In this document: positions 1 to 43,788 of the stretch, in pieces
Numbering within the stretch: position 1 is the stretch's first letter
Layout of the letters: every line of letters starts with the position of its first letter
Notes under the pieces: generated by a model
Seen by the model: only the letters and a program-made list of their open reading frames with translations
The model's database searches: none
What the model was told of the DNA's origin: nothing
DNA from: Porticoccaceae bacterium
GTDB taxonomy: Bacteria > Pseudomonadota > Gammaproteobacteria > Pseudomonadales > GM7GCV1
DNA length: 43,788 bases
NCBI GenBank assembly: GCA_018662305.1
Contig: JABJGI010000088.1
Span: forward strand, 1 to 43,788
Direction of reading: 5' to 3'
Program-made: the position numbers and the translations under genes

Positions 1-1
1 A

Positions 2-394
2 CTGGACTGGCCCTATCGGGAAGGTCTGCGTATAGATGAAGCGATGCATCCTCTCACCATGATGGCCGTTGGTATTTACGGTAAGCCTCTGCCAAACCAA
101 AGCGGCGCACCTTTGAGACTGGTTGTGCCCTGGAAATACGGCTTCAAAGGCATTAAATCCATCACCAAAATTAATTTCACCGAAACTCAACCTCAGACCA
201 GCTGGAATATGTCCGCCCCCAGAGAGTACGGTTTCTATTCAAATGTGAACCCAGAGGTAAATCACCCACGCTGGAGCCAGGCTAATGAGCGCCGAATTGG
301 CGAGTTTTTCCGTCGCGATACGCTTATGTTTAACGGCTATGCGGAAGAGGTGGCCTCGATGTACGACGGCATGGACCTCAGCACAAACTACTAG
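2..394 (+). CDS. msrP: Protein-methionine-sulfoxide reductase catalytic subunit, 3' part only
   Basis: This is the C-terminal 130 residues of MsrP (YedY), the periplasmic molybdopterin subunit that reduces methionine sulfoxide in envelope proteins. The gene begins outside the window; the reading frame is already open at base 2. Visible family features are the [16 protein letters not shown] stretch, the [15 protein letters not shown] stretch and the C-terminal [15 protein letters not shown] segment, all typical of the end of the sulfite-oxidase-like fold. The twin-arginine signal and the cofactor cysteine would lie upstream and cannot be seen. The msrQ gene follows after 14 bases, the usual msrPQ arrangement, in which MsrQ passes electrons from the membrane to MsrP. 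Identification is strong because both sequence and neighbour agree. Confidence 0.93.
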
Positions 395-408
395 CTGAGC
401 TCCTTCCG

Positions 409-999
409 ATGCAAATATCACAGCAGTGGGTGACACCCATTCGTATCCTTTTGCACCTGCTCTGCGCCGGACCAGCCATCTACCTGCTCTACAGCACCTT
501 CTTTGGCAGCCTGGGTGTTAATCCAGTTGAAACCCTGACTCACCAAACCGGTATCTGGGCGATTCGCATACTTCTAATTAGCCTGGCAATAACGCCCTTA
601 AGACAGCTGCTATCTTTACCCAAGCTAGTTCTTTATCGTCGATTGATTGGGTTATGGGCCTTTTTCTATGCTCTGGCTCATTTCATTATTTATCTAACCT
701 TTGATCTGAGCTTTTCATTCTCACGGGTACTAGAGGACGTCATTCAGCGACCCTATATCACTGCTGGTTTTACCGCCTTGGTATTGCTGGTGCCCTTGGC
801 CGTCACCTCAACCAATGGCTGGCAGCGCAGATTAAAGCGCAACTGGAGCAAACTGCACAAGATAGTCTACGTGGTTGGCATCGCTGCAGTTCTGCACTTT
901 GTGTGGCTGCGCAAGGGCTTCCAGATTGAGCCTCTGGTATATGCCGCTATCCTTGCCATCCTATTTTCTGTTCGAGCCTGGAACTCTCTCAAAAAATAA
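409..999 (+). CDS. msrQ: Haem-binding membrane subunit of the MsrPQ system
   Basis: MsrQ (YedZ), 196 residues, is an inner-membrane b-type haem protein of the ferric-reductase-like family that feeds electrons to periplasmic MsrP. Several hydrophobic helices span the protein. Candidate haem histidines are H91 (in ALAHF), H150 (in SKLHK) and H163 (in VLHFVW), and the RRLIGLW and FTSTxxWQRRL-like segments match the family pattern. Length is normal. It starts 14 bases after the msrP stop and is probably co-transcribed with it. The next reading frame begins 2 bases after its stop, so the transcript may continue into the broken DUF3142-like gene. Confidence 0.95.
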   Translation: MQISQQWVTPIRILLHLLCAGPAIYLLYSTFFGSLGVNPVETLTHQTGIWAIRILLISLAITPLRQLLSLPKLVLYRRLIGLWAFFYALAHFIIYLTFDLSFSFSRVLEDVIQRPYITAGFTALVLLVPLAVTSTNGWQRRLKRNWSKLHKIVYVVGIAAVLHFVWLRKGFQIEPLVYAAILAILFSVRAWNSLKK

Positions 1000-1001
1000 T
1001 C

Positions 1002-1739
1002 ATGACGTTCCCCTTAAGCTGCTGCAAAAACCTTGGTTTAAACGTTGCGGCGCTAGGCATGCTTTTGTTGGTGTTATATACGTTTTTACCTAGCAATACA
1101 GACCAGAATCACCAACTCGGATATTGGATATGGCGCGAATCGGATTTAGGCTTGGCTGAAGAAGAGCTTCCCCTCCTTCTCTATTAAGGGGACTACCTGC
1201 TGCAAGGGCAGGAACATAGTTTTGTGAAAAGAGGTGTTGCACCAATTGATCTTGGGAGCTCTTCTGAGGTAGGAGCTTTAGTAAGGCTATATGAAATAGA
1301 TGAACCAGCTGAACTAGCCACGCAGATAGTCTACTTGAGAGATCAGTGGGCTGAGTATCAGGTTGAATTTTCAGAGATCCAACTAGATTTTGATTGTCCA
1401 TCTAGTCGACTCTTGGAATATGCTCAATTTATTGCTGAACTAAGACCGCAACTTGAAAATCTAAATATAGACTTACCGATAAGCACTACGGGGCTTTTAA
1501 CCTGGCTTGAAGACAACCCGGAAGGAGCGGAAGCGCTCGGAGCGTCAGTGGAATATGTTGCATACCAGCTCTACACCAACTTTGATCCACTACCAAATTT
1601 AAAAAACTACTACCCACTGATTGAAAATATCGAATATTCGTACAAGATAGGGATATCCACGTCGCATGGTTTCGATAACATTACTTACCCCAAAAACGAG
1701 AATTACTATGGACAGCTTATATTTCTCAACGTCATTTAG
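1002..1739 (+). pseudogene. DUF3142-like gene interrupted by an in-frame TAA
   Basis: One continuous frame runs from ATG at 1002 to 1739, broken only by a TAA at 1185-1187 (codon 62). Before the stop lie a hydrophobic anchor or signal (about residues 15-30) and a YWIWRESDLG segment. After it the frame continues with PIDLGSSSEVGALVRLYEID, IQLDFDCPSSRLLEYAQFI and LPISTTGLLTWLED. From memory these are the recurring blocks of the DUF3142 family (function unknown). Family similarity on both sides of the stop argues for a single gene with one nonsense change, or one sequencing error, rather than two genes. A GTG at 1224 could in principle restart translation, but the fragment would lack the exported N-terminus. 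The 3' end overlaps the next gene by 32 bases. Confidence 0.7.
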
Positions 1740-3666
1740 CAGATATCTATCAGTATTGATCGCAATATTTCTGCTCACCTGTTCTAGCTTAACTCTCGCT
1801 GGCGGTGGCTATCAGCCCAAGTGGTACGAACTAGAATCAAATTTGCGCTTCGACCCTCTTGACCGCTCCTGGACGGAACGAGACTCGACTTATATTTTTA
1901 GCCAGTTTTTTCCTCGTGAATACACATTGTCAGAGCGACGCCAATTGGAAGCAGAAGCCTTTCAAAAAGATATAGCTGCAGCTGTTCAGGAAAATAGACC
2001 CAGTATAAATTTCGAAGACTTTAACGGGCCTGCAACCATTGGTGCGTATTCGCTGAACTCTGTGCAGGGTGTAAGTTGGGGTAGATGCGCATCTGCATCC
2101 ATCGAGAGTCAATTGGGCTTCTCCCTAGCCCTGATTGAGAACTCATCTTATGGTGACAGAAACTTATGGAGGCTGTTGACGCAGCGAGCCAACTTAAATT
2201 CTGCTTGCAGAAACAGAGAGCAACTAACTAGGTTTATTGAAGGTATCTCGCAAAACCTACATACGGTCCACCATCGCTATTTGTACGCCGCAGCATTGTT
2301 TTACGCTCATGAATACGCGCTGGCATACCCTGTATTTGAAGATCTATCCGAACTCAATATAGCTTGGGTTTCTGAAGCCAGCTCATACATGCTTAGCCGC
2401 ACAGCGTTGGCGCAAAGCCAGCTCTCAGCTTACTATTTGCTGCATCGGATTGACGAAAATACAGATATTACTCGCGCTCGCGAGGCAATTCTTTTATCGG
2501 AGCAATATCTCACCAGATACCCCGAGGGGCTATACACACAATCAGCCAAAGGGCTAATAAGAGGCACGCTATGGCGACTAGGGGAGGAGAGTGCATCACT
2601 CGATTTACTTGAGCGCGATCTTAATGAGTTGTTAGCGGAACTCTCCATAGAGGCAAACTGGTCCAATTTTCAGCAAGAAAAACTTCGAGATTATTTTGAT
2701 GAAGTTAGCCTTTTCGGAGATAAGGATAGAGCTCAAGCACTTTCAAGCGTACGAGCATTTATCAGCTTAGCGCCTAACTCCGAAGTGCTTGCACCTTTGA
2801 GGAACTTTGTCGAATCTCTCAATTCCTTTCAGTTGGGAGACTTCGCTGCTGTAGTAGCGCAGTACCAAGGCAAAGAAAACCTGGCTCAACCAGAGCTCGT
2901 TTTGTTAGCGAGAGCCTATGAGGGAAATAACCAGACTGAAGAAGCCTTGAGCTTATGGCTGTCTCAAAGAATGGGGGACACTCTCGACTACAAGAGCACA
3001 AATTTTGAGGCTGCGCAGATATTAATGCAGGACCAAAATGTTGAGTCACTCATACGCAATGAACTTATTACCGACAGCAATATAAGGCGTGTCTACCTGT
3101 CTTCTTTATGCGGCGACAGTCTGCAAAAAGATCTTTTACAAGATACACAAATTGGCGAGGATGCTCGTCATGACCTATTCGCGGACTTGGCACTGCGCTA
3201 CATCTTCCACGAAAGGTTGGACGAACTGGACTCACTAATCGCAGCGTCGTACAGCGATTCAATAGTTCGTGAATTTTCCAGTATTCGAGAGCCCGTACGC
3301 CTAATTGCTAGTGATGATTCAGCAGAATTCGGTTATGTCGAGCTGGCTCATTTCCTGCAAACAGTCGTGGAAGACCCTATCCCCGAAACTTTTACCGAGG
3401 TCGAACCCGGCTGCAGAAACAGCACTCTGGCGAATGACGCAAAAGGGCCAAATTACTATTTCAATATGGCTGTATCAGTTGCCGAGAAAAAATCAAACGC
3501 CGAGGCTAAGGCGCTTTTTTACCTGACAATATGCCCTAAATATAGAGCCTCTTGTATGTGGGGAAGTGTTATAGAGGATGGCCTAAGCAGTCGAGAAGCG
3601 TTCACCAAGCTTCACTCAGAATATGAAGATACCAGCTGGGCGAAAAGAGCCGAATACTACTATTAA
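1708..3666 (+). CDS. Large exported protein with helical (TPR-like) repeats, function unknown
   Basis: I do not recognise a named family. From ATG 1708 the product has 652 residues and begins with a good signal peptide (hydrophobic YLSVLIAIFLLTCSSLTLA, then GGGY), so it is probably periplasmic or surface-attached. The rest is mostly alpha-helical with TPR- or Sel1-like pieces, for example YLYAAALFYAHEYALAYPVF and SEQYLTRYPEGLY, and it ends in a TPR-like DTSWAKRAEYYY. An in-frame ATG at 1666 would add 14 residues in front of the signal; 1708 gives the better signal peptide, but its ribosome site is weak. The overlap with the broken DUF3142-like gene suggests the pair were once co-translated, so loss of the partner may leave this gene without its usual function. 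Confidence 0.75.
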   Translation: MDSLYFSTSFSRYLSVLIAIFLLTCSSLTLAGGGYQPKWYELESNLRFDPLDRSWTERDSTYIFSQFFPREYTLSERRQLEAEAFQKDIAAAVQENRPSINFEDFNGPATIGAYSLNSVQGVSWGRCASASIESQLGFSLALIENSSYGDRNLWRLLTQRANLNSACRNREQLTRFIEGISQNLHTVHHRYLYAAALFYAHEYALAYPVFEDLSELNIAWVSEASSYMLSRTALAQSQLSAYYLLHRIDENTDITRAREAILLSEQYLTRYPEGLYTQSAKGLIRGTLWRLGEESASLDLLERDLNELLAELSIEANWSNFQQEKLRDYFDEVSLFGDKDRAQALSSVRAFISLAPNSEVLAPLRNFVESLNSFQLGDFAAVVAQYQGKENLAQPELVLLARAYEGNNQTEEALSLWLSQRMGDTLDYKSTNFEAAQILMQDQNVESLIRNELITDSNIRRVYLSSLCGDSLQKDLLQDTQIGEDARHDLFADLALRYIFHERLDELDSLIAASYSDSIVREFSSIREPVRLIASDDSAEFGYVELAHFLQTVVEDPIPETFTEVEPGCRNSTLANDAKGPNYYFNMAVSVAEKKSNAEAKALFYLTICPKYRASCMWGSVIEDGLSSREAFTKLHSEYEDTSWAKRAEYYY

Positions 3667-3785
3667 CTCACTATTTATATTGTGACCCTTAAGGCGCGGC
3701 AAACAAGTGTACGAGTGGAGCAGTCACATTTTTCAATTTATTGAACGAATCGTAGGTTAAACGCATCTCGGTGACGAACGGCTAA

Positions 3786-5174
3786 ATGACAGATCCAACC
3801 TGGACATCAATACTTCCACCATTACTTGCGATCTGCCTCGCACTCCTCACTCGCCAAGTCTTTATTTCGCTCTTTGCCGGTATATGGCTGGGGGCATTCC
3901 TGTTACCCGAGGTAGGCATTATTGCTTCACTGGGTGAATCCATCGATCGACTCATTGGCGTGCTGGCTTCTCCGGGAGACGCCCGGGTTATCGTATTCAA
4001 TCTAGTGATAGGGGCCTTTATCTGCATGCTCGAACGCAACGGCGCCGTATCTGGGCTGGTGAGATTTCTTGAGCGAGCAAAGTGGGTAACCAATGCCGCA
4101 CGGGCACAGTGGATGGCCTTTGTGATTGGGCTGATGATTTTTATCGAATCAAATATCACCATGCTGGTTACCGGTACAGTTTCAAGACCATTATTTGATC
4201 GATACAAAATTTCGCGCCAGAAACTGGCCTATATTATTGACTCAACTGCCGCACCAATCTGCATCCTAATTCCGCTGAACGCCTGGGGAGCCTTTAACCT
4301 CGCCATACTAGAGAGCTTGCAAGTCGAAGATGCTCTGCGCGTCTTTATCTCCAGTATTCCACTTAATCTCTACGCCATCTGCGCTGTGCTATTAACGGCA
4401 TTCAGCATCTCCAGGAATTTTAATCCTGGCAGCATGGCCCAAGCTGAAGATCAAGCACACAAAGAAGAGGGCGCCTCAACCGCCTCACTCGAGATAGAAG
4501 AAGACGACACACCACCCCGAGCCATCAACATGTTCCTACCCATATTGGTTTTGATAGGCACCATGCCCATTGGACTACTCATTACAGGCGAGGGAGACCT
4601 TCTGGCAGGATCTGGCTCTACCAGTGTCTTATGGGCCAGTCTGGCAGCACTCACATGCATATCGCTGATGTCTCTATTTCAGAGAAATATGAAAATGTCG
4701 GAAGTTGGCGCCAGCTGGTCGCTGGGAGCAGGGCGTATGTTGCCGATTTCCCTAGTTTTACTGCTAGCTTTGGCATTAGGAGGCATCGTGCGAGAACTGG
4801 GCACTGGCGCATTTATAGCCAGTTTAATTGCCGACTGGCTTCCTATCTGGATTCTGCCTTGCATTATCTTTCTGGTATCCGCACTTATCGCATTTTCTGT
4901 GGGAACTAGCTGGGGTACCTTTTCCATTATGTTGCCGATTTCCATCACCATAGCGGTCGCTATAGGCGCCGAACCTGCTCATTTTGTCGCAGCGGTATTG
5001 TCCGGTGGAATCTTTGGAGACCACTCATCTCCAATATCCGATACCACCATTGTTGCCATCATGGCTTCGGGCTCAGATCATGTTGAACACGTGAGAACTC
5101 AGTTACCTTATGCCTTGATCGCAGGGGGAGTGAGTGCCATCGGATTTTTGGTTCTAGGATTTGGCTTACTTTAA
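3786..5174 (+). CDS. Na+/H+ antiporter, NhaC family
   Basis: A 462-residue inner-membrane protein with many transmembrane helices. The family signature is near the C-terminus: GTSWGTFSIMLP followed by GGIFGDHSSPISDTT, matching the GTSWGT and GDxxSPxSDTT motifs of NhaC-type and related ion/organic-acid antiporters. The likely job is exchange of sodium (or a small organic ion) for protons. Between helices, about residues 215-240, is a charged, acidic loop (EEGASTASLEIEEDD). The ATG at 3786 directly follows an in-frame stop, which fixes the start, although the ribosome site is poor. It stands alone, with 119 bases upstream and 149 downstream. The exact substrate cannot be told from the sequence. 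Confidence 0.88.
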   Translation: MTDPTWTSILPPLLAICLALLTRQVFISLFAGIWLGAFLLPEVGIIASLGESIDRLIGVLASPGDARVIVFNLVIGAFICMLERNGAVSGLVRFLERAKWVTNAARAQWMAFVIGLMIFIESNITMLVTGTVSRPLFDRYKISRQKLAYIIDSTAAPICILIPLNAWGAFNLAILESLQVEDALRVFISSIPLNLYAICAVLLTAFSISRNFNPGSMAQAEDQAHKEEGASTASLEIEEDDTPPRAINMFLPILVLIGTMPIGLLITGEGDLLAGSGSTSVLWASLAALTCISLMSLFQRNMKMSEVGASWSLGAGRMLPISLVLLLALALGGIVRELGTGAFIASLIADWLPIWILPCIIFLVSALIAFSVGTSWGTFSIMLPISITIAVAIGAEPAHFVAAVLSGGIFGDHSSPISDTTIVAIMASGSDHVEHVRTQLPYALIAGGVSAIGFLVLGFGLL

Positions 5175-5208
5175 ATTTCAGTTCTGAGATTCCAATTACT
5201 ATATTTAA

Positions 5209-5224
5209 CATAATATACATTATG
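5209..5224. promoter_or_regulatory. AT-rich inverted repeat upstream of the exported-protein operon
   Basis: CATAAT and ATTATG face each other across four bases, in an AT-rich stretch about 100 bases before the DUF6152 start. It may be a regulator site or overlap the promoter of the three-gene unit downstream. Which protein, if any, binds is unknown. Confidence 0.3.
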
Positions 5225-5323
5225 CGAATAGAGGGTTTTGTTTAGTTATCAAAAAGAGGCTTCTTTGGGACTCATTTGCTGGCATAGTAGCTAGCAATTA
5301 AAACGTCTTTTGGGGGAAAGATC

Positions 5324-5689
5324 TTGAGATCTCATTTTACTAGCGCCATCAGCGCATTATTACTGCTAGCAGTGTCCTACTCTAGCCAAGCTCATCATTC
5401 TCACGGCAACTACGACGTGCGCAATTACACACACCTGGAAGGCACACTCGTCGAGGTTATCTGGTTAAACCCTCATATATGGTTACAACTGGAAACCGAA
5501 GATGGCGAGCTATGGGCGCTTGAAGGCGGTAGTATTCAAGCTGTTGCATCTGGCGGCGGCTGGGAACGAGGCGAATTAAACGCTGGCGACAGAATATCTG
5601 TGCGCTGCCACGCACAGCGTGACGGCTCAAGCGGATGCCTCCTAGGCTACATAACTGTTGAAGGAGAAGAAGAGCGTGTATTTGATTAA
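5324..5689 (+). CDS. Small exported DUF6152 family protein
   Basis: A 121-residue protein of the DUF6152 family, function unknown. It has a signal peptide (ISALLLLAVSYSSQA) and the mature part begins with HHSHGNYD, the histidine-rich start typical of this family. The body (YTHLEGTLVEVIWLNPHIWLQLE, LNAGDRISVRCHAQRDG) looks like a small beta-barrel. The TTG at 5324 is the chosen start: a purine-rich GGGGGAAAG lies just upstream and no in-frame ATG fits the signal peptide. A longer relative is encoded on the other strand at 18770-19792. The next gene starts inside the end of this one, so the two are probably translationally coupled. Confidence 0.82.
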   Translation: MRSHFTSAISALLLLAVSYSSQAHHSHGNYDVRNYTHLEGTLVEVIWLNPHIWLQLETEDGELWALEGGSIQAVASGGGWERGELNAGDRISVRCHAQRDGSSGCLLGYITVEGEEERVFD

Positions 5690-6323
5690 TCTAAAAGGGG
5701 TTGTGGGCGCCCTATTTCTCTTGCTTTCCACATCTCACGTCATAGCTCAGGACTGGCACTCCTATTTCGACCAAGACGAACGTTTTGTCATTAATATGCC
5801 CGGAGAGCCTGAAATTACTGAGTTTTATTACCCAACCGAATGGGGTGGAAACCTTCCCGCTAAGCTGTACAGCATTAACACTGGAAATGTCGATTACCGC
5901 TTAACAGTGGTTAATTACGGCACAGATGAGACCGCTTACGTACAGGTAGCAGATCATACAGACGATGATTTCCCGTGGCTTTACGATTTTCGAGGCTCGA
6001 TTGCTTTCGCAGCGCGGAATATTCGCGAGAAAAATGAGGGTGAAATCACCTTTGATAACTGGCACCACATTGAAATGGTCGAAGGCCATCAGATTCAAGT
6101 CACTCACCAAGATGGCACACGCACATACGCCAGCATCTATTTATACGAAGAAGAAGGCCGTCTCTTTATTATTGAGGCCCGGGGCCCTTCAAACGGTCTG
6201 TACCAAGGGATATTCCAGCAATCACTGCATTTCTTAGACGAGGACGGACAACGCGTACGCTACGTGCTCCACCCCGATGGGTCGGAAACAAAACGCACTG
6301 ACTTAACGGATCAATACGAGTAG
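5676..6323 (+). CDS. Exported protein of unknown function
   Basis: I do not recognise a family. I place the start at GTG 5676 because AAGGAG at 5661-5666 is ideally spaced for it; the frame stays open back to a TTG at 5658. The 215-residue product has a signal peptide (VVGALFLLLSTSHVIA) and a mature part starting QDWHSYFDQDERFVINMPGEP. That opening resembles small secreted proteins that begin by describing a stress or peptide-binding beta domain, but the match is too loose to name. The sequence is acidic and rich in aromatic residues and lacks cysteines in the mature part. It overlaps the DUF6152 gene and precedes the aldo/keto reductase by 10 bases, so the three form one likely operon. Confidence 0.75.
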   Translation: MYLINLKGVVGALFLLLSTSHVIAQDWHSYFDQDERFVINMPGEPEITEFYYPTEWGGNLPAKLYSINTGNVDYRLTVVNYGTDETAYVQVADHTDDDFPWLYDFRGSIAFAARNIREKNEGEITFDNWHHIEMVEGHQIQVTHQDGTRTYASIYLYEEEGRLFIIEARGPSNGLYQGIFQQSLHFLDEDGQRVRYVLHPDGSETKRTDLTDQYE

Positions 6324-6333
6324 TAAGAGTTCG

Positions 6334-7266
6334 ATGAAAAGAAGAGAATTTTTAAAAGGATCAGCTGCAGCCAGCCTCACTCTTGCCGCAGCGCCAGCAT
6401 TGAAAGCACAGCAAGGCAGCCCTCTTATTACCAAAGCCATACCAAGCACCGGCGAACAGATCCCGGTTGTTGGCCTAGGCACCAATGAATTTGGTGATCG
6501 CGGTGGCTATACAAATGCCTCCGCGGAAGATCGACAACCCATACTCGAAGTCCTTAAGGCTTATACCGATCATGGCAATGCGCTAATTGATACGGCTCCT
6601 GCCTACAGCGGCTCGGAAAAAGTATTAGGGGAACTCCTTTCCCAGCTAGGGGCTAAAGATAAGGTGACCTTGGCTACCAAGACCTTTCCACGCCACACAG
6701 GTATGGAGCAGCATGAGCAGACTTTGCTGGAGTCGCATGCCCTTCTCGATATGCCAACTCTGGATATGGTGGGGATACACAACGGTACCAATTGGCAGGA
6801 GCTTCTGCCATTCCTTCGCGAAGCCAAACAGGAAGGAAAAGTACGTTACATCGGCCTGACTTTCTCCAAGACCAACCAGCACGCCGAAATGGCCGAAGTT
6901 ATGCGCAATGAGCCCATGGATTTTGTGCAGGTGAACTACAACATGCTGGACAGGAACGCTGAAAATGAAGTGCTTTCCGTTGCCCTGGACAAAGGGCTCG
7001 CCGTACTTGGCAATATTCCTTATGCCACGGGTGATGTGTTCTCCAGAGTATCAGGGGTAGATCTGCCTGACTTCGCTAAAGAGTTTGACTGCCAAAGCTG
7101 GGGCAATTTCTTCTTGAAATACAACGTTTCGCACCCCGCGATGACGGCCTGCGTACCTGGCACAACTAAAGCCCATCACGCATTGGACAACCTGCAGGCA
7201 GCTATGGGGCGTCTACCAAACGCTTCTGAGCGCAAAATGCAGGAAGATTTCATCGCCTCACTGTAG
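6334..7266 (+). CDS. Aldo/keto reductase with twin-arginine signal
   Basis: A 310-residue aldo/keto reductase. The N-terminus MKRREFLKGSAAASLTLAAA and the ALKA-Q cleavage region form a twin-arginine (Tat) export signal, so the enzyme is probably exported folded. The usual AKR tetrad is present as D86 (LIDTAPAYSGSE), Y91, K116 (LATKTFP) and H149 (VGIHNG), with the barrel strand RYIGLTFS and the QVNYNMLDR block following. It should reduce or oxidise a carbonyl using NADP(H); the substrate is unknown. A nucleotide-dependent enzyme in the periplasm needs its cofactor loaded before export, which Tat transport would allow. It is the last gene of the group beginning at 5324. Confidence 0.88.
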   Translation: MKRREFLKGSAAASLTLAAAPALKAQQGSPLITKAIPSTGEQIPVVGLGTNEFGDRGGYTNASAEDRQPILEVLKAYTDHGNALIDTAPAYSGSEKVLGELLSQLGAKDKVTLATKTFPRHTGMEQHEQTLLESHALLDMPTLDMVGIHNGTNWQELLPFLREAKQEGKVRYIGLTFSKTNQHAEMAEVMRNEPMDFVQVNYNMLDRNAENEVLSVALDKGLAVLGNIPYATGDVFSRVSGVDLPDFAKEFDCQSWGNFFLKYNVSHPAMTACVPGTTKAHHALDNLQAAMGRLPNASERKMQEDFIASL

Positions 7267-7296
7267 AAATCCTGCTCCCAGAGCTTCTATCTTTCG

Positions 7297-7313
7297 GTCT
7301 AACTGTCTAATTA
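7297..7313. promoter_or_regulatory. Repeated GTCTAA elements upstream of the cyclase gene
   Basis: Two GTCTAA hexamers occur 8 bases apart (7297-7302 and 7305-7310); the second continues as GTCTAATTA. The same nonamer is present in the cyclase promoter at 7458-7466 and, on the other strand, in the bfd leader at 9907-9915. They look like extra copies of one operator. Confidence 0.4.
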
Positions 7314-7442
7314 GGCTGTAGTTTTATTACATCTCTACAGTTTTTTCACTTTAAGAAATACCTATAAACTTCTGATATATAACATTTTAGTTGCATCCTA
7401 ACTCATTCATTCAGATCACGATTAGACAGTATAAATAAATCC

Positions 7443-7470
7443 TTGCATATTTAGACTGTCTAATTATACT
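7443..7470 (+). promoter_or_regulatory. Likely sigma-70 promoter of the cyclase gene with an operator palindrome in its spacer
   Basis: TTGCAT (7443-7448) and TATACT (7465-7470) form a reasonable -35/-10 pair with a 16-base spacer. A perfect 13-base palindrome, TTAGACTGTCTAA (7451-7463), sits inside the spacer. MerR-family regulators characteristically bind between -35 and -10, and the downstream gene starts with a MerR-like head, so autoregulation is plausible. Related half-sites are at 7422-7427 (TTAGAC) and 7494-7499 (GTCTAA, touching the start codon). Confidence 0.5.
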
Positions 7471-7499
7471 GTCCATCTCATTTTACAGATGGTGTCTAA

Positions 7500-9041
7500 A
7501 TGATTAGCAGCAAAGAAGTTATGGAGCGTGCCGGTATCTCACGAGCTACTCTGAATAACTACATTGGTCTGGGAATTCTAAAACGCCCTAATGTTCTTTC
7601 CGCTGTCGAGGGAGAACCTGGTGTTCCCCGTCTCGGCTTTTTCCCTGAATCCGCTCTAACCACTATAGAAAAAGTGAAGCAGCTGAAGTCTGAGGGGAAC
7701 AGCATGTCTGAAATTGCCGACATGCTGTCTAGAGTTGAAGATAGTGAACCGGCGGATTTACTAAACACAGGGAGCACAGAGGCTAAAGCCACTCCCAAGT
7801 CTGCTGAACGACGAGGATTCGAAACAGAAAGCCCAACCAGCCTTTCAGTAGCCCTTTCCGTCGACAACATTCCCGGTCCAGCTTTTATGTTGAACAACAA
7901 CTTTGAGCTTACCTGGTGGAATGAATACGCTGAGGACACCTTCTTTGAACTTGATCGCATAATTGACCGTGATATTGCTGCCCGAAATGTCTTTCACCTT
8001 CTGTTAAATCGCGAACAGGCGCACAAGCTTGTGAACTTCGCGCAGCTATTGGAAGTCACTATGCGCGCTGCAAAGAAGCGCATGGATCAAAAAGCCCTAG
8101 CAAAGGCTTACCCATTGCTTGAAGCCGAAGACGTACAACTTCTTAGCGGCCTATATGAACAGGTTGAAGCGATGGGTGATGAAGATATTATTCATCACAC
8201 TTTTGAAATAAATGACGATGAGGGTAACGAACAAGCTTATACCCTCTACATTTGCTTCTTTAGAGAAGGCGTCTTTTTTAGCTTTTTGCCTGCCGATGAA
8301 GATTCAGCAGCTTTAGTCCAGATGCTTTCCCAGCGCAGCCAGGTTATGCAGGACATTATGAAAAAGAGGCGCCCTTTTCTCACCAACCTGGTCACCATGG
8401 TCGCCGATTTGCAAAGCTCGATGAGTATTTGCTCTGAATTACCCGCTGAGGAGTACTTTGAGCTCATAAATGACATATGGCAGGGCGCTGAACCTATTTT
8501 TAGGCGTTACAAAGCCACTCACGGCAAGCACGTTGGTGACGGCATGGTCTATTACTTCCTGCCGCAGCCAAACAGCGATTACATTACTAATGCCCTATTC
8601 TGTGCCCATGAACTAAAAGAGCTCATGATCAAAATGACCAAGGAGTGGAAAGCCCGCAAAAACTGGGGCCATGACTTAAAATTGAACATTGGCTTGAATG
8701 AGGGACAGGAATGGTTTGGCACCTATCACGCCGGTACTCATATTGAGTTTACCGTGCTGGGTGACACCATTAATCACGCGAGCCGTTTGAGCGACTTTGC
8801 CCGCGAAGGTGGCATCTGGGCAACCAAGGGCATGCTCAGCAAGATTAAGCGGGAGATGCGAGACAGTGTGCGCTATGGCATTCAACGTAAAAATGCTGAG
8901 GGCCTATACATCCTCTCAAAAGACCTATTCGCTCAGGTCGCCAATTTGATCGATCTGGATGAAGGGAAGCACTATAAATTTAAGGATATAGCCGCCCTGC
9001 CCGTTGCTGAGGTCGTGGATGTAATAATTCCGGAAAATTGA
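7500..9041 (+). CDS. MerR-like HTH / PAS-like sensor / class III nucleotidyl cyclase fusion
   Basis: A 513-residue protein with three parts. Residues 1-80 look like a MerR DNA-binding head: SKEVMERAGISRATLNNYIGLGIL (helix-turn-helix), a wing ending in PRLGFFPES, then IEKVKQLKSEGNSMSEIADMLS. Residues about 115-270 resemble a PAS or MmyB-type ligand-binding fold (IPGPAFMLNNNFELTWWNEYAE ... RNVFHLLLN). Residues about 290-475 are a class III cyclase. All key cyclase positions seem present: metal aspartates D303 and D347, substrate lysine K343 (GKHVGDG), D422 (VLGDTIN), N425 and R429. K plus D at the specificity sites favours cAMP over cGMP. No membrane segment is visible, so it is cytoplasmic. 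It is monocistronic and ends at a strong terminator. Whether it really binds DNA is inference. Confidence 0.85.
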   Translation: MISSKEVMERAGISRATLNNYIGLGILKRPNVLSAVEGEPGVPRLGFFPESALTTIEKVKQLKSEGNSMSEIADMLSRVEDSEPADLLNTGSTEAKATPKSAERRGFETESPTSLSVALSVDNIPGPAFMLNNNFELTWWNEYAEDTFFELDRIIDRDIAARNVFHLLLNREQAHKLVNFAQLLEVTMRAAKKRMDQKALAKAYPLLEAEDVQLLSGLYEQVEAMGDEDIIHHTFEINDDEGNEQAYTLYICFFREGVFFSFLPADEDSAALVQMLSQRSQVMQDIMKKRRPFLTNLVTMVADLQSSMSICSELPAEEYFELINDIWQGAEPIFRRYKATHGKHVGDGMVYYFLPQPNSDYITNALFCAHELKELMIKMTKEWKARKNWGHDLKLNIGLNEGQEWFGTYHAGTHIEFTVLGDTINHASRLSDFAREGGIWATKGMLSKIKREMRDSVRYGIQRKNAEGLYILSKDLFAQVANLIDLDEGKHYKFKDIAALPVAEVVDVIIPEN

Positions 9042-9056
9042 TTTGCTCAGCCACAT

Positions 9057-9086
9057 AAAAAAGGCCACCTTTTGGTGGCCTTTTTT
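9057..9086. terminator. Bidirectional rho-independent terminator
   Basis: A GC-rich stem GGCCACC/GGTGGCC with a TTTT loop is flanked by six A on the left and six T on the right, so it can stop transcription both from the cyclase gene (ends 9041) and from bfr on the opposite strand (ends 9101). Confidence 0.93.
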
Positions 9087-9100
9087 GTATTCCTGGAAAC

Positions 9101-9574
9101 TTATTCCGTTTCTATTTGTGCTTGCTGGTAGTTTTGGATGCCCACCTTTTCTATTAGGCCAAGCTGAGTTTCCAGCCAATCGATATGCTCTTCTTCTGAT
9201 TCAAGAATATCTGCCAAAAGATCTCGGGAAACATAGTCTTGAACCGTTTCACAGTAAGCAATGCCCTCTCGCAAATCTGGAACAGCCTGATGCTCAAGTT
9301 TTAGGTCGCACTCGAGCATTTCCTGGGTGTTCTCACCAATCAGCAACTTGCCTAGATCCTGAAGATTGGGCAATCCCTCAAGAAAGAGAATACGCTCAAT
9401 CAACATATCGGCGTGCTTCATCTCGTCGATGGACTCTTCGTATTCTTTTTCGGCCAGCTCTTTTAGGCCCCAATCTTTATACATTCTGGAATGCAAAAAA
9501 TACTGATTAATAGCTATCAGCTCGTTGCCGAGAGCTTTGTTGAGAAAAGCAATTACTTTGGGGTCACCCTTCAT
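9101..9574 (-). CDS. bfr: Bacterioferritin
   Basis: Bacterioferritin, 157 residues, oxidises Fe(II) and stores the mineral in a 24-subunit haem-containing shell. The ferroxidase ligands are visible as E18, E51, H54, E94, E127 and H130, and the haem-binding methionine as M52 (DEMKHA). The frame could extend 22 residues upstream, but the start [13 protein letters not shown] matches the family and has a GGAG ribosome site (rc of 9580-9585 region). bfd lies directly upstream on the same strand; Bfd releases the stored iron. A Fur-like box (9670-9688) sits between the two genes, so bfr may also have its own iron-responsive promoter. Confidence 0.96.
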
Positions 9575-9669
9575 GAATACTCCGAAATATAAGACAGAAA
9601 TGATGGGCGGAGTGTGGTGTAGACACTGGAAGCGTGTCAAGTAAATTCTAATTAAAACAAAGAGTTACT

Positions 9670-9688
9670 GAAAATGATTCTCAGTACG
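9670..9688 (-). promoter_or_regulatory. Fur-like box upstream of bfr
   Basis: On the minus strand the core TGAGAATCATTTTC fits the classical Fur consensus at about 14 of 19 positions by hand alignment. It lies about 95 bases before the bfr start and just beyond the bfd stop. Confidence 0.5.
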
Positions 9689-9695
9689 ATTAAAT

Positions 9696-9890
9696 CTATG
9701 CTACCTGGTAGAAAAGATCCGGATTTGCTTGGTAGGTTTCAAAGAGAACTTCTTGGGCAGCCTGCTCGCAGGACCCACATTGGCTGGAAACACCAAGCAT
9801 ATGACGAAGGTCAGATAGCGACGTGGCGCCCTCTGTTGCGGCATTGCGAATATCTTTGTCTGTTACGCGATTACAAACACAAATATACAT
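9696..9890 (-). CDS. bfd: Bacterioferritin-associated ferredoxin
   Basis: Bfd, 64 residues, is a [2Fe-2S] ferredoxin that docks on bacterioferritin and passes in electrons so that stored iron can leave. The four cluster cysteines are C4, C6, C38 and C41 (MYICVC ... SSQCGSC), the standard Bfd pattern. The size is typical. Its promoter region carries two tandem Fur-like boxes, fitting the known de-repression of bfd under low iron, and also a near copy of the palindrome found in the cyclase promoter. bfr is downstream on the same strand. Confidence 0.95.
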   Translation of the reverse strand: MYICVCNRVTDKDIRNAATEGATSLSDLRHMLGVSSQCGSCEQAAQEVLFETYQANPDLFYQVA

Positions 9891-9909
9891 GGCGAATAAT
9901 GATCTCTAA

Positions 9910-9923
9910 TTAGACTGTCTTAA
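9910..9923. promoter_or_regulatory. Second copy of the TTAGAC dyad, in the bfd leader
   Basis: TTAGACTGTCTTAA shares its first 11 bases with the cyclase-promoter palindrome at 7451 and has one extra T in the right arm. It lies between the likely bfd -10 and the bfd start codon, a position where a bound protein would block transcription. Confidence 0.45.
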
Positions 9924-9932
9924 CAGGCTGCC

Positions 9933-9961
9933 ATCTAATTAGAAATGAGAATCATTGTCAA
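9933..9961 (-). promoter_or_regulatory. Likely bfd promoter
   Basis: On the minus strand a perfect TTGACA (9956-9961) is followed 17 bases later by TTAGAT (9933-9938), a weak -10. The Fur-like box at 9941-9959 covers the spacer and part of the -35. Confidence 0.5.
9941..9959. promoter_or_regulatory. Fur-like box over the bfd promoter
   Basis: AGAAATGAGAATCATTGTC matches the 19-base Fur consensus at about 14 positions by hand alignment, including the AATGA/AATCATT core. Confidence 0.65.
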
Positions 9962-9963
9962 TA

Positions 9964-9982
9964 GCGAATGAGAATATTTCTC
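9964..9982. promoter_or_regulatory. Second, adjacent Fur-like box
   Basis: GCGAATGAGAATATTTCTC matches the Fur consensus at about 13 of 19 positions. It lies 4 bases beyond the previous box and just before the end of cysS. Tandem boxes are usual where Fur binds cooperatively. Confidence 0.45.
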
Positions 9983-9987
9983 AACAA

Positions 9988-11397
9988 TTATGATTGGTTC
10001 GTTCTTCGCCAGGAAGTACCCTCTCGAGAATCATCCAGTTGAACGCCCTGCTCTGCCAAATCCTGACGTATCTGATCTGCGCGAGCGTAATCTTTATCCA
10101 GCTTGGCCTGCTGACGTTCAGAGATCAATTGTTCTATATCTTCGGCACTTATATCGGCCGTAGACCCGGCCTGGAAGAAGGATTCCGCATCCTGCTGCAA
10201 TATGCCTAGTATCTTTCCGAAGCCGCGCAGTTCACCCACAAGCTTTACTGCCAAATCAAGGTCCTCTGCAGACTTCGTTGCGTTGATTTGGTCAACCAGT
10301 GCATACAGAGACGCAATTGCCTCGCGGCTATTAAAGTCGTCAGACATCGCCGCAACAAAGGCCTCATAGGCTAAGGACTCGCTCAGGTTGGAAGCATCCC
10401 CAGAATCCGGTACATGGCGCATCGCCTGATAAAACCGCTGCAAACCATTCTGCGCTTCTATGAGATTGTCTTCCGAATAGCTGATTGGGCTTCGATAGTG
10501 GCTGGATATCAAAAAGAAGCGCACAACTTCAGTCGGGTATCTGTCCAACACGTCCCTGATGGTAAAAAAGTTGTTTAGCGACTTGGACATCTTTTCGCCG
10601 TCAATACGCAGCGGACCGGCATGAACCCAATAGTTCGCAAAACCTACGCCGTTAGCCGCTTCAGACTGAGCGATTTCATTTTCATGGTGTGGAAACTGCA
10701 GATCTTCGCCTCCACCATGAATATCAAAACTGTCACCTAAGCTATGTTTGCACATGGCGGAACACTCGATATGCCAGCCCGGGCGGCCATAGCCCAAAGT
10801 CGATGACCAGCCGACCTCTCCTTCATTCTCGTCAGCAGATTTCCACAAAACAAAATCTCTGGGATCTTCTTTTTGGTCGCCCACTTCAATGCGAGCGCCA
10901 GCCAGCAGTTCTTCCGGGTTTCGTCCAGACAACTTTCCGTATTCAGCAAACTTCGCTACCCGGTAATAGACGTCACCATTACTCGCTTTATAAGCGTAGC
11001 CCAGCTCCATCAGCTTCTCTGTCATAGCGACAATTTGGTCGATGTGATCTGTGGCTTTGGGCTCATGATCCGGCGGCAGTATGCCCAATGCGCCAAAGTC
11101 TTCCTGCATAGCGGCAATAAACCTGCCGCTTAGCTCTTCGCAACTTTCTCCGTTTTCCTTGGCACGCTGGATAATCTTGTCATCCACATCGGTGATATTG
11201 CGCACATAGGTCACCTTCCAGCCCATAAAACGCAGGAAGCGGACAATAAGATCAAAGGCGACAAAAGCTCGACCGTGGCCAATATGACAGTAGTCATAAA
11301 CCGTCATCCCGCAGACGTACATACGAATCTCACCTGGAGTAAGAGGCGTGAAGTCTTGCTTGCTTCTTGCGAGCGTACTGTAGAGTTTAAAATTCAA
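9988..11397 (-). CDS. cysS: Cysteinyl-tRNA synthetase
   Basis: CysRS, 469 residues, is a class I aminoacyl-tRNA synthetase that attaches cysteine to tRNA-Cys. The CHIGHGRA (HIGH) and GEKMSKS (KMSKS) signatures are both present. So are the zinc-ligand regions: MYVCGMTVYD near the start, then WHIECSAM and HGGGEDLQFPHHENE. The chosen start is TTG 11397: an in-frame stop lies just upstream and no ATG precedes the essential N-terminal region. glnS is upstream on the same strand, 59 bases away, in an AT-rich gap that could hold a separate cysS promoter. The neighbour order glnS-cysS opposite ppiB-lpxH is as in Pseudomonas. Confidence 0.97.
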   Translation of the reverse strand: MNFKLYSTLARSKQDFTPLTPGEIRMYVCGMTVYDYCHIGHGRAFVAFDLIVRFLRFMGWKVTYVRNITDVDDKIIQRAKENGESCEELSGRFIAAMQEDFGALGILPPDHEPKATDHIDQIVAMTEKLMELGYAYKASNGDVYYRVAKFAEYGKLSGRNPEELLAGARIEVGDQKEDPRDFVLWKSADENEGEVGWSSTLGYGRPGWHIECSAMCKHSLGDSFDIHGGGEDLQFPHHENEIAQSEAANGVGFANYWVHAGPLRIDGEKMSKSLNNFFTIRDVLDRYPTEVVRFFLISSHYRSPISYSEDNLIEAQNGLQRFYQAMRHVPDSGDASNLSESLAYEAFVAAMSDDFNSREAIASLYALVDQINATKSAEDLDLAVKLVGELRGFGKILGILQQDAESFFQAGSTADISAEDIEQLISERQQAKLDKDYARADQIRQDLAEQGVQLDDSREGTSWRRTNQS

Positions 11398-11456
11398 TTT
11401 AAATCAGCTAGTTATAAAGTTTATTTAATTAATATTATATATCTTGGTTTGAACAG

Positions 11457-13121
11457 TTAAGCGAAGCTTTTTCCCTGACCATCACGCAAACCAATGGTTT
11501 GGTTAAAAACCAAGTCCGAGCCAGAGGCTTCGTCGCGGCAAAAATAGCCCTGACGCTCAAATTGGTAACCCTGTCCCACCTCTGCACTAGCGAGGGAAGC
11601 TTCTGCATAGCAGTTAGACAGCTCAACCAGTGATTCTGGGTTAATCTGGTCCATTAGGTCCGTATCGCCGGCACCGGGGTTTTCTGTAAGGAAGAGCCGG
11701 TCGTAGAGCTTCACAGAACAGGCTACAGCAGTAGCAGTATCTACCCAATGAATAACGCCTTTTGCCCTTATACCGTCTTCAGGGTCGTTGCCGACCGTAT
11801 TTTCAATGACTCGAGCACGAACCTCTATGATATTGCCATCGGCATCCTTAATGGCTTCGTCGGCCTCAATGATATAAGCGTTGCGCAGTCTTACTCTCTT
11901 GCCGATCACCAGGCGCTTGTACTTTTTATTGGCCTCTTCGCGAAAGTCTTCCTGCTCTATCCAGATTTCTCTGGAAAAAGGCATCTCACGGGAACCCATT
12001 GCCTCGTTTTGTGGATGAAATGGGCCCCTCATTATTTCTGATTTATCTTCCGGGTAGTTCGTTAGCACGACCTTAAGTGGCCTAAGCACGCACATAGAAC
12101 GCGGTGCGCTCTTATCCAGCTCATCCCTTATAGCAAATTCAAGCATAGCTAGGTCGACCTGAGAGTTTGCGCGGGACACGCCAGTCATGTCACAGAAACG
12201 GCGAAGCGCTGTGGGCGTGTAACCCCGGCGACGCAATCCCGAAATAGTGGGCATCCGCGGATCATCCCAACCCTCTACTACAGCTTCATCTACCAGCATC
12301 TTTAATTTACGTTTGGATGTGATGCTGTAATTCGGATTTAGTCGCGCAAACTCATACTGCACGGGCTTACTGGGCACTGGAAGATTCTCCAGCAACCAAT
12401 CATAGAGTGGCTTGTGATCGGCAAACTCAAGCGTGCAGATGGAATGGGTAATGCCCTCAATAGCGTCTTCCTGACCGTGAGCAAAGTCATAACTCGGATA
12501 GATACTCCAATCGTCACCGGTATTGTGATGGGTGACGTGGCGAATGCGGTAAAGCACCGGGTCGCGCAGATTAATGTTGCCGGAAGCCATATCTATTTTG
12601 GCTCGCAGTGAGGCGGAGCCATCCGCCATTTCGCCGGCTTTCATCTTTTCGAGCAAAGTCAGGCTTTCTTCAACTGAACGATCTCGATAGGGGCTATTTT
12701 TTCCCGGCTCCGTTAGGGTGCCTCTATACTCCCGGGCTTCATCCGCCGATAGCTCGCAGACATAAGCCTTTCCTTCCTTTACCAGGTGTATCGCCCAGTC
12801 ATAGAGCTGCCCAAAGTAGTTGGAGGCATATCTAGCCTCGCCAGCCCACTCAAATCCCAGCCACTCAATGTCGCGTTTAATAGATTCCACATACTCGATG
12901 GATTCTTTTTCTGGGTTGGTGTCATCAAAGCGAAGATTGCACTCTCCACCAAACTCATTCGCTAATCCAAAATTCACGCAGATAGATTTCGCATGGCCAA
13001 TATGCAAATAACCATTGGGCTCAGGGGGAAACCGTGTGACAACCTTAGCGGTTTTACCGGAGTCAATATCCTCTTGAATGATGGTTTTCAGGAAATTAGA
13101 GGTAGTATCCATTACGGACAT
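11457..13121 (-). CDS. glnS: Glutaminyl-tRNA synthetase
   Basis: GlnRS, 554 residues, charges tRNA-Gln. It has the class I HIGH motif in [15 protein letters not shown], and the KMSKS-like loop is TSKRKLKM (the family usually has MSKRKL). The GlnRS-specific C-terminal beta-barrel domains follow ([12 protein letters not shown] ... VRARVIEN). The start is ATG 13121, with GAG a few bases upstream; a TTG one codon earlier and an ATG at 13112 are alternatives that barely change the protein. It is transcribed away from ppiB, with 73 bases between the two starts that must hold both promoters. Confidence 0.97.
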
Positions 13122-13194
13122 CAATTACTCGTTTGGAGGTCTGGAAAAGCCGCGTATTATACGTGCCTTTAGTCAACAACGAAGCTCGGATTTA

Positions 13195-13869
13195 ATGAAG
13201 CTGACAATAATCTCCGCCTGTACCCTGGGTCTATTTCTTCTGGTGTTTTTTGCTCTTTCGCAAGATGACAGAAGTGAACCCAATACTTCTCCTTCTGCGC
13301 CCGCTCAAGTAATTTCAGAAACTGAGCCACAGGCAGTATCCATTTCCACACAAGACAACTACAAGGAAACCTCCATGATTTTGATGCAAACCTCTCTCGG
13401 TCCAATACAGATCGAACTTGATCACGAAAACGCCCCTATTTCGGCGGCAAACTTTCAGTCCTTGGTTGAAAGCGGATTCTATGATGGTCTAATTTTTCAT
13501 CGTGTGATCGACAATTTCATGATCCAAGGTGGCGGTATGAATGCTGAGATGGAAGAAAAGCTAGAAGCCTCACCAATCCAAAACGAAGCCGACAACGGGC
13601 TTAAGAATGTTCGCGGCAGCCTCGCCATGGCTCGCACCTCTGACCCCCACTCGGCCTCATCACAATTCTTTATCAACCTCAACGACAATACTTTTCTCGA
13701 CCATACCTCTAAGGATATGCAGGGATGGGGATACGCAGTCTTTGGCAGAGTTACTGAGGGCATGGAGGTTGTGGATCAGATTCGAGCTGTAGCAACGGGC
13801 AATATGGGCGGTCACGCAGACGTACCTCTTGAACCCATTGTTATTGAATCCGCGACACTGGCTGAATAA
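13195..13869 (+). CDS. ppiB: Peptidyl-prolyl cis-trans isomerase, cyclophilin type, with N-terminal anchor extension
   Basis: Cyclophilin that speeds proline isomerisation during protein folding. The catalytic domain (from about residue 61) has FHRVIDNFMIQGGGM, SLAMARTSDPHSASSQFFINL and WGYAVFGRV, close to cytoplasmic PpiB. From ATG 13195 the protein has 224 residues with a membrane anchor or signal (TIISACTLGLFLLVFFALS) and a Ser/Pro/Glu-rich linker. An internal in-frame ATG at 13375 has AAGGAAA well placed upstream and would give 164 residues, the size of E. coli PpiB. Both forms may be made, one in the envelope and one in the cytoplasm; this is inference. lpxH follows after 9 bases, as in related genomes. 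Confidence 0.93.
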   Translation: MKLTIISACTLGLFLLVFFALSQDDRSEPNTSPSAPAQVISETEPQAVSISTQDNYKETSMILMQTSLGPIQIELDHENAPISAANFQSLVESGFYDGLIFHRVIDNFMIQGGGMNAEMEEKLEASPIQNEADNGLKNVRGSLAMARTSDPHSASSQFFINLNDNTFLDHTSKDMQGWGYAVFGRVTEGMEVVDQIRAVATGNMGGHADVPLEPIVIESATLAE

Positions 13870-13878
13870 GCAAGTCCC

Positions 13879-14604
13879 ATGAGTGACATCTTTATTTCAG
13901 ATCTGCATCTCAGCGAAGACCGGCCGGACATCTATCGCGCCTTCTGTCGTTTTTTGCATGATCTGGATGAAGATGTGCAACAACTCTATATCCTGGGCGA
14001 TCTGTTCGAAGCCTGGATCGGCGAAGATGCCAGAAATGAGCTGGCGATTAAGGTAATTGCCGAACTGAGGCTACTCGCAAAGCGCAAAATTCGAGTGTTT
14101 TTCCAGCAGGGAAATCGAGATTTTCTGATTGGTAAAAGTTTCGCAAAAGCGGCAGACATTGAACTCCTACCCGATCACTACATCTACGAATACCGCGGGC
14201 GCCACGTATTGTTAATGCATGGAGATTTACTCTGCACGGATGACAAAGCCTATATGCGCTTTCGTAGTCTTGTTCACAACCCAGCAGTGAAAGGATTGTT
14301 TTCACTTCTACCCATAAGTACGCGCCGAGGCATTGGAAAAAAACTTCGCGCAAAGAGCTCTCAGGGCAAAATGGAAAAGAGTGCCGAAATTATGGATGTG
14401 AACCAAAGCGCCGTGATTCATACCATGGAGCAATTTCAGGTAACTGAAATGATTCATGGTCATACCCACCGGCCCAAGGTGCACCGCTTTGGCCGGGACG
14501 ATGAAAACCTAAAACGCTACGTGCTAGGCGACTGGGACGAAAACCTTTGGTGGATAGTAAGCGACGCAGAGGGAATCACCCTGAATTCTGCCCCGCTTGG
14601 GTAA
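13879..14604 (+). CDS. lpxH: UDP-2,3-diacylglucosamine diphosphatase
   Basis: LpxH, 241 residues, cleaves UDP-2,3-diacylglucosamine to lipid X and UMP, the fourth step of lipid A synthesis, at the inner face of the membrane. It is a calcineurin-like phosphoesterase: the metal ligands appear as D8 and H10 (ISDLHLSED), D41 (LGDLFEAW), N79 (GNRDFLIG), the HGD of LMHGDLLCTDD and the IHGHTHRP motif. The length is typical. It is co-transcribed with ppiB. No convincing terminator is visible in the 105-base AT-rich gap before the converging gene at 14710. Confidence 0.96.
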   Translation: MSDIFISDLHLSEDRPDIYRAFCRFLHDLDEDVQQLYILGDLFEAWIGEDARNELAIKVIAELRLLAKRKIRVFFQQGNRDFLIGKSFAKAADIELLPDHYIYEYRGRHVLLMHGDLLCTDDKAYMRFRSLVHNPAVKGLFSLLPISTRRGIGKKLRAKSSQGKMEKSAEIMDVNQSAVIHTMEQFQVTEMIHGHTHRPKVHRFGRDDENLKRYVLGDWDENLWWIVSDAEGITLNSAPLG

Positions 14605-14709
14605 CAAAGGTTTTTGCGAGACAAAACACAGCTTCGCTACATCAGTATCAGTAGGACAGTGCTACTAGTTGTTTTGACTCTTCCGATGATTTCTCGCTAA
14701 GAAAAAATA

Positions 14710-15765
14710 CTAGATCTCAATCGAATGGGAATCTAGGACACCTTCCGTATCAAAAAACGGGCGAAAAGTAGCGCCTGTGATGATTCGCATCACACTCTGG
14801 CGAGTTTGCCTATCGGCTGAGCCAGCTCCGTCCAATACCTCAATATCACTAGCCTTGCCATCTGCACCTATAACAAATCCAAAGCGTAATCCCTGAGTCA
14901 GAATTGGAGCAGGAGATGCGCCGGGAAGAACCGTCGTTAGGGAAGGCACGACGGTTGGCTGTACAAAGAGCCGATTCAGCCATTCGTTTGCGTCTGGGTC
15001 CGTATTGCGAAGCAACAATTGATATGCGTCGAAATAAGTAGTTAAAGCCAAATCCTGCTCGCCGCCGTACATATGGTAGTCGCCTAAATGTGCCAGCGCT
15101 TCAGCCTGATCTAATAAGTACCGGTGCTCTGCGCATATCTCGATTACACGTTGAAGGGAAAGCGCAATCGCATCCCAATACTGGGCGATATCATCCTCTC
15201 TGGCCTGAGCTTGGCTCTCGATATAGTCTCTATTTGGAACTTCCATGTACTGACAGTCGACCACTCCTCCTCTATCTTCCGAATCGACACACTGCTCCTC
15301 TTGAATAAGCTCTTCACCAACACCTTGATAGGCGCTCAGAGGTTTTCTGCTAGTAAGTAGAAATTGATGGTAATTAACCATCACTTGGCCGTAGAGCGGA
15401 TCAATTAGATCTGCAGCAAGTTGATCTTGCTGTTGCTCAATTTCCGATATTAGTTCTCTGTAAAAGCTAGACGTGTCGCCGAGAATATTCTCTTCTGATC
15501 CGCTCAACAGGCCGTTTCTAAAGGCCTGTATTTTCCATTCACCCAGCACCTTAGCCATAGCCAAAGCTCTGCCACTGCCAGCACCGTATTCTGCTTTGTA
15601 TGCCTGATATAAGGCTTCATACCCCTGATCAGCGCCGTCCCAGTTTTGCGAAGCAATATGGGACTGGATCGACCCGGTGATCTGATCAATTTCCTGTGCC
15701 GAAGTACTTCCTGCAACTATCCAACCGGCCAAACAAACGGCCAGCAAAGTTTTCATGTTTTCCAT
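14710..15765 (-). CDS. Exported protein with TPR-like body and TonB-C-like end
   Basis: A 351-residue protein. It starts with a signal peptide (TLLAVCLAGWIVAGSTSA, then QE). The middle is helical and TPR-like (HLGDYHMYGGEQDLALTTYFDAYQLLL). The last 80 residues (GLRFGFVIGADGKASDIEVL ... RITGATFRPFFD-like) resemble a TonB C-terminal domain, which binds outer-membrane receptors. It lacks the proline-rich span and retained anchor of a true TonB, so it is more likely a periplasmic protein that borrows this fold. ATG 15765 has AGGGA eight bases upstream; a second ATG three codons later is possible. It faces away from the alkB-like gene and stands alone. Confidence 0.72.
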   Translation of the reverse strand: MENMKTLLAVCLAGWIVAGSTSAQEIDQITGSIQSHIASQNWDGADQGYEALYQAYKAEYGAGSGRALAMAKVLGEWKIQAFRNGLLSGSEENILGDTSSFYRELISEIEQQQDQLAADLIDPLYGQVMVNYHQFLLTSRKPLSAYQGVGEELIQEEQCVDSEDRGGVVDCQYMEVPNRDYIESQAQAREDDIAQYWDAIALSLQRVIEICAEHRYLLDQAEALAHLGDYHMYGGEQDLALTTYFDAYQLLLRNTDPDANEWLNRLFVQPTVVPSLTTVLPGASPAPILTQGLRFGFVIGADGKASDIEVLDGAGSADRQTRQSVMRIITGATFRPFFDTEGVLDSHSIEI

Positions 15766-15934
15766 TTCTCATTCCCTTAGTAATCTGAGCGCCATGCTAC
15801 GCGTCACGAGTGCAGCGTTGGGCACTTTCTGCTTACCCGATTGGTAACTAGAAGTTTTGTGGTGCGATCCAATATTTCAACCGACTTATAACTCAATTCA
15901 GAAAACCTGATATAAATGGGGCTAAGCTTTCCAC

Positions 15935-16582
15935 TTGATATTTATGTCAGAGCAAATTGAACTTGGGCTCTCAGCCGGAAAACCGGAGAGAGCGACTCCA
16001 AAGCAAATACTGCCCCTAGACGGCGATACCCAATATTTTGGTGTGGTCTGTGATCAGGAGTTATCCAACCATTACCTGGATTACCTGTTGCAGAAAGTTC
16101 CCTGGAAAAATGATGAAGCGATCATTTATGGCAACCACTACATCACAGATAGAAAAGTTGCTTGGTACGGCGATGGGAATTTCTCTTACAGCTATTCCGG
16201 AAAAACCCGAGTGGCCATTCCCTGGACAGAGCCACTACTTGAGTTAAAAGCCTTGGCAGAAAGATATTCAGGAGCAAGCTATAACTCCTGCCTGCTTAAT
16301 CTATACGAGAACGGAAGCCAGGGAATGGGATGGCATCATGATGACGAAAAAGGCCTGGGAAAAAACAGCAATATTGCTTCTCTCTCTTTTGGTGCTGCTC
16401 GTCGATTCGATTTTCGCCACAAGCAAAATAGGCAAAAAATCTCGGTACTACTCGAACATGGAAGTCTTTTAGTGATGGCAGGGACAACTCAGTCGAATTG
16501 GCAGCATCATCTGCCGAAGAGCCTAAAAATAAGTCAGCCTCGAGTGAATCTGACATTCAGGGCAATGCTGTTACGAGGCTGA
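15935..16582 (+). CDS. AlkB-type 2-oxoglutarate/Fe(II) dioxygenase
   Basis: A 215-residue AlkB-family demethylase, nearer in look to the ALKBH2/3 branch than to E. coli AlkB. These enzymes remove alkyl lesions such as 1-methyladenine and 3-methylcytosine from nucleic acid using Fe(II), oxygen and 2-oxoglutarate. The iron ligands are H134 and D136 (GWHHDDE) and H191 (WQHHLPK); the 2-oxoglutarate arginine and its partner are R203 and R209 (PRVNLTFR). SYNSCLLNLYENG is the substrate-side strand. The start is uncertain: TTG 15935 or ATG 15944, both with weak ribosome sites. It converges with the pirin gene, stops 14 bases apart. Confidence 0.9.
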   Translation: MIFMSEQIELGLSAGKPERATPKQILPLDGDTQYFGVVCDQELSNHYLDYLLQKVPWKNDEAIIYGNHYITDRKVAWYGDGNFSYSYSGKTRVAIPWTEPLLELKALAERYSGASYNSCLLNLYENGSQGMGWHHDDEKGLGKNSNIASLSFGAARRFDFRHKQNRQKISVLLEHGSLLVMAGTTQSNWQHHLPKSLKISQPRVNLTFRAMLLRG

Positions 16583-16596
16583 CTAATCAAGCGACT

Positions 16597-17301
16597 TTAA
16601 GCCGTTTTTTTGTGCTCAGGCACTTCGATAACTAGAACCTCCGAATCAACAATGGCTTGGAGTCTTATAAGATCCAACTCAGTGACTTCTGCGCCATCGC
16701 CCTTCTTCATCAACCTTCCCTCAAGCTCAACCTGCCCCTCTGACACCAGAACGTAGGCTTGCTGGGTTATAGGCTGCAGAATTTCTGTACCCTCTACTAA
16801 GCTGCCCGCATAAATAGCAGCATCTTGGTTAATCCATAAAGGAGCGTTGTCGGCCCCCGAGACCAGAAGACTCAATTCGCTATTTGCCGACTGTTTAGGA
16901 AATTCATAGCTATCCCAACGTGGCTGCACTCCATACTCCTTTGGTTCAATCCAAATTTGAAAGATATTAGTTTCTACCTCTTCCAAATTATATTCAGAGT
17001 GCGCCACGCCAGTACCAGCGCTCATTACCTGAACGTCTCCGGCTACTGTTCGACCTTCATTACCCTGACTATCTTTGTGGCTGATTGCGCCGCGTCGAAC
17101 ATAGGTAATAATTTCCATATCGCGATGCGGGTGGGTAGGAAAGCCGGTTCCTGGCTGAATAATGTCATCATTTACTACACGGAGGACACCAAATCCCATC
17201 CGATGAGGATTATAGTAATCCGCAAAACTAAAGTGATGGCGGGCATCTAACCATCCATGGTTAGCACGTCCAAGCTCTTCAAAAGGGTACAGCTTGATCA
17301 T
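16597..17301 (-). CDS. Pirin-family bicupin protein
   Basis: A 234-residue pirin (YhhW-like), a two-cupin cytoplasmic protein. Metal ligands are visible in the first cupin: H57, H59 (THPHRDMEI), H101 and E103 (VAHSEYN). Bacterial YhhW-type pirins have quercetinase activity, but the natural role is usually unknown and often linked to redox stress. The size is normal. The DoxX gene is 27 bases upstream on the same strand and a LysR gene is divergent, so the LysR protein probably controls a doxX-pirin unit. Confidence 0.9.
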   Translation of the reverse strand: MIKLYPFEELGRANHGWLDARHHFSFADYYNPHRMGFGVLRVVNDDIIQPGTGFPTHPHRDMEIITYVRRGAISHKDSQGNEGRTVAGDVQVMSAGTGVAHSEYNLEEVETNIFQIWIEPKEYGVQPRWDSYEFPKQSANSELSLLVSGADNAPLWINQDAAIYAGSLVEGTEILQPITQQAYVLVSEGQVELEGRLMKKGDGAEVTELDLIRLQAIVDSEVLVIEVPEHKKTA

Positions 17302-17328
17302 TTCCGATCTCCTATAAGTTTGTTGCTG

Positions 17329-17757
17329 TTAAACAGCCTGTGGTGAAGCCGCTGTAGACCTCGAGCTGATGAGCTGATCCAGCGCGTAGCTTCCAGCACC
17401 CTGTATAGATATTGCGAGCGCTAACACCACCAACAATGCCGGGAATTCCCAGCCGCCTCCAGCACTACTAAATACCCAGCCGTTACCTAGATGTGCCCAG
17501 GTGGCACCTATCAATATAGGTAAGCTCAGAGATGCAGCTAGGCGGGTCAACACACCGCTAATGATGGCCAATCCAGCCGTGATCTCACCAAAAATCATTA
17601 GATAGGCAACAACGGATGGCAATCCCAGGCTGGCAAAGTAACCAACGGTGCCGCTGACACCAAATACCAATATCTTTAACAAGCCGTGAGACAACAAAAC
17701 ACTTCCTAGCGCCAGACGCAAAATGAAGGCTGCATGATCCTGATTTAAATTTTTCAT
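17329..17757 (-). CDS. DoxX-family membrane protein
   Basis: A 142-residue inner-membrane protein with four hydrophobic helices and the DoxX-family pattern (FILRLALGSVLLSHGLLKI ... GLPSVVAYLMIFGEITAGL). Such proteins are linked to thiol and redox stress systems in some bacteria, with no settled activity. It is the first gene of a pair with the pirin gene and diverges from the LysR gene across 104 bases. Confidence 0.88.
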   Translation of the reverse strand: MKNLNQDHAAFILRLALGSVLLSHGLLKILVFGVSGTVGYFASLGLPSVVAYLMIFGEITAGLAIISGVLTRLAASLSLPILIGATWAHLGNGWVFSSAGGGWEFPALLVVLALAISIQGAGSYALDQLISSRSTAASPQAV

Positions 17758-17789
17758 TTAGGTAATCCTCTCAAGTAATTGGCAGCCAG

Positions 17790-17816
17790 ATTATCAGTTC
17801 TATTTATAGCGATAAT
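17790..17816. promoter_or_regulatory. Inverted repeat in the doxX/LysR intergenic region
   Basis: ATTATC and GATAAT face each other over 15 bases; a wider pair, GGTAAT (17761) and ATTACC (17815), surrounds them. The position between divergent genes is where a LysR-type regulator normally binds to control itself and its target. Confidence 0.4.
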
Positions 17817-17861
17817 TACCCTATAATTTACTTTATTATTTCTATTTGGTTATTAATTATC

Positions 17862-18773
17862 ATGAAAGATATTTCTCGACTTCACACTTTTTTGCAGGTT
17901 TCTAAAAACCTGAGTTTTGCTGAAGCAGGCAGAAGTTTAGGGATCAGCGGGCCGGCCGTTACCAAGCAGGTGCAGGCACTAGAAAAAGAGCTCGGAGTGA
18001 AATTATTTTATCGCTCTACCCGCCGAGTATCACTCACTGAACAGGGAGCAATATATGCCGAAAAGGTGCGTAAGGTTCTAGACGAATTACAGGAAGCAGA
18101 GCAGGAAATTATTGAATTAAAAGACTGTCCACGAGGGAAATTAAAAATCAATGCTCCGATGTCCTTTGGCCGTCAGTATCTTGCACAACCCTTAGCTCAG
18201 TTCGCCAAACTGCACCCACAAATTGAAATGGAAGTAGATTTTGATGACCGCTGGGTAGATATCATTGAAGAAGGTTATGATCTGGTTGTACGCATCGGCA
18301 CACTAGAAGACTCGTCTCTCATAGCTAGAAAACTCGCTGACTGCCCTATTCGTCTGTATGCCTCGCCAGAGTTTGTTCGGCAAAAGGGCAAGCCGGAATC
18401 AATCGAGCAGGTAGCTGACTTTCCCTCCGTGCTCTACACAAAACAAAACCAGTCTTCTGTTTGGTTATATAAGGACAGTAATAGCTCTAAAGGCAGCATT
18501 GTTATGCAAAGGGCATTTGCAGCTAATACCGCCGAAATGCAGCTGCAGGCCTGCTTGGAAGGCATAGGAATCGCTCTGATACCAATATTCGCCGCAGCTC
18601 CATACCTCTTAGACGGCTCCCTTGTGCCAGTGCTGCCTAACTATGAAATGTCGCCTAAACGAGAGATTTATACTCTGTTTCCACAGCGCCGCTATCTCTC
18701 TACTAAGGTGCGATTGTTAGTAGATTATTTGTTGGAGCAGCGCCGAGATTTTATGTGGATTGACCAAAGCTAG
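17862..18773 (+). CDS. LysR-type transcriptional regulator
   Basis: A 303-residue LysR regulator. The N-terminal winged helix is clear (DISRLHTFLQVSKNLSFAEAGRSLGISGPAVTKQVQALEKELG, LFYRSTRRVSLTEQG), followed by a linker helix and the effector-binding domain (LKINAPMSFGRQYLAQPL ... GYDLVVRIGTLEDSSLIARKL), most like the group of LysR proteins near electrophile- and quinone-related genes. It diverges from doxX-pirin, its probable target. Its stop TAG overlaps the stop of the converging DUF6152 gene inside one CTAG. Confidence 0.93.
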   Translation: MKDISRLHTFLQVSKNLSFAEAGRSLGISGPAVTKQVQALEKELGVKLFYRSTRRVSLTEQGAIYAEKVRKVLDELQEAEQEIIELKDCPRGKLKINAPMSFGRQYLAQPLAQFAKLHPQIEMEVDFDDRWVDIIEEGYDLVVRIGTLEDSSLIARKLADCPIRLYASPEFVRQKGKPESIEQVADFPSVLYTKQNQSSVWLYKDSNSSKGSIVMQRAFAANTAEMQLQACLEGIGIALIPIFAAAPYLLDGSLVPVLPNYEMSPKREIYTLFPQRRYLSTKVRLLVDYLLEQRRDFMWIDQS

Positions 18774-19792
18774 CGGGAAAACCTCTCGGCGGCATCCAGC
18801 TCACATTCGAATTCAAAGATTGGCTCATCATCAGCAACCCGGCTCAATCGAACCTGCCCTGTATAGGGCTCTGCTAGGTAGAAAGAATCCTCAATACTGA
18901 AATCAAGCAGAACGGTATTGCCACCATCTATCACACTAAAACGCTCGACAATCTGTTTCTCTGCGCTCGAGGGGATATCGCGTCCCACTTGAGCCGCCAG
19001 TGCCAGCCCCCAACCCGATGCTTTGTATGCGTCGCTCTCGACCACCAAAGTATCTCCTTCGATATGAGCCGTTGCTCTGCCAAATGAGCCATTAACATCA
19101 CTCATAACAGGTCCGCCCGATAAGGGAACCGTTCGAACTTGAGCATAGTGTTCATATCTGATGACAAGCTCATTTTCGTTTAATCGAATATCGGCTAAAA
19201 AGGGTGCAAACCAAATACCGGGGATACTGCTGGTTTCACAGGTGTTCGCAGGAGACTTTTGCGCATCATAATTGTCCCAGGCTGCCTGGCCGGTTTCATT
19301 GAGAATCATTGGTGGCGCACTAAGTCTTTGCGGATATGGCACCTGCCAGCGGCCAGAAATGTTAGATAAATCCACTGGCTGAGCTGCTTCATCCTTCTCG
19401 AGAATCAGGTTCGGGGCATCCCCTATTAGCTGTCCATCGGCGGTCACAAAGGCATCTCCGAACACCAATGGATTTCCAGCCTGCCGATTCGGCCAGGCAA
19501 TCACCTTGACTTGGTCGCCGGCCTGAAATGTGTCTCGACGCACGCCCATTCTTTGAAGATGCGCTGAAGCCGCCGCTTCGATTTCCCAGCGGACTATCTC
19601 GCCTGCAGAATTTTCCGCATCCAGCCACATAAAGGAATGAGGGCTGCGCAAACTAAAGTCCACCACTCTACCCTCCAACTCAAAAGGTTGTGAAGGTACG
19701 TAGTGAGTAGCAAAGGAATGGTGCGCCTGACTAGAAGAGGCAAAGAAAAATACGGCAATCCAGATGGCAAAAGTATGACCTATGTATTTCAT
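18770..19792 (-). CDS. Exported DUF6152 family protein, long form
   Basis: A 340-residue secreted protein. The signal peptide (IGHTFAIWIAVFFFASSSQA) is followed by HHSFATHYVPSQPFELEGRVVDFSLRSPHSFMWL, the DUF6152 opening, and then a longer C-terminal beta-rich part (ISGRWQVPYPQRL ... VRLSRVADDEP) that the small DUF6152 protein at 5324 lacks. Function unknown. I start at ATG 19792, which has GGGGGA just upstream; an in-frame start eight codons earlier spoils the signal. It may be monocistronic, since miaE is 97 bases upstream on the same strand. Confidence 0.82.
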   Translation of the reverse strand: MKYIGHTFAIWIAVFFFASSSQAHHSFATHYVPSQPFELEGRVVDFSLRSPHSFMWLDAENSAGEIVRWEIEAAASAHLQRMGVRRDTFQAGDQVKVIAWPNRQAGNPLVFGDAFVTADGQLIGDAPNLILEKDEAAQPVDLSNISGRWQVPYPQRLSAPPMILNETGQAAWDNYDAQKSPANTCETSSIPGIWFAPFLADIRLNENELVIRYEHYAQVRTVPLSGGPVMSDVNGSFGRATAHIEGDTLVVESDAYKASGWGLALAAQVGRDIPSSAEKQIVERFSVIDGGNTVLLDFSIEDSFYLAEPYTGQVRLSRVADDEPIFEFECELDAAERFSR

Positions 19793-19889
19793 ATGTCCCC
19801 CAACATATGTATTCAAGACTATGGATTCTGCCTTAATAGCCGATAAAAAGGGGCGGTGAAATGATATTTAATCTTGACGAGCTATTGAT

Positions 19890-20507
19890 TTAGACCGGAA
19901 TTCCACTGTGAAAGCGGAGTTCGTTGCTGGAGCCTAGAATAAGCTGCTTGTCTAGATCGAGGAAGAGTTTGATTCGATCCTCGATAGGATTTGCCGAGCT
20001 CTTGCGAGCAAGTGCCAGATAATCTTGATAGTGACGAGCCTCCGACTTTAGAAGCCCTAGGTAGAATCCAGCTAGTTCTTCATCCAGATGCGGTGCTAAC
20101 TTAGCAAAGCGCTCACAGGAACGTGCTTCGATAATTGCACCGACAATCAGCGTGTCTATTTGTTTTTCTGGTTCTGTTTTTCGCACTGACTTCATCAAAC
20201 CCGCCGCGTATTCCGAAGCACTAACAAACTCATACTCGATGGATCGCTTTTTTAGGATGGCCACAACCTGCTCAAAATGACGTAGTTCTTCGCGCGCCAG
20301 ACGGGACATCTTGTTCAGCAACTCAAAGTTGTCGGTATAGCGATACATCAGATTGAGTGCGGTTGAAGCCGCTTTCTTTTCGCAGTTCGCATGATCGATA
20401 AGCAGAAGATCAAGATTTTGCACAGCAGCATCAACCCAAGCGTCCGGCGTCCTACATGGCAGGAACTCCAGAACAGGCTGCATTAGTTTGTCTAGATCGG
20501 CAGGCAT
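19890..20507 (-). CDS. miaE: tRNA-(ms2io6A37) hydroxylase
   Basis: MiaE, 205 residues, is a di-iron monooxygenase that hydroxylates 2-methylthio-N6-isopentenyl-adenosine at position 37 of tRNAs reading codons that begin with U. The ferritin-like iron ligands are E43 (DHANCEKKA), E74 and H77 (REELRHFEQ), E127 (IIEARSCERF) and E156 and H159 (SEARHYQDY). The length is normal. It lies downstream of acnB with about 100 bases between, including a strong hairpin, so it probably has its own promoter. Confidence 0.95.
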   Translation of the reverse strand: MPADLDKLMQPVLEFLPCRTPDAWVDAAVQNLDLLLIDHANCEKKAASTALNLMYRYTDNFELLNKMSRLAREELRHFEQVVAILKKRSIEYEFVSASEYAAGLMKSVRKTEPEKQIDTLIVGAIIEARSCERFAKLAPHLDEELAGFYLGLLKSEARHYQDYLALARKSSANPIEDRIKLFLDLDKQLILGSSNELRFHSGIPV

Positions 20508-20544
20508 AGGTATTTAATATCAGCTCAGTTAAGAGGCCATAAAG

Positions 20545-20580
20545 TTAAAGCCCCACCAGTATTCACTAGCAGGGCTTTAA
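20545..20580. terminator. Hairpin between acnB and miaE
   Basis: A perfect 9-base stem, TTAAAGCCC and GGGCTTTAA, with further partial pairing in the loop. In the direction of acnB the following bases (AACTTTAT on the minus strand) are only moderately T-rich, so it may be a weak terminator or an mRNA end-stabilising hairpin. Confidence 0.55.
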
Positions 20581-20610
20581 TTGGTGTGTCAGCGAACAAC
20601 TCGACTCGAA

Positions 20611-23409
20611 TTAGCCAACAATTCTCAAGGGCTGCGCTTCAACACTAAGATCCTCTTTGGGTGGAGCAAAGTCAGTTAGGTTGATGCCCACCACGGCGCT
20701 CTTGTACTCATCGATTGTCGGAGTGCGTCCAAGAATGGAAGAAAGCACAACAACCGGAGTAGAGGCCAACAAAGATTCCCCCTTCTTCTCGCTGGAATCT
20801 TCAACCACACGCCCCTGGAACAATCGAGTGGAGGTTGCCATCACGGTATCGCCCTTCTCCGCTTTTTCTTGGTTGCCCATGCAAAGGTTACAACCCGGCC
20901 GCTCAAGGTACATGATGTTTTCGTATTTGGTGCGAGCAGTTCCCTTCGGGTTGTCATCGTTAAACTCAAAGCCCGAGTACTTGGTAAGAACATCCCAATC
21001 GCCCTCTTCTTTCAATTCGTCGACGATGTTGTAGGTTGGAGGCGCGATTACCAAAGGCGCTTTGAACTCCACACTGCCGTTCTGCTCTTCGATATTTTTA
21101 AGCATTTGGGAAATGATTTTCATATCTCCTTTGTGAATCATGCATGAACCAACAAAGGCCAGATCAACTACTTTCTCACCGCCATAATAGGACACAGGGC
21201 GGATGGTATCGTGGGTATAACGCTTTGAAACATCATCGTTATTGACGTCTGGATCAGCGATCATTGGCTCGTTTATTTCATCGAGATCGATAACCACTTC
21301 CGCGAAGTACTTAGCGTTGCTGTCCGGCTTCAACGCAGCATTTTCGCCTGATTGAATTTCACTAATTCGTCGGTTGGCAATATCGATTAAGCCCTGCAAC
21401 ATATTGACATCGTTATCCATACCTTTATCAATCATTATCTGAATACGGCTTATTGCCAGTTCCAGAGAGCCGATCAGAGTTTCATCATTAGAAATACAGA
21501 TAGAGGCTTTTGCCTTCATCTCTGCAGTCCAGTCGGTAAAAGTAAAGGCTTGATCGGCAAGTAGCGTGCCGATATGCACTTCAATAATACGACCTTGGAA
21601 AACGTTATCGCCAAACTCTTCAAGCATTTGCGCCTGAGTCGCATGCACAACATCTCGGAAGTCCATATAGGATTTCATTTCACCTTTAAAGGTTACTTTC
21701 ACCGACTCAGGGATCGGCATAGCAGATTCACCGGTTGCCAGCGCCAGCGCTACCGTTCCCGAGTCAGCACCGAAAGCCACACCTTTTGACATTCTGGTGT
21801 GAGAGTCGCCGCCAACAATAATGGACCAGTCATCCACTGTGATGTCATTGAGCACTTTGTGGATCACGTCTGTCAGTGGATGGTATACCCCTTTAGGATC
21901 GCGGCCCGTAATCAGCCCAAAGTCGTTCATAAACTTCATCAAGCGGGGAATATTGGCTTTTGACTTGTTATCCCATACGGAAGCAGTGTGACATCCCGAT
22001 TGATAGGCGCCATCAACACTTGGAGATATGACTGTGGCGGCCATGGCCTCAAGTTCCTGTGACGTCATTAGACCTGTAGTGTCCTGCGAGCCGACAATAT
22101 TCACCTTGACGCGAACATCAGAGCCAGCGTGCAGCGGCGCACTGGATTTCACGCCCAAGGCGTTTTTATTGAAGATTTTTTCAACGGCGGTCAGACCCTG
22201 ACCTTCGTGTGAGATTTCTTTTGAAGGAGCGTAAACCAAAGGTGCTTCAATACCGAGAGTCTCTGCGGCAAGGGTTTGCAGCTTCTTGCCAAAGACGACG
22301 GCGTAAGAACCTCCCGCCTTCATAAATTCAATCTTTTGCGGCGTAAAGGCTGAAGAAATGTCCGCAAGCTCCTCACTACCATTGTAGAGTTTCTTCTCTT
22401 TGGTATTGATAGTCAGAACAGTTCCCGTGGCCACAGAGTAGGCCTCTTCGAGAACCACATCTCCGTCTTCGTCTTCGATAGGGTTCCCCGCCTCATCAAG
22501 CTTCTTCACCCAGTTTTTTAAATCCAGACCAATACCGCCGGTTACGTCGACTGTGGTCAGGAAGATGGGTGATATGCCATTGGTACCTGCAACTACAGGT
22601 GCAATATTGACGAAGGGTACATAGGGGCTTGCTGGCACACCTGCCCAAAGAGCCACATTATTGACTCCGGACATACGAGACGAACCCACACCCATGGTGC
22701 CTTTTTCGGCAATCAACATCACTTTTTTGCCCGGATGCTGTTCTTTGAGCGCGGTAATCTCTGCCTGGGCATCAGGAGAAATTAGACATTGACCGTGTAG
22801 CTCACGATCTGACCTTGAATGCGCCTGGTTGCCAGGAGAAAGTAAATCCGTAGAAATGTCTCCTTCCCCAGCAACGTAAGTCACAACCTCAATCTTTTCG
22901 TCGAGATCAGGAAGTGTGGTAAAGAATTCCGCATTGGCATAGCTTTGAAGAATACTGGTAGCAATCGCATTGCCAGCTTTATGAGCGTCTTCGAGTCGGT
23001 CTGTGTCTGCTTCGTAAAGGAAGACCTGGGTCTTCAGCACCGCAGCAGCGGTTTCCGCCACAGCTGCATCATCTCCAAGCGCAAGATCAAGAAGCACCTC
23101 GATCGATGGTCCACCCTTCATATGAGATAGCAACTCATATGCAAAGCTAGGCGTAATTTCTTCTAGAACGGATTCACCAAGAATAATTTCTTTCAGAAAC
23201 TTGGCTTTTACACCCGCTGCACTAGTGGTTCCAGGAAGGGTGTTATAGATAAAGAATTTGAGGGAATCTTCGCGATGCACATTATCGGCATCTTTGATCT
23301 GCTCGATAATCTCTGCAAGTAGTTCAGCACTATCAATTGGCTTGGGATTTAGACCCAATTCATTCTTGCGGGTCTCTATTTCCTTTGTATATTCCAGGTA
23401 AAGGCTCAT
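20611..23409 (-). CDS. acnB: Aconitate hydratase B (bifunctional, also 2-methylisocitrate dehydratase)
   Basis: AcnB, 932 residues, converts citrate to isocitrate in the TCA cycle and can serve the methylcitrate cycle. The N-terminal HEAT-like domain, swivel domain and catalytic part are in the AcnB order. The [4Fe-4S] cysteines appear as C756 (VGSCMIHKGDM) and C840/C843 (RPGCNLCMGN). It is about 65 residues longer than E. coli AcnB. Part of the excess is a charged insert around residues 305-345 (DEAGNPIEDEDGDVVLEEAY), where the short form has a tight turn. ATG 23409 has GAGG well placed; a TTG one codon earlier is unlikely. It is monocistronic with its own promoter. Confidence 0.97.
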   Translation of the reverse strand: MSLYLEYTKEIETRKNELGLNPKPIDSAELLAEIIEQIKDADNVHREDSLKFFIYNTLPGTTSAAGVKAKFLKEIILGESVLEEITPSFAYELLSHMKGGPSIEVLLDLALGDDAAVAETAAAVLKTQVFLYEADTDRLEDAHKAGNAIATSILQSYANAEFFTTLPDLDEKIEVVTYVAGEGDISTDLLSPGNQAHSRSDRELHGQCLISPDAQAEITALKEQHPGKKVMLIAEKGTMGVGSSRMSGVNNVALWAGVPASPYVPFVNIAPVVAGTNGISPIFLTTVDVTGGIGLDLKNWVKKLDEAGNPIEDEDGDVVLEEAYSVATGTVLTINTKEKKLYNGSEELADISSAFTPQKIEFMKAGGSYAVVFGKKLQTLAAETLGIEAPLVYAPSKEISHEGQGLTAVEKIFNKNALGVKSSAPLHAGSDVRVKVNIVGSQDTTGLMTSQELEAMAATVISPSVDGAYQSGCHTASVWDNKSKANIPRLMKFMNDFGLITGRDPKGVYHPLTDVIHKVLNDITVDDWSIIVGGDSHTRMSKGVAFGADSGTVALALATGESAMPIPESVKVTFKGEMKSYMDFRDVVHATQAQMLEEFGDNVFQGRIIEVHIGTLLADQAFTFTDWTAEMKAKASICISNDETLIGSLELAISRIQIMIDKGMDNDVNMLQGLIDIANRRISEIQSGENAALKPDSNAKYFAEVVIDLDEINEPMIADPDVNNDDVSKRYTHDTIRPVSYYGGEKVVDLAFVGSCMIHKGDMKIISQMLKNIEEQNGSVEFKAPLVIAPPTYNIVDELKEEGDWDVLTKYSGFEFNDDNPKGTARTKYENIMYLERPGCNLCMGNQEKAEKGDTVMATSTRLFQGRVVEDSSEKKGESLLASTPVVVLSSILGRTPTIDEYKSAVVGINLTDFAPPKEDLSVEAQPLRIVG

Positions 23410-23449
23410 CAATTCCTCGTATTAAAAGCTAGCTTAAATAAGGGCGCGG

Positions 23450-23455
23450 ATTATA
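23450..23455 (-). promoter_or_regulatory. -10 box of acnB
   Basis: A perfect TATAAT on the minus strand, about 41 bases before the acnB start codon. The -35 region at 17 bases (TAACGA) is poor, so an activator may be needed. Confidence 0.55.
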
Positions 23456-23574
23456 GCAGTTAAGCCCCATTCTCGTTAGCCGGAAATACCAAGTATTTGT
23501 CTAGTGAATGGCTCCTTCATGATGACGAAGCCGATGTTCTGATTTCAAAAGAATGCGACTCCAGAAAGTTATAA

Positions 23575-23592
23575 ACCCCGTAATTGCGGGGT
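23575..23592 (-). terminator. Terminator after the SCO gene
   Basis: A 6-base GC stem, ACCCCG/CGGGGT with a 6-base loop, is followed on the minus strand by TTTATAACTTT. It sits 37 bases past the SCO stop and separates that cluster from acnB. Confidence 0.6.
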
Positions 23593-23628
23593 CTATGTCT
23601 TGAAATACAGAGATGCTTTAGATCAGCC

Positions 23629-24288
23629 TCAATGACAAACGAGTGCTGCGTCCATTTCGGCGAGCAATGTCTCCATATCCTGCATTAGGTACCCCACAGA
23701 AGTAGAATTCAATCCATTGTAAATACCACGGATGTGGCGATTTGAATCTATTAGAAGCAGGCTCTCAGTGTGCAGAAAATCCTCAAAATTCTGCTCGTTT
23801 CCCAAGTCATCGCTAGCAAAGTAGGCGGTTTTGGCCAATTCATATATTTCGTCCCTATCACCAGTGACAAGATGCCAAATATCACTATTGATCTCGTTTC
23901 TATCTGCATAGGCTTTAAGTATTTCAACCGTGTCCGTCGTCGGCTGAATCGAGTGCTGCAAGATGCGCACATCAGGGTGGCCTATATATTTCTCCTGAAC
24001 TTTAGACAGCTTTGATCTTATTGTGGGACAAATTCCGGGGCAGGTACTAAAGAAAAACCCGGACACATAAATCTTGTTTTCAAAGCTCCGATCGGTAACG
24101 CGATCGCCATCCTGATTGATAAAACTAAAGGAGGGAATCTGGTGAAAATCTTCCAGCTCTTCACTATTGGCTTCTAACCAACGAGGCGTAAATTCTGCAC
24201 TGTCATAGAATGGCAGGCTCTCCGCAGTCGCCACCCAGGAAGCTCCTGCAAGTACCGAAAAGATAATAAGATTAACCAGCTTGTTCAT
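23629..24288 (-). CDS. SCO1/SenC-family copper-linked thioredoxin-like protein
   Basis: A 219-residue exported SCO-family protein. After a signal peptide (LIIFSVLAGASWVATA) comes the thioredoxin-like fold with C83 and C87 in FFFSTCPGICPTI and the conserved H173 (DFLHTESLLLID), together the Cu-binding triad of SCO proteins. These deliver copper to the CuA centre of cytochrome oxidase or act as thiol reductases. The frame is open far upstream (to 24693), but that part is the neighbour gene in another frame; ATG 24288 has GGAG upstream and fits the family. It overlaps the YwqK-like gene by 17 bases, implying translational coupling. Confidence 0.92.
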   Translation of the reverse strand: MNKLVNLIIFSVLAGASWVATAESLPFYDSAEFTPRWLEANSEELEDFHQIPSFSFINQDGDRVTDRSFENKIYVSGFFFSTCPGICPTIRSKLSKVQEKYIGHPDVRILQHSIQPTTDTVEILKAYADRNEINSDIWHLVTGDRDEIYELAKTAYFASDDLGNEQNFEDFLHTESLLLIDSNRHIRGIYNGLNSTSVGYLMQDMETLLAEMDAALVCH

Positions 24289-24886
24289 GGTAATACTCCG
24301 GGGAGATTTGTTCGTCTTCAAGACCGACGCATGTATTTGATTTTCTAAGTCCGAATATTCGTCCATTTTTATACTCAAAATTGGAAAAGAGCTCTCCATT
24401 TTCACGCCATGCTTGTTGGATACCCACAGGTTGGCCTGCAAGGTGATTAGATTTTTTGAACTTGGCACCGCTGCGATACCAGTACCAACCCTCACCTTCC
24501 TGTAACCCATCGGCAAAGACAACTTCGGATCGCTGAGTTCCATTTGACCACCATGTTCGAGAGATGCCGTCCTTGAGTTCAGCATAGTAGTGAGCCTCGT
24601 ATCCCATGACACCATTCTCAAACCAGCTTCTTGCGTAGCCATTACGCCGACCTTCAACAAATTGATCGGACGTCGCCAGCTGACCGTTTGCATGAAAGGT
24701 CACCGCTTCACCCGTCAGGGGCTTTCCTTGATATATACGCTCACCAGAAAGACTTATGGAAACCTCTGCATCCTCTACAACTAAAGGTTTTTGAAGCTGT
24801 GCCCATGCGAAAACGGAAACCACCGCCGACAACATGATCACGCAGGCACCAAATACCAACTCGGACGAATCTTTAGTTAATCGCAT
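24272..24886 (-). CDS. Membrane-anchored YwqK/MORN_2 repeat protein
   Basis: A 204-residue protein. One membrane anchor (ELVFGACVIMLSAVVSVFAWA, about residues 9-29) is followed by at least four MORN_2-type repeats with the NGxxxxxxxFxxGxxxG pattern (FHANGQLATSDQFVEGRRNG, WFENGVMGYEAHYYAELKDG, WWSNGTQRSEVVFADGLQEG, WRENGELFSNFEYKNGRIFG). It ends in RKSNTCVGLEDE. Databases often label such proteins as toxin-antitoxin antitoxins; nothing here supports that. The start ATG 24886 overlaps the end of the YHYH gene by 14 bases, and its own end overlaps the SCO gene. It probably faces the periplasm as a partner of these two. Confidence 0.8.
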   Translation of the reverse strand: MRLTKDSSELVFGACVIMLSAVVSVFAWAQLQKPLVVEDAEVSISLSGERIYQGKPLTGEAVTFHANGQLATSDQFVEGRRNGYARSWFENGVMGYEAHYYAELKDGISRTWWSNGTQRSEVVFADGLQEGEGWYWYRSGAKFKKSNHLAGQPVGIQQAWRENGELFSNFEYKNGRIFGLRKSNTCVGLEDEQISPEYYHEQAG

Positions 24887-25766
24887 TTGGGGTGCCTTGA
24901 TAATCTCCAGGGAATACCAGGTAATAATCTCCACCCAGATACTGATCCTGATCAACGTGGTAATGATATTCAGCGTCCTCAGGATCTGCACCAGTGTGCT
25001 GCGTGATTGAGGTGTGGCCATTTGACTCATCGAGATCAGTCGGATAATCAGCAGTGGAATAGCATTTCCGGCCGTAGATGAAGAAGCCGTCAGCGATAAT
25101 TCCGATTAGGGCATCGTCATCGTAGGAGATGGCTCTAGGTTCGAGATGGTAATGATAGGTCTGAGGCCCAGTGTGTGCACCGCTATAGTCCAAACCTTGT
25201 GCCACTCCAATACTTACGTCACCAGTGCCCTCCTGGTCATTGAACAGGGGCGAACCGCTAAGAGCGATACCGATGGCTCCCAATGAGGTGGATGAAGTAG
25301 ATGATGCTTTTTCGGCAACAACTGGAACAGATAAATCGTAATCATTTACGTATTCATCAATATAGCCAGGACTAGAAGAACCTGAGGCGTTTTCCGGATC
25401 CGGATCCCCAAAAACAGCTGGAAAAAGAGGTGCAACCCAGAGGCCACTGGAACCATCAGGGTCCCAGTAGGGAGATGTATGGTCTGGTTTTCCGTCTGAT
25501 TCAAATGCAACGGTACAACCATCCGCAGACAACACCGTATCTACGTTGGGTGCAGCAACAAATTCCAGGAAAGCTCCCGACAGTTCCGTTTTAGGCTCAG
25601 CGCAGGTTTCAGAAGATGTTACAGGGGTGTCCGTATCACCTGTGTCAGTATCGCCACTGGTTACGCCTCCCGAAGAAGACGAACCACCACCTCCACCACA
25701 AGCCGCTAACAAAGCGATGGTAGATAGGCTAGTCAAAGCAATTTTTAAATATCTTGAATAGATCAC
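24873..25766 (-). CDS. YHYH-domain lipoprotein, downstream copy
   Basis: A 297-residue lipoprotein. GTG 25766 starts a short signal ending in the lipobox LAAC (C23), then a Gly/Ser/Thr/Asp-rich spacer. The mature domain carries two YHYH motifs, QTYHYHLEP (about 204-207) and AEYHYHVDQ (about 267-270), which define the YHYH family (PF14240 from memory; function unknown). The histidine pairs could bind metal. I chose GTG because GGGGA lies 8 bases upstream and because the tandem copy starts in the same way; the frame is open about 73 codons further up, which is intergenic sequence. The two copies look about two-thirds identical and have exactly the same length. Confidence 0.85.
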   Translation of the reverse strand: MIYSRYLKIALTSLSTIALLAACGGGGGSSSSGGVTSGDTDTGDTDTPVTSSETCAEPKTELSGAFLEFVAAPNVDTVLSADGCTVAFESDGKPDHTSPYWDPDGSSGLWVAPLFPAVFGDPDPENASGSSSPGYIDEYVNDYDLSVPVVAEKASSTSSTSLGAIGIALSGSPLFNDQEGTGDVSIGVAQGLDYSGAHTGPQTYHYHLEPRAISYDDDALIGIIADGFFIYGRKCYSTADYPTDLDESNGHTSITQHTGADPEDAEYHYHVDQDQYLGGDYYLVFPGDYQGTPNAIN

Positions 25767-25806
25767 AATTTTAGTCCCCAACTGTTTTGTAACTCCTAAC
25801 GGAAAG

Positions 25807-25826
25807 TACTTAACAAAAGTGAACAA
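25807..25826 (-). promoter_or_regulatory. Conserved upstream element, copy 1
   Basis: Minus-strand TTGTTCACTTTTGTTAAGTA lies 41 bases before the downstream YHYH start. It is identical over 20 bases, at the same distance, in front of the other copy. It is either promoter sequence or an operator kept since the duplication; flanking bases have diverged, which suggests selection on the element. Confidence 0.5.
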
Positions 25827-25860
25827 AGCTTGGAGAGATTGTGTGGTGTTAGCGGTTACA

Positions 25861-25893
25861 TCGTGCAGATTTCGGTAGCCGTTATCTGCACGA
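25861..25893. repeat. Perfect inverted repeat between the two YHYH genes
   Basis: TCGTGCAGAT and ATCTGCACGA pair perfectly across 13 bases, and the loop itself holds a CGG/CCG mini-stem. No T-run follows on either strand, so it is not a classical terminator. It may end the upstream YHYH mRNA, protect it, or be an operator for the downstream copy. Confidence 0.6.
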
Positions 25894-25950
25894 GTAATCC
25901 GATCGAAAGTATTAGCGCAGTGCATTTTGAAGACTGGCTCGCTTTCGACC

Positions 25951-26844
25951 TTAGTTAATTGCGTTTGGAGTGCCTTGGAAATCACCAGGGAAAAGCAGGT
26001 AATAGCCAGAACCTTCCGTCAGATATTCATCCTGATCAATATGATAGTGATAAACCTCTTCACTCCCATCCTCTGGCGTCATACCGATATGTCCATTCGA
26101 CTGATCCAAATCAGTTGGATATTCTCCGGTCGTAAATTCTCTCCGGCCGTATATAAAAAACCCATCCGCCATAATTCCTACCAAATTAAAATTGTCTTCT
26201 GAAATCGCCTTAGGCTCTAGATGATAGTGATAGGTTTGTGGGCCAGTATGGGCACCATTCCTATCTAGACCTTCTGCAACTCCAGGACCCACATCTCCAT
26301 TACCTTCTTGATCATTAAAAATGGGCGTTCCACTAAGGGCTATCCCGATTGCTCCCAGAGAGGTGGATGAAGGAGAAGCAGCTTTCTCAGCGTAGACAGG
26401 CACAGTTAAATTAAAGACGTTAATGTAGTCGTCAATAAATCCCGGACTGGCTCGGCCGGAGTGATTTTCTCGATCAGGGTTACCAAAAATCTCGGGGTTT
26501 TCATGGGCGACCCAAAGGCCGCTGGATCCATCCGGGTCCCAATAAGGTGAGGTGTGATCGGGCTTGCCGTCAGATTCTAGGGAAACCGTACAGCCATCTG
26601 AGGACAGCACTGCCTCCACATTAGGTGCTGCAACAAATTCAAGATACGCGCCTGACAATGAGTCTACACAGATTGCAGAGGAAGTTGTCACACCACCAGA
26701 GTCCCCGGCACCGCTAACCGTACCCGTCTCAATACCACTGCTAGTATCACTTTCATTAGATGAAGAACCGCTACCTCCGCATGCGCTTAAAATCAGAATA
26801 GCGCTGACACTGGCAAGCATTCTTGGATATTTTGAGTAATTCAC
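25951..26844 (-). CDS. YHYH-domain lipoprotein, upstream copy
   Basis: A tandem paralogue of the previous YHYH gene, also 297 residues, exactly 1078 bases upstream. GTG 26844 has GGAG seven bases before it. The signal ends in the lipobox LSAC (C22), followed by a Gly/Ser/Asn-rich spacer that has diverged from the other copy. The domain is well kept (LEFVAAPNV, SDGKPDHTSPYWDPDGSSGLW, TSLGAIGIALSG, HTGPQTYHYHLEP, VYHYHIDQDEY, FPGDFQGTPNAIN). Unlike the copy, this one lacks the GRKCYS cysteine (it has GRREFT). It is probably transcribed from its own promoter, since metZ is 163 bases upstream with a hairpin between. Confidence 0.85.
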   Translation of the reverse strand: MNYSKYPRMLASVSAILILSACGGSGSSSNESDTSSGIETGTVSGAGDSGGVTTSSAICVDSLSGAYLEFVAAPNVEAVLSSDGCTVSLESDGKPDHTSPYWDPDGSSGLWVAHENPEIFGNPDRENHSGRASPGFIDDYINVFNLTVPVYAEKAASPSSTSLGAIGIALSGTPIFNDQEGNGDVGPGVAEGLDRNGAHTGPQTYHYHLEPKAISEDNFNLVGIMADGFFIYGRREFTTGEYPTDLDQSNGHIGMTPEDGSEEVYHYHIDQDEYLTEGSGYYLLFPGDFQGTPNAIN

Positions 26845-26884
26845 AATTTGTCTCCGCAACTTTATTTCAGTTCGGAACAAAGGC

Positions 26885-26904
26885 TACTTAACAAAAGTGA
26901 ACAA
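26885..26904 (-). promoter_or_regulatory. Conserved upstream element, copy 2
   Basis: The same 20 bases as at 25807-25826, again 41 bases before the GTG start of a YHYH gene. Confidence 0.5.
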
Positions 26905-26962
26905 CCCGTGGAGTAATTGCGCGGGTTTCTAGTGTATCTCTAGGAGTATTTCGTTTTGGTGG

Positions 26963-26992
26963 AAGGTGCAGAGAAAGTTTTCTTTGCACCTT
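26963..26992. terminator. Hairpin after metZ
   Basis: An 8-base stem, AAGGTGCA/TGCACCTT, is extended inward by AGAA/TTCT. No clear T-run follows in the metZ direction, so this may be a weak or factor-assisted terminator separating metZ from the YHYH cluster. Confidence 0.45.
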
Positions 26993-27007
26993 AATAAGCG
27001 TAAAACG

Positions 27008-28189
27008 CTAAAGTCGATCTAAGCCCAAGGACAGATCAGCTTTAATGTCCTCAATATGTTCCAGACCAACTGCAACCCGTATCAGGTTTTCTGTTATGCC
27101 CGCAGCAGCGCGCTCTTCGTCGGAAATTCGACCATGAGTGGTTGTAGCTGGATGAACAATAGTAGTTTTGGCATCGCCTAGATTGGCAGTAAGACTTAGC
27201 AATTCAGTTGAATTGATTACCTTCCAGGCCTCGTCTCTTCCTCCCCTTACTCGGAAAGACAACACTCCGCCATATCCAGACATCTGCTGTGATGCTAACT
27301 GATGGGCTGGGTGATCTATCAAACCTGCATAGAAGACCTGTTCTACCTTTGGGTGCGCCTGCAGCCATTCGGCTAGCGCTGTCGCGTTCTCACAATGGGC
27401 ACGCACACGCACGCCCAAAGTTTCTAGACCTTTAAGGAATACCCAGGCATTAAAGGGACTCATACAGGGTCCACAGGATCGCAGAAACCCTACAACTTCC
27501 GCCATCTGCTCTTTGCTGCCAAGCACTGCGCCACCAAGACATCTGCCCTGCCCGTCAATATATTTGGTGGCGGAATGAATAATAATATCCGCACCTAGCT
27601 CCAGAGGTTTTTGCAGGATGGGCGTTGCAAAGCAGTTGTCCACTGCCAGCCATGCACCCGCTGATTTGGCAATTTCTGCCAGCGCAGGAATATCAGCCAC
27701 TTCACAAAGTGGATTAGAGGGAGACTCGAGAAAAAACAGTTTGGTGTTTTCCTGGCAGGCGCTTTTCCAAGCATCAAGATCTGTTAGTCCAACATAGGTC
27801 GTCGAAACCCCCATCTTGGCCATAAACTTGTTCAGCAACATAGTCGTGCTACCAAACACATCTCTTGAGCAAACAATATGATCGCCTGACTGCAGCAGAG
27901 CCATGCAGGTGCTCAGTATTGCTGCCATACCCGATGAAGTAGCGACACAGGATTCAGCCCCCTCCATAAGCGCCAAACGCTCTTCAAAGGCTTTTACCGT
28001 CGGATTGGTGTAACGGCTATAGACATTACCCTCTTCCTCACCGGAAAAGCGCTCAGCAGCCTGCGCAGCATCCTCAAAGAGGTAGCTTGAAGTGAGATAC
28101 ATCAGCTCGGAGTGTTCCCCCTGCTCGCTTCGATCTATACCGCCGCGAATAGCCCATGTTTCTGTTTGATAATCCTTTGTATCTGCCAT
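27008..28189 (-). CDS. metZ: O-succinylhomoserine sulfhydrylase
   Basis: MetZ, 393 residues, is a PLP enzyme of the Cys/Met metabolism family. It makes homocysteine directly from O-succinylhomoserine and sulfide, giving methionine without a cystathionine step. The PLP lysine is K209 in DIIIHSATKYIDGQGR, and VYSRYTNPT and LESPSNPLCEVADI are the other family blocks. Cystathionine gamma-synthase relatives look similar; the position directly after purF (17 bases), as in Pseudomonas, supports MetZ. It is the last gene of the folC-SPOR-cvpA-purF-metZ run. Confidence 0.92.
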   Translation of the reverse strand: MADTKDYQTETWAIRGGIDRSEQGEHSELMYLTSSYLFEDAAQAAERFSGEEEGNVYSRYTNPTVKAFEERLALMEGAESCVATSSGMAAILSTCMALLQSGDHIVCSRDVFGSTTMLLNKFMAKMGVSTTYVGLTDLDAWKSACQENTKLFFLESPSNPLCEVADIPALAEIAKSAGAWLAVDNCFATPILQKPLELGADIIIHSATKYIDGQGRCLGGAVLGSKEQMAEVVGFLRSCGPCMSPFNAWVFLKGLETLGVRVRAHCENATALAEWLQAHPKVEQVFYAGLIDHPAHQLASQQMSGYGGVLSFRVRGGRDEAWKVINSTELLSLTANLGDAKTTIVHPATTTHGRISDEERAAAGITENLIRVAVGLEHIEDIKADLSLGLDRL

Positions 28190-28206
28190 CGAGTTAAACC
28201 AGTTCT

Positions 28207-29742
28207 TTATTGCCCTCGAGCATCGGCGGCGTCGTTATATAAACCAACTGTGGAAGTTTCTTCGCCGATATTACCTGCTTCGCTGCGAACCGAATCTTTT
28301 CGTTGATCATCGATTGAGCCCAAATAAGCTTCATCTATGTCTCCGGTGACGTATTCACCGGTAAACACAGAGCACTCAAACTCTTTAATCTCAGGGTTGC
28401 CCTCAGCGGAGGCGGCGATTAAATCTTCTAAATCCTGATAGATCAACCAATCTGCACCAATTAATTCAGCGATTTCCTCTTCGGAGCGGCCATGAGCAAT
28501 CAGCTCATGAGCCGAGGGCATATCGATACCGTAAACATTTGGGTAGCGAACCGGTGGCGCGGCTGACGCAAAATAGACTTTGTTGGCACCCGCATCCCGA
28601 GCCATCTGAACAATCTGTGTACAGGTGGTTCCGCGCACAATGGAGTCATCCACCAGCAAAACATTCCGGCCAGCAAACTCTGGGCCTATGGCATTCAATT
28701 TCTGGCGTACCGATTTCTTACGCACTGCCTGACCGGGCATGATGAAAGTTCGACCGATGTAGCGATTCTTCATCAAACCTTCCCGCAGCTTGATACCTAA
28801 CTTTTCGGCAAGCGCCTGCGCTGCTACACGACTGGTATCGGGAATTGGAATAATAACGTCAATATCGTGATCCGGACGTAAGCGCTCAATCTTATCCGCC
28901 AAGCGATACCCCTGACGCAGACGGGTTTTATACATATGAATTCCGTCAATCTCCGAATCAGGGCGCGCCAAATACACGTGCTCAAATATGCAGGGTACTG
29001 TTCTGGCATTCTCTGCACACTGTCTGCGCAGCATTTGATAGTTGCTATCGATATAAACGGCCTCACCGGGCTGCACGTCATCCAGCAATTCAAAACCAAG
29101 TACGGAAAGTGCGGAAGATTCCGAAGCAATAATATATTCCGTTATGCCTTTTCGCTCCCGGCTTCCTATCACCATGGGACGAATACCCAGCGGATCTCTA
29201 AAACCAAGCAAGCCATGCCCGGCAATAAGCGCGACACAAGCATAGGCTCCTGAGCAGCGCTTATGGAGCTCGGCGACTGAATTAAAAATATCTTCCGCTG
29301 AAGGCTCTAGAGAATCGAGTTTGTTGAGTTCGTGAGCCAGTACATTGAGGATAACTTCGGAGTCGGAATCCGTATTGAGGTGACGCTTGTCTGCTTTATA
29401 TAACTCAGAGCGCAGCTTGTCCGAATTTACCAAGTTACCGTTGTGAGCCAGACTGATGCCATAGGGCGAATTCACGTAAAAGGGTTGAGCCAAAGCAGGA
29501 CCTGATGCCCCGGCAGTCGGATAGCGACAATGCCCAATACCGAAGTTGCCTATCAGGTTTTCCATATCCCTAGAGCGGAAGACCGAACGAACCAATCCGA
29601 GGCCCTTTTTCTGAAACAAATGCCCCTCGTCACAAGTGACAATGCCCGCAGCATCCTGCCCGCGATGCTGAAGTACTGTCAGTGCATCATAAAGCTCGGT
29701 ATTGACGGGTTTTTGGCTTGAAATTCCAACGATTCCACACAT
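28207..29742 (-). CDS. purF: Amidophosphoribosyltransferase
   Basis: PurF, 511 residues, catalyses the first committed step of purine synthesis (PRPP plus glutamine to phosphoribosylamine). It begins MCGIVGIS, so C2 is the N-terminal nucleophile of the glutaminase half after Met removal; no propeptide is present. The phosphoribosyltransferase half has the PRPP loop VLLVDDSIVRGTT. The start follows the cvpA stop with no gap, so translation is coupled. The size is like the E. coli enzyme. Confidence 0.97.
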   Translation of the reverse strand: MCGIVGISSQKPVNTELYDALTVLQHRGQDAAGIVTCDEGHLFQKKGLGLVRSVFRSRDMENLIGNFGIGHCRYPTAGASGPALAQPFYVNSPYGISLAHNGNLVNSDKLRSELYKADKRHLNTDSDSEVILNVLAHELNKLDSLEPSAEDIFNSVAELHKRCSGAYACVALIAGHGLLGFRDPLGIRPMVIGSRERKGITEYIIASESSALSVLGFELLDDVQPGEAVYIDSNYQMLRRQCAENARTVPCIFEHVYLARPDSEIDGIHMYKTRLRQGYRLADKIERLRPDHDIDVIIPIPDTSRVAAQALAEKLGIKLREGLMKNRYIGRTFIMPGQAVRKKSVRQKLNAIGPEFAGRNVLLVDDSIVRGTTCTQIVQMARDAGANKVYFASAAPPVRYPNVYGIDMPSAHELIAHGRSEEEIAELIGADWLIYQDLEDLIAASAEGNPEIKEFECSVFTGEYVTGDIDEAYLGSIDDQRKDSVRSEAGNIGEETSTVGLYNDAADARGQ

Positions 29743-30285
29743 TTATTCTGTCTCGCTGCTTTCGCTATCAGTTGTAAGGTCTGTTTCTGTGACAAGGTCT
29801 GTTGTCCATGAAGTCAGGGAACTGAGCACTTCCTTGGCCCAGCCTTCAAATTCGAGAAAATGCGGGATAAATAGAGATTCTTCCCACCAACTTGCATCTT
29901 GAACCGGATCAATGGCCGGCAAAAAGATGAGGATTACTAATACGACTATAAGCCCGCGCACTAACCCAAAAACTGCACCCAGCGTACGATCAGTTCCGCT
30001 CAAGCCGGTTGCTTTGGCGAGCTTGCTGAGTAAATGAGCCAGTAGTCCGCCAAGAATGAGCACGACGATAAAAATGCAGGCTCCGCCGGCTAGATCAAGA
30101 ATTACTGGATTCAGCTCAGGGTCTAGCGGCAATGCTTGCCCAACGGGCGTCCTGAATAGAAAAGATAGTACCAAGGCACAAGCCCAGGTGGCGAGGGAAA
30201 ATACTTCTTTTATAAAGCCGCGAAATAGGCCGACAAGTGCAGATATGGCGAGTACAACCAGTATTGCTAAATCGGCTCCGGTCAT
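29743..30285 (-). CDS. cvpA: CvpA family membrane protein
   Basis: CvpA, about 180 residues, is an inner-membrane protein needed for colicin V production in E. coli and linked to envelope robustness; its activity is unsettled. It has four hydrophobic helices and the family blocks GLFRGFIKEVFSLATW and RTLGAVFGLVRGLIVV. The tail is acidic and Ser/Thr-rich. I use ATG 30285 (MTGADLAILVVL), the usual start; the frame is open 11 codons further up, and neither start has a strong ribosome site. It sits immediately before purF, the classical cvpA-purF pair. Confidence 0.92.
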   Translation of the reverse strand: MTGADLAILVVLAISALVGLFRGFIKEVFSLATWACALVLSFLFRTPVGQALPLDPELNPVILDLAGGACIFIVVLILGGLLAHLLSKLAKATGLSGTDRTLGAVFGLVRGLIVVLVILIFLPAIDPVQDASWWEESLFIPHFLEFEGWAKEVLSSLTSWTTDLVTETDLTTDSESSETE

Positions 30286-30351
30286 GGTCGAGTCGAGGTC
30301 GGCTTGAGAAGCCAGCATTCTATCAAAGCGAAAGCCATGATAGGTAAAAGC

Positions 30352-30897
30352 TTAGGGTTCAAAACGCAACAAAATTGCCTGATTGTCTAATTGCTGATTA
30401 AGGCGATTGAAGGTATCTCTTGTTTCATCAGAGTTAATTATCGGACCAACGTATACCTTATAGAGATTGGGATTATCTGCATCGCCGAGTGTGAGTCGAA
30501 AATAAGACTCGTAGCCTTGATTGGTCAACTCTTGATTCAGGCTCTCAGCGTTATCAAGCAGTGCAAAGCTACCCACTTGAATTACCCAGGCATTGGGCAT
30601 TCCAGATTCATTGAGCAGCGGATCGGCAAGATCTTCCGGATCAACAGCGTCGGTATTCTCGTCAGGATTGAATAGCTCGCTCAAATCAATTTCTTTGGCT
30701 TCAAAGGGAGCCACAGGCGCAACAATATCCAGAGGCTCTACTTCAATCTGACGCTCTGGTATCTGCGAGTCGCGGCTGATTTCAAATTCTTCCTGAGATA
30801 CGAACAGGAGTGGGTAGAAAATCAACGCAAGGCAAAGAATTACCAGGGTTCCTATCAAGCGCTCTCTTAAGGGTGGTTTAGCCAATTTTCCTTCCAT
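30352..30897 (-). CDS. SPOR-domain membrane protein, DedD-like
   Basis: A 181-residue inner-membrane protein with a short cytoplasmic N-terminus, one helix (LIGTLVILCLALIFYPLLFV) and an acidic periplasmic spacer. The C-terminal SPOR domain (about 103-180: NAWVIQVGSFALLDNAESLNQ ... LYKVYVGPI) binds denuded glycan at the division septum. DedD has this layout and this genomic place after folC. It starts 9 bases after folC, so it is in the same operon. Confidence 0.92.
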   Translation of the reverse strand: MEGKLAKPPLRERLIGTLVILCLALIFYPLLFVSQEEFEISRDSQIPERQIEVEPLDIVAPVAPFEAKEIDLSELFNPDENTDAVDPEDLADPLLNESGMPNAWVIQVGSFALLDNAESLNQELTNQGYESYFRLTLGDADNPNLYKVYVGPIINSDETRDTFNRLNQQLDNQAILLRFEP

Positions 30898-30906
30898 TAA
30901 TTGCTG

Positions 30907-32166
30907 TCATTTCTCTGAGCTGACCTCTTCCTGAGCTAACTCAAGAAATGCCGACACGGTATAAAAAGAACCCGTCACCAGCAAGGGTATTTGTTCGCTT
31001 TTTGCCATAAATAGCTGATTTAAAGCGGCGCTGTCAGCAAGATCTAGAATCTCAATGTCCTGAATGCCCTGCTCGACCAACCTAGCTGCAATTTCTTCCG
31101 GCTGAAAGGCTCGAGGAGTATCCAAACGAAGGAGCTTCCAACTTTTCACTATTGGTTTTAAAAGACGGATCGCGTCGGAGCAGTCTTTATCCTGCATCAG
31201 TGAAAATGCTAGATCTACCTCAAACAGCCCCTCTTTTTTGATTCTCTGGCAAAGGTGAGAAAGACTCATAGCGTTGTGGGCGACATCAAGAATAAGTTCT
31301 CGCGAACCCAGTTCAAGCTTTTGGTACCGGCCGGCCAGCTCAGCGGACTCAAGTGCTGAAGCAATAATTCGGAGATTTCCCGGCCAGAGAAGCTCTATCA
31401 CCATAGCCGCAGACGCTAGGCTTTGGGGGTGTAGGGCAAGATTTTCTAATCGGATATTCTGATGCCCTATTCTCAGCTCGGCTGCTCCCTCCGAGTTCGT
31501 AATCAAAAAGTCTTGTCCCCAGGCATATCGGGTGGCAGACATCTGATCAGTCATTTGGTAAACAGTTTTTGGCATATCCGGTGAAGCTATGACGACCGGA
31601 ATATTTTCACGCAGCACACCACACTTTTCAGTGGCGATTGATTCCAAGTCGCTTCCCAACCAATCCATATGGTCGAGACCTATTGCAGTCAATACGACAA
31701 TATCGGTATCGATGATATTAACGGCGTCTAAGCGTCCACCCAATCCAACTTCAAGTATTAACAAGTCCGGTTGCTGTTCGGCGGCGATCAAAAGCGCTGC
31801 TAGCGCCCCATACTCAAAGTAACTTAGAAAAACACCCTTCTGTGTTTCGGCAACCTTTTTAAAAGCAGACAACAGCTGATCGTCATGTACGGGCTGACCA
31901 TCAATCTGAATACGCTCGTTGTAGCGAAGCAAGTGGGGTGAACTAAATGAAACAACGCTTTTACCCAGCGCCACAGCGGCAGATTGCGTCGCAGACAGGG
32001 TAGACCCCTTGCCATTGGTTCCCGCGATGGTCACAACCTTAGTGTTCGGAGATAGTTGAGGGAGCTTCTCATAGACCGATCTAATGCGATCTAGCCCCAA
32101 TTCAATGCGTGAAGGGTCTAGCTGCTCGAGCCAATCTAACCAGTTGTCTAGCCGTTTTGATTCCAT
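30907..32166 (-). CDS. folC: Folylpolyglutamate / dihydrofolate synthase
   Basis: FolC, 419 residues, is a Mur-ligase-fold enzyme that joins glutamate to dihydropteroate and then extends the polyglutamate tail of folates. The P-loop is in VVTIAGTNGKGSTLSA; VSFSSPHLLRYNERIQIDG, LDAVNIIDTDIVVLTAIGLDHMDWLG and LDVAHNAMS are the family blocks. ATG 32166 (MESKRLDNWLDWLEQ) is preferred to a start five codons upstream. trpA is only 45 bases upstream. In Pseudomonas the gene in this place is accD, which is absent here. Confidence 0.95.
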   Translation of the reverse strand: MESKRLDNWLDWLEQLDPSRIELGLDRIRSVYEKLPQLSPNTKVVTIAGTNGKGSTLSATQSAAVALGKSVVSFSSPHLLRYNERIQIDGQPVHDDQLLSAFKKVAETQKGVFLSYFEYGALAALLIAAEQQPDLLILEVGLGGRLDAVNIIDTDIVVLTAIGLDHMDWLGSDLESIATEKCGVLRENIPVVIASPDMPKTVYQMTDQMSATRYAWGQDFLITNSEGAAELRIGHQNIRLENLALHPQSLASAAMVIELLWPGNLRIIASALESAELAGRYQKLELGSRELILDVAHNAMSLSHLCQRIKKEGLFEVDLAFSLMQDKDCSDAIRLLKPIVKSWKLLRLDTPRAFQPEEIAARLVEQGIQDIEILDLADSAALNQLFMAKSEQIPLLVTGSFYTVSAFLELAQEEVSSEK

Positions 32167-32211
32167 GGGAGGCTCTAACAAAGTCGGTCTCCAATGAAGC
32201 GGGATAGCCCT

Positions 32212-33012
32212 TTAGTCAATGGCCTGACGAATCTCACTTAGGTAGGGTTTTAGTTTCTCCACAACTTCCGCTTGAGATTTACACTGACCAAGTAAATCGA
32301 CGATGGCACTTCCAATAACGACACCCTCAGCGCATGCAGAAACCGCCGAAGCTGACTCGGCATTTTTGATGCCAAATCCGACACAGACTGGCAGATCGGA
32401 CAGCCCCTTAATAGTTTCGACTCGAGCCTGTACCTCGGATATATCTAGCTTGGCTGAGCCAGTAACTCCTTTAAGGGAAACGTAGTAAAGAAAACCACTG
32501 GCGGTATCAACAATACTCTGCATTCTCTCGTCGGAGGTGGTGGGCGCGACTAGGAAGACATTAACCAATCCCACCTTTTCAAAAACAGAGGTATAGCCCT
32601 CGGCTTCTTCGGGAGGCAAATCCACCGTTAGAACACCATCCACGCCAGAGCTCTGGGCCTGATTGGCGAAATTCTCTATACCCATCCACTCAATGGGATT
32701 GGTGTAACCCATCAGGACAATGGGAGTATCCGAATCAGTTTTGCGGAACTCAGCCACCAATTGGAATATATTCTTTAGTCCAACCTTGTTGGCTAAAGCT
32801 CTTTCGTGACCACGCTGAATAGAAGGCCCTTCAGCAGAAGGATCGGAGAACGGCACCCCTACTTCAAGAATATTTGCGCCCGCTTTCACAAGGCAATGCA
32901 TGGCAGTCAAACTAGCATCCAGATCAGGGTCGCCAGCAACCAGATAGGTGACCAAAGCTGTTCTATGTTCTGATTTCAGCCCATTCAGGCAGGTGTCTAT
33001 ACGGTTTGTCAT
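32212..33012 (-). CDS. trpA: Tryptophan synthase alpha chain
   Basis: TrpA, 266 residues, splits indole-3-glycerol phosphate to indole, which passes to TrpB. The catalytic E49 equivalent is in NILEVGVPFSDP. The second catalytic position, D60 in E. coli (LADGP), is glutamate here (SAEGPSIQ), a conservative change. The start is ATG 33012 (MTNRIDTCLNGLKSEHRTAL), 7 bases after the trpB stop; the frame remains open inside trpB, but that is not used. It is coupled to trpB. Confidence 0.96.
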   Translation of the reverse strand: MTNRIDTCLNGLKSEHRTALVTYLVAGDPDLDASLTAMHCLVKAGANILEVGVPFSDPSAEGPSIQRGHERALANKVGLKNIFQLVAEFRKTDSDTPIVLMGYTNPIEWMGIENFANQAQSSGVDGVLTVDLPPEEAEGYTSVFEKVGLVNVFLVAPTTSDERMQSIVDTASGFLYYVSLKGVTGSAKLDISEVQARVETIKGLSDLPVCVGFGIKNAESASAVSACAEGVVIGSAIVDLLGQCKSQAEVVEKLKPYLSEIRQAID

Positions 33013-33019
33013 CTGCGGT

Positions 33020-34246
33020 CTATCCCAACTCAATTTTGTCGATAGCGGCAATTGTTTGAATATCTTTATCACCTCGTCCGGACAGATTCACTAGAACAAT
33101 CTTATCCTTATCCATCTGCGCCGCTTTTTTTAAACCGTAGGCAACTGCATGGCTGGACTCTAGCGCAGGAATAATTCCCTCTCGCTGAGTAGTCAGATGG
33201 AAAGCCTCGAGCGCTTCATCGTCATTGATAGATACGTAATTTACACGCCCGACATCCTTCAACCAAGAATGTTCTGGCCCAACACCGGGATAATCCAATC
33301 CGGCAGAAACTGAATGAGTTTCAATTATCTGCCCATCATCATCCGCGATAACGTAGGTTTTATTGCCGTGTAATACACCGGGCTTGCCAGCGCTTAGAGT
33401 TGCAGCATGACGTCCTGTTTCAACACCATCACCACCTGCTTCAACGCCGTACATCGCTACCGATTCATCTTCTAGGAAAGGATGAAATAGCCCAATGGCA
33501 TTAGAGCCACCGCCCACACAGGCAACCAAGGAATCGGGCAATCGACCTTCTCTTTCTAGGCATTGTTCACGGGCTTCGCGACCAATAACGGACTGAAAAT
33601 CTCGCACAAGTTTTGGATAGGGGTGTGGTCCAGCTACAGAACCAATAATATAAAAAGTATCATCGACATTGGTAACCCAGTCACGCAGAGCTTCGTTAAG
33701 CGCGTCCTTGAGCGTTTTAGAACCAGAAGTCACCGGTACAACTTTGGCACCAAGTAGCTTCATTCGATATACATTCGGCGCCTGACGAGCAATATCCTCT
33801 GCCCCCATATAAACCACGCACTCGAGTCCGAGGCGTGCGGCAATTGTTGCACTGGCAACACCATGCTGCCCTGCTCCCGTCTCGGCGATTATGCGTTTTT
33901 TGCCCGTATGCTTCGCCAGTAAAGCCTGACCAATCGTATTGTTTATCTTGTGCGCGCCAGTGTGGTTCAGATCTTCGCGTTTGAAATATATTTTGGCACC
34001 ACCGGCATATTCAGTCAGCCTCTCAGCCAGATATAGAGGTGAGGGACGTCCAACATAATGGGTTAGATCGCTATCCATTTCGGCGATAAAGCCCGGATCG
34101 TCTTTCAGCTCCGTATAGATTCGATCCAGTTCGTCCAAGGCATGCATAAGGGTTTCGGCGACATAGCGACCGCCATAGATACCAAAACGTCCTTTTTCAT
34201 CTGGAAACTGACGAAACATAGAACTTCTTAAACTTTCGGAAGACAT
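33020..34246 (-). CDS. trpB: Tryptophan synthase beta chain
   Basis: TrpB, 408 residues, is the PLP subunit that condenses indole with serine. The PLP lysine lies in [11 protein letters not shown]; the phosphate-binding GGGSNAIG and the [12 protein letters not shown] block are present. It begins [22 protein letters not shown], slightly longer at the N-terminus than some relatives. The order trpF-trpB-trpA is typical of gammaproteobacteria that split the trp genes. It starts 61 bases after trpF ends. Confidence 0.97.
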
Positions 34247-34307
34247 AAAAACCTTTTACTTGATTAACTCTTAGCGGTGAAATCTGTTGTGGAATAGCCC
34301 TAGGCTT

Positions 34308-34919
34308 TTAGCCTGCCACCGCTGAAACAAAGGCGAGCATTCTATCAGCATCTTTGACGCCGGGGGCGGATTCAATACCGCTACTTACGTCAACTGCATA
34401 AGGTTTAACCTTTGCAATAGCCTGCGCGACGTTCTCAGGGTTTATGCCTCCCGCCAATAGGATAGGTTTATCGACTTGCGGTATCAGGCTCCAGTCAAAT
34501 GTCTCGCCCGTACCTCCCTGTGCCCGACTGCTGTGGCTGTCTAACAATAAGCCACTTGCACGAGCATGAGTTTGAGCTACCTCTATTACCTGATCTGCAC
34601 TTTGAACCCGGACAGCCTTAAGGTAGGGAAAACCAAAGGATTCACAAAATTCCGCCGATTCCTCACCGTGAAACTGCAGAACATCCAAATCGACCTCTGC
34701 CAGTACATCCATGACTTCATCTGCACTGGGATTAACGAACAATCCGACACGATTTATAAAGGGCCCCGTGGAATCACAGATAGCGCTTGCTGTTTGCAGA
34801 TCAATAAATCGAGGGGTGTCAGGAACAAATACCATGCCAATAGCATCCACGCCCAAGTCTTCCGCAAATTTGGCATGCTCTGGTGAGCGAATTCCACAGA
34901 ATTTTATTCGGGTATGCAT
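34308..34919 (-). CDS. trpF: Phosphoribosylanthranilate isomerase
   Basis: TrpF, 203 residues, performs the Amadori rearrangement in tryptophan synthesis as a stand-alone enzyme, not fused to TrpC. The catalytic cysteine is C8 (IKFCGIRS) and the catalytic aspartate is in GLLLDSHS; LLAGGINPENV and DVSSGIES bind phosphate. It lies 18 bases after truA, an arrangement shared with Pseudomonas. Confidence 0.96.
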   Translation of the reverse strand: MHTRIKFCGIRSPEHAKFAEDLGVDAIGMVFVPDTPRFIDLQTASAICDSTGPFINRVGLFVNPSADEVMDVLAEVDLDVLQFHGEESAEFCESFGFPYLKAVRVQSADQVIEVAQTHARASGLLLDSHSSRAQGGTGETFDWSLIPQVDKPILLAGGINPENVAQAIAKVKPYAVDVSSGIESAPGVKDADRMLAFVSAVAG

Positions 34920-34937
34920 GAGGTTTTTTCCGGTTGC

Positions 34938-35744
34938 TTATCTAAGCCCCAACCAGAGTTCATTCTCCAGATCTGGCAGTTCAAATTCGGATGGGTATTC
35001 TACCCTAGACAGATAGAGTCCATTAGGTGAAGCTGCCGCTGGAGCCTTAGTGCGGTCACGACCGAGGAAAATGCTTTCAAATTCTTCCAGGCTCAGCACG
35101 CCGCTACCCAAAGATAACAAGGCGCCAACGATGTTTCTTACCATATGCAGCAAGAATGCATTTGCTCTTATCTCGATTTCAATTAGTTTTCCCGACTGAC
35201 TAACCTTTGCGTACTGCACCTCACGAATAGGACTTTTTGCCTGACAGCTTGCTCCGCGGAAAGCTGAGAAGTCATGCCTGCCGATTAGCAGATCCAATCC
35301 ACTTTGAACTTGCGTTAAGTCTAGCTGCTCAATTCTCGTCTGAGTGATAGCCTGAGGAGCAATAGCAGTGCGTTGTTTGCTGCAGAGCAGTAAATACTTA
35401 TAGGTACGAGACAGGGCAGAAAACCGCGCATGGAACTCACCAGACACCTCTTTGGCCCAACAAATACGGATATTATTAGGCAGGTTAGAACTGCCACCAC
35501 GCACCCAGTTGCGAGCAGTACGAGAGTAATTGGACTCAAAATGAATAATCTGACCCGTGGCATGGACTCCAGTATCCGTGCGCCCAGCACAAACGACTTC
35601 AACCGGATGATTAGCAACCACTGAAAGTGCTTCTTCTACTTTTACCTGCACCGATGGGCTATGGTCTTGTCGCTGCCAACCACAGTAGTTATGGCCATCG
35701 TACTCAACGCAGGCGGCATATTTTGTTAAGGGGGGTTGTTCCAT
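34938..35744 (-). CDS. truA: tRNA pseudouridine(38-40) synthase
   Basis: TruA, 268 residues, makes pseudouridine at positions 38-40 of the tRNA anticodon arm. The catalytic aspartate is in CAGRTDTGVHATGQ; other family blocks are VEYDGHNYCGWQRQ, FHARFSALSRTYKY and FLLHMVRNIVGAL. The length is normal. It is the first gene after the fimV terminator and probably heads the truA-trpF-trpBA-folC transcript. Confidence 0.96.
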   Translation of the reverse strand: MEQPPLTKYAACVEYDGHNYCGWQRQDHSPSVQVKVEEALSVVANHPVEVVCAGRTDTGVHATGQIIHFESNYSRTARNWVRGGSSNLPNNIRICWAKEVSGEFHARFSALSRTYKYLLLCSKQRTAIAPQAITQTRIEQLDLTQVQSGLDLLIGRHDFSAFRGASCQAKSPIREVQYAKVSQSGKLIEIEIRANAFLLHMVRNIVGALLSLGSGVLSLEEFESIFLGRDRTKAPAAASPNGLYLSRVEYPSEFELPDLENELWLGLR

Positions 35745-35787
35745 AGGATAATCGGCTGTCTAAACGGCGGTCCTAAACCGCTCTCCT

Positions 35788-35820
35788 AAATTAAGAAAGG
35801 CCCAGACCTTAGCCTGAGCC
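35788..35820 (-). terminator. Rho-independent terminator after fimV
   Basis: On the minus strand a 7-base stem, GGCTCAG/CTGGGCC (one G-T pair), is followed by TTTCTTAATTT. It lies 29 bases beyond the fimV stop and before truA. Confidence 0.65.
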
Positions 35821-35848
35821 TATATCAAGGCTTGCCGGAGGAAATGAA

Positions 35849-38707
35849 TTAACTGAGACTATCCAGCATACCTTGAGCTTTCTCTTTGGAGTCGTCGTCG
35901 CCATCCCGCAACACTTCCTCAAGTAACTCTTTGGCACCGGTACTGTCACCCATCTCTATGTAAGCCGCAGCTAATTCGAGTTTGGTTTCCGCCTCTTCTG
36001 CATCACTCATCTCAGAATCTACGTCATCCAAATCCGCTTCAAAGTCACCGAGCAAATCATCTTCAGATTCTTGCTCGGCCTGCTCTTCAGCATCTTCTTC
36101 CAGATCTGGAAGCTCTAGATCATCTGCAGCGATAGTGGCATCAAGATCTTCTGCTTCTAATTCCGGTTCAGACTCATCCAGCCCATCTGAACTTTCATCT
36201 TCTAGATCGTCAAGTAACGAATCCAGATCCGCTTCTGCATCGGCTAGATCCTCACCGAGATCTTCAGCTGAATCTTCCTCGACGTCTTTGCTAGAGAGAT
36301 CTTCCAGATCATCTACACCTTCAAGCAATGCATCGAGATCATCGGAGTCTGAATCTTCAGCTTCTGCCTCTCGTTCTTCTTCAGCATCTATCTCTAGCTC
36401 TTCGTCTGAGTCATCGCTATCTGGAAGATCCATATCGGAAACATCAAAAGCCAGCGTGTTTTCGTCCTCTTCATCGGCGTCAGAGGAGCTCTCATCTTCC
36501 TCGGCCACTGAGTCATCAGAATCCTCAGCCACATCCGCACCGGCGTCTAGATCAAAATCGAGAGAGAACTCGTCATCCTCTGAATCGCCAATATCGGCCG
36601 TTTCTTCTGTTTCGCTTTCTTCGGAACCTAGATCTTCTTCATCAAGGGAAAAGTCTAGAATGCTTTCTTCGTCATCCTGACTTTCGGCAGGCTCTTCAGG
36701 TTCTTCCGGTTCTTCGTCCAGAGAGACCTCGTCTTCAGAATCGGTCTCCAGCTCATCACTTAAATCAATTTCACCCGGGGAGTCATCTCTCTCGGCAGCA
36801 GCCATCTCAGCCATGGCAGCAGCGTCAAATATTTGGGTCTTCTCCGATTCCTCTTCTTCAGCTTCTTCAGCTTCTTCAGCGGCATCTTCTAGATCCGCTG
36901 CGTCCGATACCTCTTCAGCAGCTTCACCCTCTTCATCTTCAGCTCCACTAAAGAAGGAATCAAGATCATCAAAATCCGAACCCCAATCTTCGTCTTCTTC
37001 GAGGCTTTCCTCTTCAGCAGGTTCGGCAGGCTCTTCTTTCAGATCGGGAAGATCCATATCTTCGCCATCAGCGGCTTGCTCGGACTCTTCCTGCTCTTCA
37101 CTAGTCTCTGCGTCTCCGGAGACATCCCCCAAATCCATAAAGTCGTCGAGGTCATCTGCTTCGAGGTCCGGCATAGCTTCGTCATCAGACTCAGCTGACT
37201 CAGCTGACTCAGCTGATTCATCTGTTACTTCTTCGGCTTGTTCTTCGGCTTCGTCCTCTTCATAGACAGGAGCGTCTTCCATGTATTCAGTATCGTCAAA
37301 GCCGCCTTCTGACTTGCGCTTGCGGATCAAAAGATAGGCTCCAACTAAGAGACCAACCAGAACTACACCCACTAGAGGTAGCCAGGAAAGAATTTTGCTC
37401 AGGATGCCAGGCTCTTCCTGCACAACTGCCGTGGTCACTGGTTGAACAACAGGTTGCACCGCAGTAACGGCTTCTTGCACCGCTCTAATTTCGTTGTTTT
37501 CTACTTCAATCAGGGCTTCCATCACCGCGATCTGCTCTTCCAGCTTCTGTAAACGCTCGTTGAGATCACGATTAGTAATTTGGGCGGCGGCCAACTCTTC
37601 TTCGAGAGCGGCGTTGACGTCAGTGAGAGTCTGGTTTTCTTCAGCTAGCGCTTCAACTCCAGATCCCGCAGCGGCGGCCTCACCTTGAGTCCCGACAGTC
37701 AACCTAAACTGGGCTGTTCCCGGCTCATCGGAGCCACCTTCATCGCGGAAATCGGTTACTCGAGATTGCAGAGGTGTGCCGTCAGCGAATCGCCCTGCTC
37801 CGGACATTGCTTGCGCAAAATCAACGGCTGCCTGAGCTTCTGATCGAGCAATGGCTGCATTTCGAGGTGGTACTCGCACAACTGAGCCAGAGCGCAGCAG
37901 ATTAATATCACCATCGATAAAGGCGTCCGGATTGGCTTCGCGTATCGCAAGCATTGCCTGATGACGTGAAACTCCAAGATCCTGAGCTACTTGACCACCC
38001 AGACTCCAAAGAGTGTCACCATTTTGAATTCGGAATTCATCGGTAGCCAATGAATCAATTCGCTGCTCCGATGGCGCACCGGAAACCAATCTAGGTGCAG
38101 GAGCAGCCTGCACAGGCTCTGGCTCTGGCGCAGGAGCCGGCGCCGGTCTTGGGGCTGCAACGGGCTGCGGAGCAGGGTCGTTGACACTTGAAATAGTCGA
38201 AGAGGCCGTACTTGCGCTAGAAGCAGAAGCTGACGCGCTATTGCCTCCGCCGGAAAACACTGGGAAATCGAGAAGAACGGTATATTCCATCAACAGACGA
38301 CCCGCTGGCCATCGTGCCTGAACAAGAACGTTTAAATAGGGTTCGCGAATCGGCCGGCTTGATGTGACATTCACTACCAAAGAACCGTTTGCCGCAGTCG
38401 ATACGTCAAATTGCAGTTCTGAGTGGGTGAAATCCCAGCTGACACCCGTAGCTTCATAGTCTGACGCACTGCCCAGGGCAACAATCAGTTCAGATTGCTG
38501 TACTGCATCGGCATTCAAAACAGGAATAGTTGCGGAAAGAGGCTCATTGATTACAGAGGTGACCTGCATTTCGCCCAGACCCAGAGCAAAGCCACCGCGA
38601 GATACAGCGGCAAGCAACAGCATTATTACCAATGAAAACCAGCGAGATCGGATTCCAGTCACAATTCTAGTCACAGTTTCAGTCACCAAGAAGGGCCCAA
38701 AGCGCAT
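35849..38707 (-). CDS. fimV: FimV-type polar peptidoglycan-binding protein
   Basis: FimV homologue, about 952 residues, a single-pass inner-membrane hub at the cell pole that supports type IV pili and cAMP signalling in Pseudomonas. In order (numbers from this start): signal segment (about 20-42), beta-rich FimV N-domain (ALGLGEMQVTSVINEPLSATIPVL), Ala/Pro-rich linker (about 180-208), LysM domain (about 225-280, FRIQNGDTLWSLG), coiled coil (about 350-415), one membrane helix (about 439-461), a very acidic Glu/Asp/Ser tract of over 400 residues, and a short TPR-like C-terminal domain (EEAETKLELAAAYIEMGDSTGAKELL). ATG 38707 has a purine-rich site upstream. The acidic tract includes short tandem repeats. 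Confidence 0.92.
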   Translation of the reverse strand: MRFGPFLVTETVTRIVTGIRSRWFSLVIMLLLAAVSRGGFALGLGEMQVTSVINEPLSATIPVLNADAVQQSELIVALGSASDYEATGVSWDFTHSELQFDVSTAANGSLVVNVTSSRPIREPYLNVLVQARWPAGRLLMEYTVLLDFPVFSGGGNSASASASSASTASSTISSVNDPAPQPVAAPRPAPAPAPEPEPVQAAPAPRLVSGAPSEQRIDSLATDEFRIQNGDTLWSLGGQVAQDLGVSRHQAMLAIREANPDAFIDGDINLLRSGSVVRVPPRNAAIARSEAQAAVDFAQAMSGAGRFADGTPLQSRVTDFRDEGGSDEPGTAQFRLTVGTQGEAAAAGSGVEALAEENQTLTDVNAALEEELAAAQITNRDLNERLQKLEEQIAVMEALIEVENNEIRAVQEAVTAVQPVVQPVTTAVVQEEPGILSKILSWLPLVGVVLVGLLVGAYLLIRKRKSEGGFDDTEYMEDAPVYEEDEAEEQAEEVTDESAESAESAESDDEAMPDLEADDLDDFMDLGDVSGDAETSEEQEESEQAADGEDMDLPDLKEEPAEPAEEESLEEDEDWGSDFDDLDSFFSGAEDEEGEAAEEVSDAADLEDAAEEAEEAEEEESEKTQIFDAAAMAEMAAAERDDSPGEIDLSDELETDSEDEVSLDEEPEEPEEPAESQDDEESILDFSLDEEDLGSEESETEETADIGDSEDDEFSLDFDLDAGADVAEDSDDSVAEEDESSSDADEEDENTLAFDVSDMDLPDSDDSDEELEIDAEEEREAEAEDSDSDDLDALLEGVDDLEDLSSKDVEEDSAEDLGEDLADAEADLDSLLDDLEDESSDGLDESEPELEAEDLDATIAADDLELPDLEEDAEEQAEQESEDDLLGDFEADLDDVDSEMSDAEEAETKLELAAAYIEMGDSTGAKELLEEVLRDGDDDSKEKAQGMLDSLS
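36854..36880. repeat. Short tandem repeat in fimV (TTCTTCAGC x3)
   Basis: Three exact 9-base copies, encoding repeated EEA in the acidic tract. In-frame gain or loss of units would change only the tract length. Confidence 0.85.
37191..37217. repeat. Short tandem repeat in fimV (TCAGCTGAC x3)
   Basis: Three 9-base copies (the last with one change) encode ESA repeats. Like the other fimV repeat, it is a possible site of length variation between strains. Confidence 0.85.
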
Positions 38708-38815
38708 TACGCCTGTCCTGTAATCAGTAAGTTGCCGCAATTATTACAGTAATAGCTCCAATTGAGAACTTTTCTGAGCAAATTACTTCACAAAATACCG
38801 CTAAGCTTTTGTTTT

Positions 38816-39931
38816 TTATGTCTGCAAAAGGATTTTTAGCATACGACGCAGAGGTTCCGCCGCCCCCCAGAGCAATTGATCACCCACAGTGAAGGCGGAG
38901 AGGTAATCTGGCCCCATGCGCATCTTATGCATACGACCCACGGGAATCTCTAATTTTCCGGTTACCGCTGTCGGGGTAAGCCCTTGCAGAGAAGCCTCTC
39001 GTTCATTGGGAATCAAATTTACCCACTCGTTTGCTTCACTAATCAGAGACTCAATGTCGCTCATCGGCACATCTTGATTCAGTTTTAGGGTCAAAGCCTG
39101 AGCATGACACCGCATTGCACCAATTCTCACGCACAACCCATCGATTGCCACTGGCTGATCTCCAGTGCCAAGAATCTTGTTGGTTTCGACATGACCCTTC
39201 CATTCTTCTTTACTCTGGCCGCCATCTACCGGCACGTCGATCCAAGGCAACAAACTGCCTGCCAGGGGATAACCGAAGGCGTCTGTGGGAAATTCTCCTG
39301 AGCGCATGGTATCGGTGATCTTTTGATCAATTTCGAGAATCGCTGATCCTGGTTCTGCCAACAAGCCGTCAACCGAACTTTCCAGACTGCCCATTTGCGA
39401 GATCAACTCGCGCATATTCTGGGCGCCAGCGCCCGATGCCGCCTGATATGTCATGGAAGTTGCCCACTCCACCAGTCCTGCTTTAAACAAACCTCCGAGG
39501 CCCATCAACATCAAGCTAACGGTACAGTTACCACCAATAAAATCCTTTACACCGGATTCAATGCCCCGCTGAATGGATTCCATGTTGACCGGATCGAGCA
39601 CAATCACCGAGTTCTCCTGCATGCGCAGTGCTGAAGCGGCATCAATCCAATAGCCTTGCCAGCCTGCTTCTCGCAATTTGGGATATACCGCCTTGGTGTA
39701 GTCGCCACCCTGACAGCTCACAATAATATCCATCTGCGCCAGAGCTTGAGGGTCATTGGCATCCAGGAGTGTAGAGGCACCCTGCCCCATATCGGGAGCG
39801 GCCTGCCCAGCCTGTGAAGTAGTAAAAAACACCGGATCAATTTGTGCAAAGTCAGCTTCTTGCTGCATGCGCCCCATCAATACAGAGCCCACCATGCCGC
39901 GCCAACCGACAAAACCTACTAACTTTTTCAT
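38816..39931 (-). CDS. asd: Aspartate-semialdehyde dehydrogenase
   Basis: Asd, 371 residues, reduces aspartyl phosphate to aspartate semialdehyde, the branch point to lysine, diaminopimelate, threonine and methionine. The NADP-binding [15 protein letters not shown], the catalytic cysteine in [15 protein letters not shown] and the later [16 protein letters not shown] block fit the gammaproteobacterial type. It follows leuB by 36 bases; leuB-asd-fimV is the Pseudomonas order. Confidence 0.97.
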
Positions 39932-39967
39932 ATCAAAATTCCAAATCTATTTATTCTTGCGAAGGGG

Positions 39968-41047
39968 TTATTCCGACAATGCGGCAACCACGGCATCACC
40001 CATCTCTGAGGTTGAAGCTCGGGTCGTACCCTCTGTATATATATCTGCAGTTCTAAGACCCTGATCCAGAACCCGGCCAACTGCCTGGTCAATGCTTTGC
40101 GCTGCCTCTGACTCCGCCAAGGAATAACGCAACATCATCGACAGAGACAATATGGTTGCCAAAGGATTTGCAATGCCTTGTCCGGCAATATCTGGCGCTG
40201 AGCCGTGGCATGGCTCATACATACCTTGCCTATCGGTATTTAGTGATGCTGAGGGCAACATACCGATAGAGCCGGTCAGCATGGCGGCCTCGTCAGATAA
40301 GATATCGCCAAAGAGATTGCCGGTCAGAATGACGTCAAACTGTTTTGGTTCGACTACCAACTGCATTGCCGCGTTATCCACGTAGAGATGAGACAACTCA
40401 ACATCTGGGTAATCCTTAGCCATTTCCGTCACAACTTCGCGCCACAGCACTGTTACTTCCAGCACATTGGCTTTATCGACGCTGCACAATCGTCCTCCTC
40501 GCTTTTGCGCAAGCTCAAACCCGATTTTGGCGATTCGGCGAATCTCGGATTCTGAATAAACATCAGTATTGAAGCCCTGGCGCTCGCCATTCTCCAACGT
40601 CCGTATGCCGCGGGGCTCTCCAAAATAGATACCACCCGTGAGCTCACGAACGATGAGAATATCCAATCCCGCCACCAACTCTGGTTTTAGCGAGGAAGCA
40701 TCCGCCAGTTGAGGGTAAAGAATAGCCGGACGCAAATTCGCAAAAAGGTCTAAATCGGCGCGAATATCCAGCAACCCCTGCTCTGGGCGTAAATGGCGCT
40801 CAACCCCGTCCCATTTAGGACCGCCCACCGCACCGAGCAAAATTGCGTCTGCCGCTCTAGCCTTAACCTGAGTTGCTTCGGGATAAGGCGCCCCATACTC
40901 GTCATAGGCCTGACCGCCCAACTTAGCTTCGGACATTTCCAACCCAAGGCTAAATTTGCGATTCACTAGATCAAGCACTTTGGCTGCTTCAGCAACAATC
41001 TCTACACCGATGCCATCACCGGTCATCAACAATATACTTCTAGGCAT
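39968..41047 (-). CDS. leuB: 3-isopropylmalate dehydrogenase
   Basis: LeuB, 359 residues, oxidises and decarboxylates 3-isopropylmalate in leucine synthesis using NAD+. Family blocks include [44 protein letters not shown], and [27 protein letters not shown] with its metal-binding aspartates. It is joined to leuD by a TGATG junction (1-base overlap), so translation is coupled. Confidence 0.97.
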
Positions 41048-41751
41048 CAGGCTTGCTCCTTGTCTGTCATATCGCGGGAGGTCTGCTCAGGGCCTACCTG
41101 TTCTGGAGAAATTACGCCGAACAACCAAGGCTTCTGCTGTCTTCTGCGTTGCTCATAGCTACGAATCTCTGGTTCAGATTCAAGAGTTAACCCAATATCG
41201 TCCAACCCCTTAATCAAACAGTCTTTGCGGAAAGCATCGATCTCGAATTCAAAGGTTTCGCCGCCGGGCAAAGTGACAGTTTGATCTTTGAGGCTGACGT
41301 CTAGTTCATATCCAGGATTCGCCTCTACCTCACGGAATAATTGATCCACCTGAGCTTCTGACAATACCAGCGGCAACAAGCCGTTTTTAAAACAATTGTT
41401 GTAGAAAATATCGGCAAAACTGGGGGCAATAATCACTCGAAAACCAAAATCTTCAATTGCCCAGGGTGCATGTTCGCGGCTGGAACCGCAGCCAAAATTC
41501 TGCCGGGCCAACAATACGGATACACCCCGATAGCGATCTTGATTCAATACAAAATCAGCATTCAACTCACGTTCTTCAATAGGCTTGCCGGGCCAGCCCT
41601 CGTCTTTGTATCGCAACTCGTCAAAAAGATTAATTCCAAAGCCAGTGCGCTTAATACTTTTCAGGTACTGTTTTGGCATGATGATATCGGTGTCGACATT
41701 AGGTCGATCCAATGGCATTACCAAACCCTTGTGCTGATCTAGCGCTCTCAT
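41047..41751 (-). CDS. leuD: 3-isopropylmalate dehydratase, small subunit
   Basis: LeuD, 234 residues, is the small (swivel) subunit that pairs with LeuC to isomerise 2- to 3-isopropylmalate. [23 protein letters not shown] and [12 protein letters not shown] are the standard blocks. It is about 30 residues longer than E. coli LeuD; the excess is a polar C-terminal tail starting near [12 protein letters not shown] that looks unstructured. It overlaps leuC by 4 bases (ATGA). Confidence 0.96.
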
Positions 41752-43178
41752 GACTGAAACTCCCAGTTGCGCACATCCACAAAATGACCGGCAATTCCTG
41801 CCGCTGCCGCCATTGCGGGGCTAACCAAATGGGTACGACCGCCAAAACCCTGGCGACTTTCAAAGTTTCGATTTGAGGTGCTTGCGCAGTGTTCGCCCGG
41901 TCCAAGTTTGTCGGCATTCATCGCCAGACACATGGAACAGCCCGGGTCACGCCATTCAAACCCAGCCTCAACAAATATCTGATGCAATCCCTCTTGCTCA
42001 GCCTGATACTTTACTTGGCCAGAGCCGGGAACAATCATCGCTTGCTTAACGGAATCGGCTTTTTTGTGGCCTTTAACGACCTGCGCCGCAGCTCGAATAT
42101 CTTCGATACGCGAATTAGTGCAGGAACCGATAAAAACTCTATCCAGCTTAATATTCTGAATCGGAGTGCCGGCCTCTAAGCCCATATATTCCAAGGCTCG
42201 AGCGACTCCTTCTTGCTTAACTTTGTTATCAAAGCTCTCTGGTGAGGGCACTTGAGCATTCACAGCGGCCACCATCTCAGGAGAAGTTCCCCAAGAGACC
42301 TGAGGTTCTATATCGGCGGCGTCCAGCTCAACGATCTCGTCAAAGATTGCGCCTTGGTCTGAATGCAAAGTATTCCAATGTGCTACAGCGGCTTCCCAAT
42401 CTTTCCCCTTGGGAGAAAATGGTCGACCAGCTACGTAGTCAATAGTTTTCTGATCCACAGCCACCATGCCGATACGCGCACCGGCTTCGATTGCCATATT
42501 GCAAACCGTCATACGACCTTCAATGCTCAATGATGCGATCGCACTGCCACCAAACTCGATGGCATAGCCCGTTCCGCCAGCGGTACCAATTTTTCCAATC
42601 ACGGCCAAGACCACATCTTTGGCAGTAACTCCGGTTTTCAATTCACCATCAACGCGAACCAACATGTTCTTCTGTTTGACGCTGACCAAGCATTGAGTGG
42701 CCAATACATGCTCAACTTCAGAAGTACCGATACCTTGCGCAATACAACCCAATGCGCCATGAGTTGAAGTGTGGGAGTCACCACAAACAACGGTCATACC
42801 CGGCAGTACCGCGCCAGTTTCTGGACCGATTACGTGAACAATTCCCTGTCGAATGTCGTTCAAAAGGAATTCAGCAATACCAAACTCTTCGCAATTGTCA
42901 TCCAGGGTCTGTAGCTGAATTCGTGAGGTCTCGTCTTTAACGGCGGCGTAACCACCCTGACGCTCAACCGGATCGGTGGAAACATTGTGATCCGGCGTCG
43001 CGATATTGGAATCGATACGCCATGGCGCACGTCCAGCCAGACGCAGCCCCTCAAAGGCTTGAGGAGAAGTCACCTCGTGGATAAGGTGCCGGTCGATGTA
43101 GATCAAAGCCGATCCATCGGATCGCTCCTTTACCACATGGTCTTGCCACAATTTGTCGTAAAGAGTTTGTGCTGTCAT
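41748..43178 (-). CDS. leuC: 3-isopropylmalate dehydratase, large subunit
   Basis: LeuC, 476 residues, is the [4Fe-4S] catalytic subunit of isopropylmalate isomerase. The cluster cysteines are in [12 protein letters not shown] and [26 protein letters not shown] is the family signature. I prefer ATG 43178 ([16 protein letters not shown]), matching the family; an in-frame ATG 12 codons earlier gives an unusual leader. It heads the leuC-leuD-leuB-asd operon and diverges from a LysR gene, its likely regulator. Confidence 0.96.
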
Positions 43179-43316
43179 AGGGATACCCGCTATCACTAAG
43201 TTCTTATTTTGCATCTAAGGTTAAAACTAAAGCTGAATCTAAGACTGACTCAAATTTAGGATCGCCATTGTAGGCCTGAGCATAGATAACAACAATTCAT
43301 CTTTTTTATGTTTTTA

Positions 43317-43331
43317 ATTCCCATTAGGAAT
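43317..43331. promoter_or_regulatory. LysR-type inverted repeat upstream of the leuC-adjacent regulator
   Basis: ATTCC and GGAAT face each other over 5 bases, a T-N11-A type dyad, 24 bases before the LysR start. It probably serves autoregulation and perhaps control of leuC. Confidence 0.45.
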
Positions 43332-43354
43332 ACATGGGGTTAGCATGGCAGCTT

Positions 43355-43788
43355 ATGGATACAAATTACCTCAAAACCTTTCTCGCCGTTGCTCAATCAA
43401 AGAGCTTCTCAGTAGCAGCAGAGCAAGTTCACCTGACTCAACCAGCGGTAAGTAAACGTATTAACCAGCTGGAGGAAGAGCTAGGCCTGAAACTCTTTGA
43501 CCGCATTGGCCGACAAGTCTCCTTAACCGAGGCCGGAGAGGTATTTCAGCTTCGCGCGCGCCAGCTTATCAACGAATTGGAACAAACTCTGTCAGACATA
43601 CAGTCTTTGGAGGAGGAAGCGGGGGGAACACTCTCCTTGGGCATTAGCCATCACCTTGGCTTGCATCGCATGCCACCCCTGCTTCGAGAATTCAGCCAGA
43701 AAAACCCCAAGGTGAATCTCGATATCGAGTTTATGGATTCGGAAAAAGCCCATGAAGAAGTTTTGCGCGGTGACATTGAGATGGCCGC
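43355..43788 (+). CDS. LysR-type regulator, 5' part only
   Basis: The first 144 codons of a LysR regulator; the gene runs off the window. The winged-helix is clear: DTNYLKTFLAVAQSKSFSVAAEQVHLTQPAVSKRINQLEEELGLKLFDRIGRQVSLTEAG, followed by the start of the effector domain (TLSLGISHHLGLHRMPPLLREF). ATG 43355 is the first in-frame start; upstream ATGs are in other frames. A divergent LysR gene next to leuC is also found in Pseudomonas, so it probably regulates leucine or linked sulfur metabolism; this is inference. Confidence 0.93.
   Translation, partial: MDTNYLKTFLAVAQSKSFSVAAEQVHLTQPAVSKRINQLEEELGLKLFDRIGRQVSLTEAGEVFQLRARQLINELEQTLSDIQSLEEEAGGTLSLGISHHLGLHRMPPLLREFSQKNPKVNLDIEFMDSEKAHEEVLRGDIEMA

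Follow-up and report, generated by a model that had tools for sequence, protein, structure and literature searches.

A MerR-type head, an MltR-like PAS domain and a class III cyclase domain in one protein, with a conserved palindrome in the promoter of its own gene

A gene in the genome of a Porticoccaceae bacterium (contig JABJGI010000088.1) encodes a single protein in which a MerR-type winged-helix head is followed by an MltR-like PAS domain and a class III cyclase domain. A short palindrome in the promoter of this gene tracks the head across phyla and is nearly confined to promoters of the same family. The reading that we favour, and consider fairly probable, is that of a dedicated autorepressor joined to an adenylyl cyclase under ligand control; such a protein would make a second messenger and probably repress its own gene at the same time. 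Below, the window is the whole stretch of 43,788 nucleotides analysed. The exact open reading frame is 7500-9041 on the plus strand, with an ATG start and 513 amino acids. Its parts are as follows; L031 is a close relative (75% identity) from the same genus.

7500-9041, plus strand: coding sequence, MerR head, MltR-like PAS and class III cyclase (open reading frame, Pfam and fold match; L031 75% identical over the full length)
7500-7736, plus strand: MerR-type winged-helix head, residues 1-79, with recognition helix ISRATLNNYI (MerR_1; folds of SoxR, CueR and MtaN; near-invariant helix)
7737-7853, plus strand: variable linker, residues 80-118 (37% identity to L031 over residues 79-118; pLDDT below 50)
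7854-8309, plus strand: MltR-like PAS ligand-binding domain, residues 119-270 (3pxp, Z 10.1 over 151 residues; MLTR_LBD in 5 members)
8310-8384, plus strand: helical connector to the cyclase, residues 271-295 (model helices 270-277 and 279-288)
8385-8864, plus strand: class III cyclase homology domain, residues 296-455, with Asp303, Asp347, Lys343/Thr418, Asn425 and Arg429 (Pfam, CyaB alignment, 87.5% identity to L031)
8865-9038, plus strand: C-terminal tail, conserved in the family (family alignment)

An earlier note, made from the sequence alone, had proposed this combination of a DNA-binding head, a sensor-like middle and a cyclase, and Pfam, the family profile matches and the predicted folds confirm all three parts. 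In the window protein itself, the match to MerR_1 (residues 3-77, E 0.0021, 18.6 bits) is just below the Pfam cut-off of 21.6 and that to MLTR_LBD is weak (E 0.065), so both assignments depend on matches in the family and on the predicted folds. MerR_1 is matched by 19 of the 23 family members at E 0.01 or better (best 2.7e-7), and MLTR_LBD by 5 of the 23 (best E 1.5e-7). Two AlphaFold models show a confidently predicted head (pLDDT about 70-85 outside the wing loop) that runs helix-helix-wing-helix-helix. They place a winged helix of the SoxR type at the N-terminus, as expected from the MerR-like head claimed for residues 1-80. In VIA-align, the head of the 1-293 model superimposes on the SoxR-DNA structure (2zhg) with Z 11.3 and 1.6 Å over 69 residues, and CueR, MtaN, TnrA and GlnR give similar fold matches. 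The recognition helix ISRATLNNYI is nearly invariant and is the best conserved stretch across the family. No LuxR-type HTH profile matched the protein or its family; the head is of the MerR type.

AlphaFold models the middle, with moderate confidence, as two strands and three further strands separated by a long helical insertion. Its best and longest VIA-align match is MltR (3pxp; Z 10.1, rmsd 3.6 Å, 151 residues, from this moderate-confidence model); together with MLTR_LBD in five relatives, this identifies the supposed ligand sensor as an MltR-type PAS fold. In MltR (Caur_2278, PDB 3pxp), a PAS-related domain with extra helices holds bound myristic acid (PMC3406030). The predicted ligand of the PAS domain described here is small and probably hydrophobic or fatty-acid-like.

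The cyclase domain matches PF00211 (Guanylate_cyc) at residues 299-450 with E 7.6e-9, above the Pfam cut-off, and its best solved relative is CyaB (3r5g, E 3.3e-10). Alignments with CyaB and with the family place D303 and D347 as the metal-binding aspartates and K343/T418 as the base-reading pair, with N425 and R429 in place. The catalytic list of the earlier note thus stands for D303, K343, D347, N425 and R429. Its sixth entry, D422, does not: this is the Asp of a GD motif, T418 aligns as the second base-reading position in CyaB, and L037 has Cys at 422 yet keeps all the other catalytic residues. Adenylyl cyclases such as CyaB and CyaC typically have a Lys/Thr base pair, and cAMP is the product predicted from it. 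The suggestion of a regulator that makes cAMP is supported as a prediction. Between the window protein and L031, the cyclase is the most conserved part (87.5% identical). In the full-length model, built from four sequences in the alignment, the cyclase part has pLDDT largely below 50, and that model was therefore left out of the catalytic geometry. Each of the 15 genomes examined encodes proteins with a cNMP-binding domain; the window's own genome gives five matches.

The family is small. An NCBIfam search with the 513-aa protein returned no family, and in the open literature, which covered few subscription journals, we found no account of a protein, or of a large family, that combines MerR, an MltR-like PAS and a class III cyclase. 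Apart from L031, the full-length relatives are 28-41% identical and come from a second class of Pseudomonadota and from the phylum to which a Deltaproteobacteria MAG belongs (that of CP070689.1, 'Deltaproteobacteria bacterium'). A head-only profile matched in 4 of 398 sampled Pseudomonadota genomes, the window's own included, and in 13 of 297 genomes of the second phylum. Among the genomes sampled, every such match is a member of the cyclase family, and no other protein carries such a head. The genomes of most relatives are often fragmented. Plasmid and phage origins were considered and rejected, the former with no full-length match and the latter with no match.

All six residues D303, K343, D347, T418, N425 and R429 are retained in 12 of the 20 full-length members; since L035/L036, L047/L040 and L060/L041 are closely related, these member counts are not independent events. 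Of the full-length members, six that form one clade are catalytically dead, as is L052 on its own, and the tree implies that the catalytic set was lost at least twice independently. Three more members are reduced further: L057 has the head and the PAS domain with no cyclase in any frame thereafter, and L058 and L059 lack the sensor and combine the head with a decayed cyclase. L038 is without a head. It is nested within headed members in the tree, and its catalytic set is nearly complete, differing only at 418 (Val). In L055, the recognition helix is altered (V16, H19). As a separate observation, tol-like and ruvB genes are found close to the family gene in the genome of the headless member and also in that of the headed family f76 (L097, 8970-10307, minus strand; L095, 1621-3255, plus strand), so that the locus may be inherited in common and the head lost.

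The palindrome shared by the upstream regions of the family is TTAKACWGTMTAA. In the window, the region upstream of the gene contains the following features; for the operators no strand is assigned.

7422-7434: operator 1, TTAGACAGTATAA, 13 of 13 positions to the family motif
7451-7463: operator 2, palindrome TTAGACTGTCTAA, 13 of 13, within a 23 bp block (7448-7470) identical in L031
7464-7476: operator 3, weaker, TTATACTGTCCAT, 11 of 13, overlapping the likely -10
7302-7319: half sites that resemble the operator, ACTGTCTAATTAGGCTGT, shortly after the end of the aldo/keto reductase gene
7443-7470, plus strand: likely promoter TTGCAT (7443-7448)-N16-TATACT (7465-7470), read from the sequence and by analogy with relatives

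The palindrome that had been pointed out at 7451 is real: TTAGACTGTCTAA is the sole perfect TTAGACNGTCTAA in its genome. The 23 bp block TATTTAGACTGTCTAATTATACT, which covers the operator and the -10, is the longest exact run between the window and L031 in an intergenic region that has otherwise diverged. Outside the window's genus, a near match (at least 11 of 13) lies just upstream in 16 of the 20 head-bearing relatives. The form TTAKACWGTMTAA was drawn from the upstreams tested, and two tests are free of this circularity. First, a pattern taken from the window only gave 39 sites, with at least one in 16 of the 21 upstreams outside the window's genus; 500 shuffled patterns averaged 1.2 sites and gave at most 10, and the reversed pattern gave 0. 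Second, an unbiased k-mer count over the same upstreams ranked CTTGACA (the -35 box) and ACTGTCTA / ACTGTATAA at the top.

With zero mismatches, there are 13 sites in 32 genomes, and 10 of them are upstream of a family gene (one about 0.5 kb off). The exact sites elsewhere, in an antiporter-like operon (L072), in a coding region (L077) and near a contig end (L078), look like chance or unread genes. One-mismatch matches are no commoner than those of the reversed control (7 versus 12 in the window's genome, 7 versus 13 in its sister), so nothing stands out beyond the gene's own promoter and a wider regulon was rejected.

Members that have lost or changed a part bear on the link between head and operator. 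The operator is kept in L060, L041, L048, L052, L057, L058 and L059, whose cyclase is dead or missing. None was found upstream of the headless L038, where the G+C-rich upstream would hold few A+T-rich sites anyway, and none at 11 of 13 or better upstream of L055 with its changed recognition helix. The latter upstream shows a different gapped palindrome, ACAGTAAAGAACTACTGT, just after a TTGACA box, possibly a co-evolved operator. No operator was found upstream of L047, L040 and L061, which are headed, have a dead cyclase and form one paralogue lineage; each of them shares its genome with an operator-bearing paralogue. In these pairs (L047/L060, L040/L041 and L061/L048), both copies are cyclase-dead, and one has the operator and the other has lost it.

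In classical MerR activators, the operator lies in a spacer of 19-20 bp and activation is by DNA distortion. The family members with a clear TTGACA promoter have a spacing of mostly 15-17, with three calls at 20, and the operator is mostly over the -10. This is a repressor geometry, from which we infer autorepression as the effect of the predicted binding. In the window, the likely promoter, assigned by analogy as TTGCAT-N16-TATACT, has operator 2 in its spacer and operator 3 on its -10. Its -35 is weak, which leaves room for activation at this promoter, and an automatic promoter call picked another pair.

The computations establish the three domains, the family, the operator, its link to the head and its near confinement to this promoter, whereas binding of the operator by the head itself, repression, the class of ligand and cAMP as the product are predictions. 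A putative mechanism that brings these elements together, in which every function assigned to the protein is a prediction, would be the following. Through its MerR-type head, the protein would bind as a dimer to TTAKACWGTMTAA in its own promoter and block the -10 region, which would repress the gene. A small, probably hydrophobic or fatty-acid-like ligand would bind to the MltR-like PAS domain and alter the dimer. The same dimer would form a class III cyclase, predicted from its Lys/Thr pair to make cAMP, which cellular cNMP-binding proteins would read. Because head, PAS and cyclase are expected to act as one dimer, both outputs might be set by the ligand of the PAS domain. We found no neighbour gene common to all family lineages; given this and the lack of a regulon beyond the own promoter, an effect on the rest of the cell through cAMP is more likely than one through other promoters.

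The head and the cyclase could also be coupled more tightly. MerR-type heads and class III cyclases are both families with an established requirement for a symmetric dimer. Here they are joined through the PAS domain and a helical connector, and the operator is palindromic, so that binding to it might order the dimer and switch the cyclase on or off, with promoter occupancy reported as cAMP. The natural variants make such gating rather improbable: dead-cyclase members keep head and operator and the headless member keeps most catalytic residues, which argues that neither part needs the other, and with one to a few operators per genome only few molecules could be DNA-bound. A bolder version, in which operator occupancy directly sets the protein's own second-messenger synthesis, with a lipid-like ligand and DNA as competing inputs to one cyclase dimer and the own gene repressed, we hold to be unlikely. 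The dead-cyclase relatives with head and operator, and the headless member with a near-complete catalytic set and no operator, indicate instead that head and cyclase are separable and that the head serves autoregulation at a dedicated operator.

The repeated loss of the catalytic set among full-length members, with the head and often the operator kept, would also agree with a cyclase domain that is mainly a nucleotide sensor or a dimerisation module of the repressor, its enzyme activity being vestigial. The whole set in most full-length members and the high conservation of the cyclase between the window and L031 would be hard to explain without catalysis, and make this distinctly improbable. 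That the operator belongs to a separate regulator, with the MerR-like head a protein-interaction or degenerate domain, might fit the MerR_1 score below the cut-off, but is very improbable: the operator goes with the head from phylum to phylum, disappears with it and is found almost only in the family promoter, the lineages share no neighbour gene, and no stretch of the family is better conserved than the recognition helix.

As an autorepressor fused to a ligand-controlled cyclase, the protein would unite features that are known separately, namely cyclase-HTH fusions, MerR heads with many effectors and MltR-type sensors. MerR regulators (SoxR, CueR, MtaN, BmrR, GlnR/TnrA) have the same winged-helix head (Z about 10-11, many solved members DNA-bound), a palindromic promoter operator, which for the present family is sequence evidence only, and a C-terminal sensor. 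Unlike in them, the effector here is a predicted enzyme of second-messenger synthesis, and in the clear cases the operator is over the -10 of normally spaced promoters, not in a long spacer. CyaB of Pseudomonas (3r5g), CyaC (1wc1) and the photoactivated bPAC/OaPAC have a like catalytic domain, with the Lys/Thr pair as in CyaB, and bPAC/OaPAC also have a sensor in front of the cyclase; to our knowledge, none of these carries a DNA-binding head. In MltR / MmyB-like regulators, too, a DNA-binding head is directly followed by a PAS-related ligand domain that contains a helical insertion, but the head of MltR is of the Xre type and it has no cyclase (PMC3406030). The CHD+LuxR cyclase sub-family of actinobacteria, including mycobacterial Rv0386, does pair a class III cyclase with a DNA-binding domain in a single protein; the fold there is LuxR, and the passages of that account consulted here describe no MerR head or MltR-like PAS (PMC3466318).

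A DNA-binding role in cyclase-HTH fusions is hard to test without a target site. The short palindrome described here, located in the promoter of the gene itself and retained together with the head from one phylum to another, supplies a candidate target. With it, whether a single dimer couples DNA binding to ligand sensing and cAMP synthesis can be tested directly. The headless, dead-cyclase and cyclase-less relatives are ready natural controls.

The surroundings of the gene offer some further observations. Directly upstream is an aldo/keto reductase-like gene (6334-7266) with a twin-arginine-like leader, and the gene order aldo/keto reductase, cyclase, bacterioferritin, cysS, glnS is identical in L031. 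A one-mismatch operator, TTAGACTGTCTTA, at 9910-9922, between the bacterioferritin-like gene (9101-9640, minus strand) and cysS, is absent in L031. Elsewhere in the window's genome, two cNMP-binding proteins adjoin each other (G000:C170:10580-11621) and are paired too in the sister genome (G002:C15); they are candidate cAMP readers.
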